DNA of 64,000 nucleotides. It comes from a virus. The position numbers were made by a program, and so were the translations under genes. The notes under the pieces are model-generated. The model was not told the DNA's origin and made no database searches. It saw only the letters and a program-made list of their open reading frames with translations. The stretch is taken from the IMG/VR virus record IMGVR_UViG_3300048921_000363, positions 22,752 through 86,751 of that record; one strand, given 5' to 3'. Within the stretch, counting starts at the first letter, position 1. Each line of letters starts with the position of its first letter. Positions 1 to 64,000 of this stretch are shown here, piece by piece.

Positions 1-760
1 CGTGGCGGACGCCTGTGGGATATCGGTCAGTACGCCCCATTGCAGAATGAAGCCGCCCAGCCACGTCGGTAGCGCGACATAACCATTATCGCCGATCATC
101 ATCGAAACGCCGGCGCGCAGTTTTTTGGGGCTCACGGCCGTGCTGTCGTCCGTCCCCGTGTTGACTGCCAATTGGCTTGCGATGCGCACGAGCCCCAATA
201 TGCTTTCAGTGGCCTGTACCACCTTGGCGTTGATCGCCTGGAACACCCGCAACGCGCTCATGGGCTTGTTGGTGTCCGCACCGGTTTCCGCTTCGACCTG
301 ACTCGCGAAGGACACACCGTAGCCGGCCAGCGAGGTCGGCGTGGCGACTAGCGTTGACCAGTTCAGGGCCGAGAGGCCGCCACCGTTGCCATACAGCACG
401 CCCTCGACATAGACCCCGGTCGACGTGACGCGCACTCCGTTACCCGTACCGGAGGCCCACGGTGTCTGGCCCAATCCCATGTAGATGCAGTTGAGCGCGT
501 TGTTATTACCCCATGCACCCAGCCCGCCCAGAACAGGGCAAGCACCGGCATTGCTTCGCGCGTGAACGCCCCCCTCCCAAGACGGCACGGCGACGGCGAT
601 GACATCAAGACTGCTGCCGTTAAGCATGCGGATATTGCCGGCAACGTCACCGCCCGAAGTGGTCAACGCGTCGGTGATGCCATAACCGGCCAGCGTGGTG
701 GGACTGGAGCCGCTTTGCACAATGCCGCGCGCGTTGATCGTGACCTTGGTATAGGTGCCG
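1..760 (-). repeat. Inverted copy of prophage 2 tail-fibre segment (partner 43027-43790)
   Basis: The reverse complement of this stretch matches the + strand near 43027-43790 almost base for base. Both encode GTYTKVTINARG, then a GGLGAWGNNN block, and then the GADTNKPM and DDSTAVSPKKLRAGVSM blocks. Most differences are at third codon positions. The upstream parts of the two fibre genes are less similar, so the match starts inside the gene, as expected for module exchange. The extent is judged by eye. Confidence 0.8.
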
Positions 761-1269
761 GCCTCCTTGTTTAACGGCAGCACCTCCAGAATTGCCGCGT
801 CGACGAAGGCCCGGGTAGCCAGCACCACGGCCGGATCAATCTTGAGCTGAATATTGCCCGTGTTGCTGACAATAAAATTCATCCGCACGATCTGCGTCCG
901 GCCCGAGCCTTGCGACAGCAGGGGCTTGAAGCTCGGCGCGCAGTTGGCCACCGCGACCAGGTCGCCATCGGCGTCGTACAGGCCGATCTCGCGAATCCAC
1001 CGCCCGCCCTCGTCCGCCGGGATGACCTGCTCGGCAATCAGCACTGCCGGGTTGACCGGGTCGAGTAAAAGTCGATTGAGCGGCTTGCGCCGCCACTCGT
1101 TGATCAGCCTGGTCTGGCCCTCCGAGGGAATGACTGGGTCGACGTTGTTGGCATCACCCACGCCCATTTCGGTGATTTTCCAGGGTATGCCGAGCGCGTC
1201 GGCATTCGCCTGTTTGGCCATCCCCACCTTTGTGAGAATGGCGAAAAACTGCGTATTCGCATCAGTCAT
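1..1269 (-). CDS. Tail fibre protein (P2 gpH-like), 3' end outside window
   Basis: The gene starts with an ATG that overlaps the stop of the gpI gene (ATGA) and runs off the left edge after 423 codons. The N-terminal part resembles the conserved P2 tail-fibre N-terminus that attaches to the baseplate. The downstream part contains a fibre repeat (motif GYGITDALTTSGGDVAGNI) and is nearly identical to the prophage 2 fibre at 42524-44002, in opposite orientation. The protein should bind the cell surface receptor. The receptor-binding tip is missing from the window. Confidence 0.85.
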   Translation of the reverse strand, partial: MTDANTQFFAILTKVGMAKQANADALGIPWKITEMGVGDANNVDPVIPSEGQTRLINEWRRKPLNRLLLDPVNPAVLIAEQVIPADEGGRWIREIGLYDADGDLVAVANCAPSFKPLLSQGSGRTQIVRMNFIVSNTGNIQLKIDPAVVLATRAFVDAAILEVLPLNKEAGTYTKVTINARGIVQSGSSPTTLAGYGITDALTTSGGDVAGNIRMLNGSSLDVIAVAVPSWEGGVHARSNAGACPVLGGLGAWGNNNALNCIYMGLGQTPWASGTGNGVRVTSTGVYVEGVLYGNGGGLSALNWSTLVATPTSLAGYGVSFASQVEAETGADTNKPMSALRVFQAINAKVVQATESILGLVRIASQLAVNTGTDDSTAVSPKKLRAGVSMMIGDNGYVALPTWLGGFILQWGVLTDIPQASAT

Positions 1270-1871
1270 GGATAGATGTCCAGAGTGTCTATGGTGTGTT
1301 CGCGCCCAACCACGCCGAAGCTGCCCGTGACTTCGATGTCACGCATCACTGGTGGGTACACGTCGATCTCGTCGCCTTCGTAGAGGGACGCTGCAATGTT
1401 CAGATGACCTTGAGTTTCAAGGCTGATAGCCAGCCCGGTGAGCTGCCGACTGACCGGCTTGGCGTCATCGATCAAGCGTTCCAGCTCGAGGTACATTTCC
1501 TCGGTGATGCCTGTGTCGAGGACACCAACCTTTAGCGCGAAGGTGCCCGGCACGCCCTCCGGCTTGGTCTGCCACCATTCCAGCACCTCAATCAGGTAGC
1601 CAAGCGGTTCGACCACCCGGCGCAGCGCGCCGATGGTGCCCTTGTGCTTGTGGATATAGAACGATGCCTTGATCGCGGCGCGCTTGACCGGCTCCGGCCA
1701 CGCCGGATCCCAGCGGTCGACGGACCAGGCCCAAGCCAGGTGTGGCAGCAAATGCACGGGACAGGTGTCGGGGTTGTACAGCGTGCGTAACGGAATCAAC
1801 GTGGTCTCAGCGAAGGTCGCTTCGATACCCCGTTCCAATGGAGTGCTGTTGAGCGGCAAGAGACTGCGCAT
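1266..1871 (-). CDS. Baseplate protein gpI (P2 family)
   Basis: This 201-residue protein belongs to the P2 gpI tail/baseplate family, a component of the baseplate at the tip of a contractile tail. It has the family block LRTLYNPDTCPVHLLPHLAW near residue 30, followed by the RRVVEPLGY segment. Its prophage 2 counterpart (41905-42531) is similar throughout. It overlaps the tail fibre gene by 4 bp and starts just before the gpJ stop, giving the standard J-I-H order. Confidence 0.9.
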   Translation of the reverse strand: MRSLLPLNSTPLERGIEATFAETTLIPLRTLYNPDTCPVHLLPHLAWAWSVDRWDPAWPEPVKRAAIKASFYIHKHKGTIGALRRVVEPLGYLIEVLEWWQTKPEGVPGTFALKVGVLDTGITEEMYLELERLIDDAKPVSRQLTGLAISLETQGHLNIAASLYEGDEIDVYPPVMRDIEVTGSFGVVGREHTIDTLDIYP

Positions 1872-2756
1872 TTAACCTCCCAGTACGACGGTGTAACCCG
1901 TGCAGTAAGCGGCCTGTGCCTTGGTGGGTTTCAAATCCTGCCAATCCTTGAGCTCGACCCGCCCGACGCCGGCGACATGCAGCTGCGCATCGACACCGGA
2001 CCGAGCCACCTCGACGCCCAGGCGGCGCCGAGGATTGATCCAGGCCTCCAACCGACGGATCGCCTCCGTGAGCGCGGCGTCGTTCTCCGGGCCGCTGCCC
2101 TTCATGTGCAGAACGGCATCCACGCGATAACGCAGGATCTCGGTGCCGCGCACGGTGACGCGGTCACCGACAGGGCGCACGTCATCGTCATTCACGGCCG
2201 CCGCGACCAAGGCCAGCAACTCCGGCCCGGCCGTCCCGTCGCCTTCCAGTCCCAGCACCGTGACGTCGACGCAGGCCGGCGCCGGACTTTCGGCCGTCGC
2301 ATCGGCCACCAGCGCCGAGGCGTTCCGAGCATGGAGGATGTAGCTGTTGCGCGGCCCGGCTGTGGTCAGTCCTTCGTAGGCCAGCTGCACCCGTTCACGC
2401 AGCGCATCGTGGGACTCCATCACCGCCTCCACCGGCGGCACGGCCAACGGGTCCGCCGCCTGGATAACCAAGCGTTTGAGGTTGACGTTGGCGGCCAGGT
2501 GATCCAGATCAGTGCCGGTGGCATAGGCCAACAACTGGGCCTTCGCCGCGTCGTTGACTCTCGCCCGATTGCCGAGCTTGATGTAGCTGCCGACCTCCAG
2601 CAGCTTGGTCACCGGATCGCTCTCCAGCGAGGCCGTCCAGTTCTGCCCCATGTGCCCACGAAACACGCCGAGCGCTTCGCTGTACGTATCTTCGAAATCC
2701 AGCGGCTCCAGCACGTCCGGCGCCGGCAGCTCCGACAGATCTACCAGGGTACTCAT
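1872..2756 (-). CDS. Baseplate wedge protein gpJ (P2 family)
   Basis: This 294-residue baseplate J-like protein carries the conserved block ending AGPRNSYILHARNASALVAD. It forms the baseplate wedge with gpW and gpI. I chose the ATG at 2756 because it overlaps the gpW stop as ATGA and has GGAGG seven bases upstream; a GTG six bases earlier is possible. The prophage 2 homologue is at 40997-41908 with the same neighbours. Confidence 0.9.
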   Translation of the reverse strand: MSTLVDLSELPAPDVLEPLDFEDTYSEALGVFRGHMGQNWTASLESDPVTKLLEVGSYIKLGNRARVNDAAKAQLLAYATGTDLDHLAANVNLKRLVIQAADPLAVPPVEAVMESHDALRERVQLAYEGLTTAGPRNSYILHARNASALVADATAESPAPACVDVTVLGLEGDGTAGPELLALVAAAVNDDDVRPVGDRVTVRGTEILRYRVDAVLHMKGSGPENDAALTEAIRRLEAWINPRRRLGVEVARSGVDAQLHVAGVGRVELKDWQDLKPTKAQAAYCTGYTVVLGG

Positions 2757-3079
2757 ACCCACACCTCCAACGTGCCGCGTTCACCGAGGTACTCGCCGCT
2801 GATCTTGAAATTGATTTGACCGCCCAGGACGGAGACCACCACGACGCGCTCAAGCTTGAGCCGTGGCTCCCATTGGTTGAGCGCCCGCACAGCCTCAGCC
2901 TGCGCCGCGCTTTTCCAGCCTTCGTTGATGGGCAGGTCGACCATGCGCCGTAGCTTGCTGCCGTACTCCGGCCGTTCGCGACGGCTCAGCAGCGGTGTGC
3001 CGAGGATGTCCCCAACCGACTGACGTAAATGCTCGATACCGGAGATGGGCTGCCCGGTGTGGCGATCCATTCCGATCAT
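2753..3079 (-). CDS. Baseplate protein gpW (P2 family, gp25-like)
   Basis: This 108-residue homologue of P2 gpW and the T4 gp25-type lysozyme-fold baseplate proteins shows the family signature SVGDILGTPLLSRRERPEYG followed by the segment around LPINEGW. It joins the central baseplate hub to the wedge. It lies directly upstream of gpJ with a 4-bp overlap. The prophage 2 homologue is 40656-41000. Confidence 0.9.
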   Translation of the reverse strand: MIGMDRHTGQPISGIEHLRQSVGDILGTPLLSRRERPEYGSKLRRMVDLPINEGWKSAAQAEAVRALNQWEPRLKLERVVVVSVLGGQINFKISGEYLGERGTLEVWV

Positions 3080-3084
3080 CGGGT

Positions 3085-3348
3085 TTACTCCTTGAGCTGC
3101 TCGTATTCAGGGTGGGCCTTGAGACACTTCAGCGCGATGTCATCGCCCGCCTCGACCGAGACCAGGCTCTTGATCACGGGAAGCATGCGACCGTCCGGAA
3201 GGATCACCGTGCGTGAGCTGTAGAGGGTGTCGCGGAACTTGATAAACTGGTCAGAGGTTTGTCCGGGGAATCCCTGAGCAACAGGGACAAGCCCTGATAC
3301 TGGCTGGGCATCCACAATCGCCTCGACTTCAGGTTTGGCCTTAGTCAT
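3085..3348 (-). CDS. Hypothetical phage protein between V and W
   Basis: An 87-residue acidic protein of unrecognised family sits between the gpV and gpW genes in the same direction, and it has no counterpart at this place in prophage 2. An intrinsic terminator (3366-3388) stands between it and gpV, so its dose relative to gpV may be limited. No membrane segment or metal-binding motif is visible. Placement suggests a small tail or baseplate accessory protein, but this is inference. Confidence 0.65.
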   Translation of the reverse strand: MTKAKPEVEAIVDAQPVSGLVPVAQGFPGQTSDQFIKFRDTLYSSRTVILPDGRMLPVIKSLVSVEAGDDIALKCLKAHPEYEQLKE

Positions 3349-3365
3349 AAATATCTCCAGGCATG

Positions 3366-3388
3366 AAAAAGCCCGCGCACGGCGGGCT
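3366..3388 (-). terminator. Intrinsic terminator after gpV, inside the late operon
   Basis: A stem AGCCCGC/GCGGGCT with a 5-base loop is followed on the minus strand by five T residues. It lies between gpV and the 87-residue gene, so it would attenuate rather than end the late transcript. Confidence 0.7.
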
Positions 3389-3403
3389 GGGTGGATGGGG
3401 TGA

Positions 3404-3991
3404 TCAATGTTTGTGGTTGGCAGTGTTGCCGGTAGTGTCCAGGATTGCGCCGTCGCTGGTGATGTTCTGCGTGGCGTGCAGTGGCCCGTCGATATTGACC
3501 GGTCCCTTGATGTTCACTTTCCCTTCGAGTTCGATCGTTCCCGACTTCACGGTGACAGCGTTGTCGGTTACCTCGGCCTGGGTCGCCCCGACCTTGATGG
3601 TGACCGTGCCGGTCGGCAGGGTGATGCTGTAAATGCTGTCCTGCCAGTCGTAGACCAGACGCCCGCCATCCTCGAAATGCCAGACTTCGACGTGGTCGCG
3701 GTTGTCCGGTGGCGGGCCACCGTTACCATACAGGCCAGGAATGAATGTGCCCTGTGCCACGTCACCGCTAGCACTGATCAGGGTGCCCTGCTCGTTCAGG
3801 CTCGGCGCTCGCCAGTGACGCGCCTTGCCTGCAGCGACGCTGTGCCAGCGCACCCAGCCGCTGACCCATTCACCGTCCGACACGCGGCAGGCCGGTGGTG
3901 ATGAGGTAAGGTCGACTGCGACCACATAGCAGTCCTTGACCAATCCGGCGAGCATGCGGTCATGCTGCGCCGCGACGTAACTGGCACTCAT
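3404..3991 (-). CDS. Baseplate spike/assembly protein gpV (P2 family)
   Basis: This 195-residue gpV/gp45-type baseplate spike protein has an OB-like N-terminal half followed by the repetitive C-terminal segment TVKSGTIELEGKVNIKGPVN, typical of the trimeric beta-helix spike that pierces the outer membrane. It ends in a histidine pair (NTANHKH), seen in metal-capped spikes. I chose the ATG at 3991 because it overlaps the upstream gene's stop (ATGA); an in-frame extension to 4075 would overlap that gene heavily. Confidence 0.9.
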   Translation of the reverse strand: MSASYVAAQHDRMLAGLVKDCYVVAVDLTSSPPACRVSDGEWVSGWVRWHSVAAGKARHWRAPSLNEQGTLISASGDVAQGTFIPGLYGNGGPPPDNRDHVEVWHFEDGGRLVYDWQDSIYSITLPTGTVTIKVGATQAEVTDNAVTVKSGTIELEGKVNIKGPVNIDGPLHATQNITSDGAILDTTGNTANHKH

Positions 3992-4509
3992 GGCACGTCC
4001 TCCGGACGGAACGGACCATCGCCCGGTTCGATGTTCAGCATCAGGGTGCCCGGTGGCTGATCCGGCCATGGCCATTCGGCGTCACCGAGGTAAATCTGCT
4101 GTGTCCACTCCACCACCCAGACGGTGTAGCCGTCCAACTCGGGCTTAGTCCAGTCCGGTATGGCCTGCACGAACTCGGCCGGTTCGACCCGCACACCCCA
4201 GCTCTGCATGCGCAGCAGTGCGGCAAGGTGGCCGGCCAGAAACACCGCCTGCTGATGGTGATCCGGCTGGATAGGATCAGTGATGACCCGCGCCTCGAAC
4301 TTATAGGCCAAACCAGTTTCGCCCGTTCCCGGGTCAAGTCCCGGCTCCATCTCGGCCAGCTCAATCAGCACCGCCGGCAACGGTAGGCGATCCAGGTCAT
4401 TCGGCCACATGGTCACGGCCTGCAGACTCGGGAAGTGATCCTGAATGCGCCGCTCAATGGCGTGATACAACTGCTCAAGACTGAACGGCTCGTCGACTTG
4501 ATCCGTCAC
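3988..4509 (-). CDS. Hypothetical tail-completion-like protein
   Basis: This 173-residue protein lies between the Z-like minor tail gene and gpV, overlapping gpV by 4 bp. No catalytic motif or membrane segment is visible, and the C-terminus is rich in proline, glutamate and aspartate. Position and size fit the tail-terminator or tail-completion proteins that close the tail at the head-proximal end in mosaic phages. This is inferred from gene order only; I do not recognise the family with certainty. Confidence 0.6.
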   Translation of the reverse strand: MTDQVDEPFSLEQLYHAIERRIQDHFPSLQAVTMWPNDLDRLPLPAVLIELAEMEPGLDPGTGETGLAYKFEARVITDPIQPDHHQQAVFLAGHLAALLRMQSWGVRVEPAEFVQAIPDWTKPELDGYTVWVVEWTQQIYLGDAEWPWPDQPPGTLMLNIEPGDGPFRPEDVP

Positions 4510-4510
4510 G

Positions 4511-5167
4511 TCATTTCCCCCTCAGATGCTTCTGCAACTCAAAGTTGAGTTCCTGCTGCAGGACGTGCAGCAACTGTTCGTCGGCCTTGCGGATCCAGCT
4601 CTCGAAATGTGGCCGTGCCTGCTCCAGCGACACCTTGGCTTTCGCCAGTGGAAAGCGGCTGCCGTGTTCGGCGATCCAACCCGAACTGGCCCCGCCTGCC
4701 CCGCTGACATCGCTGTCGGGGTAGTCACTGGCGTCGAAATGCTTGCTGGCTGTGCGGATCCAGACATCCGCACTGTTGCCGTAGACCTTCTTGAAGAACG
4801 CCCCCTGAAAGCGCCGACCGGCCACCGACACACCGGACCGACTCTGCCGAGGACGACCGATGCGGCTGGCCTCCATGGCGTTGAGGCCGAACCAAAGCTT
4901 GCCGCTGTTCGCGCCACCGCTGACCGGGTAAGCTCGCAGCCGCTGCCGCACAGCAGCCACCGCAATGCGCTCCTGTCGGCCAACGGCGCGGGCAATTTGC
5001 GTAGCGAGCCATCGCAGGGTTTTGTTGATGGCTCGCCGCTGTGCAGCAGCAGCGGCCTTGGGCACCAGGGCGGCGAAATCCTGAAAGGCTTTCAGGTCTG
5101 CCGCCGAAGTCTGCAAGGAGATCATCCCACCGCCGGTCGAGGGTTTGAAGTAGCTGCCCACGCTCAT
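4511..5167 (-). CDS. Minor tail protein Z-like / virion morphogenesis protein
   Basis: This 218-residue basic protein resembles the lambda GpZ-type prophage minor tail family. It has an N-terminal amphipathic region with AQRRAINKTLRWLATQIARA and a central SKHFDASDYP region. Such proteins sit at the head-tail interface or tail terminus. Its ATG overlaps the stop of the head-tail joining gene, and it is followed two bases later by the next gene, so translation is coupled. Confidence 0.7.
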   Translation of the reverse strand: MSVGSYFKPSTGGGMISLQTSAADLKAFQDFAALVPKAAAAAQRRAINKTLRWLATQIARAVGRQERIAVAAVRQRLRAYPVSGGANSGKLWFGLNAMEASRIGRPRQSRSGVSVAGRRFQGAFFKKVYGNSADVWIRTASKHFDASDYPDSDVSGAGGASSGWIAEHGSRFPLAKAKVSLEQARPHFESWIRKADEQLLHVLQQELNFELQKHLRGK

Positions 5168-5484
5168 GGCCGTTTCCTCAGGATCAAGGCGACAAGTCCG
5201 TCACCGCCCGGTTCCAGCTGCAGCAGGTCGTAGTCGCCGCCACCGTCCAGCTCCGGCAGATCCACGCTGACCAGCAATCCCCTTTTCAGTCCGTGCGAAT
5301 CACGGACGCGGATCTCGAACTTCGGCTCACGCAACGCCGTTTTGAGGCTGCCCATCTTGGGTTGCATCCACGGCGCGGCGAACATGCCCAGCACCGGTTC
5401 GTCGCAGCCCTCGATCCGGGCCTTGTCGCCGAGCGTTTCGAACACCGTGTCATCGATGTCCTCCAGCAACTCGCGAAAAGACAT
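5164..5484 (-). CDS. Head-tail joining protein (lambda FII-like)
   Basis: This 106-residue protein matches the lambda FII-like family in size, position and its all-beta character. FII attaches the tail to the finished head. I chose the ATG at 5484 (MSFRELLEDIDDTVFETLG), two bases after the capsid stop; the longer reading frame to 5526 would start inside the capsid gene. The C-terminus overlaps the Z-like gene by 4 bp. Confidence 0.7.
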   Translation of the reverse strand: MSFRELLEDIDDTVFETLGDKARIEGCDEPVLGMFAAPWMQPKMGSLKTALREPKFEIRVRDSHGLKRGLLVSVDLPELDGGGDYDLLQLEPGGDGLVALILRKRP

Positions 5485-5486
5485 GA

Positions 5487-6482
5487 TCAGAGCTCCAGAA
5501 GAACCTGTGCACGAGGACGAGTGCACAGGTGCAGCGGGTTGGACTGGGCCTCACCGGCCACGCCCTTGTTGAATGGCAGAGGTTCGAGCTTGCTGTAATA
5601 AGGCAAACCTTCGGTGTTGACCGTTTCCATGTAGTCGGCCGGTGCGAAGGTGGAGATGTAAAGATCAGGCACGCCTTCCGGCACCAGCAGCGCCTTGTCA
5701 TCGTGGACGAACGAAACGCCCGCAACTTTGCCGCGATAGCGCTCCCAGACAATCCCGCCGAATTCAAAGCTTTCTCGCGCATCACCACGTAATGCGGCAG
5801 CCTGCAGAGTATTCAGATAGGTGTCTGTGACCGATTTGTGGGAGATCAGTTTGCTCCAGAAGTTTTTGCCGCAGAATGCGCGCGAGCCGGAGCTAGTCAC
5901 GCTGCCCAGGGCATCTTCCTGCATGTCCAACGCTTCGCCGGCACGCTCGCGCACATTCGTATCGAGATTGTTCAGGCCCATCGACATTTTCTGGCGGTTG
6001 ACGCCAAAGGATTTGTAGATGTCCAACAGCACCGTCTTACCATCGGCATCCAACACCTGGCCGTTCAATGCGCCCATGCGCTGAAATTCGTGGGTGGCGT
6101 CCAACTGCCGCCGCGCCTTTGCCAGACGCTTGTTGACCACATCCTGTACAGACTGAAGCTCAGTGCGCGTTCCGAACGCGCGGATACCTTGAATCTCGTC
6201 GGCCTTGATGGTGAAGCGTTCCGGCAGGTGCACAGTATTGAAGGGGATCAGCGTCCGCTTGCTTGCGCCGACCACCAGACCAGAGGTGCCGCGCTCCCCT
6301 GCTGGGACCAGTGCCAGGGTGTCACCGTCTTTCTCGATCTGCACGGTCAGGGTGGTGGTGCCTTCCTCGCGGAACAGGCCAAGGCTGCTGATGCGGCCCG
6401 GCAGGTATTCCTGCTCGTTGATCGCAGCGGTCAGCGAGGGGACGCTGAAAGCATCGTCTTCAAAAATGGCGATATCGGCCAT
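5487..6482 (-). CDS. Major capsid protein (lambda gpE family)
   Basis: This 331-residue HK97-fold major head protein of the lambda E family forms the icosahedral shell. The start MADIAIFEDDAFSVPSLTAA and the block KRTLIPFNTVHLPERFTIKA are typical. It is preceded by the decoration protein gene and an intrinsic terminator. The length is close to the 341 residues of lambda gpE. Confidence 0.92.
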   Translation of the reverse strand: MADIAIFEDDAFSVPSLTAAINEQEYLPGRISSLGLFREEGTTTLTVQIEKDGDTLALVPAGERGTSGLVVGASKRTLIPFNTVHLPERFTIKADEIQGIRAFGTRTELQSVQDVVNKRLAKARRQLDATHEFQRMGALNGQVLDADGKTVLLDIYKSFGVNRQKMSMGLNNLDTNVRERAGEALDMQEDALGSVTSSGSRAFCGKNFWSKLISHKSVTDTYLNTLQAAALRGDARESFEFGGIVWERYRGKVAGVSFVHDDKALLVPEGVPDLYISTFAPADYMETVNTEGLPYYSKLEPLPFNKGVAGEAQSNPLHLCTRPRAQVLLEL

Positions 6483-6500
6483 GAGTATTCTCCAGAAACG

Positions 6501-6523
6501 AAAAATCCCGCACTCAGCGGGAT
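6501..6523 (-). terminator. Intrinsic terminator between decoration and major capsid genes
   Basis: A stem ATCCCGC/GCGGGAT with loop ACTCA is followed on the minus strand by a run of T residues. It lies between gpD and gpE in the same operon and is therefore an attenuator or RNA-processing hairpin. Confidence 0.7.
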
Positions 6524-6544
6524 GTATATAAGTGAGGGATCGAC

Positions 6545-6889
6545 TTAACGGACGATCACGAAATGAGTGGCGAGGGCCTTCTCGGCGGCCAGATCCAGGC
6601 CGGTCAGATGGGCTTCGCTGACCTCGGCCAGCCGCACCACCGCGCGACCGCGCCGCACGACATCGGACTCACCGAGCGGGCCGTAGAGAATGGCAACAGC
6701 GTTTTCCGTGCCGTCTTCTGCAGTCGGGCTGTACGGGGCGAATTCGCTGCTCGCAGTTACCAGTCCGAGGATCTGTCCGGGCTCCAGCGCCGGGCCTGCC
6801 GCGACGTTGATCGCTTCGCGGGAGATGTTGCCGGCGCCCTCGGACAGCAGGAATTCGCCTGCGTGCATCGGTTCCAGTTTGGAGGTCAT
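6545..6889 (-). CDS. Head decoration protein (lambda gpD family)
   Basis: This 114-residue trimeric capsid-stabilising protein matches lambda gpD (110 residues). The N-terminus MTSKLEPMHAGEFLLSEGAG and the block GQILGLVTASSEFAPYSPTA are diagnostic. The start is set by a strong AAAGGAG eight bases upstream and by the ATGA overlap with the protease stop. The protein adds to expanded heads and reinforces them against internal DNA pressure. Confidence 0.92.
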   Translation of the reverse strand: MTSKLEPMHAGEFLLSEGAGNISREAINVAAGPALEPGQILGLVTASSEFAPYSPTAEDGTENAVAILYGPLGESDVVRRGRAVVRLAEVSEAHLTGLDLAAEKALATHFVIVR

Positions 6890-8028
6890 GGTCTTGCTCC
6901 TTTCGAGGTTGGGGACTGTGCGGCCTGACGGGCCGCCCAGATCGAGGACGGATCGGGTTGTTTGGCTTGAATTTTGAGCGGCGGGTCTTCGTTCTGCGGC
7001 AAGCTGTTGTCGATCTCGAAGCCCCCGCCTTTGCCCACGACTTTGTCGAAGAGCCGCGCACGCACGGCGCTGGCATCCAGTCCGGCCTGCACAAACTCCA
7101 CCGCGAACTCTGGCAACCGGGCGGCCACGCACAGATCGCGGATCGATTTGGCCTGAGTGATGGCGGCCTTCACCGTCGCCTCATCGACCAACTTGGTGGT
7201 GGCCAGCAGTGGCTCGATGAGGTTGCTCATTCCGCCCTGGTTACAAGACTTGCTGATCAGCAGAGCCAGCGCCGCTGCATCCGCACCTGGCTCCGTTGGT
7301 TCAGGATCGTCGATCACAGGTTCGGTCGGCTTCGCGGGTTCGTTGAGCAGATCCAGCAACGCCTGGGGAGTGTGCTGGTACTTCTGCATCACCGTGCCCT
7401 GCCCCAGGCACGCTTTGATCTGTACACCGTCGCCGACCTCGTCGGCCAACCCGAGGGCCACCGCTTCGCGGGCCGTCAGCCAGGTCTCTGCATTGACCAG
7501 ACGCCGCAGCTCGACTTCGTCGATGTTCGGAGCCTTGGCCTTGTAGGCCGTGATGATGAGTTCCAGCGCTTGATCCAGCGCGGTCGCGACCTTGCGCATG
7601 TCCTCGGCATCACCCGAGGCATACGTCCAGGGATTGTGGATCATCAGTGCGGCGTTTTCCGCGATTACCACGCGATGAGCGCCGCAAACTGCAACGCTCG
7701 CGGCACTGGCAGCCAAGGCATCGACGCGGCCGGTGCAGCGTTCGCCCAAACGCTTTAGGGCGTTATTAATGGCAAGACCGTCGAACAGGTCGCCGCCGAT
7801 GCTGTTGAACGCCACAACAATCGGTGATGTACCGTCATCCAGCTCGGCGAGATCGCGCACAAACTGATTGGCGGTGATGCCCCAAGTGCCGATCTCACCG
7901 TAGACGTACACCTCGATAGTGCTTTGTTCTGCTTCACCGCTGGCCCGGAGGCTGTACCAGTGTTTGTCTTGCATGGGCGGTTGCCCGTCCAGTTTGTTGA
8001 AGATCCGTAGTGGGAACGGCGGTTTCAT
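6886..8028 (-). CDS. Head maturation protease (ClpP/S49-like, lambda gpC role)
   Basis: This 380-residue serine protease has a ClpP-like fold. It shows an oxyanion loop FNSIGGDLFDG near residue 75, the nucleophile-serine helix ALAASAASVAV near residue 107, and the catalytic histidine in MIHNPWTYASGD near residue 130. The C-terminal 150 residues probably act as scaffold, as lambda C/Nu3 does. It lies between the portal and decoration genes with ATGA overlaps on both sides. Confidence 0.9.
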   Translation of the reverse strand: MKPPFPLRIFNKLDGQPPMQDKHWYSLRASGEAEQSTIEVYVYGEIGTWGITANQFVRDLAELDDGTSPIVVAFNSIGGDLFDGLAINNALKRLGERCTGRVDALAASAASVAVCGAHRVVIAENAALMIHNPWTYASGDAEDMRKVATALDQALELIITAYKAKAPNIDEVELRRLVNAETWLTAREAVALGLADEVGDGVQIKACLGQGTVMQKYQHTPQALLDLLNEPAKPTEPVIDDPEPTEPGADAAALALLISKSCNQGGMSNLIEPLLATTKLVDEATVKAAITQAKSIRDLCVAARLPEFAVEFVQAGLDASAVRARLFDKVVGKGGGFEIDNSLPQNEDPPLKIQAKQPDPSSIWAARQAAQSPTSKGARP

Positions 8029-9509
8029 GGTTTCTCCTGGTCGTCAGGGTGAGTATCGACCTCGACGAGCGTTCGGTAATTGAGGCCCAGCTTGCGGGCA
8101 CGTTGGGCGTCGGCCGCGTTCTCCGCATCGACGGCTTCGGCGTCGTAGCCAGTGCGCAGGCACATCTCACTGCGCGAGGCGAATCCGGCATTGACCTCCA
8201 GCATTCGCGCTTGCACGTCCTGTACTGGTTGGATGTAGGCCCAGCCTTGCGGCACCCAGCGAGTGCGCAGAAATTCGCGGCGGCGACTGGCGTAGTCCGG
8301 TAGGTCAATCACCCCAGCCAGCACGGCCATGTCCAGCCACGCGGCGCGTACCGGCCGGCAGAGCTGGTGGATGTAGACGTTGAATTGCAGCTGTTCGAGG
8401 CGGCGTCGGAACTCGTTCAGCACCACTCGCAGCGCCCGGTCGTTGATGCCTTTCATGTCACCGGTGAGGATCTCGTAAGGCGTGTCGGTGCCGGCTGCTG
8501 CGGCCATCAGTTGCTGACGCATGAAGTCCGGGTAGTTGTTGCCGGCGTCCGGTGGATTGGAGAACTCGACCTCCTCACCGGCTCCCAGCTCCTGCATGGT
8601 GCCAGGCTCCAGCGCGACCATCGGCGTGAAGCCGTCGCGGTCGGCGGTGATCAACTGGCCGGTGACCGGGTCGCGAGGAACCTGCCCCATGTCCGGCGAT
8701 GGGCGCTTGATGAAGCCGGCAAACAGGTTGGAGACCTCCTGCCGGAACAGCACCGCGTCGTCGTAGTTGTCCAGGCTGCGCAGCCGCTTGAGAACCGGCG
8801 ACATGCGCGGCACACCGCGCAACTGACCCGGTTCCAACGGTTCGAAGATGTGCAGCACCTGGCTGGACGGTACACGCACCAGCTGGTTGTAGCCGCTGTT
8901 GAGCGACGACGCGTCTCGCGGGTGCGAGCGATACATCCAGTAGGCTACGCGCTTGCCGGCCGGGTTGAACTCGATCCCGGCGCGGATGATGTTGCCGTCG
9001 CGGGTGGTTTCGAATTTGTCGTGCGGAACAAATTCCGGTGCCAGGGTCTGCAGTTGCAGTGGCACGACCAGGCCTTCGTCGAGACCGCGCGGACGCAACC
9101 GGACAAAGCACTCACCCGCCGTTTCGACCGTGCGAGCCACCAGCGCCTGCTGCCCATAGAAGTCACAAAGGCCGTCCGCATCCGACTCGTCGGCCCAGTC
9201 GTCCCATAGTTCTTGCAGCAGCGTGCGCAGTTCTTCGTCCTTGACCTTCGGGCGCGGTGTGATGCCGGTGCCGATCAGGTTGCTGACGCGCTTGTTGATC
9301 GCGTTGGCCGCATACGGGTCATTGCGTACCGCTGCCCGCGACCGGGCTCGCAGGTTGCGTAGTGCCGGGGTGTTGATGCTGTTGATGCCGTTATCGGAAG
9401 CATCCCAACTGGCCGAACGACGGCCCTCTCCGGCGCCTTCGTAGCTGGCCTTGATGTTCGATGGCAGCAAAAATCCGCTACGCGTCAGTGCCGGAAATTG
9501 TCGAGACAT
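8025..9509 (-). CDS. Portal protein (lambda gpB family)
   Basis: This 494-residue portal forms the dodecameric ring at the packaging vertex. The lambda-type N-terminal half carries YAANAINKRVSNLIGTGI near residue 70 and DFYGQQALVARTVETAGECF near residue 115; the C-terminal segment contains YASRRREFLRTRWVPQG. Its start overlaps the stop of the gpW gene by one base, and its end overlaps the protease start by 4 bp. Confidence 0.93.
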   Translation of the reverse strand: MSRQFPALTRSGFLLPSNIKASYEGAGEGRRSASWDASDNGINSINTPALRNLRARSRAAVRNDPYAANAINKRVSNLIGTGITPRPKVKDEELRTLLQELWDDWADESDADGLCDFYGQQALVARTVETAGECFVRLRPRGLDEGLVVPLQLQTLAPEFVPHDKFETTRDGNIIRAGIEFNPAGKRVAYWMYRSHPRDASSLNSGYNQLVRVPSSQVLHIFEPLEPGQLRGVPRMSPVLKRLRSLDNYDDAVLFRQEVSNLFAGFIKRPSPDMGQVPRDPVTGQLITADRDGFTPMVALEPGTMQELGAGEEVEFSNPPDAGNNYPDFMRQQLMAAAAGTDTPYEILTGDMKGINDRALRVVLNEFRRRLEQLQFNVYIHQLCRPVRAAWLDMAVLAGVIDLPDYASRRREFLRTRWVPQGWAYIQPVQDVQARMLEVNAGFASRSEMCLRTGYDAEAVDAENAADAQRARKLGLNYRTLVEVDTHPDDQEKP

Positions 9510-9715
9510 CAGATCCCCTTGCCTCCGTGACTGATCCGCACGACCCGCGAGCGCGGAGGGGCAGCACTGATAAGCGAGCTGCGGATTTCTTCACGAGCGC
9601 GGAGCAGTTCGTCGACGTCGCGGTATTCCACCGTTCGGTCGCTGTAACGCACGGTCTTTTCACCGCGTGCGATGGCGCGCTCGATGACATCGAGATGTTT
9701 TTGAGTAAAGGACAT
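9509..9715 (-). CDS. Head-tail joining protein gpW (lambda W family)
   Basis: This 68-residue protein is exactly the length of lambda gpW. It plugs the portal after packaging and prepares it for gpFII. It has two amphipathic helices around a short hairpin (RYSDRTVEYRDVDELLRARE). It lies between the terminase large subunit and portal genes, as in lambda. Confidence 0.85.
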   Translation of the reverse strand: MSFTQKHLDVIERAIARGEKTVRYSDRTVEYRDVDELLRAREEIRSSLISAAPPRSRVVRISHGGKGI

Positions 9716-9716
9716 A

Positions 9717-11744
9717 TCAGCGTCTCTTCAGATAACCGCTGGTGGAACTGCGGCGTTGAGGGGGTGCGGCTGGGCGTGTCTGCACGACCGGCGCGGCAGG
9801 TGGTGGTGGCGCGGCTTGAGCCTGTCGTACAGCAGCAGGCTCAGGCGTTTCCCCGTCGTCGACGCGCGCCCCCTGAACTGGCTTGATGCCGAGGGCATCG
9901 TCGAACAGACCAGACTGGGCCAGTGCCTGACGCACCCGGTCCCAGTCGTGTTCCTGGTAGCGGTTGATGCCGAGGTAATGGGCCATGGCCAGGCAGTACA
10001 CCATCAGGTCGAGCGCTTCGTTACGCTCGGCCTTACCCTTGACCCATTCGATGCGTTTGTGGCCGCGCACGTAGCGCACGACCTTGCGCTCGGCGACGCA
10101 CTGGGCAAAGAACTCGTCCGGCAGGTCATTGGCAAAGTGCAGCGATCCCGGGCCGTCCGGGAACGGATAGCGGTTGTAGATCCAGTCCTTTGCCGTGTCG
10201 GTGCCGACGAACCAGAGCTCGGCGCCGTTGCGTTCGGTCTGGCCTTTCCAGGTCACGTCGACCAGGGATGGGCGCTGTGCGATGACCGGCCTGCCCGGCT
10301 TGCTTGCGCCTTTGATGGCGAAAACGTTGCGCCAACGACGTACACGGCAGAACTGATAGACCTCGTCGGTGTGGTGACCGCCGGAGTCGACGCCAACGGC
10401 AAGGATGCCCAAGCCGACGCCGCAAGGATGCCGGTAGCGAGCCTTGAGTTTTTCGTCCAGTACGGACCAGGTGCGCTCGTCGGCTGGATCGCCCCAGATG
10501 ACCTGGTGATCGACCACCCAGCGCTCCATGCCGACGCCGAAGCCCATCACCATCATTTCCAGGCGGTTGGCCTGGACGTCGACGGCACCGGTCAGCATCA
10601 GCACACCGGCCGGCATCGCGCCGAGGGTGTAGGTCTCCTGCCGCGCCCGGGCGATCAGCACTTCCGCTTTGGTCTGTTCGAGCGCACTGTCCCAGACCTT
10701 GGCCAGACGGGTGTTGTAGAACACCTGCATCAAGCTCGTGTCGCCTTGGGCCTGGGCTTTTTTGGCGTCCTCGAATTCTTCGGCGAGCGAGGCCCAGTCC
10801 ATCCAGCCGGTCGGCGAGTAGAGGGAGTTGAGATGGAAGCCGACGGTCTTGCCGTCGCCGCTGCCATGGGCACGCCATTCACCTCGAGCAAGCATGTCGC
10901 TCTTGTGGTGTTCCTCGATCAGCACATCGCATTCAGGGCCTGCGCACTGGTAATGCACGGTGCTGTAGTCCTTGCTGTAGAGCAGGCGTTCCCATTCCAG
11001 CACCTGCATATGGCCGCAGGTGGGACATGGCACGTAGTAGTAACGCTGGTCACTGGAATCGAACAGGTCGGCGATTCGCGAGGCGCCCTTGATCGTCGGC
11101 GAGCTGGAGAAATAGATCTTGGCATTGCGACCGAAGTTGGTCGCCCGCGTCTCGGCCAGCTTGATGGGATCACCCTCCTGGCCGACATCATTCTCCCAAC
11201 GGTCAACTTCGTCGCCGTAGATGTAGCGTGCCGACAGCTCCGATAGGTTGGCCGCAGAACCGGCGGTGGTGACGTACAGCGCCCCCCCCTCGAATTCCTT
11301 GGTGTCCATCGTGTTGCGCGCATCCCGCGAACGGGTGGCCGCGACACGTTCGCGCAGAACAGGGGTGGCCTTGATAGTCTTGCTGATCCGCCCCGATACG
11401 CGCTTGGACAGGCCGAGGCTGGGCAGCAGCGCCAGGATGTTCGACGGCGCCATGTGGATCAGGCCGCCCATCCAGTTCAATGCGATCTGGGTTTTCATCA
11501 ACTGCGAGGCCACCATGGTGACCACGCGCCTGCAGGGATGAGCCGGCGACAGGCAACGCATTGGCTCGCGGGCGTAAGGTGTCCGTGAGGTGCGGTACTG
11601 GCCGGGCTCGGGGGCACCGGTGTCTCGCGGGATCCGCATGTACTCGTCGGCCCATTGATCGATCCAGAGATCTGGGTCGGGGCGCAGTCCACGGAAATAT
11701 GCCTCACGGTACACCTCTGCACCGTCAGGAAATTCCGTGTGCAT
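9717..11744 (-). CDS. Terminase large subunit (lambda gpA family)
   Basis: This 675-residue packaging ATPase and cos-cleaving nuclease has an N-terminal block with PWRD-like family spacing (GAPEPGQYRTSRTPYAREPM) and the ATPase helix VTMVASQLMKTQIALNWMGG. A zinc-ribbon-like CPTCGH...C...C segment follows near residues 238-270, then the C-terminal nuclease region with VDVQANRLEMMVMGFG. It ends in a proline-rich linker likely to contact the portal. The small subunit lies four bases upstream. Confidence 0.93.
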   Translation of the reverse strand: MHTEFPDGAEVYREAYFRGLRPDPDLWIDQWADEYMRIPRDTGAPEPGQYRTSRTPYAREPMRCLSPAHPCRRVVTMVASQLMKTQIALNWMGGLIHMAPSNILALLPSLGLSKRVSGRISKTIKATPVLRERVAATRSRDARNTMDTKEFEGGALYVTTAGSAANLSELSARYIYGDEVDRWENDVGQEGDPIKLAETRATNFGRNAKIYFSSSPTIKGASRIADLFDSSDQRYYYVPCPTCGHMQVLEWERLLYSKDYSTVHYQCAGPECDVLIEEHHKSDMLARGEWRAHGSGDGKTVGFHLNSLYSPTGWMDWASLAEEFEDAKKAQAQGDTSLMQVFYNTRLAKVWDSALEQTKAEVLIARARQETYTLGAMPAGVLMLTGAVDVQANRLEMMVMGFGVGMERWVVDHQVIWGDPADERTWSVLDEKLKARYRHPCGVGLGILAVGVDSGGHHTDEVYQFCRVRRWRNVFAIKGASKPGRPVIAQRPSLVDVTWKGQTERNGAELWFVGTDTAKDWIYNRYPFPDGPGSLHFANDLPDEFFAQCVAERKVVRYVRGHKRIEWVKGKAERNEALDLMVYCLAMAHYLGINRYQEHDWDRVRQALAQSGLFDDALGIKPVQGARVDDGETPEPAAVRQAQAAPPPPAAPVVQTRPAAPPQRRSSTSGYLKRR

Positions 11745-11748
11745 GGGT

Positions 11749-12351
11749 TCAGTCCGTTGTCATGGCGTGTTCAAGGTCGGCTGAAGAGAGGCGCTCGGCT
11801 TCTTCCAGCGTTCGACGGAAGGTGGCCGTCAGGTGTTTTTCGATCAGCCAGGGATCGGTCATAGCCGCGAGATCGTGGGACAGTTGCGGCAACGGGCCGA
11901 ACAACTGGTCGCGCAGCAAACGGCCGGCGTTGTAGGCACCGGTCTCGACCGCTTCCTTGGAGACCAGTGCGCCCTGGGCTTTGCCCAGCTCAATCTCGGC
12001 CAGCTTGGCCATGTTGTGTTCGCGCAGGGCGCGGGCTTTCTGGAAGTCGGGCAGCTTGCCGTCGCCGGTGATCACCTGCGGCGGCGCAGCCGTGGAAGTC
12101 GGCTCGACGGAAGTGGACAGTTGGCTGTACACGTCGCGCTGAATCCGGTCTTGTTGGTGTCGCTCGGCGACGGCGGCTTTGCTTGGGTCAGCGGTGTCGC
12201 GAATCAGCGCTTCGCTGGCCGGCACGTCCACCAGTTTTCCGTCCGGCGACAGCACCAGGCGGTTGTTGTTCTTCAACCAGGTGATGTAGCTCGGCGCCCT
12301 GCCGATCCGCGCCGCGAAGGCGCTTTTCGACAGGTAAGTTGGTTCTGTCAT
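11749..12351 (-). CDS. Terminase small subunit (Nu1-like)
   Basis: This 200-residue protein has an N-terminal winged helix-turn-helix (KSAFAARIGRAPSYITWLKN) that should recognise cos-proximal sites, and a C-terminal region predicted to bind the large subunit. The ATG at 12351 is preceded by GAAAGGAGGGC; an in-frame TTG at 12366 lies upstream of that ribosome-binding site and is not used here. It heads the head-gene block. Confidence 0.85.
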   Translation of the reverse strand: MTEPTYLSKSAFAARIGRAPSYITWLKNNNRLVLSPDGKLVDVPASEALIRDTADPSKAAVAERHQQDRIQRDVYSQLSTSVEPTSTAAPPQVITGDGKLPDFQKARALREHNMAKLAEIELGKAQGALVSKEAVETGAYNAGRLLRDQLFGPLPQLSHDLAAMTDPWLIEKHLTATFRRTLEEAERLSSADLEHAMTTD

Positions 12352-12517
12352 AAGCCCTCCTTTCAACGGCTTTTCAATGCAGACCTTTAAATTTCAATGG
12401 ATTGAATTTCAGTAAGCTGGGGGCGCTCCCGCTAACACTTTCCCGCGGGTTTCCGACCCCGTGTCCTTCAGATACCCCTAGGGTCCCCGGCGGTTTTCGG
12501 CGCACCAGATCGGTGCA
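12352..12517. other. Short non-coding region upstream of terminase; possible cos region
   Basis: This 166-base gap between the holin and the terminase small subunit holds two palindromes, CCCGCGGG (12442-12449) and ACCCCTAGGGT (around 12475-12485). In lambda the cos site lies just upstream of nu1, which is the corresponding place here, and a GC-rich palindromic core would fit. No sequence match to a known cos was recognised. Confidence 0.3.
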
Positions 12518-12862
12518 TCACCCCTGCTCGCCCCCGGCCGGCGGGACTTCGCAGACGCCCAGCCGTTTGGCGGCCCAGCGTTCGTACAACCCGATGGCCA
12601 CATCGGCACCGGCCATTGCCGTCAGGCAACCCAAGGCGCCCGCCGTCCAGATCGACATGCCAGCGGCGATCATCAACATCATCGCCGACACCCCGCAGAC
12701 AATGCAGGCCCCGGACCGAAGCGCGAGGCGGCGCATCAACGCCCAGCCCCGCGCCCCATCCTTGTCGGCCCGCCACATCTCCCCCGATACGCCGCCGACT
12801 AAAGCCAGGACGATCACTAACCAGATCGGCATCTCTGCCAGCGCTTGTTGCTCGTTTGTCAT
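12518..12862 (-). CDS. Phage holin
   Basis: This 114-residue small membrane protein has three likely membrane segments: MPIWLVIVLALVGGVSG near the N-terminus, SGACIVCGVSAMMLMIAAGM and TAGALGCLTAMAGADVAIGL. It has a charged C-terminus, the layout of class I-type phage holins. It would permeabilise the inner membrane at the end of the lytic cycle. I chose the ATG at 12862 (AGGGG upstream); the endolysin must lie outside the window, because none is adjacent. Confidence 0.75.
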   Translation of the reverse strand: MTNEQQALAEMPIWLVIVLALVGGVSGEMWRADKDGARGWALMRRLALRSGACIVCGVSAMMLMIAAGMSIWTAGALGCLTAMAGADVAIGLYERWAAKRLGVCEVPPAGGEQG

Positions 12863-12881
12863 CGCCAACCCCTAAACGCAA

Positions 12882-12905
12882 AAACCCGGCGCAATGGCCG
12901 GGTTT
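12882..12905 (-). terminator. Terminator upstream of the holin gene
   Basis: A perfect 9-bp stem AAACCCGGC/GCCGGGTTT with a 6-base loop is followed by TTTT on the minus strand. It could end transcripts from the primase/early region before the late operon and so be the terminator overcome by the Q-like protein at 13390-13749. Confidence 0.65.
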
Positions 12906-13094
12906 GGTGGTGTGGTGTCTGCCGCTCTCTGCGGTCGCACCTATCGAAGATGACTACTTTTTACAGGTCGATTCCGGTGGCAGCAACCCCGGTTTAATGC
13001 CACCCGGCGAATAAGTGGGTAACACCGGGTGAACGCCTAGCGAATGTCGGCGAATATCCCACCCCGGCATTCTGCTGTTTCGGCGGCGCCCCAT

Positions 13095-13365
13095 CTGTCC
13101 CACCATTCAGAATCGAAGTGGGACGTCTGAGAGCGCCTAAATCAGGGGCTTTGCCCCACTGTCCTACTTATCTCTCTCCTTTCTCGTGTAAAGGAAGAAT
13201 CTTAAAGAACACGCGTGCGCGTGAAACGCGCGTATTGCTGCCCGCTACGCTTACACGGGCGGGAGTCACTTTGTAGCGGGACGGTGGGACAGCCCAACAA
13301 CGACAAGGCCAGCACCTGTCCCACTGCATCAAAATGCAGCGGGACAAGACGGGCCAGCGGGACAT
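13095..13365. repeat. Iteron field: eight copies of a GTGGGACAG-type motif in both orientations
   Basis: Copies or close variants lie at 13095-13103 (CTGTCCCAC), 13118-13125 (GTGGGACG), 13159-13167 (CTGTCCTAC), 13276-13282 (GCGGGAC), 13284-13292 (GTGGGACAG), 13316-13324 (CTGTCCCAC), 13339-13347 (GCGGGACAA) and 13357-13365 (GCGGGACAT). No gene occupies 12906-13389. Phage P4 has short iterons (GGTGAACAG type) bound by its alpha primase-helicase at ori and crr, so this field beside the VirE/TOPRIM primase is a plausible origin. That role is inferred. Confidence 0.6.
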
Positions 13366-13389
13366 CAACAGCCGGACGAACGCCTGGGA

Positions 13390-13749
13390 TCACGCAGCCA
13401 ACCCCATCATCACGCCGAAGATCTGCAGGTGGGCGTCATGCAGACGCTGGTAGTACGTATCGCGGCCGCAACCGCAGTGCGCGTACCGCAAGCGCATATC
13501 AATATCGAGCGTGCAGTAATGTTCCCGCACAACCGTCACCAGCTCGGGCGCTAGATGCTTGGTCACGATCAACTCGATGTCGAGGGAACTCTCCAGCGGC
13601 GCACGAAAGGCCCGCCGCCCACGGATCAGTTGCCCATTGCTCTCCATCATCATGGCAACCATGTTCCCCCCAGCAAGCCCCCCTTTCGAATGTTCAGAAT
13701 GCAGCTCCTGCGCCCACAACCGAAGCAGCGAATCGATCTCCTTAATCAA
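13390..13749 (-). CDS. Putative antiterminator Q-like protein
   Basis: This protein of about 119 residues has a C-terminal helix-turn-helix-like segment GCGRDTYYQRLHDAHLQIFG, which resembles lambdoid Q-type antitermination proteins, and an upstream block ELVTVVREHYCTLDIDMRL. It sits just upstream of the holin and terminase in the late direction, where Q is expected. No ATG is near the start; a TTG at 13749 with GAGGAG seven bases upstream is chosen. It overlaps the primase gene end by 8 bp. Confidence 0.6.
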   Translation of the reverse strand: MIKEIDSLLRLWAQELHSEHSKGGLAGGNMVAMMMESNGQLIRGRRAFRAPLESSLDIELIVTKHLAPELVTVVREHYCTLDIDMRLRYAHCGCGRDTYYQRLHDAHLQIFGVMMGLAA

Positions 13750-15958
13750 AGCAAGGCTCCTCAATCGGTTCCCGCTTCAACGCCGAAGCACTGCCCCACC
13801 CTGCTGGCTTCTTATAAGCCCACGGCCGCTGACCACTCTTCACCAACGGCGGCAACCGAACACGACGCCATCCCAAGCGATGCATGATCGCTCCGACGCG
13901 CATCTGCTCCGGCTTGCCCCAATGCCCGAAGTCCAACTTCAACGCACTAGTCAGCACTTCGCTGCCGGTGGTGGTCTCGCCAATCTGCGACTCTTCCAGC
14001 CAGGTCAGAATCGGCCCTTCCCACTCGTCTACCACAAAGCGCTCGTCCTGCTCTTCGCCGAACATCGCCGCTTCATCCAGCGTCACCCACCAGATGTCGC
14101 CCGCGTCGTAACAGAACACTGCTTCAGCCCAGAGCTGATCGCGGATCGAACGCAACAGCTCCAAATCCACCTTGGTACACGCCACCGGCCAGTACCGTCG
14201 GTTACCGGTCGCGTCCTTCAGGTACTCGTCCTGGTTCGTCGTCCCCACGAACACGCACTGACGCGGCACATCCATCGTGCGACGGCCGTAGCTCTCGCGG
14301 TAGGTATCGGTCGACGCCGAGAAAAACTGCTTGGCCTTGGTACTCTCGGCCTTGTTGAAGCTGTCCAGCTCGCCCAGCTCGACGATCCACTTGCCCCGGA
14401 TCGCCTGAAAGCCATCCTTGTCGCCCAGGGCGAACGGCGTATCCATAAACCATTCGCCGCCGAGGATGCTCATCGCCGTGGACTTACCGGCGCCCTGCGC
14501 ACCCTCAAGAATCATCACCGAGTCAGCCTTGCAGCCCGGCTTCATCACCCGTGCCACGCCCGACAACATCCAGCGCTTACCGACCTTGCTCGAGTAATCG
14601 GTAGCATTCACGCCCATGACATCCGTGAGCCAGCTTTCCAGGCGCGGCACGCGATCCCACTCAAGCTTGCGCAGGTACTGCCGCACCGGATGAAACGCGT
14701 GATCATGCGCGACCACGCTCACCGCCTCGATCACATGCGATGCCTTCACCCGCAAGTTGTACTGCTGCGCGAGCCACTTCATTACCCGCACATCATCGAT
14801 GTCCGCCCAATCGCCCGTGCCGCCGCCATACGGCGCCGCACGCAGCTTCACGATCTTCGAACTGAACGCGCTGTAACTGATCACACCGGCCCAGCGTTCA
14901 TCATTGGCTAGGATCAGCTCGACGTTCTGCATGTGCGCAATCAACGCACCGCTTTCACTTCGAGCCAGCATGTCCTTCCAGCCACCAGCGGCCGGCGGCT
15001 TGACCACGGCCAGCACCTGACGGCGCACAGCCTCCAAACCTTCGGCAACATGCAGGTCGTTGAAGTCGGTCCACTTGATCTCCCGCTCACCGGAAAAGAT
15101 CGGCGCGACCACCTGGCCACCGACGATCAGCGCCGCGTTGCTAGCCTTCTCCTCACCAGGGTTCCAGGCATCGCCGTTCGGCTTCGTGGTCTTCCAGTCA
15201 TCGTCCCGACAGATGATCAACGGGCAGCCGGCGAACCGCTCGCGCATCGCCTTGCAAACCACCAGCAGGTTACCGGCGTCAAACGCGATGGACACGGTCA
15301 GCGACGTCGCCATATGCAGGCTAGCGCCGGTGGCGTAGCCTTCACACACCAGCACCGGCTCACCCGGATCCGGATGCGGCCCGATCAGATGAAAGGCGCC
15401 CTCCTTCGACATCCCATAGGGCCAGTACGTCTTGTCGCGACCGGTGTCTTCTTGTTTGGTTGGGTACACCACCTGCAGGCCGACAATCTCGTCGCGCACG
15501 TTGCACATCGGCACCAGGAACGCACCGGTGCGCGGCGCATACCGAACACCAATACCGACGATCTGCTTACGATCCAGATAGTCGCTCCGGCCCTTCTCCG
15601 GCATGCGCTTGAACATGCCCGCCGCACGCTTGGCCGCACGACGCGCTGCACTGGCAGCGATCTCGGCAGCCCGGCGCTTTGCCTCTTCCTGCCGAGCGCG
15701 CATGACCTCACGCTCTTCCGGCGACATCCGCCCGGCCTTGACCTTGATCTTCTGCGATTCACCCGAACGCCAGTCACCGAACGCGCCGAAAATCAGCGTC
15801 TCACCTTTCTCGGTGCGGTGCTCGTGGACGATGTACCAGCCGTTCTTTTCCTTGCCCTTGTCCTGCGCTGTTTTGCACCGGGTCAGCTTGCCAAACACCA
15901 GCGGCTGCGCAGGCTCCAGACCGTAATCCGCGAATTGCCCCAACACTTCATCGAGCAT
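13742..15958 (-). CDS. TOPRIM/VirE-type primase-helicase
   Basis: This 738-residue replication protein has an N-terminal coiled basic region (residues 85-120), a TOPRIM domain with VLVCEGYATGASLH near residue 203 and the acidic patch CRDDDW, then a VirE/P4-type ATPase with Walker A EGAQGAGKST near residue 485 and sensor GTTNQDEYLKDATGNRRYWP. It should prime and unwind DNA at the phage origin. The iteron field at 13095-13365 lies immediately downstream. It overlaps the preceding DksA-like gene by 11 bp. Confidence 0.9.
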   Translation of the reverse strand: MLDEVLGQFADYGLEPAQPLVFGKLTRCKTAQDKGKEKNGWYIVHEHRTEKGETLIFGAFGDWRSGESQKIKVKAGRMSPEEREVMRARQEEAKRRAAEIAASAARRAAKRAAGMFKRMPEKGRSDYLDRKQIVGIGVRYAPRTGAFLVPMCNVRDEIVGLQVVYPTKQEDTGRDKTYWPYGMSKEGAFHLIGPHPDPGEPVLVCEGYATGASLHMATSLTVSIAFDAGNLLVVCKAMRERFAGCPLIICRDDDWKTTKPNGDAWNPGEEKASNAALIVGGQVVAPIFSGEREIKWTDFNDLHVAEGLEAVRRQVLAVVKPPAAGGWKDMLARSESGALIAHMQNVELILANDERWAGVISYSAFSSKIVKLRAAPYGGGTGDWADIDDVRVMKWLAQQYNLRVKASHVIEAVSVVAHDHAFHPVRQYLRKLEWDRVPRLESWLTDVMGVNATDYSSKVGKRWMLSGVARVMKPGCKADSVMILEGAQGAGKSTAMSILGGEWFMDTPFALGDKDGFQAIRGKWIVELGELDSFNKAESTKAKQFFSASTDTYRESYGRRTMDVPRQCVFVGTTNQDEYLKDATGNRRYWPVACTKVDLELLRSIRDQLWAEAVFCYDAGDIWWVTLDEAAMFGEEQDERFVVDEWEGPILTWLEESQIGETTTGSEVLTSALKLDFGHWGKPEQMRVGAIMHRLGWRRVRLPPLVKSGQRPWAYKKPAGWGSASALKREPIEEPCFD

Positions 15959-16178
15959 GGCGAGCCCCTCTCAATTCCACGAGAGAAAGGCACCCAACGC
16001 ACTGCGTGCAGCCGGGTTGCGCCAAGCGACGAGCCTCAGAGATCGGGTCATCACACGTTTCGCAAAACAGAAACGAATGCGCCGCCAAGGCAGGCTTGGC
16101 GGAGAGAAGGCGTGCAGCAAGCGCTTGATCGATACGCTCTTGCACCAGGTCATTAGCAAAGTCAGCAATGTCAGCCAC
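15948..16178 (-). CDS. DksA/TraR-family zinc-finger protein
   Basis: This 76-residue TraR-like protein has a four-cysteine zinc finger (CETCDDPISEAR...CTQCVGC) near residues 42-63 and an N-terminal helix VADIADFANDLVQERIDQAL. TraR-type proteins bind the RNA polymerase secondary channel and mimic DksA with ppGpp. The start is a GTG at 16178 (GGGGTG upstream), overlapping the CII stop by 8 bp; the end overlaps the primase start by 11 bp. These overlaps hid it among longer frames. Confidence 0.8.
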   Translation of the reverse strand: MADIADFANDLVQERIDQALAARLLSAKPALAAHSFLFCETCDDPISEARRLAQPGCTQCVGCLSLVELRGARHAR

Positions 16179-16689
16179 GATCAACACCCCGCGTTGTCTG
16201 GTTGACATACGTGGCGCGGTTGAACATCCCCAGCAGCCCCTGAATCCCACGAAACACCTGCAGACGAATCGCGGCGAGTTCCTCATCAGTAACGACACCG
16301 TCACCAATGCTCTTAGCCCAGGTATCCGCCAGATCTGCCACCTGCCGGAAGTAATCCGCAATGCCGGTGGTCAATGTCTCGGGCATGTCATTGGTGTACG
16401 CCTCAGCCAGCTCCTGCCAGGTCGTGTCACCGACCAACGCATGCACCGCATCCAAAATGCGGCGATCCTTGGTCAACTCCAGAATCTCGCCGAACTCTTG
16501 AATGTTCACCGTATGGCTAGGGTGGGTTGGGGAAAGTTTGTGCTGCAGAGTGGTCGCATTCCGGCCGGTGGTGGCGGCGATGGCAGCTGCACCGCCGGGG
16601 TAGTCCCGGGCGGCATGGTAAAGCGCAAGATCGAGCGGCAAAACTTCCCGCTGCGCCCGGTCTAGAGAGCTCAGAATGATACGGCTCAT
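16171..16689 (-). CDS. Phage regulatory protein CII (CP76 family)
   Basis: This 172-residue protein belongs to the phage regulatory CII/CP76 family. The diagnostic N-terminal region LDLALYHAARDYPGGAAAIA is followed by the helix-turn-helix TTGRNATTLQHKLSP, near residues 20-55. These proteins influence the lysis-lysogeny choice. It follows the Cro-like gene in the leftward early transcript, with a structured rightward RNA candidate between them. Confidence 0.85.
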   Translation of the reverse strand: MSRIILSSLDRAQREVLPLDLALYHAARDYPGGAAAIAATTGRNATTLQHKLSPTHPSHTVNIQEFGEILELTKDRRILDAVHALVGDTTWQELAEAYTNDMPETLTTGIADYFRQVADLADTWAKSIGDGVVTDEELAAIRLQVFRGIQGLLGMFNRATYVNQTTRGVDRG

Positions 16690-16779
16690 GGCATTAATCC
16701 TTGTAAGTTGCCAGTGCCGCGCGACATGCAGTGGTGATACATTTGCCGCGTGGCTTGAAAGGGCCCAAACGCCGGCTAG

Positions 16780-17016
16780 ATCTTCGGGATCGATACCGGC
16801 ACCGTGCCGGGGCGAACAATCCGTTGCTCACCCCTGGCGCAACAGCTGCCCAATCTGTGGTGGAAAAGGCAGCAACACCAAGGCTTCCGAGCCTTGGAAA
16901 AGCGCGATAACGGGAGGTAGTTGCATGTGGTGTGCCCGCCTACCTTTATCGCGACCCGACAGCGCTGTGGTGGTGCGTGCCGGGAGGAACTGGGCGGCCC
17001 TTGGGTCGCCTTTTTT
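16780..17016 (+). ncRNA. Candidate structured regulatory RNA between cro and cII
   Basis: This gene-free stretch holds four strong inverted repeats: around 16796-16810 (CCGGCAC...GTGCCGG), a perfect 8-bp hairpin CCAAGGCT/AGCCTTGG at 16878-16897, and a 14-bp bulged stem pairing 16903-16920 with 16940-16953. The fourth is a terminator, GGCGGCCC/GGGTCGCC at 16993-17010, followed by six T residues. The T run orients the RNA rightward, antisense to the Cro-to-CII leader. Lambda OOP and P1 C4 RNAs are antisense regulators at comparable places. Boundaries are estimates and no family is firmly recognised. Confidence 0.5.
16993..17016 (+). terminator. Rightward intrinsic terminator with no protein gene before it
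   Basis: An 8-bp stem (one G-U pair) GGCGGCCC/GGGTCGCC is followed by TTTTTT. All flanking genes run the other way, so the terminator implies a rightward non-coding transcript. On the minus strand no T run follows the stem. Confidence 0.7.
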
Positions 17017-17020
17017 CTAT

Positions 17021-17281
17021 CTACGCTGCAGCTTTCTGAGGAGCTGATGAGTTCAACAGCCAAGCAGCTTGAAAAGCATTGCCTTTCCGCTCTGCGGCAC
17101 TAGCCAAAAGCTCAGCGTATTTGGTTTCACCGGTGTAATCCGTTCGCGGCAGGCATCCAGCCTGACGCCATTTGTTCAGAGCTTGATAGCTTCGATTGCA
17201 TATTTTGGCGGCGGCCCCAATGCCACCTACTGCTTCAAAGGCATACGCAATCGCGCTCGGAAAATCTGCGGGGTCCAACAT
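17021..17281 (-). CDS. Cro-like DNA-binding protein
   Basis: This 86-residue protein has a helix-turn-helix of the YdaS/Cro type (GGIGAAAKICNRSYQALNKW near residues 20-40). It is divergent from the CI repressor gene and shares its operator region. The ATG at 17281 has GGAGG six bases upstream; an in-frame ATG at 17293 lies before that site and is not used. It should repress CI and favour lytic growth. Confidence 0.8.
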   Translation of the reverse strand: MLDPADFPSAIAYAFEAVGGIGAAAKICNRSYQALNKWRQAGCLPRTDYTGETKYAELLASAAERKGNAFQAAWLLNSSAPQKAAA

Positions 17282-17295
17282 GACAGCCTCCATTT

Positions 17296-17369
17296 ATCAA
17301 CTTACGGTTGATGTTATAGATCAACTGACTATTGCGCAACCTTTATGAGACTCTCAACTCATGGTTGAT
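17296..17369. promoter_or_regulatory. Immunity operators between cro and cI
   Basis: Two 17-bp dyads have half-sites ATCAAC/GTTGAT around five bases: 17296-17312 and 17353-17369. The second overlaps the CI start codon (17361). A half-site lies at 17320-17325, 24 bp from the first site. A leftward -10-like TATAAC sits among them for the Cro transcript. No ribosome-binding site precedes CI, so its message may be leaderless as in lambda PRM. Matching dyads recur at 19926-19966. Confidence 0.7.
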
Positions 17370-18092
17370 AAAAATTCTCTCCGCGCAGCTTTCAGCGAGC
17401 GCCTACACGAAGCTCTCGACGATTCCGACGTACGCAGCCGGGGTCGTGGAGTGGACATCCATCGACAGTTGAAAAGCATGGGAGTTGAGAAAACCACTCA
17501 AGCAATCAGCAAATGGCTAAACGGTGAGGCAATCGCAGAGGCCGACAGCATGTCCGCGCTTTGCTCTTGGTTGAAGGTTCGGCGCGAGTGGCTGGAGTAC
17601 GGAGTACTACCAAAACACCAGTCTGAAGAGAGCAATGTCCACAGGATAACCGCCGATGACAGAAGCAATGTAAGCGAGGTCAATCAGCGTTTTGGCAAGG
17701 TCCCGTTGATTTCGTGGGTCCAGGCAGGCGCGTGGTGTGAAGCGATTTCAAATTTTGAATCTTACGATGCGGATTCTTGGCTGTCTTGCCCTGTCCAGAT
17801 AAGCAGTCATGGGTATGCGTTGAAAGTCCTTGGTGACTCAATGACGAACCCCGGTTCGGGTCGTAGTTATCCAGCTGGATGCATAATCTTTGTTGATCCA
17901 GAGGCCGAAACTAGAACCGGGGACCGTGTGATTGCAAGTCTACCAAGAACCAATGAAGCAACATTTAAGGTCCTAGTAGAAGATGCCGGCTTTCAATATC
18001 TAAAACCGATAAATCCGCAGTATCCGATAATTGAAATTACGGAAGAGACACATATCTGCGGGAAAGTTGTCGGTGCTTTCATTCCGGAGTAA
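17361..18092 (+). CDS. CI-type repressor with S24/LexA autoprotease domain
   Basis: This 243-residue prophage repressor has an N-terminal helix-turn-helix in residues 15-80 (block EKTTQAISKWLNGEA). It also has a C-terminal LexA-fold protease with cleavage site Ala-Gly in VQAGAW near residue 121, nucleophile serine in LGDSMTNP near 159 and general-base lysine in TFKVLV near 203. It should maintain lysogeny and be inactivated by RecA-stimulated self-cleavage after DNA damage. It ends four bases before the convergent KAP gene. Confidence 0.92.
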   Translation: MVDKNSLRAAFSERLHEALDDSDVRSRGRGVDIHRQLKSMGVEKTTQAISKWLNGEAIAEADSMSALCSWLKVRREWLEYGVLPKHQSEESNVHRITADDRSNVSEVNQRFGKVPLISWVQAGAWCEAISNFESYDADSWLSCPVQISSHGYALKVLGDSMTNPGSGRSYPAGCIIFVDPEAETRTGDRVIASLPRTNEATFKVLVEDAGFQYLKPINPQYPIIEITEETHICGKVVGAFIPE

Positions 18093-18096
18093 CTAT

Positions 18097-19896
18097 CTAA
18101 AGCTTTACACCATACATATTCTCAACCCTAATAGAGTTGAGTTTATTCTCACCCCCAACTTTCTTTAAAGCATCCACTACTGCGTGACTAATCGCCGCAT
18201 AGAGCTCCGCATCATCCGAATTTGTAGTCGATATATTTCGAAAAGAGAGCAACCCACTTCTAATCTTTGTAGTTATATTTTCGGGAGATGAGCGCATCCA
18301 CTGTACATAGTCATCTACAGTCAAGGTTGCGAGATATGCCACATCCTCCGGACTCCAAGACCGTTCAGTTGCGATCCGCCATGAGATATCATCAATATTA
18401 TAATTCTTACCCGACTTACCCGCCTCAATGACTTTTGACCGTAGCGATGCATTCTTAACGCGTTCCAAGGTCCAAGAAGACATGATGGCATCATCCTTGA
18501 AACTATCATAATGAATGGATATGTAATCATCTATATATGCGTTAACGGATTCACCCATTTCCTCCAACATCTCAATAGCAGAGGAAAAGTCAGATAATGA
18601 AATGCTTTTCAGCTCTCTATCAAGGATACTTTTAAGCTCAGACTTAAACTTCTCGGCGTCATCCCCAAAAGAATCATGGTAAATCTTCCACGCACTCTTT
18701 AGTTCAGCGTCAACATTACTCTTACGATAATGCTCTTCGACCTCTTTAAATACCCGTAAGACCGAGAGTTCATCAACATACCCACACTCTAGATAATTTC
18801 CGATTAGAGAGTCAAACTTTGATTCAGACATTTGCAGATCAATGTTTATGTTTTTGAATGCCAACTGACCTTCAGTCAAGCTTTCCGCACTTGCGGATAG
18901 GTACTTTGCCCATGACCCGCCTACTAAGCTGCTCCGAAGATCTGCATATTTTATAAAACTACTGCCCAGATAATAGGATGAACACAATACCGCCGCATGC
19001 AAATAAAACTCGCAAACCAAGCCATCCTCTTTATCTTTGAGAAATGAAGCATGCGCATGCAATAAAGCTCTTAATTTACGGAGTACCCTTACGTTCTTTA
19101 CACCTATCCTAAGCACCACCGACTTCAAATATTCAACTTGATTTAATTCGGTTGTAAAGACATGAGAAAAGTTTGTGTCGCAAGACGGGTTATATAACAA
19201 CTCAGCGTCAACTACTTTTTCCCGGTACGACTCAAACTGTTCTAAGTCTTTGCTGTCTTTATCAAAAGATTTTTCATTAAAAATCAGTACAACCTTACAT
19301 GACTTGCGTTGAGCCAATTCATCTGCCAGCCCCATCAACTCTTTGATGCTTAGCGAACTTCCCTTCCGCTCTATATCATCAAAACAAACGACGTAGTTAT
19401 TTACCACACTGTATTCAACACTGGACAACAGGCTAGAAAACTTGTCAAGCACCGGAATTTTTTTTGCCGTACCACTGATCCAACCCAGCCAGGGCAGCTT
19501 ATTTTTTGCAAACTGGAGAGTAGACTTAACTTTTGGAAACTTTGAATAAAGCGTATTAGATTTTTCCAGCTCTATTTCAAATGAACGGATAACCGCATCA
19601 TCAGAAGCGATAGCTCTTCCACTTTGAAATACACTAGCCTTAATATCTGCGAGAGAATTCTTTCCAAACAGGGAAACATAGCTATATGCAATTTGCTTCA
19701 GATCTTTTTTCTGGATTCGGCTGTTTATATATTCTTCCCAGAAAAAAGTTTTTCCGACACCCCAATCTCCCCTTATTACTACAACTCCAGAGTTCGACTC
19801 GAAAAAGACATCAAAAGATTTTTTCAAATACTCCATATTCTCAAAGTCCTTTTTTCTGTGAATAGACCGCATCATATCAATGAGCCACACCTTCAT
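18097..19896 (-). CDS. KAP-family P-loop NTPase (candidate phage-exclusion moron)
   Basis: This 599-residue protein has Walker A GDWGVGKT (residues 43-50) and Walker B VVCFDDIER (169-177), the spacing and DD-ER signature of KAP-type NTPases. The rest is mostly helical and rich in charged residues. Its A+T content is clearly higher than that of its neighbours, a sign of transfer. It lies in the immunity region between CI and the early promoter, where lambda keeps rexAB, and runs against CI. PifA of plasmid F, a KAP protein, excludes phage T7; a similar role is inferred here. No obvious transmembrane insert is seen. Confidence 0.7.
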   Translation of the reverse strand: MKVWLIDMMRSIHRKKDFENMEYLKKSFDVFFESNSGVVVIRGDWGVGKTFFWEEYINSRIQKKDLKQIAYSYVSLFGKNSLADIKASVFQSGRAIASDDAVIRSFEIELEKSNTLYSKFPKVKSTLQFAKNKLPWLGWISGTAKKIPVLDKFSSLLSSVEYSVVNNYVVCFDDIERKGSSLSIKELMGLADELAQRKSCKVVLIFNEKSFDKDSKDLEQFESYREKVVDAELLYNPSCDTNFSHVFTTELNQVEYLKSVVLRIGVKNVRVLRKLRALLHAHASFLKDKEDGLVCEFYLHAAVLCSSYYLGSSFIKYADLRSSLVGGSWAKYLSASAESLTEGQLAFKNINIDLQMSESKFDSLIGNYLECGYVDELSVLRVFKEVEEHYRKSNVDAELKSAWKIYHDSFGDDAEKFKSELKSILDRELKSISLSDFSSAIEMLEEMGESVNAYIDDYISIHYDSFKDDAIMSSWTLERVKNASLRSKVIEAGKSGKNYNIDDISWRIATERSWSPEDVAYLATLTVDDYVQWMRSSPENITTKIRSGLLSFRNISTTNSDDAELYAAISHAVVDALKKVGGENKLNSIRVENMYGVKL

Positions 19897-19925
19897 CGCA
19901 AGCCTTTCACGATGCAGTCGTAATA

Positions 19926-19969
19926 ATCAACCATGGGTTGTTGACAAAAAACAACCACTGGTTGATATT
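19926..19969 (+). promoter_or_regulatory. Early rightward promoter with two CI operators
   Basis: TTGACA (19941-19946) and GATATT (19964-19969) are 17 bp apart. A dyad ATCAAC-N5-GTTGTT (19926-19942) overlaps the -35 box, and AACAAC-N5-GTTGAT (19950-19966) covers the spacer and -10 box. The half-sites match those beside CI. The promoter should drive the early operon from 20005 and be shut by CI. Confidence 0.75.
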
Positions 19970-20004
19970 CATCTCACTCTTCCACCACAGAGCGAGGCAA
20001 TACC

Positions 20005-20181
20005 ATGCACACCACAGCAACCCTGCACGTCCACCCGGCCGCTGCTGACCCCTTCCGAATCTTCGAGATCCGCCGCCTAGCCCGCGAGTGCGGCTGCGCG
20101 TTTGTCACCACCAAACTGAAGCAGCAAACGCGCACAGCCCCCGCCCCATTCGACCCGAACGGCGGAGGGCATGCTGCATGA
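20005..20181 (+). CDS. Small early protein, unknown
   Basis: This 58-residue basic protein is the first gene after the early promoter, with GAGCGAGG upstream of its ATG. It has two cysteines (ARECGCAF) and histidines near the start. Its stop overlaps the next start (ATGA), so it is translationally coupled. I do not recognise the family. Confidence 0.6.
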   Translation: MHTTATLHVHPAAADPFRIFEIRRLARECGCAFVTTKLKQQTRTAPAPFDPNGGGHAA

Positions 20182-20768
20182 TCAAGTACAGAATCGACAA
20201 CCGCACCCTGCAGTTGCTGAACGCCCAGGTCAACCTGACCGAGACCTTCAACCACGTCCTCCGGACAGCGCCCAAGCGTGAATGCCTGGCGTTCCGTCTC
20301 AAGGTCGAACGAGGCACAACAGAGAGCACCTTCGTCGTCGAGCTGGGCAGCGAACGCCACACGCTGACCCTGCAGAACGACAAGAAAACGCACCTCAAGC
20401 TGGCCGACTTTATCGAAGAGATTGCCAACGGCCCATTCGACGCGAGCAACACCAGCGACCTGGTGCACCGCCCGCATGCCAGTCGCAAATACGGCCGCTT
20501 CGAAGTCTCCGACAAACAACGCGTATTCGAGCTGGTACGCACCGGCGGCGTGCTGAGCCTCGACATGGGCTTCGACTCCCCCCTGCAGGTCGCGCTGCAC
20601 CGCACCCAATCACGCTCGGGTGTCACTACCATCCTGAGCATCGGCAACACAAACCCGCACACCCGGTGCTTCACCGTATACGGCACCGATGTCGAGATCT
20701 ACGGCAAGGTCACCGAGTCCATCAACCACCTCGCTGCAGCGGCCACCCCAGCCGCGCACGCGGCATGA
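20178..20768 (+). CDS. Hypothetical early phage protein
   Basis: This 196-residue protein of no recognised family is well coded and coupled to the preceding gene by a 4-bp overlap. It is followed by the KilA-C-like gene. It contains beta-rich segments (VERGTTESTFVVELGSERHT) and an alanine-rich C-terminus. No catalytic or membrane motif is visible. As the second gene of the early operon it may act in host takeover or replication; this is inference. Confidence 0.65.
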   Translation: MIKYRIDNRTLQLLNAQVNLTETFNHVLRTAPKRECLAFRLKVERGTTESTFVVELGSERHTLTLQNDKKTHLKLADFIEEIANGPFDASNTSDLVHRPHASRKYGRFEVSDKQRVFELVRTGGVLSLDMGFDSPLQVALHRTQSRSGVTTILSIGNTNPHTRCFTVYGTDVEIYGKVTESINHLAAAATPAAHAA

Positions 20769-20778
20769 GGGGGACGCT

Positions 20779-21063
20779 ATGGAACGTACCCTCGCCCAAG
20801 CCGCAACCAAACTCGGCCTCACTCGGCCAAAACTCATCGCTCGCATGCGGGAAAAAGGTCTGCTCAACGAGAAGAACCTACCGGCCTACCCCAACCGTGA
20901 CCGCGATTACCTGCGCATCAATAACGGTCAGTGGTACCACGACCAGTTCGGCATGCAGTACAGCCAGTCGACCAGGGTGAAACAACCCGGCATCCGCTGG
21001 CTGGCCGAACAGTTGGGCATCGACCTGCCTGCCATCCCGGCAGACAGCCGTGACGTGGCCTAG
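20779..21063 (+). CDS. KilA-C / antirepressor-type DNA-binding protein
   Basis: This 94-residue protein consists almost entirely of a KilA-C-like domain. It has a helix-turn-helix start (TLAQAATKLGLTRPKLIARM) and the terminal block STRVKQPGIRWLAEQLGI that normally closes phage antirepressors. There is no N-terminal Bro/AntA domain, so it is a stand-alone C-terminal module. It probably binds DNA and may antagonise repression. GGGGGAC upstream serves as the ribosome-binding site. Confidence 0.75.
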   Translation: MERTLAQAATKLGLTRPKLIARMREKGLLNEKNLPAYPNRDRDYLRINNGQWYHDQFGMQYSQSTRVKQPGIRWLAEQLGIDLPAIPADSRDVA

Positions 21064-21229
21064 GAAATACGCCCGCCAGATCATCGCCATGCGGACACGA
21101 GAGGAGCGCAACGCCGCGCTCCTGGAAGTGCCCGAACATCTGCGCGAGCTGACCAGAACCCACTGCCTGAACGCCTGGAACCACCCGGCCCGAAAACAAC
21201 GCAAGGAGGCCCAACAGAGCCATGAGTAA
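21050..21229 (+). CDS. Small conserved phage protein
   Basis: This 59-residue basic protein (RKYARQIIAMRTREERNAAL) is of a type I associate with small early genes of Pseudomonas phages. It starts at a GTG at 21050 inside the end of the KilA-C gene and overlaps the next gene by 8 bp, typical of a tightly packed operon. Two alternative starts (GTG at 21055 in another frame, ATG at 21092) are less convincing. Function unknown. Confidence 0.6.
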   Translation: MTWPRKYARQIIAMRTREERNAALLEVPEHLRELTRTHCLNAWNHPARKQRKEAQQSHE

Positions 21230-21539
21230 CACAGCACAAAACCCGCTGCGCCTGCACCCGGCACCGGAGTCAGCCACCGTCGAACTGCTCTACCGCATCT
21301 TCGGCGACGTCCTGATCCCGCTCGACAAAGTGCGCGAACAGTACTTCCGCAACCTCAACGAGCAATCGTTCGTGGCCGAGATCAGCAGCGGCCGTATCCA
21401 GCTGCCCATCACCACGCTGGACACCAGCCGCAAGGCACCCAAGTACGCCCACATCCGGCACGTCGCCTCACTGATCGACATCCGCGCCTACAAGGCCGAC
21501 GAAGACATGCAGCGGCAGCAGGAAGAAACAAACGAGTAA
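21222..21539 (+). CDS. PrtN-like regulatory protein
   Basis: This 105-residue protein resembles the pyocin activator PrtN family: VLIPLDKVREQYFRNLNEQS and the block GRIQLPITTLDTSRKAPKYA, followed by a helix that normally ends DLxxYID. PrtN activates pyocin genes in Pseudomonas aeruginosa. A second PrtN-type gene lies at 24665 in the same operon, so prophage 1 carries two divergent copies. Confidence 0.7.
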   Translation: MSNTAQNPLRLHPAPESATVELLYRIFGDVLIPLDKVREQYFRNLNEQSFVAEISSGRIQLPITTLDTSRKAPKYAHIRHVASLIDIRAYKADEDMQRQQEETNE

Positions 21540-21595
21540 CCCCAAAACCGAACGGCTGCAACCACCAGCCAATGACATCACCAGGAGCACACCAC

Positions 21596-22075
21596 ATGAC
21601 AGAAGTTCAGATCTACGCACTGATAGCAATCATCCTAATGATTGCCGCCATCTGCTGGCTCGCCTACCGGAATGGCTACAGCAACGGCCATGCCGATGGC
21701 CAATCACAAGGCTACAGCGAAGGCTATGACGTCGGCGGCTGCGTTGGGTATCGCGATGGCGTCGACGAGGGGAAAGCGATTCAGCGCTCTGACGACTCGG
21801 TGGAGATCCGCAACCTGACGCACTCCCTCGAACAGGCTCAAGAACACCGCAAGAAACTGTTCGCACATTACGAACGCGCCTTGTCGGCATCGAAGCTCGG
21901 AGAGCCTGCACGCCAGACCCTACTGGAAATCGCCGAAAAACTGCGCATCGCTTCCGAAACATTCGCCGCCTTCCGCACCGGAAAAAAACTCGAACGCGAC
22001 ACACGCACCCTTCGCGACCAGGCACTCGCCATAGCAGCCCTGCTGGAACCAGCAGACCAGGAGAGGGCCGCATGA
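21596..22075 (+). CDS. Single-pass membrane protein with Gly/Tyr-rich segment
   Basis: This 159-residue protein has a membrane segment (IYALIAIILMIAAICWLAY), a stretch of alternating Gly-Tyr-Ser/Asp repeats (NGYSNGHADGQSQGYSEGYD), and a long helical C-terminus likely to form a coiled coil. It has a clear AGGAG before the ATG. It overlaps the next gene by 4 bp. No family is recognised; it may be an inner-membrane protein with a cytoplasmic coiled coil. Confidence 0.6.
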   Translation: MTEVQIYALIAIILMIAAICWLAYRNGYSNGHADGQSQGYSEGYDVGGCVGYRDGVDEGKAIQRSDDSVEIRNLTHSLEQAQEHRKKLFAHYERALSASKLGEPARQTLLEIAEKLRIASETFAAFRTGKKLERDTRTLRDQALAIAALLEPADQERAA

Positions 22076-22680
22076 GCCAGACCTGCCCCCAATCCAAAAC
22101 CCACCGCAACCCGGCCTACACCCAAGTAGCGGCAGATGAACCAACGCGCAATCGAACTTCGGAGGAAAGCGGCATGCAAAAGGACCAGAACGACAACCAA
22201 CCCACGACCGCTTTGCTCCGCAAGGAAACCAGCGTCGACGCATTAGAAACAAGCAGCCTCTGCTGCGCAGCAGCAGGCATTATTGCATCTTCCAGCAGCA
22301 CCGCTGAGGCACTTATACCCCACGAAAAGCTGCGCGAGGCAGCCACACCCAATGCAACGCTAACCGCTCAAAATCGCCCGCCCGCGCAGCTTGCTGTGGG
22401 GTATCCGCCCCCTGACAGCAACTCTGATAGTCCATCACAAGAAGCCGTCGACGAAGTGCAGATCGACGAGCGCGTCGAGTTCGAGAAAGAGTTCCCGATC
22501 CCTGAGGGCCTGAAGCACTGCGCCCAGCGAGGCACCTACATCACCGCACCAGGTACGGAGACATCCGACTCTTTCGCCCGTGAGCATTACGCGTACCGGG
22601 CCGGCTTCGTAGCATGGAAGCGCAGAGCCTGGAAGCACGCCGCACTCGTTGGCCAACAAGCCGAAGGAGTCCGCACGTGA
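22072..22680 (+). CDS. Hypothetical early phage protein
   Basis: This 202-residue protein has a low-complexity N-terminal two-thirds rich in Ser, Thr, Ala and Pro and a better-conserved-looking C-terminal part (FPIPEGLKHCAQRGTYITAP, then REHYAYRAGFVAWKRRAWKH). The latter resembles short phage proteins with a tyrosine/tryptophan-rich tail. It overlaps the methyltransferase GTG start by 4 bp. Function unknown. Confidence 0.6.
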   Translation: MSQTCPQSKTHRNPAYTQVAADEPTRNRTSEESGMQKDQNDNQPTTALLRKETSVDALETSSLCCAAAGIIASSSSTAEALIPHEKLREAATPNATLTAQNRPPAQLAVGYPPPDSNSDSPSQEAVDEVQIDERVEFEKEFPIPEGLKHCAQRGTYITAPGTETSDSFAREHYAYRAGFVAWKRRAWKHAALVGQQAEGVRT

Positions 22681-24668
22681 TCAAGCGCACTTTCAAACAC
22701 TTCCACATGTGCTGCGGGCTGGGCAGTGGTGCCGCAGGTTTTAGTGACTCCAAGCCTGCATTGGGTTCAGTACAAGCCGAATGGCGATGCTTGGGCGGTG
22801 TTGACGTCGACTCTGCTGGACTACGCGACTTTCAAATGATGACTGGCGTGCCAGGGACGTTGATGGATCTGTTTACCCGCGAGCAGTTCACTGCATTCCA
22901 CGGTCAGGAACCGCCGTCTCACTGGAAAGAGGCCACCGCTGAAGATCTGCGCCGCGCTGCCGGCAACGAAGATCCGGACGCCGTGTTCATAAGCAGTCCG
23001 TGCAAAGGCGCCTCGGGGTTGTTGTCCGAGACGATGAGTCAGACGCCAAAGTACCAAGCCCTGAACGAACTGACGCTCCGCTGCGTGTGGCTGATGTGTG
23101 AGGCATGGAAGCATAACCCCGTCTCGCTGATCATCTTCGAGAACGTGCCACGCTTGGCCACTCGCGGCCGACACCTTCTAGATCAGATCAACAAGCTGCT
23201 CAGTTTCTATGGATACGCGGTCGCTGAAACCACCCACGACTGCGGTGAGATCGGTGGCCTGGCACAGAGCCGCAAGCGGTTCTTGCTGGTCGCAAGGCAC
23301 GTCGAGAAAGTCCCAGCGTTCCTTTATCAGCCTGAAAAACGCAGCCTGCGAGCCGTCGGCGATGTGCTCAGCCGCATGCCGCTGGCGGGAGACATCGAAC
23401 AGGCCGGACCGATGCATCGTGTGCCGGCACTGCAATGGAAGACATGGGTTCGACTGGCACTGGTAGAGGCCGGCAAAGATTGGCGCAGCCTTAGCCGATT
23501 CGCGATAGAGGATGGCCATCTACGCGACTTCGTGATCGTGCCCGAATATCGCGCCGGCTATCTGGGAATAAACACCTGGACCGAAAACGCCGGCACCGTA
23601 GCCGGCAGATCCACACCTACCAATGGCAAGTTCTCAGTCGCCGACCCAAGGCCTACCAGCAAATTCGAATACACCCAATACGGCGTGCTGCCCTTCGATC
23701 GCCACTGCGGCGTCGTAACAGGGCAGCGAAGCCCAGGGCAAGGCACATTCAGCGTGGCCGACCCACGCATGACCGGTGGAAGTCACACCAATGTATTCCG
23801 CGTGATTAACAACGATCAAGCCGCTGGCACCGTAACCACCAGTCACGGTCCGAGCTCCGGTGGACAGGCAGTGGCAGACCCTCGACAGCCAACCAAGGGC
23901 TTCGGCAAATACCTAGTAACTGACTACACCAAACCAGCAGGCACCGTCATCGCCGGGAGCACCACCGGGCAAGGCGCTTTTGCCGTAGCAGATCCTGCTT
24001 ACAAGAACTGGCATAAAGGCGCCAGCACCCAAAAGTTACGCGTCACGCCATGGGGCAAATCAGCCAGGACAGTGACCGGCTCGCAGCAGGTCGCCAGCGG
24101 TGCCCTCTCTATCGCGGACCCACGCCCAGGCATGTCTCGCAGCAAAGGCGACGCATACCTCACCGGTGGGCATTACGGCGTGGTCGATTGGAAAGATCCA
24201 GCCGGCGCCGTATCCGCCAGTGCATGCCATGACAATGGCAGATGGTCCGTTGCAGACCATCGAATGCCAGCCGCCAATGACCGACTCACCTGCATGATCG
24301 CCAGCCTCGACGGTACCTGGCATCGGCCTTTTACAACGCTGGAACTGGCCGCGCTGCAGTCGTTGTTTGATCCAGAGGAACATTGGTCTACTGATGCGCA
24401 GACAGTTCGTGACATTCAGATGATGCAGCACGCCCGCAAGATCGAGAACGCGAGGTTCTTTCAACTGGACGGTATCAACGATGGCAGCCATCGCGAACGC
24501 ATCGGCAACGCAGTGCCGCGTGCGGCAGCAAAAGCCATGGCCGACGTGTTCGGTATGACACTGCTACTGTCAGACGCTGGCGAGACGTTCATGCTCAGCA
24601 ACGTATCAATCTGGGTTCAGCCGGTAGCCGTTGCCCTAAGCGCTTCCATTCGGGAGGTTCAGGCATGA
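22677..24668 (+). CDS. DNA (cytosine-5) methyltransferase with six internal repeats
   Basis: This 663-residue enzyme has C5-methyltransferase motifs: I (CCGLGSGAAGF, residues 12-22), IV with catalytic Cys (SSPCKGAS, near 108), VI (FENVPRL, near 155), VIII (QSRKRF, near 197) and X (RIGNAVP, near 606). Residues about 300-545, where target recognition normally lies, are six tandem repeats of 38-45 residues with core AGTVxGxxxxxGxFSVADPR. No restriction enzyme is adjacent, so it probably protects phage DNA. The start is a GTG overlapping the previous stop. The paralogue at 60228 has five repeats. Confidence 0.9.
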   Translation: MIKRTFKHFHMCCGLGSGAAGFSDSKPALGSVQAEWRCLGGVDVDSAGLRDFQMMTGVPGTLMDLFTREQFTAFHGQEPPSHWKEATAEDLRRAAGNEDPDAVFISSPCKGASGLLSETMSQTPKYQALNELTLRCVWLMCEAWKHNPVSLIIFENVPRLATRGRHLLDQINKLLSFYGYAVAETTHDCGEIGGLAQSRKRFLLVARHVEKVPAFLYQPEKRSLRAVGDVLSRMPLAGDIEQAGPMHRVPALQWKTWVRLALVEAGKDWRSLSRFAIEDGHLRDFVIVPEYRAGYLGINTWTENAGTVAGRSTPTNGKFSVADPRPTSKFEYTQYGVLPFDRHCGVVTGQRSPGQGTFSVADPRMTGGSHTNVFRVINNDQAAGTVTTSHGPSSGGQAVADPRQPTKGFGKYLVTDYTKPAGTVIAGSTTGQGAFAVADPAYKNWHKGASTQKLRVTPWGKSARTVTGSQQVASGALSIADPRPGMSRSKGDAYLTGGHYGVVDWKDPAGAVSASACHDNGRWSVADHRMPAANDRLTCMIASLDGTWHRPFTTLELAALQSLFDPEEHWSTDAQTVRDIQMMQHARKIENARFFQLDGINDGSHRERIGNAVPRAAAKAMADVFGMTLLLSDAGETFMLSNVSIWVQPVAVALSASIREVQA

Positions 24669-24934
24669 ACACTTTGTTCTTACTCATGGCTCAATACGAC
24701 GGACAGGCAGTTATCCCACTTGATCGCGTCTGCGCGGATTACATGCATTTAACAGTGGAAAAATTTAAGCGCAAACAACTAGATGGCGAAATAGATATAC
24801 CCGTTGTTCGCTTGGGCGCTAACAGTCAAAAGGCAGCGTTAGGAATTCACCTTAAGGATCTGGCGGACTACATAGATAGACAAAGGGAAAAAGCAGCCAA
24901 AGAGCAAAATTTACTAATGGGCCGTGCTGCATGA
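24665..24934 (+). CDS. PrtN-family transcriptional activator
   Basis: This 89-residue pyocin-activator PrtN family protein (LMAQYDGQAVIPLDRVCADY, then HLKDLADYIDRQREKA) is coupled to the methyltransferase by a 4-bp overlap and followed directly by a strong terminator. The same methyltransferase-PrtN-integrase order recurs at 60228-63687. It may activate phage late or excision genes; the DNA target is not evident. Confidence 0.85.
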   Translation: MNTLFLLMAQYDGQAVIPLDRVCADYMHLTVEKFKRKQLDGEIDIPVVRLGANSQKAALGIHLKDLADYIDRQREKAAKEQNLLMGRAA

Positions 24935-24960
24935 AAAAAGGGGCTGACGCCCCTTTTTTT
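24934..24960. terminator. Bidirectional terminator ending the early operon
   Basis: A GGGGC/GCCCC stem with loop TGAC is flanked by six A and seven T residues. It stops the rightward early operon and, on the other strand, the leftward DUF3892 gene whose stop lies at 24959. Confidence 0.9.
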
Positions 24961-25270
24961 AAAGTTTGAATTCTTTCAACTCGCCCAAATTGTCTTTGAC
25001 CTGACCATTACGGTCGGTCGAAAGAAAACTCTCTCCGACCACATGAATACGCTCCCCACCGTTCCACACTTTCGTATCTGTATTCCACACAGCAGTTCGA
25101 AAATTCGCGGTTTCCGTCGTAATCAAATTCGCAACGAACTCTCTGCTGCTGACCATAGCGGCCCCGACTGTCAACTCAGCGCGATTCCGATGGCGCACAT
25201 GCACATGGGTAATGTGGGATTTTTTTTCATCGTATCGAACTGCGGTTACATAATAATCCGTCATTTCCAT
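24959..25270 (-). CDS. DUF3892 family protein
   Basis: This 103-residue protein is of the DUF3892 type: the opening DYYVTAVRYDEKKSHITHV, the central KVWNGGERIHVVGESFLSTD and the end DNLGELKEF fit that family. Its role is unknown. It lies between the early operon and the integrase and runs with the integrase; prophage 2 has no copy here, so it is an accessory gene. It shares the bidirectional terminator at its end. Confidence 0.75.
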   Translation of the reverse strand: MEMTDYYVTAVRYDEKKSHITHVHVRHRNRAELTVGAAMVSSREFVANLITTETANFRTAVWNTDTKVWNGGERIHVVGESFLSTDRNGQVKDNLGELKEFKL

Positions 25271-25327
25271 TCCCTAAATTTAAGAACAACACGGCGATTT
25301 GATAGTAGTGGCGATGTAAAATCAACC

Positions 25328-26446
25328 CTAAGTGCCATCACCTATCAATTCCCTAAATTCATTTAACCTCAGCATCCACAACCAGCCACTATACCGATCT
25401 CCTCGCCCGCGGAGATGCGTATACCTCCGCAGCGAGTTCCAGTCCCGGTGTCCTGAGACACTAGACACTCTAGGAATGTCCCAGTCCATTTCGAAAAGCC
25501 GGCTAACCCCCTCGTGTCTAAGGTCATGGAAGTGTAAATCCTCAATACCAAGCATCGGGCACGCCCGCGTGAAAGCAGCCGAAACCGACCTAGCGTTGTA
25601 AGGGAAGATCTCCCGCTCGACCTTGGGCATGCTCTGCAGAATGGCCCAAGCCTCATCAGGCAGATAACACCACACATCATTACCAATCTTTTGCCCGGGG
25701 TTCTTCATATCGCGCACCAGGACCGACTGCCGAGACTCATCGAGATCATCCCAACGGATACGCGTAATTTCCTCCTGTCGGCGCGTCGAAAAAAGCGCAA
25801 AGGCGATCACCTTCGGCATGTCGATCTGAGCTTTACGACGTTCCTGCATTTCGAAGAAATGCGCCATGAGCTTGTCCAGCTCATCAAGCGTCGGCCGGCG
25901 ATTACGCTCTCTGCTCTTGCTCACCATACCTAGCTTGCGCAACACCTTCCTGGCATCAGACATGGCCAGCGGATCCACCTCATAGCCCCAAGCTGGACGC
26001 GCCACAGACAACACCGCCCCCAAGTGTGAGAGATCATTTCCGACCGTTTGCGCCTGAACGCCGCCGCCCTCTTTACTCATCCGCCATTGTGCGAACTCCA
26101 CCAGCTTCTGGCTGGTCAGAGCCGAGTCCTCAAGGTCGCCCAGCCAAGTATGCTTGATCGCTTTCAAGGTGGCGTTCTTGGTCTTGCCCAGCGGCCGGAT
26201 TTTCTCGTACTCGTCCAGGTACTGCTCGATCATCTTCCTGATCGTCACACCCTTACGGTTTGCGCGCTCAATCGCACCAGGCTCAGCCAGCTCCGTCTCA
26301 CGCCGTTTGATCCAAGCCTGGGCGACCTGCTTTCGGTCGAAGGTTTGGCTTTCCTGATAAACTGAGCGCCCGTCCCGATTGATCCGTATCTGCGCTGTGT
26401 AGGCCGTAGAGTTGTCCTTGCGCTTGCGTGATGTGATCGTGCCCAT
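25328..26446 (-). CDS. int: Tyrosine recombinase, dusA-type integrase (prophage 1)
   Basis: This 372-residue phage integrase has catalytic residues visible as Arg in STRRQEEITR (near 220), His-x-x-Arg in FHDLRHEGVSR (near 303), His in SGHRDWNSLRRY and Tyr (near 341). It has an N-terminal arm-binding domain. It abuts a 5' fragment of dusA, consistent with the described integrase family that targets dusA. It is similar along its length to the prophage 2 integrase. Operator- or arm-like repeats lie just upstream. Confidence 0.93.
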   Translation of the reverse strand: MGTITSRKRKDNSTAYTAQIRINRDGRSVYQESQTFDRKQVAQAWIKRRETELAEPGAIERANRKGVTIRKMIEQYLDEYEKIRPLGKTKNATLKAIKHTWLGDLEDSALTSQKLVEFAQWRMSKEGGGVQAQTVGNDLSHLGAVLSVARPAWGYEVDPLAMSDARKVLRKLGMVSKSRERNRRPTLDELDKLMAHFFEMQERRKAQIDMPKVIAFALFSTRRQEEITRIRWDDLDESRQSVLVRDMKNPGQKIGNDVWCYLPDEAWAILQSMPKVEREIFPYNARSVSAAFTRACPMLGIEDLHFHDLRHEGVSRLFEMDWDIPRVSSVSGHRDWNSLRRYTHLRGRGDRYSGWLWMLRLNEFRELIGDGT

Positions 26447-26451
26447 TTCCA

Positions 26452-26490
26452 GTTGCTACATTGCCGAATTCGCTTGCTACATTGTAGCAA
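26452..26490. promoter_or_regulatory. Inverted and direct repeats upstream of integrase 1
   Basis: GTTGCTAC (26452-26459) is followed 21 bp later by the dyad TTGCTAC-ATT-GTAGCAA (26474-26490). The same geometry, a half-site then 21 bp to a 7-3-7 dyad, occurs before integrase 2 with another sequence (63695-63732). These are likely integrase or excisionase binding sites, or autoregulatory operators. Confidence 0.6.
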
Positions 26491-26548
26491 CCGACTTCAG
26501 AAAACAAGGGAAAATGGGTAAAAACCGCTGTATAAAAGATCAGTATTA

Positions 26549-26650
26549 ATGAATTTCGAAAAACCTGAAGCGCCCGCAAATACTAGCCCTGCCCGTTCCG
26601 AGCCGTCTCGCCGCTTCAGTGTGGCCCCGATGATGGATTGGCACGGCTAA
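26549..26650 (+). pseudogene. dusA: dusA 5' fragment at the junction of the two prophages
   Basis: An ATG opens a 33-residue frame ending [15 protein letters not shown] and then a stop. The part [12 protein letters not shown] is the conserved DusA N-terminus also seen at 63827, and the identity stops after the codon for Trp, where the phage sequence begins. It marks the attachment site shared by the two tandem prophages. It is either the native dusA start or the replacement start that prophage 1 brought in. Confidence 0.85.
26630..26641 (+). other. Attachment core (left end of prophage 2 / right end of prophage 1)
   Basis: ATGATGGATTGG is identical at 63863-63874. Similarity extends imperfectly about 25 bases upstream (TCTCGCCGCTTCAGTGTGG versus TCTCGGCGCTTTAGTGTTG) but stops sharply after the core. 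Crossover therefore occurred within or at the edge of these 12 bases. Confidence 0.75.
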
Positions 26651-26868
26651 TCCTGTAGGCCGCTAAACCTCTGGCCTCCAGCCTCATCAAGAAGCGCGCG
26701 TACCATTTTCGTACCACCCCCACTCTCTTTTTTCTGCCCAGGCGGGAAGCGGCGCTCCTCTCGCATCGTCGTTACGCTCGCCTGTCGCTCCAATCCAAAG
26801 CACTTCCTACAAGCGTTTCCGTCGCGGGCAAAACGATCTGCGTCCAAGTGTCTCTTCGTCATCTGCAT
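26647..26868 (-). CDS. Small CxxC protein next to the attachment site
   Basis: This 73-residue basic protein has a single CRKC motif in an ARDGNACRKCFGLERQAS context and a basic C-terminus. It ends a few bases from the att core. The pattern resembles the short cysteine-containing basic proteins of phage early regions, such as the one at 59946. No clear ribosome-binding site was found, so it may be a chance frame. Confidence 0.4.
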   Translation of the reverse strand: MQMTKRHLDADRFARDGNACRKCFGLERQASVTTMREERRFPPGQKKESGGGTKMVRALLDEAGGQRFSGLQD

Positions 26869-26904
26869 GAGTGAGTGGCGAGGCGATCGGCTGTACCGCC
26901 TGAT

Positions 26905-27216
26905 AGGTAATGTTCTTTTTTCGGGAAAGGCATCGGAAAAAGGTAATTTTGGTAAGTCGAACGGTCAATCTGGCTGAGAGCCTTGATTTTACTGGGCTGC
27001 AAAGGATTGGCATGAAGTAATTTTTGAGTAATGTAGAAGTAAGGTAATTACCTTTTAAGGAAGTAATATTTGTTTTTTTGCATCGCTTATAAATCAACCA
27101 CTTACAGCCACATTACCTTTTTCATTACTCAAAATTACCTTCTGAAGTAACCCGGCAAAGCCAATGAATCCGGGGCTTTCACCGGTGTTCCAATATTCGA
27201 ATTACCACATTACTTT
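26905..27216. repeat. AT-rich field of about a dozen AAGGTAAT/AAGTAAT repeats
   Basis: Copies in both orientations include 26905 (AGGTAATG), 26941 (AGGTAATT), 27015 (AAGTAAT), 27026 (GAGTAATG), a perfect palindrome AAGGTAATTACCTT at 27041-27054, 27062 (AGTAATA), 27112 (ATTACCT), 27124 (ATTACTC), 27134 (ATTACCTT), 27201 (ATTACC) and 27209 (ATTACTT). No gene is supported here. It lies between att and the cos-like site, so it could bind terminase, integrase/Xis or a replication protein. Confidence 0.6.
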
Positions 27217-27549
27217 TTTCCGATGGCGTTCCTGAAAAAGACGCACCGAATAGTTTCATCTACCTGCCTTCCGCTTCACCTGATCCGCCCTGTCAGACAC
27301 CCGCCCTTCGCAGGGATCCGCAGGCTTTTTCACCTTCGACGTCACTGCTACAGCGCCCGGCTGTGGGGGCGCTTGGCTAGGTGCAGGACTGCGGAAAAAA
27401 AGACCCATTTAGCCCGCAGGCGAGGTGGGGGGACGACGGCGCGCGCCAGGTGAGAACGGGCATCTTTTAAATGGCTTGTAGCACGCCAAAGCCCCGCATC
27501 GAGTAGCAGCTCGTCGCCTCCTGCTCGCGTCTATTTTTCAGCTCACTTA
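27217..27549. other. Gene-free region containing the cos candidate
   Basis: No frame here looks coding; the longest (27223-27453 +) is arginine-rich and lacks a ribosome-binding site. The region holds the cos-like 19-mer at 27419-27437 followed by the palindrome GGCGCGCGCC. Nothing else was recognised. Confidence 0.5.
27419..27437 (+). other. cos: Candidate cos site (P2-like cohesive end)
   Basis: GGCGAGGTGGGGGGACGAC matches the P2 cohesive-end 19-mer, as I recall it (GGCGAGGCGGGGAAAGCAC), at 14 of 19 positions. It has the same orientation toward gene Q. It lies in a gene-free stretch left of Q, where P2 has cos, and is followed by the GC palindrome GGCGCGCGCC. Confidence 0.5.
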
Positions 27550-27565
27550 CTGTACAAACATCCAG
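27550..27565. promoter_or_regulatory. LexA (SOS) box
   Basis: CTGTACAAACATCCAG fits the CTG-N10-CAG LexA consensus and lies 24 bp before the first gene of an operon encoding an SOS-associated peptidase. A second overlapping repeat (TACATGTA) follows. DNA-damage induction of the operon is likely. Confidence 0.65.
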
Positions 27566-27588
27566 TACATGTACAGCGATTGAAATAT

Positions 27589-28314
27589 ATGAACTTCAAC
27601 CAGGCCAAGGTGCTAAGACTCAAGGGTTGGCGCGCCACGCTAGACGACCAGGACTTTCGTATGCAGAACCCGGAGGCACACCGGGAAACGCTTCATCAAA
27701 TGGCTGCTGCCCTGCATAACGAGGGATTGATCGACCAGCTTGAGCAGTTCGATATGAACGAGATGGCGGATGCCGCCTACTGGCATTCTGTCGAGGAGCT
27801 TCAAAACTCGCCGGGCCAGTACCGCGGAGCTTCGACCTACGATGTCGTGCAAGTCGACAACGGAAGGCTGCTTGGCAATATCAGCAGGTCGATCTTCAAC
27901 TTCGAAAGCGACGAACCACGCGGCGCCTCCTTTCCTTACGACGGCAAGGTTTACTCTGGCGCGGACGGGGTGCGGCTGACCTTGGAGCTTTCTCGGAAGA
28001 TTGGGACTATCTCGGGCCTGATGCTGGAACTGAATGGGCGCCGGTACCAACTGGTTGAAACCGAACGGGTCGTTCGTGGGGTTGATTACAAGCCAATGGA
28101 TGATCCAGACGCTTACCGCGCTCTCGTTGATGCGGCTCAAGTAGCCCAGGAAGAGCGCGACCTGCACGCATTTGAAAGGGTGCGCCCTCACATCGAATCG
28201 GCAGCTTTCTGTATGTGTCCGACCTGCCTCGATCGCTTCGATGCGCGTGAGGACTGCCCAACCTGCATCGGAAAAGGTTTTGTGACGAAGCCGGCGCCAG
28301 CGGGTCTACGCTGA
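27589..28314 (+). CDS. Hypothetical protein with C-terminal four-cysteine motif, SOS operon
   Basis: This 241-residue protein of unknown function ends in a rubredoxin- or DnaJ-like zinc site (CMCPTCLDRF...CPTCIGKGF). It lies 23 bp upstream of the SOS-associated peptidase, downstream of a LexA box, so the two probably form a damage-inducible pair. The ATG at 27589 is chosen; a TTG nine bases upstream is possible. No strong ribosome-binding site is visible, which suggests a short leader. Confidence 0.7.
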   Translation: MNFNQAKVLRLKGWRATLDDQDFRMQNPEAHRETLHQMAAALHNEGLIDQLEQFDMNEMADAAYWHSVEELQNSPGQYRGASTYDVVQVDNGRLLGNISRSIFNFESDEPRGASFPYDGKVYSGADGVRLTLELSRKIGTISGLMLELNGRRYQLVETERVVRGVDYKPMDDPDAYRALVDAAQVAQEERDLHAFERVRPHIESAAFCMCPTCLDRFDAREDCPTCIGKGFVTKPAPAGLR

Positions 28315-28336
28315 AAGCTCACGCGAGGAACGGGCA

Positions 28337-29050
28337 ATGTGTGGACGACTCTCCCAATACAGCGGCATTCACGACTTCGTGGCGGCGCTGAGTATGCCGA
28401 ATGCCCTGATCAACTCGACCGGGGAGCAGCCTTTCGAGCAGTACAACGCCGCGCCGACTGCCCAACTCGCCCTTTTTCACCAGGAAGGCCAATTCCTGTA
28501 CGCCGACAGGGTTCGGTGGGGATGGCGCCCCCACTGGGCAAAAGATCGGGCTGCACCGATCAACGCCAGGGTCGAGAAAGTCGCCCACGGCCCATTCTTC
28601 CGCACGATCTGGCCGCACCGGGCGATCATCGCGATCAACAACTGGTTCGAGTGGGTCGACGAAGGCGGGCCGAAGAAGCAGCCCTATCTGATCAGGCATT
28701 GCGACCAATCACCGATCCTGTGTGCCGCAATTGGCCAATACCCGAATGAGGAACACGGCCCGAGCGAGCATGACGGCTTCGTGATCATCACCGCGGACAG
28801 CGCTGGTGGCATGGTTGATATCCATGATCGGCGGCCGGTCTCTTTATCGCCTGAACTCGCCCGAGAATGGCTGGATCCGGCCACACCGAAAGAACGCGCC
28901 GAGCAGATCGCGCTTCATCAGGGGGAGGTGACAGAAGCCTTCGAGTGGTTCAAGGTTGATCGGGCAGTGGGAAATGTCAGAAATCAAGGGCCTGACTTGA
29001 TCAGTCCTTTTGGTACGATTGAAACTGGGGACGAGAAAAGCAGTGGATGA
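28337..29050 (+). CDS. SOS response-associated peptidase (YedK/HMCES family)
   Basis: This 237-residue SRAP-domain protein has the catalytic Cys2 after Met removal (MCGRLSQYSG), the conserved Asn in NAAPTAQLAL, Glu in NNWFEWVDEG near residue 105 and His in VDIHDRRPVSL near residue 163. The family forms a covalent thiazolidine link to abasic sites in single-stranded DNA and so protects replication forks. In a phage it may shield replicating or entering DNA. It lies second in the LexA-box operon. Confidence 0.9.
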   Translation: MCGRLSQYSGIHDFVAALSMPNALINSTGEQPFEQYNAAPTAQLALFHQEGQFLYADRVRWGWRPHWAKDRAAPINARVEKVAHGPFFRTIWPHRAIIAINNWFEWVDEGGPKKQPYLIRHCDQSPILCAAIGQYPNEEHGPSEHDGFVIITADSAGGMVDIHDRRPVSLSPELAREWLDPATPKERAEQIALHQGEVTEAFEWFKVDRAVGNVRNQGPDLISPFGTIETGDEKSSG

Positions 29051-29172
29051 TAGCTCCAATTGCTTTGTCGTTAGCCCGACTCGAACAAGCGTTGATCTTG
29101 ACCTGGCACAGGGAAGAAGCGTGAAAGTAGAGTCACTATGTAGGCTATGAGTGCCACTTAAGGAGAAGAAAG

Positions 29173-29556
29173 ATGGGCCAGGAAAATTTTCACGCCAGCG
29201 TTCAGTACGGTGATTTTAAAGGTACAGCAGCTGCTGATCGCCGCGATCAAGACAGCATTTCTCGGTACCTTGAAAAAGAAGGCTTGATAAACCAAGGGGA
29301 ATTCTTGGTTGGGATTGAGGCATACACCTCAGAGGTGTCGGGCAAGCCCCAAGTCACCGACGTAAGCGTTACTGCTCTTGTAACAAAGTACGAAGGGTAT
29401 GATGATGTGCAGGCGGCTGTGGATTCCGGTAATCCACTCAAAGTTCGCAAAATTGAATTTGATCTGCCTCTGGTAGATTTCTTCAGCCTCTTCAAACGAT
29501 TTCATATCACTATCTCTAGTCATGGAATGATTGATCAACGCGACATCATTTTTTGA
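29173..29556 (+). CDS. Hypothetical cargo protein
   Basis: This 127-residue acidic protein with a strong AAGGAGAAG ribosome-binding site is of no recognised family. It lies between the SOS operon and the convergent portal gene. The A+T content is higher than that of the structural genes. Beta-rich central segments (VTDVSVTALVTKYEG) are visible; there is no signal peptide or membrane helix. It could be a moron. Confidence 0.65.
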   Translation: MGQENFHASVQYGDFKGTAAADRRDQDSISRYLEKEGLINQGEFLVGIEAYTSEVSGKPQVTDVSVTALVTKYEGYDDVQAAVDSGNPLKVRKIEFDLPLVDFFSLFKRFHITISSHGMIDQRDIIF

Positions 29557-29586
29557 CGACTGAGAGCAAAGGTATTGTGCCCCGAG

Positions 29587-30609
29587 CTAACTAGTCGGGG
29601 CCAATTCGTACGGTCTGAATCTCATAACTTCTTCACCCAGCCAGTCGTTCAGCTGAGTCATCCGCGTCTGAATCGGCTCCAGCTCATTGGCCGCATAGAT
29701 TTGCGCTGCCTCCCGAATCGACCCAAACCCACCCGCGTTCTGCGGGACAATCCCCATCAATTGCGGTGGAATTCGCAAGCTCGCCAACACGTCATCCCTG
29801 GTCTGATTCTTGATCGCGTTGAATTCATCCTTCGCCGCCACCTCGCTCACCGGGATCAGCTGAATCCCGTCCTTCTTGCCGGTCGGCGAGTAAACAAACA
29901 AATTCCGGAAATTCCCCGGCCCTTTCGATTCCTTCAGCGCCTTACGCAACGCATCAATATCCGCTTCAGTCTGCGCTGCATCTGTCATGTACAAGATGAA
30001 CCCGGCATGGCTCCCGTTCTCGTAATACTTGCGCCGAAATAAAGTCGCCGACTCGTTCAACAGCGCCGACTGCAACGCGCTGATCCACTCCGGCAACCCA
30101 TAAATCTCCTGATGCAGATCCGCCTCACGCAGGTGAAAAATGCTGTCCGGCTCAAACTCATGCTCATCCTTCCATCCCCGCACCTGGTAAAACTGCCCAT
30201 CCGGCCCCGCACGCATGTACTTGGCCAACGGCGTTTCCAATTTTCGAACCCCGCCCAACCGCGAACGGCGCCCCTCAAGGTAGCCATTGCCCAGGCAGAG
30301 AAAGTCCAAAGCAAACTGCTCAAACGAGGCCCGCGACAGCAGCGGATGCGGGATAAAAGTCTTGCTCAACAAATTGCGCTTGAACATCAACCCGGAATGC
30401 AGATGCACGCTCGCCCCCACCGACCGGGCCAGCCCGTCAAGCGACAGCGGCGGCTCATACCACCGCCCGTTAAACCAGCACTCCAGGTAATCGAAAACCT
30501 CCCGCCCCCCCAGCACCGGCGTCGGCTCGCCGAAGGAAAACACCTGAGTCCCCGCGCCAGTGGCGGGTGTCGTCGCGGGCAACGTCTGGTTGGCCATTTG
30601 TTCGGTCAT
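29587..30609 (-). CDS. Q: Portal protein gpQ (P2 family)
   Basis: This 340-residue portal of the P2/PBSX family carries the conserved GGREVFDYLECWFNGRWYEP and GFGSIREAAQIYAANELEPI blocks. It forms the ring through which DNA is packaged. It overlaps the terminase gene by one base. A 7-bp inverted repeat (GCCCCGA/TCGGGGC, 29579-29601) spans its stop codon but lacks a T run. Confidence 0.95.
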   Translation of the reverse strand: MTEQMANQTLPATTPATGAGTQVFSFGEPTPVLGGREVFDYLECWFNGRWYEPPLSLDGLARSVGASVHLHSGLMFKRNLLSKTFIPHPLLSRASFEQFALDFLCLGNGYLEGRRSRLGGVRKLETPLAKYMRAGPDGQFYQVRGWKDEHEFEPDSIFHLREADLHQEIYGLPEWISALQSALLNESATLFRRKYYENGSHAGFILYMTDAAQTEADIDALRKALKESKGPGNFRNLFVYSPTGKKDGIQLIPVSEVAAKDEFNAIKNQTRDDVLASLRIPPQLMGIVPQNAGGFGSIREAAQIYAANELEPIQTRMTQLNDWLGEEVMRFRPYELAPTS

Positions 30610-32366
30610 CAGTAAATCTCCATGCGCCCGGTGTTGGCAGTGGTCTGCCCCTCAAGCGGTTCGTGGTGCAATGCGTGAAAGAGCGCCCATGCCAGGTCGG
30701 CGTGGCCGGTGTTGTCGTTGCGGCCGGCGGTGTAGGTGTACTGGCGCCCGCCGGCGGTGACGGTTTTGCGGATCGCCATCAGCGACTGGGCCATGTCAGT
30801 CCAGCCGGCATCGAATTCGAGCCGGCCCTTGTGAATCACGTCGTAGGCCTTGAGCACCAGGCGGGTTTTGACTTCAGGCGAGTAGCTGAACGTGGTCACC
30901 GCAGGGAAGAACTGGCGCACCAGCTGGGCCACGCCACTGCCCAGACCGGTAACGTCGATCCCGATGTAGGTCACCCAGTAGCGGTCGCATACGCTCTTGA
31001 TGAACGCGGCCTGCGCGGCGAAGTCCATGCCCCGGAACTGGTGACGCTCAAGGATGCGGAACTTGCCGCCGGGCACCAGGGGCGGCGCGACTACCACCAA
31101 GCCAGAACAGTCGCCCGTCTCGGCCGGGTCGTAGCCAATCCATACCTGACGGTCGCCGAACGGGCGCATGGCGAAAGGTTTGTAGTCCTCAGCCCACTCG
31201 ACCCAGCTGTCCACCATGCACGACTGCAACAGGGTCAGCGGGAAGATGCTCGCGCCGTCATCGACGAACTCGCACATCAGCAGGTTGGCGAACGCCTCGG
31301 GGCTGTATTCGCGGCGCAGTTCCTCTATGTCGAACAGATCGCAACCACCCCGCTCCGCGTCCAGAATCGTGACGATCTGCCGCCACAACCGGTCCTCACA
31401 GAACCGGCCCTGCTGGAGCGCGCCGTGGGACACATCCACTTTCGTATGCTGCGCAGCGGGCTTGCCTTTGTTGAAGCGCTCGCCAGTCCAGAAGGTGTAC
31501 GCCTCATGGGCCATGCTCGACGGCGTCGAGAAGTAGGTCTTTCGCCACTTCTTGTGCATCGCCATGCCCGAGGCGACCTTGTTCAGTTCCTCGAACTTGA
31601 ACGTCCAGAAAAATTCGTCGAAGTAGAAATTACCGTGATAGCCCTGGGCGGTACGCGCGTTGGTACCGAGGAAAAACAACTCCGCGCCGTTGGGCAACAC
31701 AATGGGGTCGCCGGTAAGTTCGACGCCGATCACCTCGCGGCAGAACGCCTGAATGTAGCCCCGGAACAGATAGGCCTGGTTCTTCGAGGCCGACAGGAAA
31801 ATCTGGTTGCGCCCGGTGTCGAGTGCATCGATGAACGCCTCGCGGGCGAAGTAGTACGTCGCGCCGATCTGCCGGCTCTTTAGGATGACGCGGGTGCGCT
31901 GGTTGCCAGCCCGGTACCAATCCTTCTGATAGTCAAAACAGCCATCGATGAAGGCCTCGCGCAGCAGCTCGATCTGGTCTTCGTCAATCTCGTTTTTGAC
32001 GGCCTTTTTCTTCGGCTCGGCGTTGCGTTTGGCCAGGTTCGGGTTGAGGTCGGTTTCGGTACCGCCACCCTGAAAGCGCTGGATACGTGCCTGCCGTTCG
32101 AGCTGGCGGTGCAGCAGATCAATCTCCTTGAAATCGCCGCCGCTTTTCCCATCCTTGAGGATCAACTGCACCAACCGCGCTTCCAGCGCCCCGCCGATGC
32201 GCTCGACGTTGTCGGCCCGGTCCCACTCGTCGCGGGCCTTCCAGCTGTGTAGCGTTTTTTCCTTTTCGCCCGTAGCCTCGGCAATCTCGCAGATGCGCCA
32301 ACCCATCCAGTACAGGAACTTGGATTGGCGGCGGGGATCGATGGGCAACAGTGCGGTCGTAGTCAT
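30609..32366 (-). CDS. P: Terminase large subunit gpP (P2 family)
   Basis: This 585-residue packaging ATPase-nuclease has an N-terminal helix-turn-helix (GWRICEIAEATGEKEKTLHS), the ATPase block VILKSRQIGATYYFAREAFI, a Walker B-like stretch FYFDEFFWT, and the nuclease region beginning WIGYDPAETGDCSGLVVVAP. Together these make a full P2-type terminase. The ATG at 32366 is chosen. It is divergent from O with a shared activator palindrome between them. Confidence 0.95.
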   Translation of the reverse strand: MTTTALLPIDPRRQSKFLYWMGWRICEIAEATGEKEKTLHSWKARDEWDRADNVERIGGALEARLVQLILKDGKSGGDFKEIDLLHRQLERQARIQRFQGGGTETDLNPNLAKRNAEPKKKAVKNEIDEDQIELLREAFIDGCFDYQKDWYRAGNQRTRVILKSRQIGATYYFAREAFIDALDTGRNQIFLSASKNQAYLFRGYIQAFCREVIGVELTGDPIVLPNGAELFFLGTNARTAQGYHGNFYFDEFFWTFKFEELNKVASGMAMHKKWRKTYFSTPSSMAHEAYTFWTGERFNKGKPAAQHTKVDVSHGALQQGRFCEDRLWRQIVTILDAERGGCDLFDIEELRREYSPEAFANLLMCEFVDDGASIFPLTLLQSCMVDSWVEWAEDYKPFAMRPFGDRQVWIGYDPAETGDCSGLVVVAPPLVPGGKFRILERHQFRGMDFAAQAAFIKSVCDRYWVTYIGIDVTGLGSGVAQLVRQFFPAVTTFSYSPEVKTRLVLKAYDVIHKGRLEFDAGWTDMAQSLMAIRKTVTAGGRQYTYTAGRNDNTGHADLAWALFHALHHEPLEGQTTANTGRMEIY

Positions 32367-32413
32367 GGCCGCGATGCTGCCGCCCACGCTCGCGACTCAA
32401 TAGTGCCGCCCCT

Positions 32414-32432
32414 TGTAGCCCCCTTCCCTACA
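32414..32432. promoter_or_regulatory. Late-activator site between P and O
   Basis: TGTAG-N9-CTACA lies in the divergent gap. The same spacing recurs upstream of V (40021) and FI (44458), the positions of the P2 late promoters. Those promoters are activated by Ogr-type zinc-finger proteins, and one such protein is encoded at 55570. Confidence 0.65.
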
Positions 32433-32520
32433 GTCCCGCCTCGTTGCCGCAACTCGCGCGCGTCACGACCATGCCCCTCATCGCAACGCTTTCAGCGCCC
32501 ACGCATTGAGGATTCCCGGC

Positions 32521-33348
32521 ATGAAGAAATTTCGCAGCAACTGGTTCCGTGTCGCCGTCGAGGGCGCTACCTCGGACAAGCGGACCATCAAACGCAGTTG
32601 GCTGGAACAGGCCGCGAAGAACTTCAACCCGGCCACCTACGGCGCACGCATCTGGCTGGAGCACTTCCGCAGCCTGCTGCCCGACAGCCCCTTCAGGGCC
32701 TACGGCGACGTGCTGGCCGTGAAGACCGAAGAAGTGGACGTGAACGGCCAAAAGAAACTGGCGCTGTTCGCCCAGGTCGAGCCGACTGCCGACCTGATCG
32801 CCATGAACAAGGCGAAACAGAAGATCTACACGTCTATCGAAATCGACGACAGCTTCGCCGACACCGGCGAGGCCTACATCGTCGGTTTGGCGGTCACCGA
32901 CTCACCGGCCAGCCTCGGCACCGACGTCCTGGCGTTCTCCGCCCAGAAACCTGACGTCAGCCCCTTCAAGGATCGCCACTACTCCGCGACCTCGATGTTC
33001 ACCGAAGCGGTCGAAACCGAACTCACGTTTGAAGAGATCGAGGAGAAGCCAAGCATCGGCGCCCAGCTGTTCAGCAAGGTGCAGAATTTGCTCAAGGGCA
33101 AGCAAGCCAAGGATGACAGCGAGTTTTCGCAGATCAGCGATGCCGTCGAAGCCGTGGCCGATCACGTCAAGGATCTGCCCGACCAACTCGCCGCCGAGAA
33201 GAAATTCTCCGCAGGCCTAAAGACCCAGCTCGATCAACTGAGCAAGGACTTCACCGAGATGAAGCACAAGCTCTCCACCACCCAGGACCACAGCCAAAAG
33301 ACCCGCCCTCCGGTAACCGGTGGCGACAAGGTCATGACCGACTGCTGA
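32521..33348 (+). CDS. O: Capsid scaffold/protease gpO (P2 family)
   Basis: This 275-residue P2-type scaffolding protein has a serine protease activity that processes the capsid precursors. The N-terminus KKFRSNWFRVAVEGATSDKR and the segment YTSIEIDDSF are typical, followed by a helical C-terminal scaffold. It is the first gene of the rightward head operon. The ATG at 32521 was chosen over one 15 bases upstream by family comparison. Confidence 0.92.
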   Translation: MKKFRSNWFRVAVEGATSDKRTIKRSWLEQAAKNFNPATYGARIWLEHFRSLLPDSPFRAYGDVLAVKTEEVDVNGQKKLALFAQVEPTADLIAMNKAKQKIYTSIEIDDSFADTGEAYIVGLAVTDSPASLGTDVLAFSAQKPDVSPFKDRHYSATSMFTEAVETELTFEEIEEKPSIGAQLFSKVQNLLKGKQAKDDSEFSQISDAVEAVADHVKDLPDQLAAEKKFSAGLKTQLDQLSKDFTEMKHKLSTTQDHSQKTRPPVTGGDKVMTDC

Positions 33349-33391
33349 CAGCCGGCCCACCCACAGCCCCGAACCACGAAGGACGACTTTC

Positions 33392-34411
33392 ATGCGTAAC
33401 GATACCCGCGAACACTTCAACGCCTACCTGAGCCAGGTGGCGCGCCTCAATGGCGTGTCATCGACCGCCAACACCTTCGCCGTCGATCCGACGGTTCAGC
33501 AGACGCTGGAAACCCGCATGCAGGAATCCAGCGAATTCCTCGGCCAGATCGGCATCATCGGCGTCGATGAACTGCAAGGCGAAAAGGTTGGCTTGGGTGT
33601 CAGCAGCACCATCGCCGGCCGCACCGACACCACCGGCAACGGCGTGCGCCAGCCGCGCGACGTGTCGTCGCTGGACAAAAAGGGCTACAAGGCCGAACAC
33701 ACCGACTTCGACACCGCCATCCGCTACGCACAGCTCGATGCCTGGGCAAAATTCCCAGACTTCCAGGCACGTCTGCGCGACGCAATCCTCAAGCGCCAAG
33801 CCCTCGACCGGATCATGGTCGGCTTCAACGGCGTCAGTGTGGCCGCCACCACTGACCGTCAGGCAAATCCGCTGTTGCAGGACGTCAACATCGGCTGGCT
33901 CCAGCAGTACCGCACCAATGCCCCGGCGCGCGTCCTCAAGGACGGCAAGGCCACCGGCAAAATTGTCATCGGCACTGGTGCGGAGGCTGACTACAACAAC
34001 CTCGACGCCCTGGTGTTCGACGCCGTTGCCAACCTCATCGACCCGTGGCACCGCAAGGATCCGGGCATCGTGGTCATCCTCGGCAGCAACCTGGTTCACG
34101 ACAAATACTTCCCGCTGATCAACAAGGAACAGCCCGCGTCCGAAAAGCTGGCCACCGACATGATCCTTTCGCAAAAGCGCATGGGCGGTAAGCAACCGGT
34201 TGAAGTCCCGTACGTGCCGGACGGTGCCGCGCTGGTCACCTCGCTGGCCAACCTCGCCATCTACTGGCAGATCGGCGGACGCCGCCGCTACGTGAAGGAG
34301 GCGCCAGAAAAGAACCGCATCGAGAATTACGAATCCAGCAACGACGCTTACGTCGTCGAGGATTACGGTCTCGGATGCCTGATCGAAAACATCGAGCTTG
34401 AGGGGGCGTAA
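33392..34411 (+). CDS. N: Major capsid protein gpN (P2 family)
   Basis: This 339-residue HK97-fold capsid protein of the P2 N family starts MRNDTREHFNAYLSQVARLN and carries FLGQIGIIGVDELQGEKVGL. The N-terminal 31 residues are probably removed during maturation, as in P2. AAGGACGAC precedes the ATG. It follows the scaffold and precedes the small terminase, the usual order. Confidence 0.95.
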   Translation: MRNDTREHFNAYLSQVARLNGVSSTANTFAVDPTVQQTLETRMQESSEFLGQIGIIGVDELQGEKVGLGVSSTIAGRTDTTGNGVRQPRDVSSLDKKGYKAEHTDFDTAIRYAQLDAWAKFPDFQARLRDAILKRQALDRIMVGFNGVSVAATTDRQANPLLQDVNIGWLQQYRTNAPARVLKDGKATGKIVIGTGAEADYNNLDALVFDAVANLIDPWHRKDPGIVVILGSNLVHDKYFPLINKEQPASEKLATDMILSQKRMGGKQPVEVPYVPDGAALVTSLANLAIYWQIGGRRRYVKEAPEKNRIENYESSNDAYVVEDYGLGCLIENIELEGA

Positions 34412-34414
34412 GCC

Positions 34415-35116
34415 ATGGCCAGCAGCCTCGCCAAGCAGCACTTCCAACGGGTCACTGCCGCCCTTGAGGCGGCAGCGACCGAGCCGACCCAAACCATGGC
34501 AGGCGCCACAGCTTACGAGCACCAGCTCAACCAGTTGCTGCAAGACCGCCTGCGCCTGAAACAGGTGCAATCGAACCAGGGTAAAGCCGAACTCAAACGC
34601 CAACTGCTGCCCGAGTACATCCCCTATGTGCAAGGCGTGCTGGACGCCGGCCAAGGCGCCCAAGACGAAGTGCTGACCACCATCATGGTATGGCGCTTCG
34701 ATGCCGGCGACTTCACCGGCGGCCTCGACATCGCCCAGTACGTGCTGCAACACAAGATGGTCATGCCGGACCGCTTCGCCCGCACGCTGGGCTGTCTGGT
34801 CGCCGAAGAAGTCGCGACCGCCGCGTTCAAAGCGCAGAAAGTCGGCGAACCGTTCGACCTGGCCATCCTGCACCGCACCGCTGAGCTGACCGACGCCGAA
34901 GACATGCCGGATCAGGCACGCGCCAAGCTGTTTCTCGCCATGGGCCGCGCAACCTTGGAAGGCATCACCGATGAAACGCCCGGCCAACCCGGCCAGGTGC
35001 AGGCCGGCATCGACCTGCTGAAAAAAGCCATCGACCTGCACGACGCCTGTGGTGGCAAAAAGGATCTGGAGCGGGCCGAACGTCTGCTCAACAAACTCGC
35101 TGCCGCTGGCAGCTAA
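34415..35116 (+). CDS. M: Terminase small subunit gpM (P2 family)
   Basis: This 233-residue terminase endonuclease subunit homologous to P2 gpM has MVWRFDAGDFTGGLDIAQYV near residue 90 and a helical C-terminus with LLKKAIDLHDACGGKKDLER. It recognises cos with gpP. The gene starts three bases after N. Confidence 0.92.
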   Translation: MASSLAKQHFQRVTAALEAAATEPTQTMAGATAYEHQLNQLLQDRLRLKQVQSNQGKAELKRQLLPEYIPYVQGVLDAGQGAQDEVLTTIMVWRFDAGDFTGGLDIAQYVLQHKMVMPDRFARTLGCLVAEEVATAAFKAQKVGEPFDLAILHRTAELTDAEDMPDQARAKLFLAMGRATLEGITDETPGQPGQVQAGIDLLKKAIDLHDACGGKKDLERAERLLNKLAAAGS

Positions 35117-35220
35117 CCGAGCGTCCCCACGCACCCCGCCGGCTCGGGGCGGATCGGCCAGGCCGCTCCTCCTGAACGTGAAGCCCCGACCACCGGCGAC
35201 CTACAACAGAGCGCAGATTC

Positions 35221-35691
35221 ATGAGCGGATTCGTAGCGGGCGGCAGCACTACTCCGGCCCCCAGCGGCCACATCAACACCGACCCCTTCTGGCCATCGAT
35301 CGACCTCGACGACGTGCGCGGCACTTTGCGCATCGACTCCAGCGTCACGCCGATCCGTCTGGAAACCGCGACCATCGCCGCTGCTATCGGTGTGAACCGC
35401 GAGTTTGCCGCATGGCGCCGCGCCAAACAGGCCGAAGGCTATGCCACCCTCACAGACGTACCGGCCGAGCAGATCGAGGACAAATCTGAACTCGTTCACC
35501 TCTACCAGCGAGCGATCTATGCCGCGACCGGCGCGGAAATTTGCGAGCGCTACCGCTCCTACGACAGCACCAACAGCGGCAGCCAGAACGCCGAAGAACT
35601 GACCCCGAGCATCGATGAACTGCGCCGCGACCAGCGCTGGGCCGTGCGCGACTTCCTCGGCCTCGGCCGCACCACCGTGGAGCTGATCTGA
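35221..35691 (+). CDS. L: Head completion protein gpL (P2 family)
   Basis: This 156-residue head-completion protein has a family-typical C-terminus, SIDELRRDQRWAVRDFLGLG. P2 gpL joins the portal vertex after packaging and makes the head stable. The 104 bp before it hold no gene. The stop overlaps the gpX start. Confidence 0.9.
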   Translation: MSGFVAGGSTTPAPSGHINTDPFWPSIDLDDVRGTLRIDSSVTPIRLETATIAAAIGVNREFAAWRRAKQAEGYATLTDVPAEQIEDKSELVHLYQRAIYAATGAEICERYRSYDSTNSGSQNAEELTPSIDELRRDQRWAVRDFLGLGRTTVELI

Positions 35692-35903
35692 TGGCCATCA
35701 GCATGCGTGCCCAGCAGGGCGACACCGTGGATTCCCTGTGCTGGCGTCACTACGGCCGCACCGCCGGCGTGACCGAAGCAGTACTCGACGCCAACCCCGG
35801 ACTCGCCGACCACGGCCCAATCTTGCCGCAAGGCCTTCTGGTGCAGATGCCCGAAGCCCAAGCCGCCGCCCCGCAACGGCAGATGGTGCAGCTATGGGAC
35901 TGA
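35691..35903 (+). CDS. X: Tail protein gpX (P2 family, LysM-like)
   Basis: This 70-residue protein is of the P2 X family, a LysM-like fold: QQGDTVDSLCWRHYGRTAGV, then ANPGLADHGPILPQGLLVQM. It is a small tail protein needed for assembly. It starts within the stop of gpL. Confidence 0.92.
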   Translation: MAISMRAQQGDTVDSLCWRHYGRTAGVTEAVLDANPGLADHGPILPQGLLVQMPEAQAAAPQRQMVQLWD

Positions 35904-35948
35904 AACGCCCGCACCGCGCCCTTGAACCCAACCACTCTGGATCATGGA

Positions 35949-36272
35949 ATGAAACGCATGCCTGACCGTCCCGATACCTGGGCCTGGCTCGCCGCCTGGC
36001 TCGAACAGAACTGGCCCACCCTATACGCCGGCTTGTTGGCCCTGGTCATCGCGGGGCTTCGCGTCATTTACGGTGGTGGCACCTGGCGCCGAATGCTCAT
36101 CGAAGCGCCGCTGTGCGGTGCCCTCGCCGTTTCCGTCAGCCATGGGCTGTCGCTGCTGGGGATACCCGTCTCCACCGCGCCATTCTTTGGCGGCGCCATC
36201 GGCCTGCTGGGCGTCGAAGGTACCCGCGCCGCAGCAAGGAAGTTTTTTACCCGCAAGGTAGAACAGCTCTGA
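35949..36272 (+). CDS. Holin (lambda S-like family)
   Basis: This protein of about 107 residues has hydrophobic segments near residues 25-45 (LYAGLLALVIAGLRVIYGGG) and 55-90, and a basic C-terminus. This matches the lambda holin family found next to gene X in P2-like Pseudomonas phages. It should form membrane holes for endolysin release. The ATG at 35949 is likely; a TTG at 35922 or an ATG at 35958 is possible. Confidence 0.8.
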   Translation: MKRMPDRPDTWAWLAAWLEQNWPTLYAGLLALVIAGLRVIYGGGTWRRMLIEAPLCGALAVSVSHGLSLLGIPVSTAPFFGGAIGLLGVEGTRAAARKFFTRKVEQL

Positions 36273-36297
36273 CCGCCCAATTTCCCAAGGAGGCAGC

Positions 36298-36657
36298 ATG
36301 AAAAGCACACACGTAGCGCTTGTACAACGAGTCGAGCAGCTTGAGAAATTCCGAGCAGAAGTTCTGACAATTTGCGAGAGCGGCAAACATCGAATCAAGC
36401 ACACACAGTTACAGATGTGCAGCTTTCTCGATCGCCTTAAGAGCCTGGCGCTTGAAGCAGAACGCTCCAACTGCCCAGACAACTCAGAAGTGCTGCAGAT
36501 CGAAGCCGACGCCCGCCGCATCTATGAGAGTTGGGCAGACAAACCGGGGTTCGTTCCTTGGGAGGTCGGTGGAAATTCGACCATGCAGGAAGTCGCGAGA
36601 GCCGAGGCTCGGCGGCTTTGTTCCGAGGCATCCAGCAATAACCCACCCACCTGCTGA
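36298..36657 (+). CDS. Hypothetical protein inserted in lysis cassette
   Basis: This 119-residue mostly helical protein contains several cysteines, starts after AGGAGGC and lies between holin and endolysin. P2 itself has no gene here. No signal peptide or membrane helix is seen. The A+T content is slightly higher than in its neighbours, which suggests a later acquisition. Function unknown. Confidence 0.65.
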   Translation: MKSTHVALVQRVEQLEKFRAEVLTICESGKHRIKHTQLQMCSFLDRLKSLALEAERSNCPDNSEVLQIEADARRIYESWADKPGFVPWEVGGNSTMQEVARAEARRLCSEASSNNPPTC

Positions 36658-36667
36658 GGGCCAACGC

Positions 36668-37513
36668 ATGACTACCACCTTACGTCATGGGGATCGCTCG
36701 CAAGCGGTGCGTAGCCTGCAAAAGAACCTCAACCAACACGGCGCCAAGCTGGAAATCGACGGTGATTACCGCGATGCCACAGAGGCCGCCGTGCGTGCTT
36801 ATCAGCTCAAAGTCGGTTTGGTCGTCGACGGAGTCGCGGGCAACAAAACGCAGGCCGCGCTCGCCGGTAATGACTGCCAGCAGTTGCTGAGAAACGCCGA
36901 TCTGGTCAGTGCTGCCGAGCGCTTGGGCGTGCCGCTGGCCAGCGTCTATGCCGTCAATGAAGTCGAGTCCAAGGGCAATGGCTTCCTCGACAATGGCAAG
37001 CCGGTGATTCTGTTCGAACGCCACATCATGTACCGCCAACTGTCGAAGGTTCGGCATGATGGCGACGATCCCACGGCGCTCAAACTACACGCTGACCAGT
37101 TGGCGGCGACCAACCCTGCAATCGTCAATCCAAAATCGGGTGGCTATGCCGGCGGCAGCGCCGAACACCAGCGCCTGGCAACCGCTCGCTTGATCGATGA
37201 CACCGCCGCACTGGAGTCCGCCTCTTGGGGTGCTTTCCAGATCATGGGCTTTCACTGGCAGCGCCTGGGCTATAGCAGCGTACAGGCTTTTGCCGCTGCC
37301 ATGAGCGCTGGCGAGTCGCAGCAGTTCGATGCGTTCGTCCGGTTCATCGAGACCGACCCGGTGCTGCACAAGGCGCTGAAAGGCCGCAAATGGGCCGAAT
37401 TCGCCAAGCTCTACAACGGGCCTGACTACCAGCGAAATCTGTACGACATCAAACTCCAGCGCGCCTACGAGCGGCACGACGACTGCGGATGTGGTCAGGC
37501 GGTGGCCGCATGA
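36668..37513 (+). CDS. Endolysin: N-acetylmuramidase with peptidoglycan-binding domain
   Basis: This 281-residue protein has an N-terminal peptidoglycan-binding domain (residues 5-65, GDRSQAVRSLQKNLNQHGAK) and a C-terminal N-acetylmuramidase domain (DUF3380 type), with NEVESKGNGF providing the probable catalytic Glu and FERHIMYRQL. No signal peptide is seen, so export depends on the holin. It overlaps the next gene by 4 bp. Confidence 0.9.
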   Translation: MTTTLRHGDRSQAVRSLQKNLNQHGAKLEIDGDYRDATEAAVRAYQLKVGLVVDGVAGNKTQAALAGNDCQQLLRNADLVSAAERLGVPLASVYAVNEVESKGNGFLDNGKPVILFERHIMYRQLSKVRHDGDDPTALKLHADQLAATNPAIVNPKSGGYAGGSAEHQRLATARLIDDTAALESASWGAFQIMGFHWQRLGYSSVQAFAAAMSAGESQQFDAFVRFIETDPVLHKALKGRKWAEFAKLYNGPDYQRNLYDIKLQRAYERHDDCGCGQAVAA

Positions 37514-37716
37514 TCGACTTCGACGCGGTTCAGCTGCTGAATGTGCAAGACGGTGATCTGCTGGTGGTACCAGAGGACAGTGATCAGCAAGACATGGTGC
37601 AGCTGCGCGACGCGCTCCGCATTCAGGATCCTCGCCGCAAAGTCATCATCATTCGCGGCCCGGTCCAGCACATGGACATTGGCGACATGAACCAACTCGG
37701 TTGGTACCGGGCGTGA
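37510..37716 (+). CDS. Small conserved phage protein, lysis cassette
   Basis: This 68-residue acidic protein (MIDFDAVQLLNVQDGDLLVV) is coupled by 4-bp overlaps to the endolysin and the spanin gene. No membrane segment is seen. Its position suggests a regulator of lysis timing, but I do not recognise a function. Confidence 0.65.
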   Translation: MIDFDAVQLLNVQDGDLLVVPEDSDQQDMVQLRDALRIQDPRRKVIIIRGPVQHMDIGDMNQLGWYRA

Positions 37717-38156
37717 GTACCCTGCGGCAAGCCTTGCTTGGTATTGCGCTGCTGGCAGCTCTTGGATTGCTGATCTGGTGCCAGGAGCTGCGTATCAGCG
37801 GCGCGAACAAGGACACCCAATTGGCCGAGCAGGACGCCAGCCATGCGCGCGAACAAGCCGAACGCAACCTCGCGAACGCCAATGCGTTGCGCGACACCCT
37901 GCAACACGAACGCAACGCCCAGACCACCCTGCGCACGCAACAGGATCAACTGCGCCAAGGCCTGGCAAAGCGCGAACTCACCATTGAGGCTTTGAAACGT
38001 GAAAATGCCGAATTACGCGATTGGGCTACCCAGCCTATGCCTGATGCTGCTCGCCGGCTGCGCAAGCGCCCCGCCCTCACCGGCGCCGACGCTTATCGTC
38101 AGTGGCTGTCCAGCCGTAGTTCACTGCACTCTACCGGCGACCAGCCCGCGCAATAA
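37713..38156 (+). CDS. lysB: Inner-membrane spanin LysB (Rz-like)
   Basis: This 147-residue protein has an N-terminal signal anchor (LLGIALLAALGLLIWCQE) and a long coiled coil. It pairs with the lipoprotein encoded within its 3' half to fuse inner and outer membranes at lysis. The start is a GTG overlapping the previous stop. Confidence 0.88.
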   Translation: MSTLRQALLGIALLAALGLLIWCQELRISGANKDTQLAEQDASHAREQAERNLANANALRDTLQHERNAQTTLRTQQDQLRQGLAKRELTIEALKRENAELRDWATQPMPDAARRLRKRPALTGADAYRQWLSSRSSLHSTGDQPAQ

Positions 38157-38256
38157 CGGCGATCAACTGACTGATCAGGATCGAGTCGAAGCCGCTTGGG
38201 CAGAATGCGCAAGCCAGGTGGACATGATTTATCAACACCAGCAGGCCCGACGATGA
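38005..38256 (+). CDS. lysC: Outer-membrane spanin lipoprotein LysC (Rz1-like)
   Basis: This 83-residue lipoprotein is encoded in another frame, starting inside lysB. The signal sequence ends in the lipobox LLAGC, followed by a proline-rich stretch (APPSPAP) typical of Rz1. A GTG two codons upstream is an alternative start. Its stop overlaps the gpR start. Confidence 0.88.
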   Translation: MPNYAIGLPSLCLMLLAGCASAPPSPAPTLIVSGCPAVVHCTLPATSPRNNGDQLTDQDRVEAAWAECASQVDMIYQHQQARR

Positions 38257-38729
38257 ACAAGCCCGACAGCCTGAAAGCCCACCTGCTCGCCACTGTGGCC
38301 GAACTCAAACACAACCCCGACCGACTGTTAATCTTCATAGACAACGGCAAGATCCGCTGCACGGCCGCGCAGACGCTTTCTTTCGAATACAGCTTCGACC
38401 TGCAGGTCATCCTCACCGACTTCGCCGGCCACCCCGACAGCGTTATGTTGCCGCTGCTCGGTTGGTTGAGCGTTCACCAGTCCGAACTGCTGGAGAACCT
38501 GAGCAAAGCCTCAGACGGCATCCAGTTCGAGGCCGACATCCTCGACAACAGCAAGGTCGATATGAGCCTGACGCTGCCCCTGACCGAGCGTGTCGTGGTG
38601 GGCAAGGACGATCAGGGCAACACCACCATTCGCCATCCTGGCGAGCCGCAGCGGGCTGCTGACTTTCTAAATCCGAACTGGATACCCGGCGCGCAAGGCA
38701 CCGGCAGTGAATGGGTACTACCGCAATGA
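38253..38729 (+). CDS. R: Tail completion protein gpR (P2 family)
   Basis: This 158-residue protein belongs to the P2 gpR tail-completion family: MNKPDSLKAHLLATVAELKH and the central DLQVILTDFAGHPDSVMLPL. It acts at the head-proximal tail end with gpS. It overlaps gpS by 4 bp. Confidence 0.9.
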   Translation: MNKPDSLKAHLLATVAELKHNPDRLLIFIDNGKIRCTAAQTLSFEYSFDLQVILTDFAGHPDSVMLPLLGWLSVHQSELLENLSKASDGIQFEADILDNSKVDMSLTLPLTERVVVGKDDQGNTTIRHPGEPQRAADFLNPNWIPGAQGTGSEWVLPQ

Positions 38730-39190
38730 CCAACCGGCTGGAAGCGCTGGAGGACTGGGCGGCGGGATTGCTTGGGCAGCTTGAGCCGGCATCGCGCAAC
38801 AAGCTGGCTCGCAGTCTCGGTCAGGCGGTGCGTCGTAGCCAGCAGCAGCGAATCATTGCCCAGCAGAACCCGGATGGCAGCAAGTACACGCCGCGCAAGC
38901 AACGCAACCTGCGCCGTAAACAGGGTCGGGTGAAGCGTAAGGTGAAGATGTTTCGGAAGCTGCGCACGGCGAGCTTTTTTAAGGTTCAGGGCGACAGTAA
39001 CGCTATCAGTGTCGGATTCGCGGGCCGAGTCGCCCGCATTGCCAGGGTTCATCAGTACGGACTAAAAGATCGAGCTGCACCCGCGGCGCCTGAAGTGAAA
39101 TTCGAGCAGAGAGCAATCCTTGGCTTTACCGATGCCGAACTGGATCTTATTAGGGACCAGATGCTTATTTACTTTGCTTCTCGAATGTAA
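38726..39190 (+). CDS. S: Tail completion protein gpS (P2 family)
   Basis: This 154-residue homologue of P2 gpS, a phage virion morphogenesis protein, has a strongly basic middle (PRKQRNLRRKQGRVKRKVKM) followed by VARIARVHQYGLKDRAAPAA. It completes the tail before head joining. It is the last gene of the P2-type O-S operon. Confidence 0.9.
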   Translation: MTNRLEALEDWAAGLLGQLEPASRNKLARSLGQAVRRSQQQRIIAQQNPDGSKYTPRKQRNLRRKQGRVKRKVKMFRKLRTASFFKVQGDSNAISVGFAGRVARIARVHQYGLKDRAAPAAPEVKFEQRAILGFTDAELDLIRDQMLIYFASRM

Positions 39191-39288
39191 TTATTTCCCT
39201 TCAAGCGTTTTTATTTCAGTCGAAAACCGGTAAAAACCATCTGAGCGGGGTAAAAGGAAACCATCGTAGCAAGGGAGCAGGTTAAAAG

Positions 39289-40011
39289 ATGAAAAAGACT
39301 TTCAAGGCACATTGCCCTCGTTGCGACGGGGAAAGGATCTGCTGGATACACGGTGAGTTTGAAAAACCATGGGATTGGGACGACGGCCAGCACTCCATGT
39401 GGGGGCAGAGTGACTATAAGTTAGCTCAGTGCTGTGGTTGCGAGGAAGTTTTCTTTCATGAAAGCAGCTGGGATTCGGAGGATCGAGATTACGAGTACGA
39501 TCCAAGAACAAGCCAGGAAGTCGCCGTATTTCCGCGCACTATTACTACATTTCCTGCACCGAAAAAGGAAAGCAAACAACCTGACTGGGTTTGGGATATC
39601 GCAAAAATCGACCCACAGCTGTTTACAATTTTGAGCGAAATGTATCAAGCATATGAGCATGGCGCATTCATTCTTGCATCAGTTGGTTTGAGGACGGCTT
39701 TTGACCGTACAACCGAAGTGCTTAAGATCGATCCAGAACTGACATTGAAAGAAAAGGTCGCCCTACTTCTTAACGACGGATATATAGGCGATACCGAATC
39801 CCAAACACTGGGAGTAGTCACAGATGCTGGAAGCGCCGCCGCACACCGAGCTTGGGCGCCTACACAAAAAGAGTTTGAAACGTTATTGAAAACACTCGAG
39901 CTTTTCATTCAGCACACGGTAGTTAGTGGCAAGTCGGCTTTGAATGTTGCAGATAGCATTCCAAAGCGCCCTCCCAAAAAACAAAAACCGAATAAAAAAC
40001 CTAACGAGTAA
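39289..40011 (+). CDS. DUF4145 protein with N-terminal zinc ribbon (moron)
   Basis: This 240-residue protein has CPRCDG and CCGC cysteine pairs in residues 8-50, a linker, then a DUF4145-like helical domain (SEMYQAYEHGAFILASVGLR, ending DAGSAAAHRAWAP). It ends in a lysine/proline tail. It is inserted between S and V with 98 and 75 bp of flanking spacer, and its A+T content is above that of the tail genes. DUF4145 domains often occur with restriction or defence genes; an exclusion role is inferred only. Confidence 0.7.
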   Translation: MKKTFKAHCPRCDGERICWIHGEFEKPWDWDDGQHSMWGQSDYKLAQCCGCEEVFFHESSWDSEDRDYEYDPRTSQEVAVFPRTITTFPAPKKESKQPDWVWDIAKIDPQLFTILSEMYQAYEHGAFILASVGLRTAFDRTTEVLKIDPELTLKEKVALLLNDGYIGDTESQTLGVVTDAGSAAAHRAWAPTQKEFETLLKTLELFIQHTVVSGKSALNVADSIPKRPPKKQKPNKKPNE

Positions 40012-40020
40012 CCCTAATCT

Positions 40021-40039
40021 TGTAGGACTTGGACCTACA
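40021..40039. promoter_or_regulatory. Late-activator site upstream of V
   Basis: TGTAG-N9-CTACA, 48 bp before the V start codon. It has the same structure as the sites at 32414 and 44458. Confidence 0.65.
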
Positions 40040-40086
40040 ACACTTCGAAGCTGCGTTGTCGCCCGCATGGCGCCACCATCGGCGCC

Positions 40087-40659
40087 ATGAACGACTTAGC
40101 CACCCTCGCCCGCCTGATCGAAAATCTCATCCGCCTCGGCACCATCGCTGCCGTCCAGATGAGCCCCCCTCGTGCGCAGGTCAAAACCGGAACCCTCACC
40201 ACCGGCTGGCTCCCATGGATTGCCGCCCGGGCCGGTGCCGACCGCGAGTGGAATCCTCCAACCGAAGGCGAGCAGGTCATCCTCTTCAGCCCCTCCGGCC
40301 AACTCGGTAACGGCATCATTCTGACAGGCCTGTTCAGCGACAACATCCCGGCCAACGGCGGCCGCGAAGGCCTTCACCGCCGCACCTACCGCGACGGAAC
40401 CGTCATCGAATACGACAGCGTCGCGCACCATCTCAACGCCACGCTGGCCGAAGGCGGCACAACCAACCTGATTAGCACCGGCGGTATCCACATCGTCGGC
40501 CCGATCACTCATGAAGGCGACTACACCCAGACCGGCAACCAAAATATCACCGGGATGGTCACCGTTTCCGAAGACGTCATCGCGGCCAGCATCAGTCTTG
40601 TGAAGCACCTGCACGGCGGCGTCATGCCTGGCGGCGCCAAGACAGGGAAACCGGAATGA
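40087..40659 (+). CDS. V: Baseplate spike protein gpV (P2 family)
   Basis: This 190-residue baseplate spike protein has an N-terminal OB domain and a repetitive triangular C-terminal part (THEGDYTQTGNQNITGMVTV), with the histidine motif VKHLHGG near the tip as in metal-tipped spikes. It is the first gene of the baseplate operon. It overlaps W by 4 bp. Confidence 0.93.
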   Translation: MNDLATLARLIENLIRLGTIAAVQMSPPRAQVKTGTLTTGWLPWIAARAGADREWNPPTEGEQVILFSPSGQLGNGIILTGLFSDNIPANGGREGLHRRTYRDGTVIEYDSVAHHLNATLAEGGTTNLISTGGIHIVGPITHEGDYTQTGNQNITGMVTVSEDVIAASISLVKHLHGGVMPGGAKTGKPE

Positions 40660-41000
40660 ACCGAGAAACCGGCGCAGCCCTCGGCCTAGTCGAGCACATC
40701 GCCCAGTCCATCACCGACATCCTGACTACCCGCATCGGCACCCGCGTCATGCGCCGCGAATACGGCAGTCTCCTGCCCGAACTGGTAGATCAGCCGTTCA
40801 ACGACTTCACTCGCCTGCAGGTCTACGCGGCCACCGTCATGGCCCTGATGCGCTGGGAAACCCGCATCAGCCTTAGCCGTATCCAGTTCATCGGTGCGAA
40901 CCTTCAGGGTCAAGCGTCTTTAGAGTTTGAAGGCACCATCGTCGACAATAATCAGCCGCTGAGCCTGAGCGTTCCTCTGCAACTGGGTGCCAGCGTATGA
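40656..41000 (+). CDS. W: Baseplate protein gpW (P2 family)
   Basis: This 114-residue gp25-like protein has the signature QSITDILTTRIGTRVMRREY and LVDQPFNDFTRLQVYAATV. It links hub and wedge. It overlaps J by 4 bp. Confidence 0.93.
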   Translation: MNRETGAALGLVEHIAQSITDILTTRIGTRVMRREYGSLLPELVDQPFNDFTRLQVYAATVMALMRWETRISLSRIQFIGANLQGQASLEFEGTIVDNNQPLSLSVPLQLGASV

Positions 41001-41908
41001 ACAACTTCACGGCGATCGACCTCAGCCAACTGCCCGCGCCGCAAGTCGTCGAACAGATCGATTACGAACAGATCCTCGCCGAGCGCAAGGCCTACGCCGT
41101 CAGCCTCTGGCCCGCCGAGGAGCAAGCCGAGATCGCTGCACGTCTCAACATGGAGTCGGAACCGCTCACCAAACTACTCGAGGAAAACGCCTACCGCGAA
41201 ACCGTCTGGCGTCAGCGCGTCAATGAAGCATCCGTGGCCAATATGCTCGCCCTGGCCAAAGGCACCGACCTCGAACAGCTAGCCGCCAATTTCAACGTCA
41301 AGCGTCTGGTGATTCAGGCTGCCAATCCGACAGCCGTGCCGCCACTTCCCAAGCTGATGGAAAGTGACGATAGCCTGCGCGAACGCGCGCAAATGGCCTG
41401 GGAAGGCCTCAGCACCGCCGGCCCGCGCAATGCCTACATTTTCCACGCCCGTTCCGCTGACGGTCAGGTCGCCGACGCCACCGCCGAAAGTCCGGCGCCG
41501 GCCGAGGCGGTGGTTACCGTGCAATCGGTGCTGGGGGACGGTACACCCACGCAAGCACTTCTCGACAGAGTCGAGGCCTATCTCAGTGATGACGACCGGC
41601 GACCAGTCGCGGATCGCCTGACCGTGCAAGGCGCGGAAATCGTCAACTACCGGGTCAAAGCCAAGATCTATCCGCTGACCAGCGGCCCGGAAAACGAACT
41701 CGTACTCGCCGCAGCCGAGGCCCAATTGCTCAAGTTCGTGCACCAACGGCGACGCCTGGCACTGGAGGTTTCCGAATCAATCGTGCACGCCGCGCTGCAC
41801 GTAGAGGGTGTGCGCAAGGTTGTACTGGAAGACTGGGAAGACATCGTCGCCACCAAATACCAGGCACCGTATTGCACGAGCGTCGAACTGTTGCTGGGGG
41901 TTGAGTGA
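40997..41908 (+). CDS. J: Baseplate wedge protein gpJ (P2 family)
   Basis: This 303-residue baseplate J-like protein has the conserved block TAGPRNAYIFHARSADGQVA in the middle and VRKVVLEDWEDIVATKYQAP near the end. It is similar along its length to the prophage 1 gpJ at 1872-2756. It overlaps I by 4 bp. Confidence 0.93.
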   Translation: MNNFTAIDLSQLPAPQVVEQIDYEQILAERKAYAVSLWPAEEQAEIAARLNMESEPLTKLLEENAYRETVWRQRVNEASVANMLALAKGTDLEQLAANFNVKRLVIQAANPTAVPPLPKLMESDDSLRERAQMAWEGLSTAGPRNAYIFHARSADGQVADATAESPAPAEAVVTVQSVLGDGTPTQALLDRVEAYLSDDDRRPVADRLTVQGAEIVNYRVKAKIYPLTSGPENELVLAAAEAQLLKFVHQRRRLALEVSESIVHAALHVEGVRKVVLEDWEDIVATKYQAPYCTSVELLLGVE

Positions 41909-42531
41909 TGACCTGTCAGCCACTGTTGCCTGGCAACTCGACCCCTCTGGAACGCCAAGCCGCGCAGGCATTGGCAGAAATTCAACGCGTACCGATTCCG
42001 CTGCGTACGCTCTACAACCCTGACCAGTGTCCGATGCCCTTGCTGCCGTATCTGGCTTGGGCGTTCTCGGTTGATCGCTGGGACAGCAAGTGGCCGGAAT
42101 CCGCCAAACGTGCAGCGATTCGCGCGGCCTACTACATCCACTCACGCAAGGGCACTATCGGCGCCTTGCGCAGGGTGGTCGAGCCGCTGGGGTATCTGAT
42201 CGAAGTAGCGGAGTGGTGGCAAACCCCTTCACCCGGCACGCCCGGGACCTTTGCCTTGCGCATCGGTGTACTCGACTCCGGCATCACCGAAGCGATGTAC
42301 CAGGAACTTGTCTGGCTCATCGACGACGCTAAACCCCTCACCCGCCACCTGACCGGCCTCGACATCGTCCTTGAAACCCGACTCGACGCGTTCGTTGGAT
42401 TCGCCGTTTACGACGGCGACGAAATTGACGTGTACCCCTGGAACAACCCGGACATCGATGTTGCGATCCAGGGCTACAGCGGCGTGAGCCTTTACACCCT
42501 CGACGAACTGGATGTGTACACCCATGGTTGA
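41905..42531 (+). CDS. I: Baseplate protein gpI (P2 family)
   Basis: This 208-residue gpI family member has LRTLYNPDQCPMPLLPYLAW and RRVVEPLGYLIEVAEWWQTP. It is clearly homologous to the prophage 1 protein at 1266-1871, with a longer C-terminus. It overlaps the fibre gene by 8 bp. Confidence 0.93.
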   Translation: MMTCQPLLPGNSTPLERQAAQALAEIQRVPIPLRTLYNPDQCPMPLLPYLAWAFSVDRWDSKWPESAKRAAIRAAYYIHSRKGTIGALRRVVEPLGYLIEVAEWWQTPSPGTPGTFALRIGVLDSGITEAMYQELVWLIDDAKPLTRHLTGLDIVLETRLDAFVGFAVYDGDEIDVYPWNNPDIDVAIQGYSGVSLYTLDELDVYTHG

Positions 42532-44002
42532 TCAAAACTCTATTTTCGGCGGCATGATGACGACGCTGGGCGCCGCCAAGAAAACCAACTGCGATGCCCT
42601 CGGCATTCCGTGGGAACCGCGCTACATGCTAATCGGTGACGCCAACGACACCGACCCGGTGCCCAGTCCGACACAGACCAAGTTGATCAACCAACGCTAC
42701 CGCGCCCAGCTCAATCAGTTGCGTGTATCACCGACGGACGCCAATGTCCTGATCGCCGAACTGGTACTACCACCGGACGTGGGCGGCTGGTGGATTCGCG
42801 AGCTGGCCCTCGAAGACAAAGACGGCGTTTTCAGCGCGGTGGCCAATGCGGCGCCGAGCTACAAGCCGTTGCTGGCGCAAGGCTCGGGGCGTAATCAGGT
42901 GGTGCGGATGCACATCATCACTAGTGGGACGTCGAACATTCAGTTGAAGATTGACCCGTCGGTGGTGCTGGCCACACGGAGCTATGTCGACGCGCAGATT
43001 TTGGGGGTTCTCCCGCCAGACAAGGTTGCCGGTACCTATACCAAAGTCACGATCAACGCTCGCGGCGTTGTGCAAAGCGGCTCTAATCCAACCACGCTGG
43101 CCGGTTATGGCATTACTGATGCGTTGACCACTTCGGGTGGCGACGTGACCGGCAATATCCGCATGTTTAACGGCAGCAGCCTTGATGTCATCGCAGCAGC
43201 CGTGCCGTCCTGGGAAGGTGGTGTGCATGCGCGAAGCAACGCCAGTGACAGCCCTGTTTTGGGAGGGCTGGGCGCATGGGGTAATAACAACTCTCTCAAC
43301 TGCGTCTACATGGGCCTGGGCCAGACACCGTGGGCCACCGGTACGGGTAACGGGGTGCGGGTCACGTCGGCCGGGGTCTATGTCGAGGGCGTGCTGTATG
43401 GCAATGGTGGCGGGCTGTCGGCCCTGAACTGGTCAACGCTGGTCGCCACACCGACCTCGTTGGCCGGTTACGGGATCGGCATAGCCAGTCAGACAGAGGC
43501 CGAGACTGGAGCAGACACCAACAAGCCCATGACGGCCTTGAGGGTGTTCCAGGCGATCAACGCCAAAGTTGTACAGGCCTCTGAAAGCATATTGGGGCTT
43601 GTTCGCATCGCGTCCCAGTTGGCAGTCAATACAGGGACGGATGACAGCACGGCCGTGAGTCCCAAAAAGCTGCGTGCGGGCGTTTCGATGTTGATCGGCG
43701 TAAACGGCTACATCGCGCTTCCGACGTGGCTGGGTGGCTTGATTCTGCAATGGGGCGTATTGACCGATATTCCTCAAGCTTCAGCGGGCCTCAGTGACGT
43801 AGGGCCTGTTCGCGATGTGTCCTTCCCTGTGTCCTTTCCGAACGCGGCCTTGCGTGTGTTTGCCTGTATGGACTTCACGACCATGTCGACGACAGGCGCG
43901 TTCGCACCGGGAGCGCTCATCATTTCCAAGTCGGTACTGAGGCTGCAAAACAACTACACCGCTTCACCGGGCCGAATCTCCTGGTGGGCCATCGGAAACT
44001 GA
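42524..44002 (+). CDS. H: Tail fibre protein gpH (P2-like)
   Basis: This complete 492-residue fibre has an N-terminal attachment domain (residues 1-165), a middle with GYGITDALTTSGGDVTGNIR, and a C-terminal receptor-binding part ending RISWWAIGN. It is followed by a fibre-assembly gene. Residues about 168-420 are almost identical to those encoded in inverse orientation at 1-760. The start ATG has no strong ribosome-binding site and overlaps gpI. Confidence 0.92.
   Translation: MVDQNSIFGGMMTTLGAAKKTNCDALGIPWEPRYMLIGDANDTDPVPSPTQTKLINQRYRAQLNQLRVSPTDANVLIAELVLPPDVGGWWIRELALEDKDGVFSAVANAAPSYKPLLAQGSGRNQVVRMHIITSGTSNIQLKIDPSVVLATRSYVDAQILGVLPPDKVAGTYTKVTINARGVVQSGSNPTTLAGYGITDALTTSGGDVTGNIRMFNGSSLDVIAAAVPSWEGGVHARSNASDSPVLGGLGAWGNNNSLNCVYMGLGQTPWATGTGNGVRVTSAGVYVEGVLYGNGGGLSALNWSTLVATPTSLAGYGIGIASQTEAETGADTNKPMTALRVFQAINAKVVQASESILGLVRIASQLAVNTGTDDSTAVSPKKLRAGVSMLIGVNGYIALPTWLGGLILQWGVLTDIPQASAGLSDVGPVRDVSFPVSFPNAALRVFACMDFTTMSTTGAFAPGALIISKSVLRLQNNYTASPGRISWWAIGN
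43027..43790 (+). repeat. Inverted partner of the prophage 1 tail-fibre segment (1-760)
   Basis: The sequence is nearly identical to the reverse complement of 1-760. It encodes the shared fibre shaft and part of the distal domain. Inverted homology of this size can recombine. Confidence 0.8.
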
Positions 44003-44010
44003 GGGCAATC

Positions 44011-44442
44011 ATGTCAATTTTTTATCACGCGGCAACCCGCAGCTTTTTCAACACCGTCACCCACTCAGTCAAAAGCATTCCGGCAGATGCCGTGGAAATC
44101 TCTCGAGACCTGCACGCTTACCTGCTGGAAGGTGAAGCAGCCGGTAAAACAATCCGAATCAACGTGGATGGACAACCCGAACTGGTTGAAACAGAAGTTG
44201 ATCCGCAAGCGAAGTTGATGCTGGAACGAGCATGGCGAGACGCTGAAATTGTCCGGGTGACCTGGTTACGTGATCGCCACAGAGATGAAATCGAGCTGGG
44301 CGCACCGACGACAATTACCGGCGAGCAATATTCCGAACTGCTGGCTTACATCCAGGCACTGCGAGATTGGCCGGCCCATTCGGACTTCCCCGATACGCTG
44401 ACTCGGCCTGCCGCCCCGACGTGGATAGCTGGCGCCTTCTGA
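44011..44442 (+). CDS. G: Tail fibre assembly chaperone (P2 gpG-like)
   Basis: This 143-residue protein has the tail-fibre assembly layout: a divergent N-terminus and a conserved C-terminal part with YSELLAYIQALRDWPAHSDF. It assists folding and trimerisation of gpH. It starts eight bases after the fibre stop. Confidence 0.85.
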   Translation: MSIFYHAATRSFFNTVTHSVKSIPADAVEISRDLHAYLLEGEAAGKTIRINVDGQPELVETEVDPQAKLMLERAWRDAEIVRVTWLRDRHRDEIELGAPTTITGEQYSELLAYIQALRDWPAHSDFPDTLTRPAAPTWIAGAF

Positions 44443-44457
44443 ATCCCCGCCCAACCC

Positions 44458-44476
44458 TGTACTGACCCCGCCTACA
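44458..44476. promoter_or_regulatory. Late-activator site upstream of FI
   Basis: TGTAC-N9-CTACA, 77 bp before the FI start. One half-site base differs from the copies at 32414 and 40021. It is followed by a GC-rich palindromic stretch (GGCGCGCGCG). Confidence 0.6.
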
Positions 44477-44552
44477 ACCCTGCGCGCTCGCCCATCCGGC
44501 GCGCGCGCGGCAGCCTGTGCACTGTCATCCCATTTACTGCGCAGGCAAAACC

Positions 44553-45722
44553 ATGGCCGATTATCTTCACGGCGTGCGGGTGCTCGAACTCAACGACGGC
44601 ACCCGCCCCATTCGCACCATCCCTACCGCTGTCATTGGCCTGGTCTGCACAGCCGACGACGCCGATGCAGCAGCTTTCCCACTGGACACCCCGGTACTGC
44701 TGACCAATGTGCAGACCGCCATCGCGAAGGCTGGCGTGAAAGGTACTCTCGCGGTCAGCCTGCAAGCCATCGCTGACCAGACCAAACCCTACACCATCGT
44801 CGTACGCGTGAAGGAAGGCGCTACAGAGGCAGAAACGACGTCAGCCCTGATCGGCTCCACCACCGCCGATGGCAAATACACCGGTATGAAAGCGTTACTC
44901 GCTGCCAAGGCCAGAGTCGGCATGGTGCCGCGCATCCTCGGTGTGCCAGGCCTCGACAGCCAGCCGGTAGCCACCGCCTTGGTCAGCATCGGCCAACAGT
45001 TACGCGCCTTCAACTATGTCAGTGCCTGGGACTGCAAAACCAAAGAAGAAGCAGTCGCCTATCGCGAGAACTTCGGTGCCCGTGAAGTGATGGTGATCTG
45101 GCCAGACTTCCAGAACTGGGATACCACGACCGACAAAACCGTGAAGGCTTCTGCCGTCGCCCGTGCCCTTGGATTACGCGCCAAGATTGACCAGGAAGTG
45201 GGCTGGCACAAAACCCTTTCCAACGTCGCCGTGAACGGCGTCACCGGGATCAGCGCTGACGTGTTCTGGGATCTGCAAAACCCGGCCACCGATGCCAACT
45301 ACCTCAACGGCAACGAAGTCACCACCCTGATCAACGAAAGCGGCTTCCGGTTCTGGGGCAGTCGCACGTGCAGCGACGATCCACTATTCGCCTTCGAGAA
45401 CTACACGCGTACAGCGCAGATCCTCGCCGACACCATGGCGGAAGCGCAGATGTGGGCCATCGACAAGCCCATGAACCCTTCCCTGGTGCGCGACATCATC
45501 GAGAGCAACAACGCCAAATTCCGCGAGCTAACGGCCAACGGCTACCTGCTCGGTGGCAGTTGCTGGTACCCGGAAGACGTCAACGACAAAGACACCCTCA
45601 AGGCCGGCAAGCTGTACATCGACTACGACTACACGCCTGTACCACCGCTGGAAGATCTCACGCTGCGGCAGCGCATCACTGACCGCTATCTCATCAACTT
45701 CGCCGCCAAAGTAAACAGCTGA
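44553..45722 (+). CDS. FI: Tail sheath protein gpFI (P2 family)
   Basis: This 389-residue contractile sheath protein has the N-terminus YLHGVRVLELNDGTRPIRTI and the C-terminal YTPVPPLEDLTLRQRITDRY, typical of P2 FI. It forms the outer tail cylinder that contracts on infection. A short perfect palindrome (45729-45744) separates it from FII. Confidence 0.95.
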   Translation: MADYLHGVRVLELNDGTRPIRTIPTAVIGLVCTADDADAAAFPLDTPVLLTNVQTAIAKAGVKGTLAVSLQAIADQTKPYTIVVRVKEGATEAETTSALIGSTTADGKYTGMKALLAAKARVGMVPRILGVPGLDSQPVATALVSIGQQLRAFNYVSAWDCKTKEEAVAYRENFGAREVMVIWPDFQNWDTTTDKTVKASAVARALGLRAKIDQEVGWHKTLSNVAVNGVTGISADVFWDLQNPATDANYLNGNEVTTLINESGFRFWGSRTCSDDPLFAFENYTRTAQILADTMAEAQMWAIDKPMNPSLVRDIIESNNAKFRELTANGYLLGGSCWYPEDVNDKDTLKAGKLYIDYDYTPVPPLEDLTLRQRITDRYLINFAAKVNS

Positions 45723-45776
45723 GCCGGAACTCCCCGAGGGGAGTCAACCCGTGCCTGAGTACCGGAGAACACCGCC

Positions 45777-46292
45777 ATGGCCATGCCACGCAAGCTCAAA
45801 AACCTGAACCTCTTCAACGACGCCAACAACTACGTGGGCGTGGTCAAGTCGGTCACCCTGCCCCCGCTCGGCCGCAAGATGGAAGCCTATCGCGGGGGCG
45901 GCATGAACGGTCCAGTCAAGGCTGACCTAGGCTTCTCCGACGACGGCATCCAGTTCGAATGGAAAACAGGCGGCCTGGATCTGATTTCCCTGAAACAGTT
46001 TGGCGCGGTCAATGCTTCGGGTGTTGCCCTGCGTTTCTCTGGACCTTTCCAGCAGGACGATACTGGCGAAACCAGTACGGTTGAAGTCGTCATGCGCGGG
46101 CGTCACGAAACCATCGAGATGGGTGACGCTCAGCCAGGTGAGGACACCGAGCACAGCATGACCACCACCTGCAGCTACTACAAATTGACCGTCGACGGCG
46201 AAGAGATCATCGAGATTGATCTGCTCAACTTCATCGAGAAGGTCAACGGCGTGGACATGCTGGAGAAACAGCGCACCGCGATGGGCCTGTAA
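45777..46292 (+). CDS. FII: Tail tube protein gpFII (P2 family)
   Basis: This 171-residue major tail tube protein has the family start LKNLNLFNDANNYVGVVKSV and the end YYKLTVDGEEIIEIDLLNFI. It forms the inner tube. The ATG at 45777 has GGAGA upstream; an in-frame ATG two codons later is an alternative. Confidence 0.95.
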   Translation: MAMPRKLKNLNLFNDANNYVGVVKSVTLPPLGRKMEAYRGGGMNGPVKADLGFSDDGIQFEWKTGGLDLISLKQFGAVNASGVALRFSGPFQQDDTGETSTVEVVMRGRHETIEMGDAQPGEDTEHSMTTTCSYYKLTVDGEEIIEIDLLNFIEKVNGVDMLEKQRTAMGL

Positions 46293-46344
46293 TTAACCTC
46301 TGCCCTCGATCGAGGGCGGTTCACCCTGCAATTTGGAGCAACAC

Positions 46345-46674
46345 ATGAAACCTGAAGAAACCACCGAAGTTTTGCCGGCCGTCGAAGACAACACCGTCAC
46401 CCTCGACACACCAATCAAACGGGGCAATACCACCATCGACACCATCACCTTGCGCAAGCCTGCCTCGGGCGAGCTGCGTGGCGTTCACCTGGTAGATCTG
46501 CTGAACCTTGATGTCGGCGCCCTGCTCAAGGTTCTGCCACGCATTACCTCGCCCAGCATCACCACACCAGAAGCTGCCGCCATGGACCCGGCCGACCTGC
46601 TCGCCTGCGGCAACAAGGTCGCGCATTTTTTGTTGCAGAAGTCGGTGAGGACGGACGCCTCCCTCGTTGCGTAG
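46345..46674 (+). CDS. E: Tail assembly chaperone gpE (P2 family)
   Basis: This 109-residue P2 E-type tail assembly protein (TLRKPASGELRGVHLVDLLN) contains the slippery heptamer TTTTTTG in the zero frame near codon 96. A -1 shift there continues into E' to make a product of about 152 residues, as in P2. The ATG follows TTGGAGC. Confidence 0.9.
   Translation: MKPEETTEVLPAVEDNTVTLDTPIKRGNTTIDTITLRKPASGELRGVHLVDLLNLDVGALLKVLPRITSPSITTPEAAAMDPADLLACGNKVAHFLLQKSVRTDASLVA
46626..46632 (+). promoter_or_regulatory. Programmed -1 frameshift site T TTT TTG
   Basis: The heptamer lies in the gene E reading frame as T TTT TTG. The -1 frame is open from here through E' to its stop at 46802. P2 uses the same type of slippery site for E+E'. 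Confidence 0.85.
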
Positions 46675-46682
46675 AGGACGCC

Positions 46683-46802
46683 ATGGCCGATCTGGCCGTG
46701 GTTTTTCACTGGGCACCGGCTGACATGGACCAGCTGGGCCTGCAAGAGCTGATGGACTGGCGTGAGCGCGCCAGGGTGCGGAGTTCCACCGATGGCGAAT
46801 GA
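46683..46802 (+). CDS. E': Tail protein E' (P2 family), mainly made by frameshift
   Basis: This 39-residue frame (VFHWAPADMDQLGLQELMDW) matches the short P2-type GpE' proteins. It is in the -1 frame relative to E and continuous with the slippery site, so the main product is probably E+E'. It overlaps the tape-measure start by 11 bp. Confidence 0.85.
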   Translation: MADLAVVFHWAPADMDQLGLQELMDWRERARVRSSTDGE

Positions 46803-49515
46803 TCTGAAACTTCAGGTACTGCTCAACGCGATTGATCGGGCGAGCGGTCCCCTGAAGGCCATCGACAAGGGCAGCATTGGTGCTGCCCGGGCACTCAAGG
46901 AAGCGCGCGACAGGCTCAAGGAACTCAACGCCCAGCAGAAAGACGTCAGCGCCTGGCGCACCCAGCGCGCCGCCGCTGAACAGACCGAAACTGCGCTTAC
47001 CTCGGCCCGTGATAAGGTCCGTGCACTCAGCCAACAGTTTGCCGCCACTGGCGTTCCGACCAAGGCTCTGGCCAAGGACTTCCGCACGGCCGTGCGCGAG
47101 GCTCAGCGGCTCAAGGAACAGCACCAGCAACAGTCGGAACAGTTGCAGGCGCTACGCTCGAAACTGTACGGCGCCGGGATCAGCACCAAGGACCTCGGCA
47201 CGCACGAGCGTCAGCTGCGCGAGCAGATCGGCGCTACCAATGCGAGCATCAGTGAACAGGGCAATCGGCTGGCAGCATTGAATGCGCAGCAGAAGCGCAT
47301 GGCGATCGAGCGCAACAGGCTGGCGAAGACTCAAAGTCTGGCCAGCGATATGGCAGTCAACGGTGCCGCCGGTTTAGGGGCAGGCTATGCGATCAGCCGC
47401 CCGTTGAAACAAGCAGTGGATGCATTCGCGCCGAACGAGGATTCGGCTACTCAGCTGAAGGTGTCGATGATGGACGACACCGGCAAGGTCGCTGAGGACT
47501 TTCAAAAAATCACCGACCTCGCGACGAAACTGGGCGACCGCCTGCCAGGCACTACCGCCGACTTTCAGGAAATGATGACGATGCTGCGCCGCCAAGGCCT
47601 CAGCGCGCAGAGCATCCTTGGAGGTACCGGCGAAGCGGCGGCATACCTGGGCGTGCAGTTGAAGATGCCGGTGACTGAGGCCGCCGAGTTCGCGGCGAAG
47701 ATGCAGGACGCCACCCGCACGTCTGAGAAGGACATGATGGCGCTGATGGACACCATACAGCGTGGTTTCTACTCGGGCGTCGACTCGACCAACATGCTGC
47801 AGGGCTTCAGCAAGATTGCCCCGGTGATGGATACGATCAAGAAATCCGGGATTGACGCCGCTAATGAGCTGGCACCGTTGCTGATCATGATGGATCAAGC
47901 CGGAATGGAAGGTGGTTCGGCCGGTAACGCGTTCCGCAAAATCTTCCAAGCGGGCTTGGACAAAGATAACGTCGGCAAAGCCAACAACATCGCCAAGGCA
48001 ACCGGCAAGGACGTGTCGTTCAAATTCACGGACGACAAAGGCAACTTCGCGGGCCTTGAAAATCTCTACGCTCAGGTTGAAAAACTGAAAGCGTTCAACG
48101 ATGAAGACCGTGGCGCCATCATCAAAAAGCTGTTCGGTGACGACGCCGAGACACTGACCACTCTCAACACCATGATGAACAAAGGGCTGGCCGGTTATCG
48201 CGAGGTTCAGCAAAAGCTCCAGAGCCAGGCCGACCTGCGTACTCGGGTCAACGAGCAACTCGGCACGCTGACCAACGTTATGGAAGCTGCCGAGGGCAGT
48301 TTTACCAACGCCATGGCCGAGTTCGGCGCCGCCGTCGCGCCCGAACTCAAGGAACTGATCAACACCCTGGGCGAAGTTGCAAACAAGGTCGGTGCTTGGG
48401 CACGGGAGAATCCGAAACTCGCCGGCGGGCTGGTCAAAGTCGTAGCCCTGGTGGCCGGCCTCTCGATCGTATTCGGTGGCTTGGCAATTGGCATGGCCAG
48501 CTTGCTCGGCCCCTTCGCCGTGATTCGCTATGGCATGGCAATGTTTGGCATGCAGGGTGGTGGCACGCTACGAATCATGCAGAAGCTGATGCCCACCATC
48601 ACCGGTCTGGCCCGCAATGCACTCCCGATGCTGGGCCAGGGTGTTCGATTGCTCGCCAGCATTTTCAGCGGCGCACTGGTGACCGCCCTGCGAACCGTCA
48701 GCATTGCGCTCTGGGGTTTGGCCGCCAACCCGGTGGTGCTGGCCATCGCGGCGATTGTCGCAGTACTCGCCGGTGCGGCTTATCTGATCTACACCAACTG
48801 GGACGCGGTGAAACTCTACTTCGCCAACGCTTGGACTGAGATCAAAGCCGGGTTCAGCGGAGGCATTGGCGGCATCATCACAACCCTCGCCAACTTCAGC
48901 CCCATTGGACTGATTTACCAGGCTTTCGCCGGGGTGCTGAGTTACCTCGGTGTGGATCTACCAAGTCGCTTTACCGAGTTCGGCAACATGATCGTCAACG
49001 GCCTGGTCAACGGGTTGCTGGCGGGATTGGGGCAGATCAAGAACGCTGTCAGTTCGGTCGCTGATTCGGCGATCAACATGTTCAAGGAAAAGCTCGACAT
49101 CCACAGCCCTTCCCGCGTGTTCACCGCGCTCGGCGGCTTTACCATGGCCGGCCTGACCCAAGGTCTGGAAGGTGGCCAGGATGGCCCACTGGGCGCAATC
49201 ACCGACATGGGCAAGCAAATTGTATCTGCCGGGCAACGTGCGCTCGGCGCCGTGGCTGGCCCGCTCGGCGCCATTGGACTGCCGCAGTTGCCGACTGGCG
49301 CCGCCGCATCCTCTTCAGTGTCGATCGACAATCGCGCGCCCATCAGTCCGGCACCGGCCGCAGCCTACGACAGTCACGACACCTACGAAATCAACATCCA
49401 CACCACGCCCGGCATGGACGAGCGCGCCATCGCCCGCGCCGTGCGCGCCGAGCTGGCCCGCGTCTCCAGCGAAAAGAGCGCCCGCCAGCGCAGCCGACTG
49501 TCCGACCTGGAGTAA
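46792..49515 (+). CDS. T: Tape measure protein gpT (P2 family)
   Basis: This 907-residue tail-length protein has an N-terminal coiled coil (residues 20-200, many Gln/Lys/Glu heptads), a TP901-type minor tail core (residues 230-480) and hydrophobic segments near 565-600 and 640-690 that can insert in the host membrane. It ends in a helical C-terminus. The length fits a P2-like tail (P2 gpT is 815 residues). Confidence 0.94.
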   Translation: MANDLKLQVLLNAIDRASGPLKAIDKGSIGAARALKEARDRLKELNAQQKDVSAWRTQRAAAEQTETALTSARDKVRALSQQFAATGVPTKALAKDFRTAVREAQRLKEQHQQQSEQLQALRSKLYGAGISTKDLGTHERQLREQIGATNASISEQGNRLAALNAQQKRMAIERNRLAKTQSLASDMAVNGAAGLGAGYAISRPLKQAVDAFAPNEDSATQLKVSMMDDTGKVAEDFQKITDLATKLGDRLPGTTADFQEMMTMLRRQGLSAQSILGGTGEAAAYLGVQLKMPVTEAAEFAAKMQDATRTSEKDMMALMDTIQRGFYSGVDSTNMLQGFSKIAPVMDTIKKSGIDAANELAPLLIMMDQAGMEGGSAGNAFRKIFQAGLDKDNVGKANNIAKATGKDVSFKFTDDKGNFAGLENLYAQVEKLKAFNDEDRGAIIKKLFGDDAETLTTLNTMMNKGLAGYREVQQKLQSQADLRTRVNEQLGTLTNVMEAAEGSFTNAMAEFGAAVAPELKELINTLGEVANKVGAWARENPKLAGGLVKVVALVAGLSIVFGGLAIGMASLLGPFAVIRYGMAMFGMQGGGTLRIMQKLMPTITGLARNALPMLGQGVRLLASIFSGALVTALRTVSIALWGLAANPVVLAIAAIVAVLAGAAYLIYTNWDAVKLYFANAWTEIKAGFSGGIGGIITTLANFSPIGLIYQAFAGVLSYLGVDLPSRFTEFGNMIVNGLVNGLLAGLGQIKNAVSSVADSAINMFKEKLDIHSPSRVFTALGGFTMAGLTQGLEGGQDGPLGAITDMGKQIVSAGQRALGAVAGPLGAIGLPQLPTGAAASSSVSIDNRAPISPAPAAAYDSHDTYEINIHTTPGMDERAIARAVRAELARVSSEKSARQRSRLSDLE

Positions 49516-49521
49516 CACGCC

Positions 49522-49962
49522 ATGATGCTTGCCCTGGGCATGTTCGTTTTCAGCCTCTCCACCGCCGCCTACCAAGAACTGCAGCGCCAAACCGAATGGC
49601 GCCACGCGAGCAGCAACCGCGTCGGCGCCGCGCCGGCTCGCCAGTTCGTCGGCCGTGGTGATGACTCCATCACCCTACCCGGCATCATCCTGCCGGAACT
49701 CGCCGGCAGCGCCCTCAGCCTCGACGCTTTGCGCCTGATGGCCAACACCGGCAGGGCGTGGCCAATGGTCGAAGGCAGCGGCCGGATCTACGGCCTATGG
49801 ATCATCGAAAGCCTGAGCGAAACCAAGACGATCTTCTTCCGAGACGGCACGCCACGCCGCATCGAGTTCACCCTCAGCCTCAAGCGCATCGATGACGACC
49901 GTATCGACCTGATCGGCGCCGGTACCAGCGCCGGAGTCAGCATCATGAGGACGCTGCTGTGA
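49522..49962 (+). CDS. U: Tail protein gpU (P2 family)
   Basis: This 146-residue P2 gpU-type tail protein (FVFSLSTAAYQELQRQTEWR, then YGLWIIESLSETKTIFFRDG) is needed for tail assembly. It overlaps gpD by 4 bp. Confidence 0.93.
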   Translation: MMLALGMFVFSLSTAAYQELQRQTEWRHASSNRVGAAPARQFVGRGDDSITLPGIILPELAGSALSLDALRLMANTGRAWPMVEGSGRIYGLWIIESLSETKTIFFRDGTPRRIEFTLSLKRIDDDRIDLIGAGTSAGVSIMRTLL

Positions 49963-51212
49963 TCGATGCCGCCCTCTCCCGCGTCACCGGTTTTCTGGAC
50001 AAGACTATCGAGCGCTACAAGCGCGACGCGGCTTATCCGGTACCGGCGTTTCGTATTACCGTCGATGGCAACGACATCGCCCAACTGATCAGCCCCCGCC
50101 TGATGAGCTTGGACCTGACCGACAACCGTGGCATCGAGGCGGATCAACTCAGCATCACCCTCAGCGACCATGACGGGCTGCTGGCGATCCCACCCAAGGG
50201 CGCGGTGGTTCGATTGTGGCTGGGCTGGAGCGATACAGGACTTGTCGACAAAGGCACCTACACAGTCGATGAAACCGAACACTCCGGCGCGCCTGACGTG
50301 CTGAGCATTCGCGCGCGCTCCGCCGATCTGCGCAAAGGCCTGAAGACCAAGCGCGAACGCAGTTGGAGCAACACCACGCTCGGCGACGTGCTGGGCGATA
50401 TCGCCCTGGGCAACGGCCTGACCTCGACCATTGCCGGCGCCCTCGACGGCTTGCCGATTCTGCAACTGGACCAGGCCAACGAATCCGACGCCAACCTGAT
50501 CAGCCGCATCGGTGAAGAATTCGACGCGGTGGTCAGCGTCAAGGCCGGCTGCCTGCTGTGCCTGCCCGCCGGCGGGGGCAAGACCGCCAGCGGCGCCGAG
50601 CTGCCCCACATCACCCTCACCCGCGCCGACGGCGATCAGCACCGCTACCTGCAAGCCGACCGCGACAGCTACGACGGCGTGCGGGCCTACTTCTACGACG
50701 TGAACAGCGCCAAGAAACAGGAAGCCATTGCCGGCGGTGGCGAGAATCTTAAGGACCTGCGGCATACCTACAGTGACCGGCAATCTGCCCTGCGTGCTGC
50801 ACGGGCCGAGTTCAACCGCCTGCAACGCGGTAGCGCGACGCTCAGCTATACACTGGCCATGGGCCGGCCGGATCTGATACCTGAGCTGACCTATACGCTT
50901 GAGGGGGTGAAGCCGGAGATTGACGAGATTGTTTGGTACGGGGGGAATGTTCAGCACACGCTCAGTGCTGACAACGGCTACACCGTCAGCCTTGAGTTGG
51001 AGAGCAAGTTACCGGAGGACACCGTTGAGGATTTGACGGAGGAGAGCAAGGAAGACTTCACGGGGATCATCGCTTACTACCGCGAAGAAAGTACCGGGAA
51101 GGAAAAGATGGTGACGGCTGGAGATCAGAGTAAGCCGCGACGATTGCGCTGGTTGTATGCTACGGAGAAGACGGCCAAGCGGGCCGTCGTTCGCGAATGG
51201 ACGCGGTTATAA
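49959..51212 (+). CDS. D: Baseplate hub / late-control protein gpD (P2 family)
   Basis: This 417-residue hub protein of the P2 gpD family (gp27-like) has PAFRITVDGNDIAQLISPRL and LTDNRGIEADQLSITLSDHD. It forms the central baseplate hub that holds the spike. It starts with GTG overlapping the U stop. In P2 the ogr gene follows D; here a KAP NTPase gene lies there in the opposite orientation. Confidence 0.95.
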   Translation: MIDAALSRVTGFLDKTIERYKRDAAYPVPAFRITVDGNDIAQLISPRLMSLDLTDNRGIEADQLSITLSDHDGLLAIPPKGAVVRLWLGWSDTGLVDKGTYTVDETEHSGAPDVLSIRARSADLRKGLKTKRERSWSNTTLGDVLGDIALGNGLTSTIAGALDGLPILQLDQANESDANLISRIGEEFDAVVSVKAGCLLCLPAGGGKTASGAELPHITLTRADGDQHRYLQADRDSYDGVRAYFYDVNSAKKQEAIAGGGENLKDLRHTYSDRQSALRAARAEFNRLQRGSATLSYTLAMGRPDLIPELTYTLEGVKPEIDEIVWYGGNVQHTLSADNGYTVSLELESKLPEDTVEDLTEESKEDFTGIIAYYREESTGKEKMVTAGDQSKPRRLRWLYATEKTAKRAVVREWTRL

Positions 51213-51258
51213 GGAATTCAACAGGGTGAGGAAGAGGCTAACCTCCTCCCCCAATAAT

Positions 51259-53121
51259 CTATTTCTTGAAGCTATCGATATGCTTTAGTGCGGCGTCCAC
51301 AGCTTGACACCCCTCCGAAAACTGAACCCGCCTGAATCCAAAACCTGTACCCGCCTCAAACATTAGTTTCAACTTCAAAAGAACATCGCGCTCTTCTAGG
51401 ATAACCAACACAGCGCCACCAATTGAAAACCTTCTACGAACTATCGAGTTAAACTTCTGCAAAGTTGCACCACTCGCAGAACTTAAAAACAACTCCAACT
51501 CATCAACCTTAACATACTTAAACAATGGCATTTGAAAACTAAGAGCCATCTCCCGAAGCACTGTAAGCTCTTTATCATCACTCCATCCACTCAAGCGCTG
51601 AATAAAGTCTTTTTCAGACTCATACTTCCTGACAGCAGTGTCAAACTCCGTCAATAGCTCATCAAGCTCAGGAGAATACGACCTCCCCTGTCTCACATAA
51701 AATTCTTCTCCTGTCACTTCAAAGGCATACCCATCTGCCCCCAAGAATTTTCGCCACTTAACAACAGATTCTTTAAAAATCTCCAACATCTTATCTAACG
51801 GGACTGGAGTCCCCCCCATACTTGAATCATAAGCAAACTCATAAATGATGGTTGCAAGTTTTTTAATATCGCAGACACCCGGCACTGGCTTTCGAACAGC
51901 ATCAACAACCTCATCAAAATATGCGAGATAATCGACCTCACTCATTTCTGTCCGTTCAAGCAATCGTTCGTACACCTCACAAATGGGGCGATTCGAGTAG
52001 TCGACATGACCATCAGTAATCACGAGCGACCTCTTGAGATCATCAACTTCTAGTTTATCAAACAAAATATAGTCAAGCACAAAGCCATTTCTTGAAGAGC
52101 CATTACAAACAAACGAAGGTATAGACTGAACAAAAACATCCTCATCGGACAATGCAACTGAGTTTCTATCTTTCATCACTATATCTAGTTGCCGATCATA
52201 ACAACCATTGCAAATACTTTTCAAAGTTGCTCTTTGTTCTGCAGTCTTTTTGCCACGTATCTTAGATGTTAGAGAAGCAAGAAAAACAACTTGATAAAGC
52301 ATAGCCAAGAACTGCGAACTAATAACATCCTCAGATCCAATTGACACTTTATACAAATGGATTCGCCTAAGTAACTCAAGTGACGTAGAAATAGTCCTCA
52401 CATTTTTGATTTCGAAAAAATTAACGACCGGCATCAAATGCGTTTCTACAATGGCAGACAATTCCTCAGCCAAATCAGTGCAAACAATTTCTAGCGAAAG
52501 TTTCAGAGCATCTGCACAGGACATCCTGATTGGCACATCTCTCCATATATTCTTTTCGTAAATAGCGGCGTGAACTGACCCTTGGACTATCTTTGCCTCG
52601 TCCAAAAGCATAATTACTTTACGAGACTTATACTCTGAAAAGTAATTGATTTCCGACCATGCCTTGAGAAAATTCGAATCAGACAATCTGTCTAGATCAT
52701 CAAAACACAATATATAACCTTCCAGAGCATCAATTATTCTTTTTTTGACTGCCCCTCCAACTGCCATTACCGCTGCGCCTATCACACCAGCGCTTTTTGG
52801 ATCAGAAGTAATACTCGTAAACAATCCAGTCAGCAGCGCACCTGCACCGCTCTTCGAGTTATCATCAACGTCTTTGATACCAGACAACTCTTCTATTAGA
52901 AAATCGTCCAACCCTTTACCTGAAACCCCATATGAGTACAGAGAAACATACAAACACTTCCTCCCTCCACCTTCAATTATTTTTCTTATGGTATTTTTGA
53001 ACAAATGGGTTTTCCCGCTCCCCCACTCCCCGGTAATAGCCAGAGCACCACTTCTCTTTGAGTTGAAATACTCCCCTAAAACCTCAGACCAATAACAACT
53101 TACATCGTCAAAATCATTCAT
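51259..53121 (-). CDS. KAP-family P-loop NTPase, second copy (candidate defence moron)
   Basis: This 620-residue protein has Walker A GEWGSGKT (residues 31-38) and Walker B ILCFDDLDR (137-145). Between them lies a hydrophobic stretch (SAGVIGAAVMAVGGAV, near 110-125), which matches the membrane insert typical of KAP ATPases. The A+T content is strongly raised, so it is probably acquired. It is convergent with D and has its own promoter region, because a terminator at 53203-53231 isolates it. Sequence similarity to the prophage 1 KAP protein is limited to the NTPase core. Phage exclusion is inferred from family precedent. Confidence 0.72.
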   Translation of the reverse strand: MNDFDDVSCYWSEVLGEYFNSKRSGALAITGEWGSGKTHLFKNTIRKIIEGGGRKCLYVSLYSYGVSGKGLDDFLIEELSGIKDVDDNSKSGAGALLTGLFTSITSDPKSAGVIGAAVMAVGGAVKKRIIDALEGYILCFDDLDRLSDSNFLKAWSEINYFSEYKSRKVIMLLDEAKIVQGSVHAAIYEKNIWRDVPIRMSCADALKLSLEIVCTDLAEELSAIVETHLMPVVNFFEIKNVRTISTSLELLRRIHLYKVSIGSEDVISSQFLAMLYQVVFLASLTSKIRGKKTAEQRATLKSICNGCYDRQLDIVMKDRNSVALSDEDVFVQSIPSFVCNGSSRNGFVLDYILFDKLEVDDLKRSLVITDGHVDYSNRPICEVYERLLERTEMSEVDYLAYFDEVVDAVRKPVPGVCDIKKLATIIYEFAYDSSMGGTPVPLDKMLEIFKESVVKWRKFLGADGYAFEVTGEEFYVRQGRSYSPELDELLTEFDTAVRKYESEKDFIQRLSGWSDDKELTVLREMALSFQMPLFKYVKVDELELFLSSASGATLQKFNSIVRRRFSIGGAVLVILEERDVLLKLKLMFEAGTGFGFRRVQFSEGCQAVDAALKHIDSFKK

Positions 53122-53202
53122 TTTCTGCCACCAAAATTATAAATTAAGCGGTAACAATCAACCTTTGCACTCAAAAATCAGTAAAAAAAGAGAGCAAATA
53201 TC

Positions 53203-53231
53203 AAAAACAGCTCCGGAATGATTGCCGGAGC
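53203..53231 (-). terminator. Terminator separating the KAP gene from upstream small genes
   Basis: A stem GCTCCGG/CCGGAGC with an 8-base loop is followed by TTTTT on the minus strand, just after the 38-residue gene stop. Confidence 0.75.
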
Positions 53232-53246
53232 CACTTCCAAACTCGC

Positions 53247-53363
53247 TTACTTTGATGACTGCGCAAACGCCTCCATGATTCTCAGCACATCCTGAAGCTG
53301 CTGGTCATCCAGCTTTGCCAGAAGGTGCAAAAAAAGATGCTCCAAAGGGGTAAGGTTTTCCAT
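53247..53363 (-). CDS. Small helical protein (38 residues)
   Basis: A short frame encodes MENLTPLEHLFLHLLAKLDD followed by QQLQDVLRIMEAFAQSSK, an amphipathic leucine-rich helix pair. An intrinsic terminator lies 16 bp after its stop. An overlapping frame starting with TTG at 53470 (62 residues) is possible but has no ribosome-binding site. Function unknown; it may be a small regulator. Confidence 0.5.
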   Translation of the reverse strand: MENLTPLEHLFLHLLAKLDDQQLQDVLRIMEAFAQSSK

Positions 53364-53567
53364 CGTGCGTACTCCATTTCCTTGTGATGGGCGGGGTACT
53401 TTCGCAGCACCTGAACCGCCCGGGAGTCACCTATTCTCAGCACGTTTTTCTGTGCCACCAGCCCCACCAAATCATTTAGGACTGGACCGAATGGGTGTCG
53501 CTACCGAGATGGTCACTCCCCAAGCTACGCACCACGTTGGAAATGTAAGTAGCAGTATCACCAGCCT

Positions 53568-54338
53568 TTACAGTGTCGGTGGCAACGTCAGGTATACGCC
53601 GTTTTCTCCCCACCCTTGCAGGTTCCCCTTGGCGTCAACAACGTAGTACTCGCCGAAGTCGTTCCCGGGCTCATCCAGGCGCAACCCACCATCAGGTAGC
53701 TTCTTTGCCTGGTAGCTATTGGTGTTTTTTCCGCCGCTTGGAAAAATCGAATCGATCGTGTATTTCCCGTTGCGCTTGTACAGAACCATCAGGTGGCCGA
53801 GGGCACCGTCACGCAGCCAACTTCCGATTTTGTCCGGATACCCGGCAAGGTCCAACGTCTTCAACGCTTGGTAATCTTTTGCGCTTAAGCCAATGAGAGA
53901 ACTCTTATAGTCCGGGTCAAAACTGGCATTGGCCCAGTAGGCCTTGTCGGTCTGCCCCTCGACTCTGAAGCCGATGAAAGTCGCTTTGGCCTTAAATTTT
54001 GTATCTGCGCGGACCGCCTTAGCCACGTCTGCCAGCTCCGCATCACTCAAGCGCTTTGGCAGCAGGATTTCGACTTTACGGGGGCGTCCCTCTTGGAATT
54101 CGTCCTTCGTAATCGAATACGATTTCGGCGCAACGCTCTGCGTGACCTTCTCGACGGGCTTGTCTTCGTTACTGCCCGAACACATCGTAACTGTCACACC
54201 GATGATGACGACCAGAAAGACAAACCCGGCAACTCGTCCCAGAAGAGTGATCCCTGGATCAACAACACCACAGCTCGGGCAAACTTTCGCGGTGGCATCA
54301 ACGTTGTGTTTGCAAGACTTACAAGGCTTCAAAGCCAT
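53568..54338 (-). CDS. Zinc-ribbon, single-pass membrane protein (cargo)
   Basis: This 256-residue protein has a four-cysteine N-terminal zinc ribbon (CKSCKHNVDATAKVCPSCG, residues 6-24) and one membrane helix (GFVFLVVIIGVTVTMC, near 38-53). The soluble domain of about 200 residues is probably periplasmic and of unknown family. It lies between the repressor terminator and the small genes. The layout resembles superinfection-exclusion membrane proteins, but no specific match is known to me. Confidence 0.65.
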   Translation of the reverse strand: MALKPCKSCKHNVDATAKVCPSCGVVDPGITLLGRVAGFVFLVVIIGVTVTMCSGSNEDKPVEKVTQSVAPKSYSITKDEFQEGRPRKVEILLPKRLSDAELADVAKAVRADTKFKAKATFIGFRVEGQTDKAYWANASFDPDYKSSLIGLSAKDYQALKTLDLAGYPDKIGSWLRDGALGHLMVLYKRNGKYTIDSIFPSGGKNTNSYQAKKLPDGGLRLDEPGNDFGEYYVVDAKGNLQGWGENGVYLTLPPTL

Positions 54339-54365
54339 TCGTACAGCTCCTTTCTATATCCATGA

Positions 54366-54388
54366 AAAAGCCGGCCATCGTGGCCGGC
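54366..54388 (-). terminator. Terminator of the repressor gene
   Basis: A perfect 8-bp stem GCCGGCCA/TGGCCGGC with loop TCG is followed by TTTTT on the minus strand, 55 bp after the repressor stop. Confidence 0.85.
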
Positions 54389-54442
54389 GTGCTGCATCCA
54401 CTCACCTGACAATGATTTACCAGGACAGTCGTTTTCCCTTTT

Positions 54443-54772
54443 TCACACCACGCTTGCAGCCTTCGCGAAGGCCGAGGCCATACGTAACAACACGTCGCGA
54501 TCTTGCTCACCAATGTGTTGGTACACCTCAAGAAACTCTGCTGCTTGGGTACTGATGCTGCCGGCAGGAGTCGGTTTGCGTTCTCCGGTCACAACGTACA
54601 GAACATCAACTCCCAACTCCGCAGCCGCGGCCAAGTACTTGGCGTCGGGGCTACCAGACCCTTTTTCATAATTTATTTGGGTGGTTTTACCGACACCGCC
54701 AGCAGCACCTAAATCAGTCTGGCTGAGGCCTAGACGCGACCTTTCTTCCTTCAGCCGATCACCGATGGTCAT
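54443..54772 (-). CDS. Prophage 2 repressor (P2 C-like, helix-turn-helix)
   Basis: This 109-residue protein has an N-terminal HTH_3 domain (LKEERSRLGLSQTDLGAAGG, residues 7-60) and a short helical C-terminal part for dimerisation. It has no S24 protease domain, so it should not be cleaved in the SOS response, unlike the prophage 1 repressor. It is divergent from the Cox-like gene. The operators at 54778-54815 adjoin its start. Confidence 0.85.
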   Translation of the reverse strand: MTIGDRLKEERSRLGLSQTDLGAAGGVGKTTQINYEKGSGSPDAKYLAAAAELGVDVLYVVTGERKPTPAGSISTQAAEFLEVYQHIGEQDRDVLLRMASAFAKAASVV

Positions 54773-54777
54773 ATTTT

Positions 54778-54820
54778 TTGAACCTCAAGCGTTGACAGGT
54801 TCAATTTACTGAACCAATAT
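54778..54820. promoter_or_regulatory. Prophage 2 operator and early promoter
   Basis: TTGAACC (54778-54784), GGTTCAA (54798-54804) and TGAACC (54810-54815) form two overlapping inverted repeats. TTGACA at 54792-54797 with CAATAT 17 bp downstream forms a rightward promoter inside the operator. Repressor binding should block the early operon; the Cox-like protein probably acts here too. Confidence 0.65.
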
Positions 54821-54857
54821 CATCAAACCATTACGCGAAATCACACGAATTTGAACT

Positions 54858-55070
54858 ATGCACGCCACCTACGCACCCGAGCAAGCTTGCCAGGCCGCTA
54901 GAACGCGCTTGGAGCTTCAGGGCATTTCCGTCAAGGACTTTGCCCTTCAGAACGATCTGCACCCCTCAACCGTTTACGCGGTATTGAACGGCCAGAAGAA
55001 GTGCCTGCGGGGCGAAGCCCACCGCGCCGCAGTACTTCTCGGTATCAAAGACCGCGTGATTGAAAACTAA
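54858..55070 (+). CDS. Cox/Cro-like DNA-binding protein
   Basis: This 70-residue helix-turn-helix protein (LQGISVKDFALQNDLHPSTV, residues 19-38) is the first gene of the rightward early operon and divergent from the repressor. In P2 this place is held by Cox, which represses the lysogenic promoter and acts as excisionase. Here int is 8 kb away, so the excisionase role is uncertain. Confidence 0.75.
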   Translation: MHATYAPEQACQAARTRLELQGISVKDFALQNDLHPSTVYAVLNGQKKCLRGEAHRAAVLLGIKDRVIEN

Positions 55071-55099
55071 GCCTGTTGGCTCAGGGAGGAAACCAGAAG

Positions 55100-55573
55100 A
55101 TGAAGCGCCCAGTTCTAGCCAACAGGAAAGACGTAGTCAGCGCAGTGATCGGTGCTTATCAGGGAGGCCGCATCTATGCCGCTGCCGACTTGGGGATGCC
55201 GCTGAAAAAGTTCGACAACCAGGCCTATGAAAACGCTGGTAGTCGGCCACTGAGCGACGACCACATCCACCGACTCGAACAGGCCGCAGGAACAACCTTC
55301 CTGCCGGATTACATCGCAGCCAAGTACGGCGGTATGTTCGTGCCGCTGACAGCCTCTGCAGATCTGGACAACGTCGAGTTGTACAGCCGGTCAGTCAAGG
55401 CCGCCGCCAAGCGCGGCATGGTTGACCAGATCATTGCCAAGGCATTGGATGACGGCGTCATTGAATCCTGCGAAGCGCAGGCAATCATCAACGCCCTCAT
55501 GCACTACATGTCCGCACGCTACGCCGAAGTTCTGGCCACCATTCAACTGCACGGTCGAGGGGTCGTCGGGTGA
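55100..55573 (+). CDS. Phage regulatory protein CII-like
   Basis: This 157-residue protein resembles the CII/CP76-type regulators of P2-like phages (DVVSAVIGAYQGGRIYAAAD, then AYENAGSRPLSDDHIHRLEQ). It is distantly similar to the prophage 1 protein at 16171. The ATG at 55100 has AGGGAGGAAACC upstream. It overlaps the Ogr-like gene by 4 bp. Confidence 0.8.
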   Translation: MKRPVLANRKDVVSAVIGAYQGGRIYAAADLGMPLKKFDNQAYENAGSRPLSDDHIHRLEQAAGTTFLPDYIAAKYGGMFVPLTASADLDNVELYSRSVKAAAKRGMVDQIIAKALDDGVIESCEAQAIINALMHYMSARYAEVLATIQLHGRGVVG

Positions 55574-55860
55574 GTACTTACAAACTTGTCTGCCCGCACT
55601 GCCAGGGCCGCATGCGAATCCGCACCAGCGAAGGCACCCATATATTCCTGCGGGTGGCCTACCTGCAATGCACCAACGAAGCCTGCGGCTGGTCGGTGCG
55701 CGCTGAGTTCGAGATGACTCACGAAATGAGTCCCAGCGGCATGGCCAACCCATCGGTGCGTTTGCCCATTGCCGACATCGCCCTGCGCCGCGCCGCGATG
55801 AAGACCGCCAACGATCAACCCGACCTGCTCGACCAAATGGAAATGGAGTGTGCGCAATGA
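55570..55860 (+). CDS. ogr: Ogr/Delta-family zinc-finger late activator
   Basis: This 96-residue protein has the C-x2-C and C-x4-C zinc site (CPHCQGRMRI... QCTNEACGWSV) of Ogr/Delta proteins. These bind palindromes upstream of P2 late promoters and recruit the RNA polymerase alpha subunit. Its likely targets are the TGTAG-N9-CTACA sites at 32414, 40021 and 44458. In P2 ogr follows D; here it lies in the early operon. The start is a GTG coupled to the CII-like gene. Confidence 0.85.
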   Translation: MSTYKLVCPHCQGRMRIRTSEGTHIFLRVAYLQCTNEACGWSVRAEFEMTHEMSPSGMANPSVRLPIADIALRRAAMKTANDQPDLLDQMEMECAQ

Positions 55861-56228
55861 ACCACGATCAGTTGACCCACGACTACCGCAGCAGCATGCA
55901 ACGTGCCGCGTTCGCTTACCTGCAACGGCACGAAGCGCAATACCTGATGGACTCGGACCTGCTCTATGAAAACTGTGTCCGCCACTTGGCCACGTCGCTG
56001 GAGGTGCCTGTCTTCATGGCCGAGCGGCTGGTGCACAACGCCTGGACTGAATTGCAGGTGATCAATCAACGCAAGTGGATCGGCGTGGACTGGGGCAACA
56101 CCCCCGGCTGCACGGTGGTGCATTTGATCGACACCCGCGCCGATCTGCGCTACCCGGTACCGGTGAGGCTGCTGCCGCAGACCCTGCTCGCCCAGCGCGA
56201 TTCCGCGCACAAGCACCACTCCCAGTAA
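55857..56228 (+). CDS. Hypothetical early phage protein
   Basis: This 123-residue protein with a helical N-terminal half (YRSSMQRAAFAYLQRHEAQY) overlaps the Ogr-like stop by 4 bp. No recognised family. A histidine-rich C-terminus (DSAHKHHSQ) is visible. It is conserved in arrangement with the early operon and is probably a replication or regulatory accessory. Confidence 0.65.
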   Translation: MNHDQLTHDYRSSMQRAAFAYLQRHEAQYLMDSDLLYENCVRHLATSLEVPVFMAERLVHNAWTELQVINQRKWIGVDWGNTPGCTVVHLIDTRADLRYPVPVRLLPQTLLAQRDSAHKHHSQ

Positions 56229-56304
56229 TCCCTTTTTAAACACCCCGCCCCTGCCCCGCTTCCCGTGGGTTTGGGTGAGCTTTGCCTGAAATCCGAGGTG
56301 GATC

Positions 56305-56538
56305 ATGGAAATCGACATCGCCATCAACGCAAAACTGCCCCGTGCACAGGCCGAAGCCCTGCTCCAGGCACTGCGCGCTCAGTACTCGATGCAGTTCAAC
56401 GAGCACTGGTATGACGATCGCTTTCGCATGATCCCCGAGGGTTTACGGCACGGCTCGCTGCTGTCGGCCTTCCCGGTGATGGCCGCGCAAAAACGCCTGA
56501 TTGGCGCCCTTAAACACAGTCTCGGCGAAGTGAAGTAA
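56305..56538 (+). CDS. Small early phage protein
   Basis: This 77-residue protein (MEIDIAINAKLPRAQAEALL) follows GAGGTGG and lies six bases upstream of the primase gene. It is an alpha/beta fold without cysteines. I do not recognise the family; the position suggests a replication accessory. Confidence 0.65.
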   Translation: MEIDIAINAKLPRAQAEALLQALRAQYSMQFNEHWYDDRFRMIPEGLRHGSLLSAFPVMAAQKRLIGALKHSLGEVK

Positions 56539-56544
56539 GCCCCG

Positions 56545-59259
56545 ATGAACATGAAACACGATTTGCGCGCCGATATCCTGCAACGCCTTGAGTCCGACTA
56601 CGGCCTAAAGCACAAGGCCGGTAAATACATGCGCCAGGGCGAATGCCCGGCGTGCAAGAAAAAGGAGCTGTACGCCTTCCACGATGACCCGTGGATGATC
56701 CGCTGCGGTCGGGGCAAGTGCGGCCAGACCTGGCACGTCAAAGAAATCTACGAAGATCTGTTCGAAGACTGGAGCAAGCGCGCCCCAGCCAGCGAGCAAC
56801 ACCCCAGCGCCACCGCCCGTGCGTATCTGGAATTTGCCCGTGGTTTTCGGCTTGATCTGATTCAAGGCTGGTTTACGCAGGAAACGTATTTTTCCGGCGA
56901 GCTGAATGCCGGCAGCGCGACGGTGCGCTTTGCACTGGAGAAAGGCGGTTACTGGGAACGCCTGATCGACCGGCCGCACCGGTTCGGCAAGATGAAAGCG
57001 CGGTTCAAGCCAGGCGATAGCCCGCGTGGGTACTGGTGGTGCCCGCCATGTGTCGAGCTGCTGGACGTCAAAGTGCTGTGGATTGTCGAGGGCATCTTCG
57101 ACGCCATCGCTCTGGTGCATAACGGCATTGCAGCGGTGTCGGCCATGTCATCGGCCTTCTTCCCTGAAGAGTCGTTGAAAGAGCTGGCTCGGCAGCGTGG
57201 CGGCAAATTGCCCAAGCTCATTTGGGCACTGGACAACGAACCCGGGGCGCACAAATACACCAAGCGTTGGGTGCGTCAGGCGCGTGCCCTGGGTTACGAG
57301 TGCGAAGCAGCGCAGATCCCGCAATCGGACAGCCGCAAGGTCGATTGGAACGATCTGCATCAGCGCTGGGCATTCATTGACGACGATAGCGAACGTGCCG
57401 AGCAGATCGAAAAGGATCTGGCCACGGCTCGCTATCACGGCTCCTTGCTGATCGCCGAAAGCGCGTCTGAGAAAGGCGTGCTGATGTACGAGTGGCGTGA
57501 GCGCCACGAGTTTCACTTCGGCTTCGACAGCCGGCTCTACTGGTTCAAGATGGACCTGGAGAAATTCAACAAGGCCATGCAGGCGCTGGAGTCATCCGAG
57601 CGCCACGAAGACCAATTGCTGAACGAAAAGCAGCGTCGCGAAAAGGCCTTGCGCCAATGCGGTGGCGTGGTGGAAATCGCCAACTGCTACCCGCAGGCGC
57701 TGTACTTCCAGCGCAACGAAGTCACCGACGAATCCTGGTACTACTTCCGCGTCGACTTCCCGCACGACAGCGGCAGCGTGAAGAACACTTTCACCGGTGG
57801 CCAGGTCGCCGCCGCCAGCGAGTTCAAAAAGCGTCTGCTCAGCATGGCCGCCGGCGCCGTATTTACCGGCAGCGGGCAGCAGCTCGACAAGATCATGAAG
57901 GATCAGCTGTTCGGCCTGAAGACTGTCGAGACCATCGACTTCATTGGCTACAGCAAGCTGCACGGCTGCTACGTCTTTGGCGACCTCGCGGTACGCGGCG
58001 GCATCGTCAGCGTGGTCAACAAGGAGGACTTTTTCGAGTTCGGCAAGCTGCGGCTCAAGACACTGCAAAAGTCGATCGCCATGCACATTCAGCGCGACAG
58101 TAAGCAGTACCGCACTGACTGGCTCCCAATGCTGTGGCTGTGCTTCGGCGCCAAGGGCATTGTTGCCTTGGCGTTCTGGTTCGGCTCGCTCTTCGCGGAG
58201 CAGATCCGCGCGCAGTACAAGTCCTTTCCGTTCCTTGAGGTCACCGGTGAAGCCGGCGCTGGCAAGACCACGCTGCTCACTTTCCTGTGGAAACTGCTCG
58301 GCCGTGAGCATGAAGGTTTTGATCCGTCGAAATCGACCCGTGCCGGTCGGCAGCGCGCCATGGGCCAGGTCTCCAACATGCCCGTCGTGCTGATCGAGGG
58401 CGACCGCAACGAGCCAGATAAAGCGCACGCCAAGGGCTTCGACTGGGACGAACTGAAAGACTTCTACGGCGGCGGCACGCTCGGCACCAAGGGCATGAAG
58501 ACCAGTGGCAACGAGACTTACGAACCGCCGTTTCGGGGCGCGATTGCGATCAGCCAGAACGCCGATGTCAGCGCGTCAGAAGCGATCCTGACCCGGATTA
58601 TCAAATCCCACTTTGCGCGTCCGGAAGTTACCACTGAAAGCCGTGCCGCCGCTGACAACCTGAACCTGATCCCGGTCGAGCAACTGAGCCACTTCCTGTT
58701 GCTGGCCGTTCGTGCCGAGGCCCAGGTGATGGCCAAGTTCGCCGAGCGCGTGCTGGTTCATGAACAGCAACTGCGCAGGCTCAAAGAAATCCGCGTGGAG
58801 CGGATCATCAAGAACCACAGCCAGTTGATGGCTCTGGTGGATTGCCTGCGCCTGGTGTGCCCGCTCGATGACAACCACGTCGCCACGACACACCAGGCAC
58901 TGATGGTCATGGCTTTGGAGCGACAGGCTGCGATCAGCGCCGACCACCCGTTGGTTGCCGAATTCTGGGAAGTCTTCGAATACCTCGAAAGCCTGGGCGA
59001 AGGCCCGCAGGTCAACCACAGCACCGACCCGAAACTCGTCGCGATCAACCTCAACGAGTTCGCTGAAAAAGCCAGCGAGCATCGGCAGAACCTCGCCGAC
59101 CTCAAGACCTTGCGCGGGCTGCTGGTCAACAGCCGCAGCCACAAATGGCTGGAATCCAACAAGGCCGTTTACAGCGCCGTGCGCGCTTCACAGGCGGCCG
59201 GCAACGCGATGTTCAACAAACCCACCACTGTGCGCTGCTGGATTTTTCAGAGCGCGTAA
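56545..59259 (+). CDS. TOPRIM primase/helicase, replaces P2 gpA
   Basis: This 904-residue protein has a CHC2-type zinc finger (C34, C37, C54, C59), a TOPRIM domain (IVEGIFDAIALV near 180-191, acidic WALDNEPG near 227) and a helicase-like ATPase with Walker A TGEAGAGKTT near 567-576. P2 replicates by rolling circle from gpA, and no gpA-type tyrosine pair (YxxxY nuclease) is seen here. So replication is probably theta-type or primase-initiated. It is not closely similar to the prophage 1 primase. Confidence 0.85.
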   Translation: MNMKHDLRADILQRLESDYGLKHKAGKYMRQGECPACKKKELYAFHDDPWMIRCGRGKCGQTWHVKEIYEDLFEDWSKRAPASEQHPSATARAYLEFARGFRLDLIQGWFTQETYFSGELNAGSATVRFALEKGGYWERLIDRPHRFGKMKARFKPGDSPRGYWWCPPCVELLDVKVLWIVEGIFDAIALVHNGIAAVSAMSSAFFPEESLKELARQRGGKLPKLIWALDNEPGAHKYTKRWVRQARALGYECEAAQIPQSDSRKVDWNDLHQRWAFIDDDSERAEQIEKDLATARYHGSLLIAESASEKGVLMYEWRERHEFHFGFDSRLYWFKMDLEKFNKAMQALESSERHEDQLLNEKQRREKALRQCGGVVEIANCYPQALYFQRNEVTDESWYYFRVDFPHDSGSVKNTFTGGQVAAASEFKKRLLSMAAGAVFTGSGQQLDKIMKDQLFGLKTVETIDFIGYSKLHGCYVFGDLAVRGGIVSVVNKEDFFEFGKLRLKTLQKSIAMHIQRDSKQYRTDWLPMLWLCFGAKGIVALAFWFGSLFAEQIRAQYKSFPFLEVTGEAGAGKTTLLTFLWKLLGREHEGFDPSKSTRAGRQRAMGQVSNMPVVLIEGDRNEPDKAHAKGFDWDELKDFYGGGTLGTKGMKTSGNETYEPPFRGAIAISQNADVSASEAILTRIIKSHFARPEVTTESRAAADNLNLIPVEQLSHFLLLAVRAEAQVMAKFAERVLVHEQQLRRLKEIRVERIIKNHSQLMALVDCLRLVCPLDDNHVATTHQALMVMALERQAAISADHPLVAEFWEVFEYLESLGEGPQVNHSTDPKLVAINLNEFAEKASEHRQNLADLKTLRGLLVNSRSHKWLESNKAVYSAVRASQAAGNAMFNKPTTVRCWIFQSA

Positions 59260-59266
59260 ACCGCAA

Positions 59267-59284
59267 CCAGCGCTGCAACGCTGG
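59267..59284 (+). promoter_or_regulatory. CTGCAA-loop leader hairpin 1
   Basis: CCAGCG-CTGCAA-CGCTGG lies 23 bp before the next start codon, followed by AAAGGAGAGGCACCATG. The same loop with different stems recurs at 59635 and 60181. Confidence 0.7.
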
Positions 59285-59307
59285 GCACATTCCAAAGGAG
59301 AGGCACC

Positions 59308-59604
59308 ATGCAAGTACACGTGATCACCGGCGACGCCGGCACGGGAAAAACGACGAAGCTGAGATCGATCGAAGCCCAGCAACTGGCTGAAGGCAAACAG
59401 GCCGGGATCATTCATGCGGATGCGTATTCGCATCACGGCCTGCTCGGAATCATGGAAGTCAGGCTAGAGCGCGGTGAGCGGACGCTGCTTGTCGATGACT
59501 GCTCGATCAAACAAATCGATGAGGTTCTGCAGTGGCAGAAGGAGGCCGCTGGAAACGAGCAGCTTGAAGGCTTAGCGATTCACCTGGTTCGCCGCGCCGG
59601 CTAA
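59308..59604 (+). CDS. Miniature P-loop NTPase (98 residues)
   Basis: A complete Walker A (GDAGTGKTT, residues 8-16) and a Walker B (RTLLVDDCS, near residue 60) fit in only 98 residues, with the order and spacing of a minimal AAA/ASCE core lacking sensor and lid parts. The family is not recognised. It lies just after the primase-helicase, behind a CTGCAA hairpin. It might be a helicase-loading or DNA-binding accessory. Confidence 0.7.
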   Translation: MQVHVITGDAGTGKTTKLRSIEAQQLAEGKQAGIIHADAYSHHGLLGIMEVRLERGERTLLVDDCSIKQIDEVLQWQKEAAGNEQLEGLAIHLVRRAG

Positions 59605-59634
59605 ACAACGAGTTCATTCGGAAAGAAGTGGTGC

Positions 59635-59654
59635 CGAGGGGCTGCAACCCCTCG
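59635..59654 (+). promoter_or_regulatory. CTGCAA-loop leader hairpin 2
   Basis: CGAGGGG-CTGCAA-CCCCTCG, extended below a C-A mismatch by GGTG/CACC. It lies 28 bp before a start codon led by AAAGGAGAAGCACC. Confidence 0.75.
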
Positions 59655-59682
59655 ACACCGACCACCCCAAAGGAGAAGCACC

Positions 59683-59946
59683 ATGCAAGCACAAAACCCA
59701 AGTGGCAGCGGCACAGAGGCTACCACGAACGCCTTCAACGTCGGTGATGACGTGACTTTCGTGGCCGCACGCAGCACTGGGCGCAGCGTCAGTCTCAGCG
59801 TTCGCGAAGGAAAAATTGCCGGGATCAACAGCGGTATTGCGACCGTCAAGCTTCGCAATGGCCGCACCAGTATGCAGCCATTGAACAAACTCACCCGCAA
59901 GGGCGAACGCAACGCCCTAACCCGCGCATTACTGGGGGATGCCTAA
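59683..59946 (+). CDS. Hypothetical protein, possible KOW-like fold
   Basis: This 87-residue protein has a disordered N-terminus and a beta-rich middle (NVGDDVTFVAARSTGRSVSL, then GKIAGINSGIATVKLRNGRT) that reads like an SH3/KOW barrel, and a basic tail. It is preceded by hairpin 2 and overlaps the next gene by one base (TAATG). It may bind nucleic acid; this is inference. Confidence 0.6.
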   Translation: MQAQNPSGSGTEATTNAFNVGDDVTFVAARSTGRSVSLSVREGKIAGINSGIATVKLRNGRTSMQPLNKLTRKGERNALTRALLGDA

Positions 59947-60167
59947 TGCAACCCTCCACCAATTCTGTTGCACGCACACGCCCGCCCATGGCCAGCCATC
60001 GGCTTGACCTCCCCAGTTGCTGCGACATCTGCGGCAAAGCCCGATCCACCCGAAAGCACCAGGCCTGTAGCCGGATCCGACAGCAGCGCAGGTCTGCCGA
60101 GTGGGCTGAGCTGATGGCGGTACGGGCAGAAGCGAAGCAGAACAAGCCACGGCGCTACGCGCGCTGA
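59946..60167 (+). CDS. Small basic CxxC protein
   Basis: This 73-residue arginine-rich protein has CCDICGKARSTRKHQACSR, a short zinc-finger-like motif, and a basic helical tail. Its start overlaps the previous stop, and hairpin 3 follows. A possible nucleic-acid binder; family not recognised. Confidence 0.6.
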   Translation: MQPSTNSVARTRPPMASHRLDLPSCCDICGKARSTRKHQACSRIRQQRRSAEWAELMAVRAEAKQNKPRRYAR

Positions 60168-60180
60168 TTTGGATTACGGG

Positions 60181-60208
60181 GCGATGGGGAGCTGCAACTC
60201 CCCATCGC
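60181..60208 (+). promoter_or_regulatory. CTGCAA-loop leader hairpin 3
   Basis: An 11-bp perfect stem GCGATGGGGAG/CTCCCCATCGC closes the loop CTGCAA. It lies 19 bp before the methyltransferase start, followed by AAAGGAAGAAGCACC. Confidence 0.8.
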
Positions 60209-60227
60209 CAGCAAAGGAAGAAGCACC

Positions 60228-62030
60228 ATGCTCAAGCGAACACTCAAACACTTTCATTTCTGCTGCGGCCTCGGTGGCGGCGCCAAAGGTTTCAACAAAT
60301 CCAAGCCCATCGTGGGCAACATTCAAGCGCAATGGCAATGCATCGGCGGCATCGATATTGATGCGGCCGGGCTGGCCGACTTCGAGCGTTTGAGCGGAGT
60401 CAAGGGCACGCTGCTGGATCTGTTTACCCGAGATCAGTACATACGCTTCCACGGGAAAGAGCCGCCACCTGGTTGGCGTGAGGCGACAGTCGAAGATGTT
60501 CGACGTGCAGCCAACTACCAACGGCCCGACGCAGTGTTCATTTCCAGTCCGTGCAAAGGCGCGTCGGGCCTGCTGTCCGAAAAGATGAGTCTGACCCCAA
60601 AATATCAGGCGCTGAACGAACTCACGCTACGCTGCATCTGGCTGTTCGGTGAAGCCTGGAAAGACGATGCTGTTCCGCTTTTGGTCTTCGAAAACGTCCC
60701 TCGGCTGGCAACCCGTGGCCGGCACTTGCTCGACCAGATCAACAAGGTGCTGTCTCACTTCGGCTATGCCGTGGCTGAAACCACTCACGACTGCGGTGTA
60801 ATCGGCGGCTTGGCCCAGAGTCGAAAACGGTTCTTGCTGGTGGCGCGCCACATCGAGAAGGTACCGCCCTTCCTGTATGAGCCAGAAAAGAAAACCCTCA
60901 AGTCTGTCGGCTCAATCCTCGGCCGCATGCCGCTCGCCGGCGATATCGAAGCCGCCGGTCCCATGCACCGGGTTCCAGCTCTCCAATGGAAAACGTGGGT
61001 GCGTCTTGCCCTCGTCACCGCCGGCAAGGACTGGCGCAGCCTGAATGACTTAGCGATCGAGGACGGTTATCTGCGTGATCTGGTGATCGTGCCCGAGTAT
61101 CGCGCCGGCTACCTCGGCGTGCACGACTGGCAAGACACCGCCGGCACCGTCGCTGGGCGCAGCAACCCAACAAACGGCGCATTCTCGGTTGCTGATCCAC
61201 GCGCCAAAGCCGGTGCTCTGCAATATCAGCAGTACGGTGTCCGTCGCTGGGAAGAGACCAGTGGCGCGGTGATCGGCGTCAAGTCGCCCGGACAGGGAAC
61301 ATTCAGCGTTGCGGATCCTCGCCGGCCGGGCGATGGGTTCGGAAAGTACTTGGTAACGCAGTTCGACAAGGCCGCCGGAACAGTCATCGCCGGCAGCACC
61401 ACGGGGCAAGGCGCTTTTGCTGTGCAGGATCCCCGATACCATAACTGGCACCCGGCAGCGAGTAGCCGGAAGCTGGGCGTTTGCCCGTGGGATAAAACGG
61501 CTGGGACTGTTACCGGATCGCAGCAGGTTGCCAGTGGTGCATTGTCGATCGCAGATCCCCGCCCTGGCATGAAGCGCGTCAAGGGTGATGCCTACCTGAC
61601 TGGTGGCCACTATGGCGTTGTCGGCTGGAATGAACAGTGCGGTGCTGTTTCAGCCAGTGCAAAGCAGGACAACGGGCGCTGGTCGGTAGCTGACCCGCGT
61701 ATGCCGGAAGCGAACGACCGGTTGACCTGCGTGATTGAAAGTCTCGACGGCACTTGGCACCGCCCATTCACCACGCTGGAGCTGGCCGCGCTGCAAAGCC
61801 TGGTCGAACCCGAAGAACAGTTCGAGCTGGATGGACTGAGTGATCAGGCGTGGCGTGAGCGTATCGGTAACGCCGTACCACCTGACGCCGCCGAAGCCAT
61901 CGCCGATGTGATGGGTACCACGCTGTTACTCGCCGCATCTGGAGAAACCTTCATGCTCAATAGCATGCCGATCTGGGTTCGCCCGATAGCGGTAGGCCTG
62001 AGCGTGGCGCATCGGGAGACTGCGCTATGA
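60228..62030 (+). CDS. DNA (cytosine-5) methyltransferase with five internal repeats
   Basis: This 600-residue homologue of 22677-24668 has motif I CCGLGGGAKGF (12-22), catalytic Cys in SSPCKGAS (near 108), ENV (near 155), QSRKRF (near 197) and RIGNAVP (near 546). Residues about 300-500 are five repeats with core AGTVxG...GxFSVADPR; one repeat present in the prophage 1 enzyme is missing. No restriction partner is seen. It is expressed behind hairpin 3, suggesting translational control. Confidence 0.9.
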   Translation: MLKRTLKHFHFCCGLGGGAKGFNKSKPIVGNIQAQWQCIGGIDIDAAGLADFERLSGVKGTLLDLFTRDQYIRFHGKEPPPGWREATVEDVRRAANYQRPDAVFISSPCKGASGLLSEKMSLTPKYQALNELTLRCIWLFGEAWKDDAVPLLVFENVPRLATRGRHLLDQINKVLSHFGYAVAETTHDCGVIGGLAQSRKRFLLVARHIEKVPPFLYEPEKKTLKSVGSILGRMPLAGDIEAAGPMHRVPALQWKTWVRLALVTAGKDWRSLNDLAIEDGYLRDLVIVPEYRAGYLGVHDWQDTAGTVAGRSNPTNGAFSVADPRAKAGALQYQQYGVRRWEETSGAVIGVKSPGQGTFSVADPRRPGDGFGKYLVTQFDKAAGTVIAGSTTGQGAFAVQDPRYHNWHPAASSRKLGVCPWDKTAGTVTGSQQVASGALSIADPRPGMKRVKGDAYLTGGHYGVVGWNEQCGAVSASAKQDNGRWSVADPRMPEANDRLTCVIESLDGTWHRPFTTLELAALQSLVEPEEQFELDGLSDQAWRERIGNAVPPDAAEAIADVMGTTLLLAASGETFMLNSMPIWVRPIAVGLSVAHRETAL

Positions 62031-62275
62031 CTGTTTTCCTGCTGCTTTATCTGTGCACGGATGCAACCCGGACAGATTGCCAGGTGTTGCCGGCTCAACG
62101 CTGGAAGGGAGATACCGCCTACGAACAATGCCTCGACGCTATCCCCGCCCTCACCCAAGCACTGACAGTGACCAATCGGAAGCGGCACCGGTTTGTCTGC
62201 GAAGTCCAGACAGATGACGCAGGACCAACGGAAGAAGCCTCGCCGAGGTTCATTCATCAATCGTTTCGGATGTGA
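62027..62275 (+). CDS. Small protein between methyltransferase and PrtN
   Basis: This 82-residue protein has a hydrophobic N-terminus (MTVFLLLYLCTDATRTDCQV) and four cysteines. It is coupled to the methyltransferase by a 4-bp overlap and absent from the prophage 1 cassette. The hydrophobic start is too short for a sure signal peptide. Function unknown. Confidence 0.6.
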   Translation: MTVFLLLYLCTDATRTDCQVLPAQRWKGDTAYEQCLDAIPALTQALTVTNRKRHRFVCEVQTDDAGPTEEASPRFIHQSFRM

Positions 62276-62285
62276 GGGGAACATC

Positions 62286-62561
62286 ATGAACACAGCTTTC
62301 ATTCTGATGGCCCAGTACGACGGCCAGGCGATTATCTCGCTTGATCGGGTGTGTCGTGACTACTTCACTCACCTGACGCCCGACATGTTCCAGCGCAAGG
62401 TGTTGAGTGGTCAGATCAAGATCCCCATCACCCGGCTGGAGCCGAGCCAGAAGTCCGCCAAGGGCGTTCACATCGGTGACCTAGCGGCTTACCTCGATCT
62501 CCAGCGCGCCGCCGCGGTGAAAGAAAACAATCAGCTCAACGGCTTAAAACCCGCCTGTTGA
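62286..62561 (+). CDS. PrtN-family transcriptional activator
   Basis: This 91-residue PrtN-type protein (LMAQYDGQAIISLDRVCRDY, then HIGDLAAYLDLQRAAAVKEN) is homologous to 24665-24934. The ATG follows GAGGGGAAC. Its 3' end overlaps the convergent integrase 3' end by 26 bp, with no terminator between. Confidence 0.85.
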   Translation: MNTAFILMAQYDGQAIISLDRVCRDYFTHLTPDMFQRKVLSGQIKIPITRLEPSQKSAKGVHIGDLAAYLDLQRAAAVKENNQLNGLKPAC

Positions 62562-63687
62562 GCCACTTCATTGATGCGGCGCCCAGTTGGACGGGCGCCC
62601 TCAATATCTTCTCGTGCCATTCCCACCCCACATACCGATCACCTTTACCGCGCAGGTGGGTGTAACGTCGCAGCGAATTCCAGTCTCTGTGCCCCGACAC
62701 ACTCGCCACGCGGGGGATGTCCCAGTCCATTTCAAACAGGCGGCTGACGCCCTCGTGGCGAAGGTCGTGAAAGTGCAGGTCAGCAATTTCCAGAAACTTG
62801 CAGGCCTTCGCCCAGGAAGTGGAAATAGATTCGGGGCTGTACGGGAAAATGTCGTCGCCGGCCTTGGGCATCGTTTGGAGTATCTGCCACGCCTCGTCCG
62901 GCAAGTCACACCACACGTCGTTGCCGATCTTCTGCCCGGGGTTCTTCATGTCCCGGACCAGGACTCGCTGGCCAGCCTCGTCCACGTCCGCCCAGCGAAT
63001 GCGGGTGATCTCATCGAGACGGCGAGTTGAGAATAAGGCGAAGCCGACGACCTTCAACATGTTGGTGATACTCCGACGCCGGGCCTGCATGTCCTCATAG
63101 TGCGTCATGATCTTGCCCAACTCATCCAGGGTCGGACGCCGGTCCCGCTCGCGGCTCTTGAGGTTGTAGCCGAGTTTGCGCAGCACCCGCCGGGCGCCGG
63201 CCATGGCCAGAGGATCGACTTGATAGCCCCACGCGTCCTTGGCAATGGAAAGCACAGCGCCAAGGTGCGCGAGATCATTGCCGGCGGTTTGCGCCTGGAC
63301 GCTTCCCCCTTCGCTACTCATCCGCCACAGGGCGAAGTCCACCAGGCACTGCGTATTGATATCGGTATCATTGAGCTTGCCGAAGTAGCTGGCACCGATG
63401 GCCGTAAGCGTGGCCTTTTTGGTTTTCCCCAGCGGACGCGCCTTTTCGACTTCGCGCAGGTACTGATCAATCATCTCTTTGGCAGTGGCGCCCTTGCGGC
63501 TCGCCCGCTCGATCGCACCTGGTTCATCCAGTTCCGATTCGCGCTTACGCGCCCACGCCTGCGCAGCCTGTTTCCGGGCGAAGGTCTGGCTCTCTTGGTA
63601 GACTTGCACTCCATCACGCTTGATGCGGATCTGAGCGGTGTAGCTCACAGACCCATCCGCCAGTTTTCTTGCCCTGATAGCTGCCAT
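62536..63687 (-). CDS. int: Tyrosine recombinase, dusA-type integrase (prophage 2)
   Basis: This 383-residue integrase has catalytic Arg in STRRLDEITR, His-x-x-Arg in FHDLRHEGVSR (near 305), His in SGHRDWNSLRRY and Tyr (near 340). The start MAAIRARKLADGSVSYTAQI at 63687 is chosen by alignment to the prophage 1 integrase; the frame extends to 63780 without support. It is transcribed away from dusA and lies 140 bp from it. Confidence 0.93.
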   Translation of the reverse strand: MAAIRARKLADGSVSYTAQIRIKRDGVQVYQESQTFARKQAAQAWARKRESELDEPGAIERASRKGATAKEMIDQYLREVEKARPLGKTKKATLTAIGASYFGKLNDTDINTQCLVDFALWRMSSEGGSVQAQTAGNDLAHLGAVLSIAKDAWGYQVDPLAMAGARRVLRKLGYNLKSRERDRRPTLDELGKIMTHYEDMQARRRSITNMLKVVGFALFSTRRLDEITRIRWADVDEAGQRVLVRDMKNPGQKIGNDVWCDLPDEAWQILQTMPKAGDDIFPYSPESISTSWAKACKFLEIADLHFHDLRHEGVSRLFEMDWDIPRVASVSGHRDWNSLRRYTHLRGKGDRYVGWEWHEKILRAPVQLGAASMKWLNRRVLSR

Positions 63688-63694
63688 ATCGAAA

Positions 63695-63732
63695 GTGGTA
63701 CGCGTCGGTTTTGAAGTGGTACATCGTACCAC
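63695..63732. promoter_or_regulatory. Inverted and direct repeats upstream of integrase 2
   Basis: GTGGTAC (63695-63701) is followed 21 bp later by the dyad GTGGTAC-ATC-GTACCAC (63716-63732). A further ATGGTACA lies at 63791. The layout matches the repeats upstream of integrase 1 though the bases differ, indicating cognate protein-site pairs. Confidence 0.65.
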
Positions 63733-63740
63733 CGAGACCT

Positions 63741-63781
63741 GAAAAACGCCTGAAAACGCCCTAAAACACGCCGAAAACACG
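63741..63781. repeat. Four helically phased A-rich repeats beside the attachment site
   Basis: GAAAAACGCC, TGAAAACGCC, CTAAAACACGCC and GAAAACACG follow each other at 10-12 bp spacing between integrase 2 and dusA. This looks like intrinsically bent DNA or an array of arm-type sites. Confidence 0.55.
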
Positions 63782-63826
63782 TTGAGTAAAATGGTACAGA
63801 ATCATAGCCTTAGCCCAGTAAAACCA

Positions 63827-64000
63827 ATGCCTACGCTGTCTCGGCGCTTTAGTGTTGCACCCATGATGGATTGGACTGACCGCCACTGCCGGTACTTCCT
63901 GCGCATCCTGTCGAAAAACGCCCTGCTCTACACCGAAATGGTCACCACCGGCGCTCTGCTGAACGGCGATCACGAACGTTTCCTCCGTCACAACGAAGCC
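63827..64000 (+). CDS. dusA: tRNA-dihydrouridine synthase A, 5' part
   Basis: The first 58 codons of DusA ([20 protein letters not shown], then [12 protein letters not shown]) continue past the window edge. The flavoenzyme reduces uridine in the D-loop of tRNAs. The start is phage-derived: upstream of the 12-base core the sequence differs from the fragment at 26549 but restores an in-frame ATG. No clear ribosome-binding site was seen, so expression may be altered. Confidence 0.93.
63863..63874 (+). other. Attachment core (right end of prophage 2)
   Basis: ATGATGGATTGG inside dusA is identical to 26630-26641. Sequence to the right continues as intact dusA. Confidence 0.75.

Follow-up and report, generated by a model that had tools for sequence, protein, structure and literature searches.

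A KAP-family NTPase gene in an exchangeable slot of a P2-like Pseudomonas prophage, a probable anti-phage cassette

Introduction

Two neighbouring prophages on one stretch of viral DNA each carry a gene for a KAP-family NTPase, which raises the question of what the second of these genes, here termed KAP2, does, and whether its pairing with the first, KAP1, is more than a coincidence. The stretch analysed, referred to as the window, covers the final 64 kb of a record of 86,751 bases in IMG/VR. An original prediction, made from its sequence, had taken the pair for independent acquisitions of one protein family that suggest selection, perhaps for a role against different invaders or against each other.

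Prophages are known to harbour anti-phage hotspots, as described for E. coli P2-like phages and for Vibrio and Bacillus prophages (PMC9122126). In P2/P4 phages, a pair of conserved phage genes flanks each such locus, which is small, exchangeable and occupied by anti-phage systems (Rousset et al. 2022, PMC9122126); the E. coli P2 hotspot adjoins cos, and the Vibrio hotspot is located between cI and the integrase (PMC9122126).

Results

The two prophages of the window, each with its own integrase and repressor (Table 1), differ in phage type. Prophage 2 is a P2-like phage close to the Citexvirus phages of Pseudomonas; in prophage 1 the terminase belongs to phrog_15, the primase to phrog_2249 and the repressor to the S24 type, and the DNA common to both is restricted to baseplate genes, a methylase and the integrase. 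Each prophage encodes a large DNA cytosine methyltransferase (22614-24668 and 60228-62030, both on the plus strand), with ~71% DNA identity between the two genes. The integrase genes, ~69% identical in DNA, are both located at the right prophage ends in the same orientation, as integration at related sites would predict. A search for attachment repeats detected nothing beyond the homology of the integrases and short matches due to chance, with no att core identified, and no tRNA genes were found in the 64-kb window.

Table 1. Coordinates of the features discussed, as positions in the window.
Feature	Position	Strand	Remarks
S24-type (CI-like) repressor, prophage 1	17361-18092	+	Slot 1 border, convergent with KAP1
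Slot 1 cassette, prophage 1	18093-19940	.	
KAP1, KAP NTPase of prophage 1	18097-19896	-	599 aa; PDC-S49, phrog_4740
Integrase, prophage 1	25328-26446	-	
gpD-like tail (late control D) gene	49959-51212	+	Slot 2 left border, convergent with KAP2
Slot 2 cassette	51213-53246	.	Replaced as a unit in related phages
KAP2, KAP-family NTPase	51259-53121	-	620 aa, ATG start
TATAAT, candidate -10 box of KAP2	53136-53141	-	Sequence
Intrinsic-terminator-like hairpin	53201-53240	-	Between repressor module and KAP2
38-aa gene	53247-53363	-	Slot 2 right border, repressor module
Zinc-ribbon protein, repressor module	53568-54338	-	256 aa
XRE-type immunity repressor (C), prophage 2	54443-54772	-	
Cox-like DNA-binding protein	54858-55070	+	Divergent from repressor; BcepMu gp16-like in Dobby
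Integrase, prophage 2	62536-63780	-	

The prediction of a KAP NTPase gene in prophage 2 is borne out, as the reading frame is real, the Walker motifs are intact and the product matches Pfam KAP_NTPase (PF07693) at 32.4 bits, above the curated cut-off of 20. Walker A (GEWGSGKT, residues 31-38) and Walker B (LCFDDLDR, residues 138-145, with FDDLDR at 140-145) are kept in relatives, and when KAP2 is aligned to 15 relatives, the majority at an identity of just 13-18%, G31, W33, G34, G36, K37, T38, F140, D141, D142 and R145 as well as E189, K190 and R242 are invariant. GC content drops over KAP2 to 39-46%, from ~60% in the surrounding phage. A membrane-spanning insert is present in many KAP family members but not in all, and is no essential family feature. 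Hydropathy and predicted structure do not support such an insert between Walker A and B of KAP2, nor therefore the membrane-insert-like stretch of the original prediction: residues 112-130 have a mean Kyte-Doolittle value of only 1.34 with KKR inside, the top 19-residue peak (1.72) is found elsewhere, at residues 266-284, and residues 83-122 are disordered in the predicted structure rather than forming a transmembrane helix pair.

The predicted structure is mediocre (pLDDT 73, pTM 0.47) and suggests an AAA+/STAND-like core (residues ~1-290) followed by a helical C-terminal part (291-620). RdrA of RADAR tops the structural ranking of the core, with a Z-score of 12.5 over 247 residues (3-290); on the predicted model, TnsC and ORC appear tied with it, and NLRs reach Z 10-11. 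The C-terminal half gave no match in the structural search, a Foldseek comparison to viral models returned generic AAA+ proteins only, and sequence searches found no solved structure for KAP2. Searches using tblastn yielded zero matches among the INPHARED phages and a single one, at 27%, among plasmids, while a profile search of genome contigs using a two-row KAP2 alignment returned nothing, nor did NCBIfam give anything specific. The closest family in PADLOC is the candidate family PDC-S49 (3e-20).

Among the surveyed loci, KAP2-type genes occur in L088 (86%), L097 (56%) and L090 (89%, frameshifted). The last of these, at 8001-9871 of L004 (the same locus), belongs to another prophage, in which the gene is dispensable since it is broken by frameshifts. 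In the window, L088 and L097 the catalytic motifs are intact, and the comparison of KAP2 to L088 gives a dN/dS of 0.14, with 0.07 for the NTPase half and 0.19 for the C-terminal half. These data show KAP2, at the level of its sequence, to be an intact NTPase under purifying selection, and a slower NTPase half next to a faster C-terminal half would fit a C-terminal sensor, without proving it. The dS between the window and L088 is 0.50 for KAP2 and likewise 0.50 for gpD; hence the KAP2 cassette has stayed with its phage since the common ancestor with L088, unlike in other phages, where this position turns over.

The exchangeable position, here slot 2, was delimited using gpD as anchor: a related gpD gene was retrieved on 78 genome loci and 80 viral contigs, and 125 of these loci have a measurable interval from gpD to the replication side. 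In relatives whose backbone is 85-90% identical but whose cargo differs, homology breaks off at 51184-51206, where gpD ends. It starts again at 53246, just past the stop codon of the 38-aa gene, or at 53209 in those with a common terminator. The loci compared at these borders were L091, L092, L097, L098, L100, L101, L102, L105 and L107. These gene-precise borders define a KAP2 cassette of ~2.03 kb, with KAP2 as its sole gene together with its own terminator and a candidate promoter, and KAP2 occupies a precise exchangeable position between conserved phage genes. A low-GC gene of at least 120 aa is found in the interval in 88 of the 125 loci, 70 times on the minus strand like KAP2 versus 18 times on the plus strand. 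The cargo in relatives matches Pycsar (PycC, 1.7e-161, and PycTM), PARIS AriA, a type II methylase, CBASS-type effectors (2TM effector), PDC-S42 and, in 12 loci, PDC-S20, another KAP type; cargo that is not defence-like comprises a LuxR regulator in Dobby and a ParB-domain protein in D14A. With the phage backbone of the window as a control, 38 proteins gave no PADLOC match at 1e-15. Judged from these matches, the occupants of slot 2 include known defence genes and the backbone does not.

A transcription unit of its own had also been proposed for KAP2. The hairpin terminator, which would set KAP2 apart from the repressor module, agrees with this proposal, whereas a promoter scan gave no score above chance. 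The candidate -10 box, kept in L090 and TATATAAT in L088, has a poor matching -35, and L097 has a different leader and a different terminator sequence at the hairpin site. In the adjoining repressor module, the 38-aa gene lies between the zinc-ribbon gene and the KAP2 cassette, and a 117-nt CDS is annotated in its place in the Dobby and D14A phages. Its product, LLAKLDDQQLQDVLRIMEAFAQSS, resembles by eye the C-terminal end of the repressor, HIGEQDRDVLLRMASAFAK, and is perhaps a repressor partner. The zinc-ribbon gene, a second accessory gene adjoining slot 2, is found in ~30 of the surveyed loci with variable length, and its product also has a hydrophobic segment.

The KAP gene of prophage 1 was approached through a scan with its S24 repressor, yielding 80 loci, 73 of them measurable. 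The homology of relatives ends at 18086-18102, usually at the repressor stop codon (~18092), and returns at 19914-19960. This slot 1 is empty in 10 of the 73 loci, leaving a gap of 36-50 bp, and filled with 0.8-3.7 kb in the other 63; across all 73 the median GC of the interval is 0.41, compared to 0.57 in the flank, and the largest gene is antisense to the repressor in 57 of the 62 filled loci with a called gene. Occupants include Septu A+B, DRT5, PARIS AriA, a CBASS-type cyclase, NACHT, KAP, PDC-S20 (4 loci), PDC-S21, PDC-S28 and AbiC-like proteins. PDC-S20 and a two-gene pair with an AAA_15 ATPase are cargo types common to both slots, at low identity. Slot 1 thus behaves like slot 2, which supports the defence reading of KAP2.

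Several further observations concern the cargo. Recurrent NACHT proteins of ~598 aa with a SNaCT13 C-terminal domain fill slot 1 in L262, L270, L292, L293 and L296. A KAP1-type gene is again a neighbour of gpD, here a distant one (33%), in L245 (7328-10750), which is a different prophage and comes from another genome of Pseudomonas. Other P2-like phages (L211-L214, L220, L222, L226) have KAP-type genes in a third location, with gpJ on one side and the capsid gene on the other. Many low-GC cassettes of both slots match nothing in PADLOC or Pfam beyond, at most, a generic domain; such candidate defence systems include L259:5762-7534, L319:5742-7280 (ORC-CDC6-like domain) and a three-gene cassette in L116/L120.

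The two KAP proteins of the window have little in common, in agreement with the original prediction: their alignment is limited to ~186 N-terminal residues at 25% identity, and overall identity is 15%. Their genes also lie at different positions, KAP2 between gpD and the repressor module and KAP1 beside the S24 repressor. A tree built from 37 NTPase domains places KAP1 and KAP2 in separate, well-supported clades, that of KAP2, L088 and L097 having a long stem, and forcing KAP1 with two relatives and KAP2 with two relatives into a single clade costs 24.7 log units (p-AU 0.00032). The AU test rules out a recent shared duplication, the outcome of a phylogeny that the original prediction had named as contrary to it, and independent acquisition is thereby supported. 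Deep branching order is uncertain because of the long branches in the tree; still, by their sequences, KAP1 and KAP2 are old, separate lineages.

Discussion

Based on the position of KAP2, its family and its mode of evolution, we propose that it is probably a prophage-borne anti-phage gene that forms a cassette on its own within a defence hotspot of the P2-like phages of Pseudomonas. A defence gene is the most likely identity because KAP2 sits in a slot beside the repressor where related phages carry anti-virus genes, and an anti-phage role best explains the defence-hotspot position, the KAP family and the purifying selection together. The role against invaders suggested in the original prediction gains support from both KAP genes, each located in a slot that relatives fill with known defence genes. 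Against this reading count that PDC-S49 is only a PADLOC candidate, matched by KAP2 mainly in the NTPase part, that the structural model is mediocre and its C-terminal half unmatched, that part of the slot 2 cargo is non-defence-like, and that the L090 copy is broken.

In comparison to known systems, KAP2 resembles PDC-S49 in being a single gene for a protein of ~620 aa with an N-terminal KAP NTPase and the motifs GxWGxGKT and FDDxxR. However, chromosomal Pseudomonas members match the PDC-S49 model end to end with 280-720 bits, while the best stretches of KAP2 cover positions 15-255 and 13-423 of ~620, with 70 and 64 bits, and no end-to-end match was found; KAP2 would thus belong to a branch related to the family, not to its core. 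PDC-S20, which comprises PifA/QatA-like KAP NTPases, fills the same two slots, but is 460 aa long and another subfamily, with KAP2 matching its models at 0.006 at best; PifA is matched with an E-value of 0.018, and QatA is not among the matches listed for KAP2. RdrA of RADAR has a similar core fold, tied with those of other proteins, yet the single-gene KAP2 cassette has no adjacent RdrB adenosine deaminase partner. No named family covers the KAP2 branch end to end among the Pfam, PADLOC, PHROG or NCBIfam matches.

Alternatively, KAP2 may be a moron that serves fitness or regulation and not defence, for instance a modulator of lysogeny, replication or segregation, in line with its location next to the repressor, with the LuxR regulator and ParB-domain protein that slot 2 also takes, and with a core fold common to DNA initiators. 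This we regard as unlikely, as the strongly matched slot 2 cargo is defence and the same kind of gene is present in a second, unrelated, defence-rich slot. Quite improbable is that the two KAP genes target each other's prophage, with the pairing reflecting selection for such mutual exclusion. NTPases of independent origin in adjacent prophages would agree with it, as would the ability of P2-like hotspot systems to block close relatives (PMC9122126); yet both genes coexist in one cell, and the same cassettes are present in relatives with no partner in view. Moreover, a KAP-type gene is the largest cargo in 15 of the 125 slot 2 loci and fills 7 of the 73 slot 1 loci, i.e. ~10-12% of each slot, so that a double lysogen with KAP in both is expected in ~1% of cases if the slots fill independently. 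KAP genes being common slot cargo, the pair alone is no evidence for selection or mutual exclusion, and the original prediction is not sustained on this point.

Counter-defence genes also cluster in phages, and as phage-carried cargo KAP2 might disarm host immunity on behalf of the phage. We consider this highly improbable: a 620-aa NTPase encoded beside the repressor, in the lysogeny half and opposite in strand to the late genes, would be typical of lysogenic expression and not of early genes acting at injection, and its slot neighbours are defences, not anti-defences. That KAP2 is a decaying passenger without function is scarcely credible, despite the frameshifted copy in one relative, since the purifying selection on KAP2 and its intact catalytic motifs contradict decay.

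For the preferred anti-phage role, the following mechanism can be envisaged. KAP2 would be transcribed from its own promoter during prophage dormancy, as the position of the gene suggests. The faster-evolving C-terminal half would then meet a component of an incoming phage, upon which the NTPase core assembles, and the assembled complex may either block that infection or stop cell growth. Its target would probably be other phages in general, and less so the partner prophage. Recombination within the conserved phage genes on either side is the probable route of cassette exchange. Somewhat speculatively, KAP2, L088 and L097 may form a phage-restricted branch of STAND/AAA+ immune NTPases, a single-protein defence with no recognisable nuclease, membrane or NAD-depleting effector, with KAP1 and KAP2 as independent solutions to the same task; if this were true, the inhibitory step would be a new one.

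Prophage anti-phage hotspots as a kind of system are already known. The two Pseudomonas slots differ from those of P2/P4 in location, slot 2 being between gpD and the repressor module and slot 1, in another type of phage, next to an S24 repressor, and no description of either was found in the open-access literature. In conclusion, position ties KAP2, an unnamed NTPase, to a probable defence role, and a one-off coincidence is replaced by a testable rule, in which two types of Pseudomonas prophage each have one swappable slot beside the repressor. As many occupants match no known defence model, both slots provide a ready list of candidate anti-phage systems, for each of which the empty form of slot 1 represents a natural control.

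Follow-up and report, generated by a model that had tools for sequence, protein, structure and literature searches.

Genetic Organization of the Locus

The window, a stretch of 64,000 nucleotides, lies within an 86.7-kb virus record that holds a Pseudomonas prophage. This prophage is Citexvirus-like (Peduoviridae) and is related to phages Dobby and D14A. Its early region encodes, in order, a 77-aa protein, a 904-aa primase/helicase, a 98-aa P-loop protein, an 87-aa protein, a 73-aa zinc finger-like protein, a cytosine methyltransferase, a PrtN-like excisionase, and an integrase. The genes for the 77-aa helical protein (phrog_3967; positions 56305–56538) and the TOPRIM primase/helicase (phrog_1139; 56545–59259) are on the plus strand, the latter directly 5′ of the region containing the hairpins described below.

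Three plus-strand units headed by hairpins follow. The first encodes the 98-aa P-loop protein (phrog_7795; 59308–59604), whose nSTAND/AAA matches are weak and fall below the Pfam cut-off. The second begins with the gene for the 87-aa protein (phrog_3728, function unknown; 59683–59946), which carries the cassette N terminus MQAQ...EATT; the label KOW-like previously attached to this protein was not confirmed by Pfam. The 73-aa protein encoded next (phrog_10699; 59946–60167) has a CX2CX8HX2C zinc finger-like motif and a basic C terminus. Because its start overlaps the stop of the 87-aa gene (TAATG), the 73-aa gene is probably translationally coupled to its upstream neighbor. The third unit encodes a 600-aa C5 cytosine DNA methyltransferase (60228–62030). 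The gene preceding that for the integrase (62193–62561) encodes a PrtN-like (pyocin activator) protein of the PHROG class excisionase. Elsewhere in the window, an 11-bp hairpin at 24934–24959 (AAAAAAGGGGC-TGAC-GCCCCTTTTTT) resembles a bidirectional terminator.

Three Leader Hairpins Share the Loop CTGCAA

A first-pass annotation of the sequence had reported three leader hairpins with different stems and the common loop CTGCAA, and this was confirmed by their coordinates, by a stem scan, and by comparison with 100 simulated windows. All three are on the plus strand and are perfectly paired, with stems of 6, 7, and 12 bp. Hairpin 1 (CCAGCG-CTGCAA-CGCTGG, 59267–59284) has its loop at 59273–59278 and is followed by the ribosome-binding site (RBS) AAAGGAG at 59294. 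Hairpin 2 (CGAGGGG-CTGCAA-CCCCTCG, 59635–59654; loop 59642–59647) precedes an AAAGGAG at 59669, and further outer pairs lengthen its stem beyond a C-A mismatch. Hairpin 3 (GGCGATGGGGAG-CTGCAA-CTCCCCATCGCC, 60180–60209; loop 60192–60197) is followed by the RBS AAAGGAAG at 60213. The stems originally given for hairpins 1 and 2 were correct, as was the AAAGGAG-type RBS, but hairpin 3 has one base pair more than reported and a different RBS. The distance of 19–28 bp originally given between hairpin and RBS does not hold: the gaps from stem to RBS are 9, 14, and 3 nt for hairpins 1, 2, and 3, and those from the end of the loop are 15, 21, and 15 nt.

As a bare hexamer, CTGCAA shows no enrichment across the window (52 occurrences versus 47.5 expected). 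Only four occurrences are closed by a stem of at least 3 bp, namely the three hairpins and one site with a 3-bp stem. When hexaloop hairpins with stems of at least 6 bp were counted, the largest group sharing a loop within 1 kb had three members in the window but one in each of 100 order-1 Markov sequences. Folding stability was unexceptional for two of the three leaders (z = −0.87 and −1.66), and hairpin 3 had z = −3.9. None of 4227 Rfam families matched the window at gathering score, and only sub-threshold chance matches were obtained at the locus. No terminator-like sites were found on the plus strand at the hairpins; hairpin 2 gave a weak match on the minus strand only.

The Hairpins Belong to a Family with Covarying Stems

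Motif scans of viral contigs yielded at least about 100 distinct leaders among the matches listed. To avoid selection by motif, relatives were also fetched by their primase, giving 80 loci from bacterial genomes and 80 viral loci. Nine stretches from named phages, three of them found via similarity in the hairpin region, brought this set to 169 loci. The commonest hexaloops preceding an RBS in these loci were CTGCAA (93) and CGGCAA (82), and the third most frequent occurred in 13 copies located in coding sequence. At least one hairpin was present in 83 of the 169 loci and two or more in 65.

Pairing was assessed in 129 distinct sequences chosen by loop, RBS, and ATG, with no stem demanded. The six positions flanking the loop were Watson-Crick paired in 90, 93, 88, 81, 70, and 67% of these sequences, and permuted control loops had no comparable stem. 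In a set of 69 distinct hairpins, 90.8% of alignment cells were paired, compared with 60.8% after shuffling, and the covariation score was 0.675, compared with 0.149 for shuffled and at most 0.168 for slid alignments. Each of the six stem pairs had changed on both sides. The 69 hairpins were thinned by hand from an unselected list, with clearly stem-less matches dropped, so the paired percentage is somewhat flattering and the unselected figures are the cleaner measure. Covariation had originally been claimed from the three window hairpins; three unrelated stems are no evidence by themselves, but the comparative set does show it. Single internal mispairs, read in the mRNA sense, comprised 18 A-C and 10 G-U. 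Because G-U is not preferred, the mispairs do not demonstrate selection on pairing in mRNA.

The idea that host genes also use the motif was rejected: a covariance model searched against eight host genomes gave best matches that appeared to be on the prophage contigs, although the model was weak and few candidates were scored. The hairpins are a real family in the Citexvirus-like phages of Pseudomonas. The proposal of a functional RNA element, which would have been refuted had no further copies been found upstream of phage genes, has withstood this search: many copies precede phage genes, and their stems covary strongly.

The Hairpins Are Tied to Translation Starts

Strong CNGCAA hairpins (stem of at least 6 bp) were then sought without requiring an RBS. 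Of 88 distinct coding-strand hairpins, 87 have an RBS-like site and a start codon after them; a strict rule identified 83 of these, and reading of the sequences the other four. Four hairpins, all from one lineage, lie on the opposite strand, with the coding-strand loop TTGCAG. The distance to the RBS varies little (quartiles 10–15 nt, S.D. 4), whereas that to the upstream stop codon varies widely (quartiles 6–26 nt, S.D. 18), which links the element to translation starts. The end of the loop is mostly 13–24 nt 5′ of the RBS.

The hairpin, RBS, and first codons (MQA/V.QPQGG.AEATT) are found joined to unrelated proteins, including KOW-like, Arc-like, and zinc finger proteins and others; examples are the junction at 59683–59730 of the window and the leaders of loci L239, L274, L378, L379, and L384. 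Judged from these sequences, it is as if the leader were a junction at which gene cassettes are swapped.

Hairpins of One Phage Share a Loop and Change It Together

The loop is not strictly invariant, as had been thought from the window, but is C-N-GCAA across relatives. In all 65 loci with two or more strictly scored hairpins, one loop is used throughout (CTGCAA in 32, CGGCAA in 32, and CAGCAA in one). Under strict scoring all hairpins of P. aeruginosa phages have CGGCAA; looser scoring revealed a few exceptions. In a P. aeruginosa-type lineage one CTGCAA hairpin accompanies those with CGGCAA, and AGGCAA and CGACAA were each seen as a single loop. The lone CTGCAA hairpin, with the RBS GATAGGAG, was seen among CGGCAA hairpins in loci L373, L382, L460, L487, L570, and L598, and L382 also has the AGGCAA loop. 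A second set, fetched by motif and overlapping the first, was uniform in 125 of 129 loci, and the four exceptions carry the lone CTGCAA hairpin of the P. aeruginosa lineage. Across 598 loci, leaders with different stems shared a loop of at least 5 nt within one locus for CGGCAA (75 loci), CTGCAA (51), and CAGCAA (one), and no other such loop recurred in any single locus.

A tree of the primase has 11 changes of the loop label, of which at least 8–9 fall on supported branches. In seven of seven independent contrasts, the first and last hairpins of a phage switched together (p = 0.016). Orthologous leaders of sister phages with different loops have stems that are 71% identical; the stems of leaders within one phage are 44% identical, yet their loops agree. 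An extreme case is provided by two loci, both from P. citronellolis genomes (L268 and L262), in which orthologous leaders have identical 24-nt stems and the loops CAGCAA and CGGCAA, respectively. Gene conversion between leaders predicts the opposite pattern, and on this comparison of stems and loops it appears an unlikely cause of the uniformity. Some of the contrasts could reflect transfer of the entire region as a block, but this would not account for orthologous stems in which every loop differs.

In relatives lacking the motif, one hairpin often persists at the position of the 87-aa gene, with loops such as TTGCAG, TGGCAC, TTGCAC, or TTGGCC, which looks like loss of the constraint on the loop. 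Seven motif-less prophages (L246, L248, L253, L260, L264, L267, and L363) have a single hairpin with the loop TTGCAG, the exact reverse complement of CTGCAA; the sequences suggest inversion of the loop at the hairpin.

Candidates for the Proposed Loop-reading Factor

The loop type is not bound to the host, as exemplified by P. citronellolis prophages with either CGGCAA or CAGCAA. As the loop follows the phage rather than the host, we infer that the reader is a phage-encoded protein; it remains unidentified, and there are no binding data. The suggestion that a protein or small RNA reads the loop gains from the uniformity and concerted switching of base 2, which had not been foreseen, but a small RNA encoded nearby was not borne out.

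The gene family most associated with the hairpins is that of the 73-aa zinc finger, present in 60 of 78 loci with hairpins and 26 of 68 without. This protein was rejected as the reader because its gene is missing from two hairpin-bearing phage records of 40 and 37 kb. No match to it was found in the PDB by sequence or fold. The 77-aa phrog_3967 protein is a weak candidate, whose gene follows the loops slightly better than other genes do. Its tree requires eight loop changes, compared with 11 for the primase tree, and six hairpin gains or losses, compared with 10, but the protein is nearly identical in some phages with T and G loops and was likewise rejected. Its structure was modeled confidently, and no significant fold match was obtained. 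Residue-level screens for positions predicting the loop revealed nothing that stood out. Base pairing between loops (kissing), or between UGCA and the AUGCAA start region, was also ruled out, as it is impossible for CGGCAA and CAGCAA loops, in phages where the starts are also AUGCA.

Comparison with Known Systems

In lambdoid phages, antitermination by N depends on boxB hairpins, whose phage-specific loops are read by phage-specific RNA-binding peptides. The boxB hairpin sits at nut sites together with boxA and not before each RBS, and the likeness to the present hairpins, with phage-specific loops and putative phage-specific readers, is by analogy only.

In phage Mu, the small zinc finger protein Com recognizes a hexaloop ahead of a modification gene, mom, and acts as a translational activator (PMC6483171). 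Hairpin 3 likewise presents a six-residue loop 5′ of the start of a DNA modification gene, here that of the C5 methyltransferase, and the two systems have in common a loop sequence that is read, here by inference, a free stem sequence, and a fixed closing pair (PMC6483171). However, Com controls one gene, whereas the present phages have two to five hairpins each, the others preceding unrelated genes. The Mu motif CC(N)2–3GAG is not met by CNGCAA. The local zinc finger, CX2CX8HX2C, differs from Com in its zinc-binding pattern, lacks any confident Pfam match, and is missing in some phages that carry hairpins; neither it nor its relatives, the only proteins scanned, matched the Pfam Com family.

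The SAS/ESAS elements of cluster K mycobacteriophages are repeated at the starts of many non-structural genes and have no known function (PMC3203893). They too include an inverted repeat just upstream of starts, with a consensus that differs between phage subclusters, but ESAS hold their sequence information in the 17-bp arms and have a variable spacer (PMC3203893), whereas in the present hairpins it is the loop that is fixed and the arms that vary. Neither the 13-bp SAS start sequence GGGATAGGAGCCC nor the conserved 17-bp arms were met, the start context here being AAAGGAGAAGCACCATG. By analogy, the hairpins would work most like Mu Com/mom in a genome layout resembling that of ESAS, and by the features tested they are a member of neither system. 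No description of these hairpins was found in open-access papers, and Rfam has no family for them.

Discussion

We consider it probable that the hairpins are translational operators in 5′ leaders, the loop being read by a phage-specific factor, which would most likely be a small phage RNA-binding protein. The location and strand of the hairpins, their covariation, the conservation of the loop, its uniformity within each phage, and its concerted switching are direct observations. What we infer, without expression or binding data, is that recognition takes place on the RNA, that a phage protein does the reading, and that translation is what responds. The operators would head independently translated early and accessory genes of Citexvirus-like phages, with the stem merely presenting the hexaloop C-N-G-C-A-A. 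A phage-specific trans-acting factor would recognize the loop, including base 2, and would set the translation of the whole gene set together. As the RBS is outside the hairpin, we lean toward activation rather than repression, but the sign of regulation is open. The interpretation given in the first-pass annotation is supported overall, although it is undetermined which molecule reads the loop and in which direction it regulates.

The hairpins might instead act purely in cis on mRNA stability or processing, each protecting its cistron or guiding cleavage by a host RNase with no loop-specific reader. Strong stems of varying length and free sequence just before each RBS are compatible with this, but the loop should then be free as well, whereas C1, G3, C4, A5, and A6 hardly vary, and base 2 has a single identity within each phage and switches in concert. 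We regard this explanation as unlikely.

We think it improbable, too, that the element acts primarily as DNA, as a hairpin in single-stranded phage DNA that serves primase priming or cassette exchange and whose loop is read by a DNA-binding protein. A universal phage primase does adjoin the hairpins, the fusion of leaders and first codons (MQA.QPQGG) to unrelated proteins looks as if cassettes had been shuffled, A-C and G-U mispairs occur at roughly equal frequency, and hairpin-templated DNA repair could also keep the arms complementary. Against these points stand the strict coding-strand orientation and a spacing tied to the RBS rather than the upstream stop, and the primase tree tracks the loop type no better than do other genes. 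A role of the hairpins in DNA is not excluded.

Base-specific co-change would also be expected if a small antisense RNA (UUGCNG) paired with the loop and changed along with it. In aligned sister phages with different loops, however, the compensated TTGC[A/C/T]G sites were the hairpin loops themselves; the few others within ∼9 kb of the primase were isolated and non-recurring, and GCAA never varies, although a pairing system would allow it to change. This makes an antisense reader very unlikely. Descent of functionless copies from one duplicated leader, or chance, would account for the common RBS context and first codons but can be practically dismissed, as stems have diverged yet remain paired while loops have not diverged, loop changes are concerted, and simulation yields no such group.

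The translational operator may be extended, more tentatively, to a phage-wide regulon, in which one phage protein would read C-N-GCAA ahead of all those early or accessory genes in the cassette region that are translated independently. We give this reading slightly less than even odds. The specificity for base 2 (T, G, or A) would then have switched about ten times, giving orthogonal pairs of reader and loop that insulate co-resident prophages from one another.

The hairpins are an apparently undescribed structured RNA family in which the comparative case for a sequence-specific reader is unusually clean. If that reader is found, the family would provide several mutually orthogonal RNA-protein pairs. 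The shared loop could be used to assign cassette genes to a common regulon, and it opens the coordination of accessory genes in temperate Pseudomonas phages to direct tests, for which isolated phages such as Dobby can also serve.
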